Source of the DNA: Firmicutes bacterium ADurb.Bin467
GTDB lineage: Bacteria; Bacillota; Clostridia; Christensenellales; Aristaeellaceae
Assembly: GCA_002068815.1 (NCBI GenBank)
Contig: MWAC01000318.1
Coordinates: 1-13,187 of the forward strand
Direction of reading: 5' to 3'
DNA: 13,187 bases
Positions within the stretch are counted from its first letter, which is position 1. Each line of letters starts with the position of its first letter. This document shows positions 1-13,187 of this stretch, in pieces. A program made the position numbers and the translations under genes. The notes under the pieces were generated by a model. That model searched no databases. It was not told the origin of the DNA and worked only from the letters and a program-made list of their open reading frames with translations.

Positions 1-465
1 GACGTGCTCTTGAGCGCCGACGTGCTCCTCGACGGCGAGGTCCGAACGCTTTCGCTCGAAGAGATGCAAATGGGCTACCGGACGACGCTGCCGCTTTCGC
101 TAAACTGCCCGGTGCTCTCGGTCCGCTTCCGGCTGACGCGCGGCGACCCGGCGGCGATACTCGACCGCATGAACTGCCTGAACCTGCGCAGGCGCGAGCG
201 GCAGCCGCTCAACTACCCGAGCGCGGGCTCGGTGTTCAAGCGCCCGGAGGGGCACTTCGCCGGCGCGCTGATCGAGGAGGCCGGGCTCAAGGGGCTGACG
301 AACGGCGGCGCGCAGGTCAGCGAGAAGCACGCGGGGTTCATCATCAACCTCGGCGGCGCGACCGCGAAAGAGGTATTGGAGCTGATGGAGGAAGTGCGCA
401 GCCGCGTGTTCGCGCGCTCGGGCGTGATGCTCGAGCCCGAAGTGCGCATCGTGGGGGAAGACTGA
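1..465 (+). CDS. murB: UDP-N-acetylenolpyruvoylglucosamine reductase MurB, C-terminal part (5' end outside window)
   Basis: MurB reduces UDP-GlcNAc-enolpyruvate to UDP-MurNAc with NADPH and FAD in the cytoplasm, the second committed step of peptidoglycan precursor synthesis. The visible 154 codons match the C-terminal half of the family. They include the YPSAGSVFKRP segment (about codons 72-82), whose second Ser is the catalytic proton donor, then GGAQVSEKHAGFIIN (about 102-116), and the closing LEPEVRIVG segment (about 144-152) with the conserved catalytic Glu. The reading frame is open from base 1, so the true start and the FAD-binding N-terminal domain lie upstream of the window. The TGA at 463-465 shares its A with the ATG of whiA, which implies translational coupling. 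Identity is firm and the truncation is only the window edge. Confidence 0.95.
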   Translation, partial: DVLLSADVLLDGEVRTLSLEEMQMGYRTTLPLSLNCPVLSVRFRLTRGDPAAILDRMNCLNLRRRERQPLNYPSAGSVFKRPEGHFAGALIEEAGLKGLTNGGAQVSEKHAGFIINLGGATAKEVLELMEEVRSRVFARSGVMLEPEVRIVGED

Positions 466-1421
466 TGTCGTACGCATCCGACGCGCGCAGGGAGCTGGCC
501 GCCGAGGCGCCCGGCGAACCCTGCTGCGCCCGCGCGGAGCTCGCCGCGGCGCTTCTGTTCTCCGGCGGCATATCGTTTCAAGGGGTCGGGCGGTATTCGC
601 TTCAGATTCTGTCGCCCGACGCGTTCGTCGTCCGGCACTATTTCCTGCTCGTAAAGCGGCTGTTCGGGGTCTCCTGCCAGATACGCACGCTGCGCACGAC
701 GCAGCTCAAGGGGCTGACGCGCTATCAGCTCGTGATCCCGCAGGAGCACGCGGCGGACGTGCTCGCCCAGTGCGACCTGCTCGACAGAGAGGCGCTGTTC
801 GGCATCCGCGCGACGCCCTCGGAGGACGCGCTCAACTACGCCTGCTGCAAGCGCGCGTTTTTGCGAGGCGCGTTTCTGCTCGTCGGCGCGGTCAGCAATC
901 CGGAGAAGGGCTACCACCTGGAATTCGCCGCGCCGAATGCGCCGCTCGCCGAAATTGTTATCAAATCGCTGAATTATTTTGAAATATCCGCAAAAAAGGC
1001 GTGCAGAAAGGCGAAGTTTGTGGTATACTTGAAGGGTGGAGAGCAGATCGCGGACGCCTTGGCGCTGCTGGGCGCGAAGAACGCGATGATGGCGCTTGAG
1101 AACGTGCGCGTCAAAAAAGACGTCGGCAACCGCATCAACCGCCAGATCAACTGCGACGAGCGCAACATGCAGCGCCAGCTCGAAAACGCCGAGGCGCAGA
1201 TCGAGGACATCCTGCTGATCGAGCGGGAGATGGGACTTGGCAAGCTGCCGCGGTCGCTCCGGGAGATCGCGCGCGTGCGCGAGGAGCACCCGGACAGCCC
1301 GCTCTCGGCGCTCGGCGAGTTCCTCGACCCGCCTCTGGGAAAATCCGGCGTCAACTCGAGGCTGCGCCGGCTCCGGAGCATCGCCGAAAAGCTCCGCTCG
1401 GGAGAGGACCTCGATGTATAA
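465..1421 (+). CDS. whiA: DNA-binding protein WhiA
   Basis: This is a WhiA (former DUF199) family protein of 318 residues, the usual family length. WhiA is a sporulation regulator in actinobacteria; in Bacillota it is a conserved DNA-binding protein linked to cell division and chromosome segregation. The N-terminal two thirds form the degenerate LAGLIDADG-homing-endonuclease-like fold, with the family segments LLFSGGIS near residue 30 and VVYLKGGEQIADALALLGA near 190. The C-terminal helix-turn-helix runs from about 259 to 312 (LPRSLREIARVREEHPDS, then LGKSGVNSRLRRL). The ATG at 465 overlaps the murB stop by one base, and a purine-rich GGGGGAAG at 453-460 can serve as ribosome site. An HPr-like gene follows after 29 bases, as is common for whiA. 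The usual partners rapZ and yvcK are missing between murB and whiA. A patch at 951-1040 has unusually AT-rich codons. Confidence 0.95.
   Translation: MSYASDARRELAAEAPGEPCCARAELAAALLFSGGISFQGVGRYSLQILSPDAFVVRHYFLLVKRLFGVSCQIRTLRTTQLKGLTRYQLVIPQEHAADVLAQCDLLDREALFGIRATPSEDALNYACCKRAFLRGAFLLVGAVSNPEKGYHLEFAAPNAPLAEIVIKSLNYFEISAKKACRKAKFVVYLKGGEQIADALALLGAKNAMMALENVRVKKDVGNRINRQINCDERNMQRQLENAEAQIEDILLIEREMGLGKLPRSLREIARVREEHPDSPLSALGEFLDPPLGKSGVNSRLRRLRSIAEKLRSGEDLDV
951..1040 (+). promoter_or_regulatory. AT-rich island inside whiA with a possible extended -10 element
   Basis: About 90 bases within whiA use codons ending in A or T (for example AAT TAT TTT GAA ATA, and AGA, TTG, GGT GGA), unlike the G/C-ending codons of the rest of the gene. 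TGGTATACT at 1021-1029 matches an extended -10 (TGN plus TATACT). No convincing -35 hexamer lies at the right distance. It could be a weak internal promoter for the 3' end of whiA and the HPr-like gene, or simply relaxed codon use in a conserved Lys/Asn/Tyr-rich protein segment. This is a tentative call. Confidence 0.2.
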
Positions 1422-1450
1422 TACGAATTCGAAACGGAGGACGGACGGGA

Positions 1451-1708
1451 ATGCACACGGTTCGGTTGGAATCGCGCTACGGCGCGGCGGACGGGCTCAC
1501 GCCGCCGATCGCCGCGAAAATCGCCGAGTGCGCTTCCAAATATAAGGCGCACCTCTCGATCGTGGCCGGCGGCCGCATGACGCAGATCGAGTCGCTGATC
1601 AGCGTGCTGTCGATGGACTTGCGCCGCGGGCTGCCGCTGACGATCGTCGCCGAGGGCCCGGACGCGGAGGCCGCGGCGGAGGACATGCGGAAATTGATCG
1701 AAGGATAG
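1451..1708 (+). CDS. HPr/Crh-like protein lacking the active-site histidine
   Basis: This 85-residue protein aligns without gaps over the core of HPr and Crh. GLTPPIAA (residues 15-22) sits where HPr has GIHARPA and Crh has GLQARPAA, and QIESLISVLSM (45-55) sits where HPr/Crh have the KSIMG-MSL regulatory segment. The phosphoenolpyruvate-dependent site His15 is therefore Thr17 and the essential Arg17 is Pro19. The protein should not carry phosphate in sugar uptake by the phosphotransferase system. Ser48 aligns with Ser46, the HPr kinase target, so a Crh-like signalling role (carbon catabolite control or metabolic regulation) is possible. The position right after whiA is typical for a Crh/HPr-like gene. 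A GGAGG at 1436-1440 precedes the ATG by 10 bases. Family membership is fairly sure; the function is inferred. Confidence 0.82.
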   Translation: MHTVRLESRYGAADGLTPPIAAKIAECASKYKAHLSIVAGGRMTQIESLISVLSMDLRRGLPLTIVAEGPDAEAAAEDMRKLIEG

Positions 1709-1717
1709 GCATAATCG

Positions 1718-1745
1718 GGCCCTCCCCAAAGCGGGGAGGGCCTTT
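1718..1745. terminator. Hairpin terminator between convergent operons
   Basis: A perfect 10-bp G+C-rich stem (GGCCCTCCCC at 1718-1727 with GGGGAGGGCC at 1733-1742) closes a 5-base loop, and TTT follows at 1743-1745. It begins 9 bases after the HPr-like stop on the plus strand and lies 9 bases beyond the end of the dehydrogenase gene on the minus strand. It probably ends transcription from both sides. The T tract is short on the plus side and nearly absent on the minus side, so efficiency may depend on the stem alone. Confidence 0.8.
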
Positions 1746-1751
1746 GCGCGT

Positions 1752-2675
1752 CTATTGGAGGTCTCGGATGAGGTTCTCCGTCGCCATCGTCCCCATGTTC
1801 TCGGTCGCGCCGACGGTCGAGGCCGCGCAGTGCGAGCCGAGCACGACGTTGTCGAGCTCGAACCACATTTTGTCCTCCGGGGGCTCGTGCATGAACGCGT
1901 CGATGCCCGCGCCCCAGATGCGGTTCTCCTTCAAGGCCTTCAAGAGCGCGTTTTCGTCGATCAGCCCGCCGCGCGCGGTGTTGATCAAAACCGCGGTCGG
2001 CTTCATCAGAGCGATCTCGGCCTCGCCGATGAAATCGCGCGTCTCGGGCAGCAGCGGCAGGTGGAGGCTGATGAAGTCCGCCTCGCGGAAGATGCGCTCC
2101 GGCTCGGCGCGCTCGATGCCGTTCGCTCGGGCATAGTCCTCGTCCCAGCAGACGTCGTAGGCCATGACCTTCATCGAGAAGCCCTGCGCGCGCCGGGCTA
2201 CGTGCTTCCCGATCGCGCCGAGGCCGAACAGCCCGAGCGTCTTGCGGCTTACGTCGATCGTCGTGACCTTGCCCCAGTCCCCCCGGCGGCACCGCCGGTC
2301 GATCGGCACCACCTTTCGCGAGAGCGCGAGCATCAGCGCCATCGCGTAGTCCGCGACGGCCTCGGAGTTCGCGCCGACGGTGCGCGAGACCTTGATGCCG
2401 CGCGCCTTTGCCGCCTCTAAGTCGATGTTGTCGACGCCGACGCCGTATTTCGCGATCGCGCGCAGCTTCGGGGCCGCCGCGATCACGTCCGCGTCGAACG
2501 GGTCTACGCCGAGGATCACGCCGACGCAATCGGGGATCGCGCCGAGGATCTGTTCCTTGGACATGATGCCGCCGGTTTCGTTGCCCACGACCTCATAGCC
2601 GGCATCTTTCAGCATTGCGAACAGCGCCGGGTTGTTCTTGCCGTACGAGCGCGGCGTCACGAGCACCTTTTCCAT
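1752..2675 (-). CDS. D-2-hydroxyacid dehydrogenase (phosphoglycerate dehydrogenase-like)
   Basis: This 307-residue, probably NAD-dependent oxidoreductase belongs to the D-isomer 2-hydroxyacid dehydrogenase family, which interconverts 2-hydroxy acids and 2-oxo acids in the cytoplasm. The N-terminal catalytic part includes KYGVGVDNIDLEAAKARGI (about 76-94). The Rossmann motif GLGAIGK is at 151-157 with an acidic residue (Asp174) after the second strand, suggesting NAD rather than NADP. The catalytic triad is visible as Arg235 (NTARGG), Glu264 (MHEPP) and His282 (GSHCAAS). It lacks the C-terminal ACT regulatory domain of long SerA enzymes. It is the last gene of the GntR operon, 18 bases after the shikimate-dehydrogenase-like gene, with GGGAGGG 7 bases before its ATG. 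The context argues for a catabolic oxidoreductase rather than the serine-pathway enzyme, but SerA activity cannot be excluded. Confidence 0.88.
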   Translation of the reverse strand: MEKVLVTPRSYGKNNPALFAMLKDAGYEVVGNETGGIMSKEQILGAIPDCVGVILGVDPFDADVIAAAPKLRAIAKYGVGVDNIDLEAAKARGIKVSRTVGANSEAVADYAMALMLALSRKVVPIDRRCRRGDWGKVTTIDVSRKTLGLFGLGAIGKHVARRAQGFSMKVMAYDVCWDEDYARANGIERAEPERIFREADFISLHLPLLPETRDFIGEAEIALMKPTAVLINTARGGLIDENALLKALKENRIWGAGIDAFMHEPPEDKMWFELDNVVLGSHCAASTVGATENMGTMATENLIRDLQ

Positions 2676-2693
2676 GTCTCTGCCCTCCCGAAA

Positions 2694-3629
<936 letters not shown>

Positions 3630-3648
3630 AGGTAAAACCCCTCCCTTT

Positions 3649-3760
3649 TTATCGTTCGCTCCGCGAAAACGCGCTTGCCGGGTTCTCGCGGGTCATTCGT
3701 TCTATGTGTCGCCCCTCGAAAACGCCGTAAACGGGTTCTCGCGGGTCATTCGCAATATGT
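3649..3760 (-). repeat. Imperfect 53-bp tandem duplication of the hydrolase gene 3' end
   Basis: Bases 3649-3707 align with 3702-3760 at a constant offset of 53 bases, with about 45 of 59 positions equal and an unbroken identical run at 3679-3699 / 3732-3752. The upper copy encodes the true C-terminus of the phosphotriesterase-family gene (RMTRENPFTAFSRGDT, stop TAG). The lower copy encodes a variant of the same tail (RMTRENPASAFSRSER, stop TAA) in a shifted frame after that stop. Because 53 is not a multiple of three, the second tail is not translated by simple readthrough. It is either a local duplication or the remnant of a second hydrolase gene. Confidence 0.8.
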
Positions 3761-4622
3761 CGGCCTCCGGGACGCCCGATTGACGAAGCATCGGCAGGAA
3801 CGTCCGGAGCAGGTAGTCGAGCCCGATCTCGCCGCCGTAGCTCGAAAGCCGCGCGGCGGTCGCGTCGAGCGACAGAAGCAATCTGTCCCGATGCCCGCGC
3901 GCGAGCATGTGCAGGATCAGCCGCACCTCGTCCTCGTCGGAATGATACTTGAACCGGCCGATCGTGTCGTACTCGAGGTAGCAGCCCGCGTCGGCGATCC
4001 GCTCGTGGATCGAGAAGTCGCTCGCTTGCCGGTCGGCGTGGCAGAGGATCACGCGCTCGGGCGGGAGCCCCAGCTTCCCGCAGAGCTCGATCGCCTCGAC
4101 CGCCCCAGCGCCCGCCTCGGTGTGCAGCATCAGCGGCGCGCCGGCCGCGGCCGCCGCCCGCGCGGCCGCCTTGAGGTGCGTCCGGAAGCCGCCGACCGCG
4201 CCGTCCCTCCCGATCGCGGCCTTGACCGCGCCGGCGACGACCTCCGCGCATTCCTCGGTGCCGACGGTCAGTTCTCGCAGGAACCGCTCGAAGAGCTCGT
4301 CCTCCGAGGCGGCCAGGATTTTGTCGTCCGGCGCGTAGAACATCGGCATGTGAAAGCCCGTGACCGCGACGATCGACACGCCGCTCCCCTCGCTCAATCT
4401 CCGCAGCGCGCGCGCGTCGCGGCCGGCCCCCACGGGCTGCGCGTCGACGATCGCCGAGCCTCCCGCCTCGCGGTAGGAGATCAGCTCCGCGAGCGATTTT
4501 TCCTCGTCCGAAATCTCGAGTGCCGGGTAGTTCGCGGCCGCGGGCGTCCGGCGGACGAAGATGTGCTCGTGCGGCTGCATGTGCCCCGGGTTTGCGGCGG
4601 GGCCGAGTACGGTCAGCGGCAT
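3702..4622 (-). CDS. Phosphotriesterase-family metal-dependent hydrolase (lactonase-like)
   Basis: This 306-residue member of the amidohydrolase superfamily, phosphotriesterase group, should be a cytoplasmic binuclear-metal (beta/alpha)8 hydrolase. All expected metal ligands are seen: His18 and His20 (PHEH), Lys134 (AGAVKAAI, normally carboxylated), His167 (LMLHTEA), His195 (ILCHADR) and Asp253 (SLDAT). The C-terminal RMTRENPFTAF (291-301) is the usual closing helix of the family. Most bacterial homologues in sugar-acid operons are lactonases or esterases rather than true organophosphate hydrolases, so lactone or ester hydrolysis is inferred. The ATG follows the gntR stop with one base between (TGA C ATG) and AGGAGG lies 5 bases upstream (4628-4633), so translation is coupled to the regulator. 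A diverged copy of its last codons follows the stop. Confidence 0.88.
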   Translation of the reverse strand: MPLTVLGPAANPGHMQPHEHIFVRRTPAAANYPALEISDEEKSLAELISYREAGGSAIVDAQPVGAGRDARALRRLSEGSGVSIVAVTGFHMPMFYAPDDKILAASEDELFERFLRELTVGTEECAEVVAGAVKAAIGRDGAVGGFRTHLKAAARAAAAAGAPLMLHTEAGAGAVEAIELCGKLGLPPERVILCHADRQASDFSIHERIADAGCYLEYDTIGRFKYHSDEDEVRLILHMLARGHRDRLLLSLDATAARLSSYGGEIGLDYLLRTFLPMLRQSGVPEADILRMTRENPFTAFSRGDT

Positions 4623-4623
4623 G

Positions 4624-5373
4624 TCAGCCTCCTATGTCGAGCTCGACCTCGAAGCGGTTCTTGTCGCCGCGGTAGCGCGCGATCGAGTACTCGACCGGCT
4701 GCCCCTCGAAGTTGTAGCCGACCGTCCGCGAAAACTGCACGGGCGCGCCGACGGGGATGTTCAGAAGCCGCGCGTCGTCGGCGTTCGCGGCGACGGCCTC
4801 GAGCACGCGCGTCACGCGGCAGACGCGGCTCTCCGGGCGCGTCGAGAGCACCTCGTAGAGCGACTCCCGCTGGAAGTCGTGCTCGAGTAGGAACGCGCAC
4901 CTGTCGAGCGGCAGAAGCGTCCGGACGGTCACGATCGGCTCGTGGTCTACGAACCGCCTGCGCGAGAGCGCGAGCATCTTCGCGTTCTCCTCGAGCTCGA
5001 ACTGCTCCGCGTCCGCGGGCGTTACCTTCGCGGCCCCGAGAAACAGCACCTCGGTCGACGGCACGCCGCCCGCGCGCGCGATCTGCTCGTTGAAGCTCTC
5101 GAGCCGCTTGATGAAGTCCTGCTTGATCTTGACGGATTTGACGAACGTCCCCTTGCTCTTGACGCAGTAGAGCCAGCCCTCGTGCCGGAGCTCCGCAACC
5201 GCCTGCCGGACGGTCGTGCGGCTGACCTCGAACATCTCCGAGAGCTCCTTCTCGGTCGGGATCGCCTCGTCGACTAAGTACGCGCCGGCCTTGATCTCCT
5301 CGAGCAATATCTGCTTCAGCTGGAAATACAGCGGAATCGGCACGTTCTTGTCCAGCGTCCGGTCGTTGAGCAC
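4624..5373 (-). CDS. GntR-family transcriptional regulator (HutC type, UTRA effector domain)
   Basis: This 249-residue repressor-type regulator has an N-terminal winged helix-turn-helix (about 10-80; recognition helix SRTTVRQAV at 51-59, wing SKGTFV at 73-78) and a C-terminal UTRA ligand-binding domain (about 88-245), ending with the SRTVGYNFEGQPVEYS and ARYRGD segments typical of HutC/FarR proteins. The start is a GTG at 5373 with GGAGG 7 bases upstream (5381-5385); no ATG fits better. It is first in an operon with a phosphotriesterase-family hydrolase, an AroE-like enzyme and a hydroxyacid dehydrogenase, so it most likely senses the substrate or product of that pathway and represses the whole unit, including itself. 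A palindrome in its own leader is the probable operator. The effector cannot be told from sequence. Confidence 0.93.
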   Translation of the reverse strand: MLNDRTLDKNVPIPLYFQLKQILLEEIKAGAYLVDEAIPTEKELSEMFEVSRTTVRQAVAELRHEGWLYCVKSKGTFVKSVKIKQDFIKRLESFNEQIARAGGVPSTEVLFLGAAKVTPADAEQFELEENAKMLALSRRRFVDHEPIVTVRTLLPLDRCAFLLEHDFQRESLYEVLSTRPESRVCRVTRVLEAVAANADDARLLNIPVGAPVQFSRTVGYNFEGQPVEYSIARYRGDKNRFEVELDIGG

Positions 5374-5397
5374 GCGCGTCCCTCCCTTGAGATCATA

Positions 5398-5447
5398 ATG
5401 TCATGACATAGCTATATTTATTATACCGCGTTTCGCGCCGTTTGCAA
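5398..5447 (-). promoter_or_regulatory. Promoter and palindromic operator of the GntR operon
   Basis: Read on the minus strand, TTGCAA (5447-5442) and TATAAT (5425-5420) are separated by 16 bases and form a good sigma-A type promoter, with the start of transcription expected near 5413. Just downstream lies the perfect 12-base palindrome ATGTCATGACAT (5398-5409), of the GT-N4-AC form seen in HutC-type GntR operators. A regulator bound there would block transcription and give autoregulation of the operon. The promoter begins only 7 bases after the end of the phosphopantetheinyl transferase gene, and no strong terminator separates the two. Confidence 0.7.
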
Positions 5448-5453
5448 GGGAAA

Positions 5454-6053
5454 TTACGAAAATTTCTCCGAAAATGCGCGCGGGGGCTCCTCCGGATGCG
5501 CCTCGACGACCGTGAGGTGCGCCGGCTCGTCCGACGCGGCGCAGATCAGGCAGTTTCCGAGCTCCGCGCGCGCGAGGTACGCAGCGTGCCGGCCGAGCAA
5601 ATAGATCTCGTCCTCGCCGGCGCAGAGCGTGCGGAAGCTGCCGGAGAGCCCCTCGCCGGTCAGCTTCAAATAGCTCTCGATGCCGACCCACTCGCGCACG
5701 GGCATGGGCGACCTGCGGTCCTTTTCCTCGATATCGACGCCGACCGGCAAGTCGGAAATCGCGCAGATCGCGAAGTCCCCCGCGTGCGCGAGGCTGATGC
5801 GCGGCGCTCCCGACAGAAGCTCCGGCTTGCCATTTTTGAGATACCGGTACTTCGGCGGCGGCGCGTAGTCGGGCACCAGCGCCTTTAGCGCCGCGTCGAG
5901 CGCCAGCTCCGCGCCGAGCGAGCGCCGCCGGTCCGACGCCCGCCGGTATTCCCGGATGTGCCGCGCGCGCGCGTCGGAAACCGCGCGCAGCCATCGCGCG
6001 TCGTCCGCGTCGAGCAGGCTCACGTCCACCGCGTACACAAAAATCTCTCTCAT
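5454..6053 (-). CDS. Sfp-type 4'-phosphopantetheinyl transferase
   Basis: The enzyme transfers 4'-phosphopantetheine from CoA to a serine of carrier proteins (acyl, peptidyl or aryl carrier domains). The 199-residue product has the family motifs in order: NGKPEL (74-79), ISLAHAGDFAICAIS (86-100), VGVDIEE (104-110) with the Mg-binding Asp107 and Glu109, and EWVGIESYLKLTGEGLSG (121-138) corresponding to the W-x-x-KES-x-x-K-x-x-G-x-GL motif, with Glu126 and Lys130 kept. The Lys before Glu126 is Ile125, which is unusual. It is somewhat shorter than Sfp (about 224). The ATG at 6053 was chosen because the protein similarity begins there and a promoter ends exactly at it. Upstream TTG (6071) and GTG (6059) codons lack a ribosome site. 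No carrier protein or synthase gene is nearby, so its partner is unknown. Confidence 0.85.
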   Translation of the reverse strand: MREIFVYAVDVSLLDADDARWLRAVSDARARHIREYRRASDRRRSLGAELALDAALKALVPDYAPPPKYRYLKNGKPELLSGAPRISLAHAGDFAICAISDLPVGVDIEEKDRRSPMPVREWVGIESYLKLTGEGLSGSFRTLCAGEDEIYLLGRHAAYLARAELGNCLICAASDEPAHLTVVEAHPEEPPRAFSEKFS

Positions 6054-6059
6054 GCGCAC

Positions 6060-6088
6060 ATTATAGCCCAAATGCCCGGGCGAATCAA
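6060..6088 (-). promoter_or_regulatory. Promoter of the phosphopantetheinyl transferase gene, predicted leaderless start
   Basis: On the minus strand TTGATT (6088-6083) and TATAAT (6065-6060) are 17 bases apart, a near-consensus sigma-A promoter. The last base of the -10 box is only six bases from the ATG at 6053, so the predicted +1 falls on the start codon itself. There is no Shine-Dalgarno sequence in the short interval. The -35 box coincides with the tail of the upstream terminator hairpin. Confidence 0.6.
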
Positions 6089-6112
6089 GGAGCCGCCCTT
6101 CCGAGCGGCCCC
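6083..6112 (-). terminator. Terminator of the argB-argD-carA-carB/dapF operon
   Basis: Read on the minus strand, GGGGCCGC (6112-6105) pairs with GCGGCTCC (6096-6089) through eight base pairs including one G-U pair, with an 8-base loop, followed by the U-containing TTGATT (6088-6083). The pairing is better as minus-strand RNA than as plus-strand RNA, which supports this orientation. It begins 5 bases after the stop of the fusion gene. The U tract is imperfect. Confidence 0.6.
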
Positions 6113-6117
6113 CGTTT

Positions 6118-9100
6118 TCAGTATTCGATCTCTCCCTCGAACGCGAGGTTCGTCTCGCCGGTCAGCGACACCCGTCCGCGCTCGTACCGGGCGATCAGGT
6201 CGCCGCCGGGGAGCTTGACCGCGATGTCCTCGCCCTCCCTGCACAGCCCGTTTTTGACCGCCGCGACGGTCGCCGCGCACGCGCCGGTTCCGCAGGCGAG
6301 CGTCTCGCCGTTGCTGCGCTCGTAGGTGCGCAATTTCAGCATCCGCTCGCTGACAGCGCGCGCGAACGACGCGTTGACGCGCTCCGGGAAGATGTCCGCG
6401 CCCTCGAACGCCGGGCCGAGCTTCGCGAGATCCAGCGCGTCGACGCGCTCGACGAACGTCACGCAGTGCGGGTTGCCGAGCGACAGGCACGTGATCCGGT
6501 ACTCCTTCCCCGCGAACACATGCGGCCGATCGACGATCTCCGCCCCGGGCAGATTGACCGGCACGCGCGCGGGGGAAAACTCCGGGACGCCCATGTCGAC
6601 GCGCGCGGAGGAGACCCTGCCGTCGCTCAGGAACAGCTCGACGCGCTTGACGTTCCCGCCCGCCTCGACGGTCACGACTTCCTTGGCGGCGATCCCCTTG
6701 TCATACAGGTACTTGCCGACGAGCATCAGGCACGCGCCCGCCATGCCGCCGGCGGAGCCGTCGCGGTTGAACATGCGCATCCTCGCGTCCGCGACGTCGG
6801 ACTGCTCGATCAGCGCGATGCCGTCGCCGCCGATGCCGAAGTGCCGATCGCACAGGCTGACGCACAGCGACTCCGCGCAGGACACGCGGCCGTCGCGGTT
6901 GTCGACGACGATGTAGTCGGTGCCCGCGCACTGCATCTTCGAAAAGCGCAGCCGGCTCCGGGAGGCGCGCATGTGGTTTAAGTCGACGAGCTCGGTGTTC
7001 CGCTCGTTGTAGCGGCTCTTTAAGATGTCCGCGAGCGCGTTCGCGGTGTCGAGCGAGGTCAGGCACGCGATCGACAGCGACAGCGCGCGCCGGTGCAGCG
7101 CGATGTAGTCGTCCATCGTCTGATCGAAGACCGCGCCCGTGTAGACGATGTAGCGGATTTTGCCGCTCTCGAGCAGCTTGAACGCGTCGTCGGACTGCTT
7201 GATGCCCGGGATTTCGACGACGTCGATGCCGAGCTGCCGGATCGCGCGCGCGGTCGTCTCGGTCGCGTACATGGCCGCTCCAAGGTCGAAGAACTTCTTC
7301 GCGAGCGCCATCAGCCCGTAGTGGTCTCGGTCGTCGAGGGATAACAGGACCCCCATCTTCCCCGCCGACGGCACGCGTATGCCCGCGGCGGTCAGGCCCT
7401 TGAACAGCGCCTCGTTCATGTTCTTGCCGACGCCGAGCACCTCGCCGGTCGACTTCATCTCGGGGCCCAAATAGCTGTTGACGTCCGCGAGCTTCTCGAA
7501 CGAGAACACCGGCACCTTGACCGCGAAATACGGCGGCGTGCGCACGAGCCCGGTGCCGCAGCCGAGGTCCTTCAATTTCGCGCCGAGCATCACGCGGGAG
7601 GCCAGGTCGACCATCGGAACGCCCGTCACCTTGCTGATGTACGGAACCGTCCGCGACGCGCGCGGGTTGACCTCGATCACGTAGAGCCGGCCCTCGTAGA
7701 TCAGATACTGAATGTTTACGAGCCCCTTCGTGCCGAGCGCGAGCGCGAGCCTCTCCGAGCAGTCGATCAGCTCCTTCTTCATGCCGTCGGTCAGGTTGTA
7801 CGGCGGGTACACGGCGATGGAGTCGCCCGAGTGCACGCCCGCGCGCTCGATGTGCTCCATGATGCCGGGGATCAACACGTCCTCGCCGTCCGAGATCACG
7901 TCGACCTCGAGCTCGATGCCGGGCATGTACTTGTCGACGAGCACGGGGTTCTCGATGCCGGTTAAGAGGATCGTCCGCATGTAGGCGCGGACCTCCTTGT
8001 CGGCGTACGCGATCGTCATGTTCTGGCCGCCGATGACGTAGCTCGGGCGCACGAGCACCGGGTAGCCGAGCTTGTTTGCGGCAAGGACGGCCTCTTCCTC
8101 GGTCAATACGCCCATGCCCGCCGGGCGGCGGATGCCGAGCGATTCGAGCATCTTGTCGAACCGGTCGCGGTCCTCGGCCAGGTCGATGCCCTCGGCGGAG
8201 GTGCCGAGGATGCGTATGCCGTGCCGGTCGAGCGCCTTCGCGAGCTTGACCGCCGTCTGCCCGCCGAACGCGACGACGACGCCGACCGGGTTCTCCGCGG
8301 CGACGACGCTCAGCACGTCCTCCTCGGTCAGCGGCTCGAAGTAGAGCCGGTCGGCCGTGTCGTAGTCGGTCGAGACGGTCTCGGGGTTGTTGTTGACGAT
8401 GGCGACCTCGTAGCCCATCTCGCGCAGCGCGCGCACGCAGTGCACGGACGAGTAGTCGAACTCGATGCCCTGGCCTATGCGGATCGGCCCGGAGCCGAGC
8501 ACGACGATCGTCGGCCGGCCGCTGCGCGGGAACCGGCGGGAGTCGCAGGCCTTATCCGTCGTCGCGTAGAAGTAGGGCGTCTCGGCGTCGAACTCCGCCG
8601 CGCAGGTGTCGACCATCTTATAGCTGAACAGGAACGCGCCGGGGGCGTCGACGCCGAGCCGCTTCAAGGCTTTGTCGGTGTAGCCGAGGCGCTTGCCCTC
8701 AGCGTAGCTCGGGTTCTTCTCGAAGTCCGCGAGCTTCCGGAGCCTGCCTAAGAAAAACCGGTCGATGCGCGTGATTTCGAAGATTTCGTCGAAGGACACG
8801 CCGGCCGCGATCGCCTCGAACACGGTGAACAGCCTGCGGTCGTCCATCGCCGCGAGGCGCTTTCTGATGTCGCCGTCCTGTTTGAGGTTCAGCGTATCCA
8901 TGCCGATCTCCGAGCCGCGCACGGCCTTCATCAGCGCCGCCTCGAACGTCGGCGCGATCGCCATGACCTCGCCGGTCGCCTTCATCTGCGTGCCGAGCCT
9001 CCGGCTGGCGCCGGCGAACTTGTCGAACGGCCAGCGCGGCAGCTTCACGACGACGTAGTCGATCGCGGGCTCGAAGCACGCGCAGGCCTTGCCGGTCACG

Positions 9101-10110
9101 TCGTTCTTGATCTCGTCGAGCCGATAGCCGAGCGCGATCTTCGCCGCGACCTTCGCGATCGGGAAGCCGGTCGCCTTCGACGCGAGCGCGGACGAGCGCG
9201 ACACGCGCGGGTTGACCTCGATGACCGCGTACTCGAAGCTGTCCGGGTTCAGCGCGAACTGGCAGTTGCAGCCGCCGACGACGCCGAGCGCCGAGACGAT
9301 GTCGATCGCGGCGGTGCGCAGGATGTTGTACTCGCGGTTCGCGAGCGTCAAGGCGGGCGCGACGACGATCGAGTCGCCGGTGTGCACGCCGACCGGGTCG
9401 ACGTTCTCCATCGAGCAGATCGCGATCGCGTTGCCGACGCCGTCGCGCATGACCTCGAACTCGATCTCCTTCCAGCCGTAGATGTATTTCTCGATCAGCG
9501 CCTGGTGGATCGGCGACGCCTCGAGGCCGATCGCGGCGACCGCCGATAGCTCGTCCGCGCTGTACGCGACGCCGCCGCCCGCGCCGCCCAGCGTGAACGC
9601 CGGGCGCACGATGACCGGATAGCCGATCTTTTCGGCGATTTCGAGCGCGTGTTCGACGTCGGTCGCCGTCGCGGACGGGATCAGCGGCTGGCCGATCGCC
9701 TCCATCGTCTCCTTGAACAGCTCCCGGTCCTCGGCGCGGTCGATCGCCTCCGCGGGGGTTCCGAGTATGTGGACGCCCATCCGGTCGAGGAAGCCCTCCT
9801 TCGCAAGCTGCGAGGAGACCGTCAGCCCCGTCTGCCCGCCGAAGCCCGCGAGCAGCCCGTCCGGGCGCTCCTTCTCGATGATGCGGCGGATCGTCTCCAA
9901 GGTCAGAGGTTCGAGGTAGATTTCGTCGGCATTGGCCCTGTCCGTCATGATGGTCGCGGGGTTCGAATTCACGAGCACGACCTCGAGCCCGGCGGCCTTC
10001 AACACGCGGCAGGCCTGCGTGCCCGAGTAGTCGAACTCCGCCGCCTGCCCGATGACGATGGGTCCGGAGCCGATCATCATGACCTTTTTGATTCCCTCAA
10101 GCATCGGCAT
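6118..10110 (-). CDS. carB-dapF: Carbamoyl-phosphate synthase large subunit fused to a diaminopimelate epimerase (DapF) domain
   Basis: One uninterrupted 1330-codon frame. Residues 1 to about 1046 are CarB, which makes carbamoyl phosphate from bicarbonate, ATP and ammonia passed from CarA. There are two homologous ATP-grasp halves (IGSGPIVIGQAAEFDYSG near 13 and LGSGPIRIGQGIEFDYSS near 536) and an MGS-like allosteric domain (about 910-1046) ending TELVDLNHMR, a normal CarB end. About six residues later LRFSKM starts a full-length DapF-like domain (about 1054-1330) with MRMFNRDGS, LGNPHCV, ERVNASF, YER and GETLACGTGACA. The second catalytic Cys is Cys1273. The first is Ala1124, and the usual Asn of GNDF is Thr1064, so epimerase activity is doubtful. 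The ATG at 10110 has GGGAGGGA 7 bases upstream and overlaps carA by 14 bases. No ribosome site precedes the internal ATG at 6972, so a separate DapF product is unlikely. Confidence 0.93.
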   Translation of the reverse strand: MPMLEGIKKVMMIGSGPIVIGQAAEFDYSGTQACRVLKAAGLEVVLVNSNPATIMTDRANADEIYLEPLTLETIRRIIEKERPDGLLAGFGGQTGLTVSSQLAKEGFLDRMGVHILGTPAEAIDRAEDRELFKETMEAIGQPLIPSATATDVEHALEIAEKIGYPVIVRPAFTLGGAGGGVAYSADELSAVAAIGLEASPIHQALIEKYIYGWKEIEFEVMRDGVGNAIAICSMENVDPVGVHTGDSIVVAPALTLANREYNILRTAAIDIVSALGVVGGCNCQFALNPDSFEYAVIEVNPRVSRSSALASKATGFPIAKVAAKIALGYRLDEIKNDVTGKACACFEPAIDYVVVKLPRWPFDKFAGASRRLGTQMKATGEVMAIAPTFEAALMKAVRGSEIGMDTLNLKQDGDIRKRLAAMDDRRLFTVFEAIAAGVSFDEIFEITRIDRFFLGRLRKLADFEKNPSYAEGKRLGYTDKALKRLGVDAPGAFLFSYKMVDTCAAEFDAETPYFYATTDKACDSRRFPRSGRPTIVVLGSGPIRIGQGIEFDYSSVHCVRALREMGYEVAIVNNNPETVSTDYDTADRLYFEPLTEEDVLSVVAAENPVGVVVAFGGQTAVKLAKALDRHGIRILGTSAEGIDLAEDRDRFDKMLESLGIRRPAGMGVLTEEEAVLAANKLGYPVLVRPSYVIGGQNMTIAYADKEVRAYMRTILLTGIENPVLVDKYMPGIELEVDVISDGEDVLIPGIMEHIERAGVHSGDSIAVYPPYNLTDGMKKELIDCSERLALALGTKGLVNIQYLIYEGRLYVIEVNPRASRTVPYISKVTGVPMVDLASRVMLGAKLKDLGCGTGLVRTPPYFAVKVPVFSFEKLADVNSYLGPEMKSTGEVLGVGKNMNEALFKGLTAAGIRVPSAGKMGVLLSLDDRDHYGLMALAKKFFDLGAAMYATETTARAIRQLGIDVVEIPGIKQSDDAFKLLESGKIRYIVYTGAVFDQTMDDYIALHRRALSLSIACLTSLDTANALADILKSRYNERNTELVDLNHMRASRSRLRFSKMQCAGTDYIVVDNRDGRVSCAESLCVSLCDRHFGIGGDGIALIEQSDVADARMRMFNRDGSAGGMAGACLMLVGKYLYDKGIAAKEVVTVEAGGNVKRVELFLSDGRVSSARVDMGVPEFSPARVPVNLPGAEIVDRPHVFAGKEYRITCLSLGNPHCVTFVERVDALDLAKLGPAFEGADIFPERVNASFARAVSERMLKLRTYERSNGETLACGTGACAATVAAVKNGLCREGEDIAVKLPGGDLIARYERGRVSLTGETNLAFEGEIEY

Positions 10111-11164
10111 GCGGCTTCCCTCCCATCATCGCGACAAAGCGGTCGAACAGAAACGCGGTGTCCTCCGGCCCCGAGCACGCCTCGGGGTGGAACTGCACGG
10201 AGAACGCGTCGAGCGAGGGATAGTCGATGCCCTCGCAGGTTCCGTCGTTCGCGTTGACATACCGGAGCACGCCGGGCACGCTGTCCACCTCGACCGCGTA
10301 GCCGTGGTTCTGCGAGGTGATGTACGTGCGCGCGCCGCCGACGTCCCTGACCGGCTGGTTGCCGCCGCGGTGGCCGTACTTGAGCTTTTTCGTGCGCCCG
10401 CCCTGCGAAAGCGCCATCAACTGGTGGCCGAGGCAGATCCCAAAAACCGGGAGCTTGCCCATGAGCTTTCGGACCTGCTCGATCTCGAACGGGTTGTCCA
10501 GCGGGTCGCCGGGGCCGTTTCCGAGCATGAGGCCGTCGAACCCTCCCGCGAGGATTTCCTCCGCAGGAGTATCGTTGGGGAACAGATTGACCGTGCACCC
10601 GCGCCGGTTCAGCGCCCGGAGGATGCCGCGCTTCGCGCCGTAGTCGATCAGCGCGACGCGGAACCGCTCGTCCTCCGCCGGGAAGGCCCTCCGCCCCCCC
10701 CCGCTCGCGGCCGCGACCGCGTTGTCGATCCGCCACGCCGCGATTTCCGCGAGGTTCCCGGGGATTTCATCGCAGAGCATCGCGTTCGCGACGCCCTTCT
10801 CACGCAAAAGCCGCGTGATCTCGCGCGTGTCCACGCCGTATATGCCCGGCACGCCGCGCTCCCTCAGAAACGCGTCGACCGTGCCCTCCGAGCGGAAGTT
10901 CGAGGGCAGTTCGCACCACTCGCGCACGACGTAGCCGCGCGCGAGGCACCTGCCCTCGAAGTCGTCCGGGATCACGCCGTAGTTGCCGATCATCGGAAAC
11001 GTCTGCAATATGATCTGCCCGCAGTAGCTCGGGTCGGTCAGGGTCTCGAGATAGCCGACCATGTTCGTCGTGAACACGAGCTCGCCGATCGCCGACGCGT
11101 CCGCGCCGAACGCGAACCCCTCGAACGCCTCGCCGGAGCTCAAAACGAGATAGCGCCGCTTCAC
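10097..11164 (-). CDS. carA: Carbamoyl-phosphate synthase small (glutaminase) subunit
   Basis: CarA hydrolyses glutamine and channels ammonia to CarB for arginine and pyrimidine synthesis. The 355-residue product has the small-subunit N-terminal domain (FTTNMVGYLETLTDPSY at about 31-47, VDTREITRLLR at 111-121) and a class I glutamine amidotransferase domain (about 168-347) with the nucleophile Cys244 in GICLGHQ and His326/Glu328 in QFHPEA. The GTG at 11164 was chosen because similarity begins there (VKRRYLVLSSGEAFEG), it overlaps the argD stop as GTGA, and a strong ribosome site lies 5 bases before it. A longer in-frame extension upstream would be out-of-frame argD sequence. Its 3' end overlaps carB by 14 bases. 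A run of nine G (on the coding strand) encodes three Gly in the interdomain linker. Confidence 0.95.
   Translation of the reverse strand: MKRRYLVLSSGEAFEGFAFGADASAIGELVFTTNMVGYLETLTDPSYCGQIILQTFPMIGNYGVIPDDFEGRCLARGYVVREWCELPSNFRSEGTVDAFLRERGVPGIYGVDTREITRLLREKGVANAMLCDEIPGNLAEIAAWRIDNAVAAASGGGRRAFPAEDERFRVALIDYGAKRGILRALNRRGCTVNLFPNDTPAEEILAGGFDGLMLGNGPGDPLDNPFEIEQVRKLMGKLPVFGICLGHQLMALSQGGRTKKLKYGHRGGNQPVRDVGGARTYITSQNHGYAVEVDSVPGVLRYVNANDGTCEGIDYPSLDAFSVQFHPEACSGPEDTAFLFDRFVAMMGGKPHADA
10694..10702 (-). repeat. Nine-base homopolymer in the carA linker
   Basis: Nine consecutive C on the plus strand (G on the coding strand) form three GGG glycine codons around residues 155-157 of CarA, between its two domains. 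Such tracts are prone to replication slippage and to sequencing error. A length change would frameshift carA before the glutaminase domain. Confidence 0.85.
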
Positions 11165-12315
11165 CCGGCGATCACCTCTTTCAGGACGGATACGGCGGCC
11201 TTGAGTTCGTCCCAGCCGATGTTCAAGGCCGGGAGCAGCCGGAGCTTCTTCTTCGCCGTCAGCACGAGCACGCCGCGCTTGAGGCAATCGTTTGCGATCT
11301 CGACCGCGGGCCTCTCGACCTCGACGCCGAGCATCAGCCCGAGGCCGGAGACGGACAATACGCCCTTTGCGCCGGTCAGCTCGCCCACGATGTAAGCGGA
11401 CTTTTCGCGGACTTCTTCGAGCAGCTTTTCGTCGATCCGGTTCAGGACGCTCAAAGCTCCGGCGCAGCTCACGGGGTTTCCGCCGAAGGTCGAGCCGTGG
11501 TCGCCGGCTTGAAGCACGTCCTTCGTCCGGTCGTTGAACAGCGTCGCGCCGATCGGCAGCCCGCCGCCGAGTCCCTTCGCGGTCGAGACGATGTCGGGAG
11601 AAAGCCCCGCGGTCATGTACGCGTAGAGCATCCCCGAGCGGCCGTTTCCGGTCTGCACCTCGTCGACCAACAGGAGCATGTCCTTTTCGCGGCAGAGCGC
11701 CTCGACGCCCTGCAAAAACTCCGGCTTCAGCGCGCGCACGCCGCCCTCGCCCTGCACGATCTCGAGCATCACCGCGCAGCAGTTGCCCGCGTCCGCGAGC
11801 GCCTTTATGCTATTGAGGTCGTCCGGCCCGGCGAACGCGAATCCCGCGGGGAACGGCCCGAAGTGCCGGTGGAACACGTCCTGCCCGGTCGCGGCGAGCG
11901 TCGCGATCGTGCGGCCGTGGAAGCTGTCCTTGAGCGTGATGATCGTGTCCCTCCCGGTCGCCTCGCCGAACTTGCGCGCGGCCTTGAGCATGCACTCGTT
12001 CGCCTCCGCGCCGGAGTTCGAAAAGAACACCTTTCGCATGCCGGTCCGCAGGCAGAGCTGCTCGGCGAGCTTCGCGCAAGGCTCGGCGTAATAGAGGTTG
12101 CAGGTGTGCTGGAGCGTCCTGACCTGATGGATGACCGCCTCGGCCCACTTGTCGTCCGCGACGCCGAACGCGTTGACGGCGATGCCGCTGCCGAGGTCCA
12201 GGTACTCCTTGCCGTCCTCGTCCCAGAGCCTCGCGCCGCATCCGCGCGCGAACGTCGCCGGGAATCGCTTGTAGGTATTCGCCACATAGGTTTCGCACAG
12301 TTCCATGATCGTCAT
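11161..12315 (-). CDS. argD: Acetylornithine aminotransferase
   Basis: ArgD is a class III pyridoxal-phosphate aminotransferase converting N-acetylglutamate semialdehyde to N-acetylornithine (fourth step of arginine synthesis); many also act on succinyl-diaminopimelate. The 384-residue product has LDLGSGIAVNAFG (about 40-52), the phosphate-binding SNSGAEANE (99-107), LLVDEVQTGNGRSG (215-228) with Asp218 facing the cofactor nitrogen, the Schiff-base Lys247 in STAKGLGGG, and LRLLPALNI near 358. The ATG at 12315 was preferred to an upstream TTG (12330) because GAGGGGTGA (12328-12320) lies just before it and the family N-terminus fits. It follows argB after 4 bases and overlaps carA by 4. The dual specificity known in some ArgD enzymes is of interest because a DapF domain is in the same operon, but specificity cannot be read from sequence. 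Confidence 0.95.
   Translation of the reverse strand: MTIMELCETYVANTYKRFPATFARGCGARLWDEDGKEYLDLGSGIAVNAFGVADDKWAEAVIHQVRTLQHTCNLYYAEPCAKLAEQLCLRTGMRKVFFSNSGAEANECMLKAARKFGEATGRDTIITLKDSFHGRTIATLAATGQDVFHRHFGPFPAGFAFAGPDDLNSIKALADAGNCCAVMLEIVQGEGGVRALKPEFLQGVEALCREKDMLLLVDEVQTGNGRSGMLYAYMTAGLSPDIVSTAKGLGGGLPIGATLFNDRTKDVLQAGDHGSTFGGNPVSCAGALSVLNRIDEKLLEEVREKSAYIVGELTGAKGVLSVSGLGLMLGVEVERPAVEIANDCLKRGVLVLTAKKKLRLLPALNIGWDELKAAVSVLKEVIAG
11170..11181 (-). promoter_or_regulatory. Extended Shine-Dalgarno site of carA inside argD
   Basis: AAAGAGGTGATC on the minus strand differs by one base from AAGGAGGTGATC, the full complement of a typical 16S rRNA 3' end, and ends 5 bases before the carA GTG. 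It lies within the last codons of argD and settles the choice of the GTG start. Confidence 0.75.
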
Positions 12316-12319
12316 ATTT

Positions 12320-13187
12320 TCACCCCTCAAACATTGTCCCGATGCCCTCGTCGGTCAGAAGCTCGATCAACACCGAGTGCGGCACCCGGCCGTCGATGAT
12401 GAACACCTTTTTGACGCCGCGGCGGATCGCCTCCATGCAGCACTCGGCCTTCGGGATCATGCCGCCCGCGATGACGCCGGACTCGATCAATTGCGGCACC
12501 TCGGTCATGTCGATGTGCACGATCAAGGACGACGGGTCGTTCCGGTCGCGGAGTATCCCCGCGATGTCGGTCATGCTGACGAGGCAGACCGCGCCCAATT
12601 CGCCCGCGATGCGCGCGGCGGCGGTGTCGGCGTTGATGTTGTAGGTGTTGCCATCCATGTCGCAGCCGACGGTCGACACGACGGGGATGTAGCCCTTTTC
12701 GAGCACGTCCAAAATCGGCTCGACGTTCGTGCGCACGATCTCGCCGACGAAGCCGAGCTCCTCGCGAAGCGGCCGCGCCTCGATCATCCTGCCGTCCATG
12801 CCGCACAGCCCGATCGCCTTGCCGCCGATCGACGACAGCAGGTTTACGAGCCCCTTGTTGATCTTGCCGGAGAGCACCATCTGCACGACGTCCGCCGTCT
12901 CGCGGTCGGTCACGCGCAGCCCGTCGACGAACGACGAGGGCTTGCCGATCTTCTTGAGCATGTCCGTGATCTCCGGCCCGCCGCCGTGGATCAGCACGAC
13001 CTTGACGCCGACGAGCGACAAAAGCACGATGTCCCGCATGACGGCGTGCTTCAACTCCTCGTTGATCATGGCGTTGCCGCCGAACTTGACGACGATCGTC
13101 TTGCCGTGGAAACGCTTGATGTAGGGCAGGGCCTCGGCGAGGATGCCGGCTTCCTGGGCGGGGGTGAGCTGTGCGGTGTTGGCGGTC
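12320..13187 (-). CDS. argB: Acetylglutamate kinase, 5' end outside window
   Basis: ArgB phosphorylates N-acetylglutamate (second step of arginine synthesis), usually the point of feedback control. The 288 visible codons contain FHGKTIVVKFGGNAM (about 26-40) with the catalytic Lys, VVLIHGGGPEI near 65, the substrate loop DGLRVTD, GKINKGLVNLLSSIGGKA, the INADTAAARIAGELGA segment and the C-terminal VIAGGMIPKAECC. The frame stays open to the window edge, so the start lies just outside. The ATG at 13069 is internal, because family similarity continues upstream of it. The residues before the kinase core (TPAQEAGILAEALPYIKRF) match the N-terminal helix of hexameric, arginine-inhibited enzymes, so feedback inhibition by arginine is likely. 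The stop is followed by argD after 4 bases. Confidence 0.95.
   Translation of the reverse strand, partial: TANTAQLTPAQEAGILAEALPYIKRFHGKTIVVKFGGNAMINEELKHAVMRDIVLLSLVGVKVVLIHGGGPEITDMLKKIGKPSSFVDGLRVTDRETADVVQMVLSGKINKGLVNLLSSIGGKAIGLCGMDGRMIEARPLREELGFVGEIVRTNVEPILDVLEKGYIPVVSTVGCDMDGNTYNINADTAAARIAGELGAVCLVSMTDIAGILRDRNDPSSLIVHIDMTEVPQLIESGVIAGGMIPKAECCMEAIRRGVKKVFIIDGRVPHSVLIELLTDEGIGTMFEG

Follow-up and report, generated by a model that had tools for sequence, protein, structure and literature searches.

A carB::dapF fusion gene beside arginine genes

The window, a stretch of 13,187 nucleotides from contig MWAC01000318.1 of Firmicutes bacterium ADurb.Bin467, contains a 1330-codon carB::dapF fusion gene on the reverse strand (6118..10110), which starts with ATG, has no internal stops and encodes 1330 amino acids. 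Of the two enzymes, carbamoyl-phosphate synthase is a textbook example of allostery, and DapF belongs to the lysine/cell-wall branch. The part encoding CarB, the large subunit of the synthase (residues 1-1046; 6973..10110, reverse strand), matches the NCBIfam model TIGR01369 with 1345 bits (cut-off 1027) over residues 5-1028, covering both synthase halves, and includes the allosteric MGS domain (Pfam PF02142, residues 932-1018; 7057..7317, reverse strand). The DapF-like domain (residues 1055-1328; 6127..6948, reverse strand) matches TIGR00652 with 220 bits over those same residues (cut-off 114.65). Between them lies the linker HMRASRSR (6952..6975, reverse strand), delimited by junction comparison and a structure model, so that the junction reads ELVDLN-HMRASRSR-LRFSKM. 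Structure prediction models this linker as ordered (block pLDDT 88-89 across it), and the modelled C-terminal half of the protein has a pTM of 0.84. The earlier note had described two enzymes in one frame with a clean joint, and this is borne out: both domain models score above their cut-offs, and the fusion is confirmed, with a complete CarB joined through 8 residues to a DapF fold of full length.

On the same strand, carA, encoding the small subunit (10097..11287; TIGR01368, 381 bits, cut-off 307), lies directly upstream, with a 14-nt overlap between its stop and the carB start. It is preceded by an argD-like gene for an acetylornithine/succinylornithine family transaminase (11161..12330, reverse strand; TIGR00707, 407.9 bits, just below the cut-off of 410.05) and by argB, encoding acetylglutamate kinase (12320..13186, reverse strand), whose frame runs off the contig end and matches TIGR00761 with 233 bits on 12320-13069 (cut-off 151). 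The gene order leading to the fused carB is thus argB-argD-carA. In a sister genome (G003), carA, a pyrK-like gene and pyrF share a cluster with an unfused carB. An arginine-side carbamoyl-phosphate synthase is the most likely identity of the window's protein. In the eight Oscillibacter-type genomes tested, the fused CarB is the sole CarB above the model cut-off; an arginine-only role therefore cannot hold across the clade.

Two trivial origins of the arrangement were considered. An assembly or frameshift artefact is ruled out by the recurrence of the same arrangement in 127 fused copies from many genomes; four records of Candidatus Pullichristensenella share it, as do more than a hundred further fused frames. 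In agreement with the earlier note, inspection by eye shows no purine-rich ribosome site before the internal ATG at 6972, and an internal restart yielding a separate DapF is ruled out as a conserved feature since the residue at this Met is Leu in whole clades, namely in the Oscillibacter and Ruminococcus copies. The window's gene has every feature of the fusion family: carA upstream, a CarB that runs to its normal end, a short linker and a full DapF. Of the 70 junctions that could be parsed, 68 have a linker of 8 residues (127 were tried; the junction pattern was unmatched in 57).

Active site and MGS loop

The earlier note had called the DapF domain complete. This stands for the fold but not for the active site, where sequence and alignments place a GCG (Ala) codon (6739..6741, reverse strand) at the position of catalytic Cys73. 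The window reads MAGACLM where DapF has MCGNGxR. The second catalytic cysteine, Cys217, is kept (TGC, 6292..6294, reverse strand) in the motif ETLACGTGA. Compared with DapF as described by TIGR00652 and PF01678, the domain thus differs in being fused to CarB, in having Ala for Cys73, and in the alignment also by the loss of Asn11 and Asn75 and the replacement of Arg78. The DapF signature, N-x-(DN)-(GS)-(SENGFT)-x(4)-C-(GI)-N-(GA)-x-R in the form given by the available portion of PMC8225329, is broken in the window: NRDGSAGGMAGACLM has no C, N or R where the signature fixes them. The Cys beside the Cys73 position (MAGAC) was considered as a substitute and rejected: it is not conserved, A, S, N or G being the usual residue in the other Cys73-less copies. 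The window's DapF half is probably a pseudo-epimerase that would lack epimerase activity.

The synthase part resembles CarB (TIGR01369) in being full length, in having an MGS domain and in its carA neighbour; it differs in its 284-residue DapF extension and in an altered MGS loop. In an alignment of 131 MGS regions, this loop reads YTGAVFD in the window compared with STSxKGR or a variant in Cys73-intact fusions, and its closing Arg/Lys, found in 67/67 Cys73-intact fusions, is lost in the window. We take the loop in question to be the one that binds nucleotide (phosphate), and E. coli numbering is likewise assumed. The loop is altered in 37 of the 60 Cys73-less copies and in none of the 67 Cys73-intact ones.

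Distribution of the fusion and loss of Cys73

In an even class-wide draw, 40 of 293 clostridial genomes carry the fusion. Cys73 is kept in 67 of the 127 fused copies and missing in 60 (replaced by Ala in 45, Gly in 8, Ser in 6 and Pro in 1), and it is kept in all 79 separate DapFs collected. In one set of 123 proteins, 12, including the CarB-only piece P0003, did not match the Cys73 pattern and were dropped. The DapF alignment was reduced from 184 domains to 150 distinct ones. In the DapF tree, separate DapFs are nested among fused ones; no carB was found directly upstream of four separate DapFs (L059, L062, L064 and L067), and no clear fission scar was seen there.

Fused genes with Cys73 are usually the sole DapF of their genome, and DapL is present in all 24 such genomes tested, which suggests that these fusions are probably bifunctional. 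When no separate DapF is present, DapL occurs in 21/21 genomes with Cys73 and 1/12 without it, and dapL lies directly downstream of 22/67 Cys73-intact fused genes as opposed to 0/59 others. A separate DapF accompanies 43/55 fused genes lacking Cys73 and 7/56 of those that keep it (13/18 and 3/22 genomes, respectively, in the even draw, where Ddh is present in all five Cys73-less genomes without a separate DapF). Ddh is also found in 19 of 24 Cys73-intact genomes tested, and so Ddh alone does not explain the loss of Cys73. Overall, Cys73-less fusions are found alongside a separate DapF or Ddh. The exceptions are four draft genomes, that of the window included, in which neither was found (G000, G004, G009 and G070; the first three 74%, 92% and 88% complete). 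One further genome (G084) has DapL and Ddh and no separate DapF. When Cys73 loss was tested against separate DapF with control for phylogeny, on a tree from which one fused row was dropped as too short, there were four independent pairs on supported branches; the test gave no significance and had no power.

The association between Cys73 and separate DapF is inflated by common ancestry.

Within the window's genus, a separate Cys73-intact DapF is present in four of the six other genomes; of the remaining two, G004 has the fusion only and G001 (70% complete) has no DapF at all. Neither DapL nor Ddh was found in this genus, and the sole lysA match in the window's own genome falls below the cut-off.

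A proposed non-catalytic domain on a regulated synthase

The DapF part of Cys73-less fusions is under purifying selection: in two such groups its median dN/dS is 0.22, compared with 0.15-0.16 for their CarB part. Cys73-less copies retain Asn64 (60/60), Asn157 (59/60), Glu208 (59/60) and Arg209 (56/60). Residues of the distal pocket show 97% retention, compared with a mean of 89% over 82 conserved columns, a difference that is not significant by permutation, random sets equalling it in 9-15% of cases.

We suggest that the fused gene belongs to an old clostridial CarB-DapF family whose ancestral polypeptide would have combined carbamoyl phosphate synthesis with epimerisation of LL-DAP to meso-DAP, in an ancestral order carA-carB::dapF, often followed by dapL. 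Genomes with a separate DapF or with the Ddh route to meso-DAP may have lost Cys73 several times while retaining the domain; in the window's clade the MGS nucleotide loop would also have changed, apparently after Cys73. The outcome would be a non-catalytic DapF-like domain rigidly attached at the regulatory C-terminus of the synthase, putatively binding an L-amino-acid-like ligand and/or stabilising or modulating the enzyme. This account as a whole, with a pseudo-epimerase acting on an arginine-side synthase, is the one towards which we lean, if only slightly, and a putative regulatory or amino-acid-sensing role is our best guess for the window's domain. The sharper proposal that the Cys73-less DapF is a new amino-acid-sensing domain replacing MGS nucleotide control, so that Arg, Orn, Lys or DAP would set carbamoyl phosphate output, is possible but doubtful.

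The retained fold could instead be a structural passenger, a dead domain that senses nothing and only packs against CarB (or its oligomer) or adds to its stability. The ordered linker and the pTM of the modelled C-terminal half are in keeping with this, as is a pocket retained not significantly above background, and purifying selection by itself requires no ligand; but the retention of Asn64, Asn157, Glu208 and Arg209 exceeds obvious scaffold needs, and we regard this explanation as rather unlikely. Cys217, kept in 54 of the 60 Cys73-less copies, invites the idea of a one-cysteine epimerase, racemase or lyase acting on DAP or another amino acid, and the available text of PMC8142540 describes a Cys-to-Thr racemase that works in one direction. 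The replacements at Cys73 are, however, mostly incapable as acid/base, Cys217 is also gone in the other six copies, and in PddB either Cys-to-Ser change nearly abolished activity, leaving a faint remainder (PMC8225329, in part), all of which makes such an enzyme improbable. That the window's domain simply epimerises DAP, as the earlier note presumed, runs counter to Ala at Cys73 and the missing Asn11 and Asn75. It scores above the equivalog cut-off of TIGR00652 and is the only DapF found in its genome, but that genome is 74% complete and most congeners have a separate intact DapF; an ordinary bifunctional enzyme is thus highly improbable here, and the earlier interpretation overall is supported in part.

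The favoured reading, a retained pseudo-epimerase that would bind a ligand and/or act to stabilise or modulate the synthase, has partial parallels. In E. coli, DapF with C73A and C217A has no epimerase activity and still activates RppH, according to the accessible part of PMC4227774; there a separate, active DapF acts on another enzyme independently of epimerisation, as we propose for the window, whereas here a Cys73-less domain is covalently attached to carbamoyl-phosphate synthase. PddB, a Dab racemase, is likewise a DapF relative whose role has changed, and is nearly the mirror image: as far as the available portion of PMC8225329 describes it, both cysteines and Glu208 stay and Asn64, Asn157, Asn190 and Arg209 are replaced, while the window's domain keeps those four residues without Cys73. 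The O-ureidoserine racemase 7vdy, a racemase according to its entry title, is not fused to CarB. A literature search for a CarB-DapF fusion or a dead DapF, covering few subscription journals, found no report of the fusion.

The fusion is widespread, apparently the sole DapF in some Clostridia, and elsewhere has repeatedly lost Cys73 yet kept the domain. The family thus offers a natural series for the passage from an enzyme to a non-catalytic, perhaps regulatory, domain. Named full-length fused proteins are annotated as CarB only, so that pathway reconstructions could miss dapF, or count a dead DapF as present.

Distribution and gene context of the fusion

The fusion of CarB and DapF in one chain, described by an earlier note for the window (6118-10110 (-)), is real and widespread: it occurs in 40 of 293 clostridial genomes of completeness ≥90% (the even draw, 68 genomes of which were searched twice), spanning 20 family codes, with 5 of the 40 being partial frames (G118, G149, G221, G278, G388). 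When approximately 5.8 billion proteins were searched for long proteins with the window's DapF part, 3187 of the 8000 candidates scored were matches; precomputed Pfam assignments give the best 120 of these both CarB-type and DapF domains, and the few of the 120 with a named source are annotated as carbamoyl-phosphate synthase large subunit. Scanning genomes turned up 525 DapF-part relatives, of which 80 were kept, the majority fused. Among the named sources of fused copies are Oscillospiraceae, Lachnospiraceae (Herbinix), Peptococcaceae, Pelotomaculum and Christensenellaceae; the named copies nearest to the window's (from a 1.67 Mb draft genome, 74% complete) are four Candidatus Pullichristensenella records with 73-76% identity in the DapF part. 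We infer that this family is old. Our literature searches on CarB-DapF fusion, inactive DapF and its cysteines found no account of it, and the passages seen of a survey of gut amino-acid pathways describe lysine variants and a PLP-type DapF2 and show no such fusion (PMC9026213).

Of 126 fused copies (the window's own excluded), 106 have carA upstream at a distance of no more than 600 nt; some of the other 20 are truncated by the locus end or have a broken carB frame. The carB-dapF link occurs without fusion too: in G149, one of the genomes with a fusion, only 5 nt separate the stop of an unfused carB from the start codon (ATG) of a separate dapF, and dapL comes next (L238:1342-4100); locus L236 of G278 holds a similar pair. 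The draft genome G074 has two fusions that retain Cys73 (L023 and L155, frames of 1321 and 1324 aa), and at L071:2797-7785 (G102) one such fusion has a second, separate Cys73-intact dapF after it, with 55 nt between the two frames.

Directly downstream of the window's fusion, a 205-aa ORF (5454-6071 (-)) resembles by eye an Sfp-type phosphopantetheinyl transferase, with a VGVDIE motif that we take to be characteristic of that type; it had no match in Pfam (1e-5) or NCBIfam (1e-8). A phosphotriesterase-family protein adjoins a GntR/UTRA regulator as an apparent pair at 3702-5373 (-), and at 1752-3629 (-) a D-2-hydroxyacid dehydrogenase adjoins a protein that matches shikimate dehydrogenase only weakly and has no Pfam match at 1e-5.

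The DapF active site

The earlier note had read the frame as two working enzymes; the fusion stands, but it had been overlooked that the DapF catalytic site lacks Cys73 (MAGACLM in the window, MCGNGxR in active DapF). DapF uses two cysteines; the E. coli C73A/C217A double mutant is devoid of epimerase activity (PMC4227774), and the DapF-like racemase PddB lost almost all activity when either cysteine was changed to serine (PMC8225329). Among 206 DapF domains, Cys73 is kept in all 79 separate ones and in 67 of the 127 fused; the other 60 have Ala (45), Gly (8), Ser (6) or Pro (1). Because every separate DapF has Cys73, the change would be a loss, not a gain. The window's copy is predicted to lack epimerase activity, and Cys73-intact fusions are probably bifunctional.

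The rest of the site is largely retained in the 60 Cys73-less copies: Asn64, His159 and Gly218 in all, Asn157 and Glu208 in 59, Gly74 in 58, Arg209 and Asn190 in 56, Asn75 in 55, Cys217 in 54 and Asn11 in 51. In H. influenzae DapF the residues that hold DAP at its distal centre are Asn64, Asn157, Asn190, Arg209, Glu208 and Gln44, and those at the reacting end are Asn11, Gly74, Asn75, Gly218 and Ser219 (PMC8225329). The Gln44 position is Gly in nearly all domains of the set, whether active or not; in the window the other five distal residues are all present, and on the reacting side Asn11, Cys73 and Asn75 have been lost. Distal residues are kept at 97%, against a mean of 89% for the 82 columns conserved in Cys73-intact fusions, an excess that is not significant: random sets equal this retention in 9% of draws (all Cys73-less copies) or 15% (those with an altered MGS loop).

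Cys73 loss and other sources of DAP

A separate DapF accompanies 43 of 55 Cys73-less fused genes with a searched genome and 7 of 56 Cys73-intact ones (G040 scored present though its extra matches are fragments; Fisher p = 1e-12, raw, with rows related by descent). Rows from the genome scan had been selected for their resemblance to the window, a bias that the even draw alone escapes; there the counts are 13/18 and 3/22. Ddh gives meso-DAP without need of an epimerase, and it is present in all five remaining even-draw Cys73-less genomes (G154, G208, G250, G260, G267), so that all 18 have another meso-DAP source. Ddh alone is no predictor of Cys73 loss, as 19 of the 24 Cys73-intact genomes in which it was sought have it as well. 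In Cys73-intact G112, G202, G221 and G389 both a separate DapF and Ddh are lacking, making the fused DapF the sole route found there; both are likewise missing from four Cys73-less genomes: the window's own G000 (74% complete), G004 (92%), G009 (88%) and G070.

DapL was searched in 80 genomes with one model (E ≤1e-80), which other DapL forms may escape; among genomes without a separate DapF it occurs in 21/21 with Cys73 kept versus 1/12 with Cys73 lost, the one being G084, a genome with Ddh too. The gene next downstream is dapL for 22/67 Cys73-intact versus 0/59 Cys73-less fused genes (47 and 37 of these, respectively, had a match or no less than 1 kb of downstream sequence), and for 22/79 separate dapF genes.

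Cys73 is absent in the window's lineage. Four of the six other genomes of its genus (G002, G003, G005, G006) have a Cys73-intact separate DapF; in G004 the fusion is the only DapF seen, and G001 shows none. Searches for DapL and Ddh in G000 and G003-G006 found neither, and lysA in G000 gave a single match, under the cut-off.

The CarB-part tree requires a minimum of 9 changes of Cys73 state, 4 of them forced by well-supported branches, and the DapF tree a minimum of 5 among fused rows; such counts do not tell gain from loss. A sign test of Cys73 state against separate DapF on the CarB-part tree was without power, because it had only 4 independent pairs. The separate DapFs of Oscillibacter-type genomes (L143-L152) form one very divergent group on the DapF tree, whose branch length of 2.4 suggests a possible origin other than the DapF usual in Clostridia.

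Selection and a proposed role of the Cys73-less domain

The Cys73-less domain is still under selection, somewhat more loosely than CarB: median dN/dS between close relatives for the DapF and CarB parts is 0.22 and 0.15 in Pullichristensenella, 0.22 and 0.16 in Oscillibacter-type copies, and 0.07 and 0.03 in one Cys73Gly genus. In two Cys73-intact groups the DapF part has 0.08 each, and the CarB part 0.07 and 0.05.

The loop of the allosteric MGS domain of CarB, presumably a nucleotide-phosphate binder as in E. coli CPS, is STSxKGR or a variant in Cys73-intact fusions, ending in Arg or Lys in 67/67. This closing residue is gone in 37 of 60 Cys73-less fusions (YTGAVFD in the window, LTGSTEP in Oscillibacter-type copies), and across the 127 fused copies the loop is altered only alongside Cys73 loss. 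The window's fusion probably encodes the arginine-side synthase, since the fused gene is preceded by argB-argD-carA and the gene for the second, unfused CarB of the genus clusters in G003 with carA, pyrF and a pyrK-like gene that scores under its cut-offs. This division of labour is not general, as the 8 Oscillibacter-type genomes tested have no CarB over the model cut-off other than the fused one. A regulatory DapF fold has a precedent in E. coli DapF, which regulates RppH without catalysis (PMC4227774). We suggest that the DapF domain of the window's protein has come to regulate or support the synthase, perhaps with an L-amino acid as its ligand.
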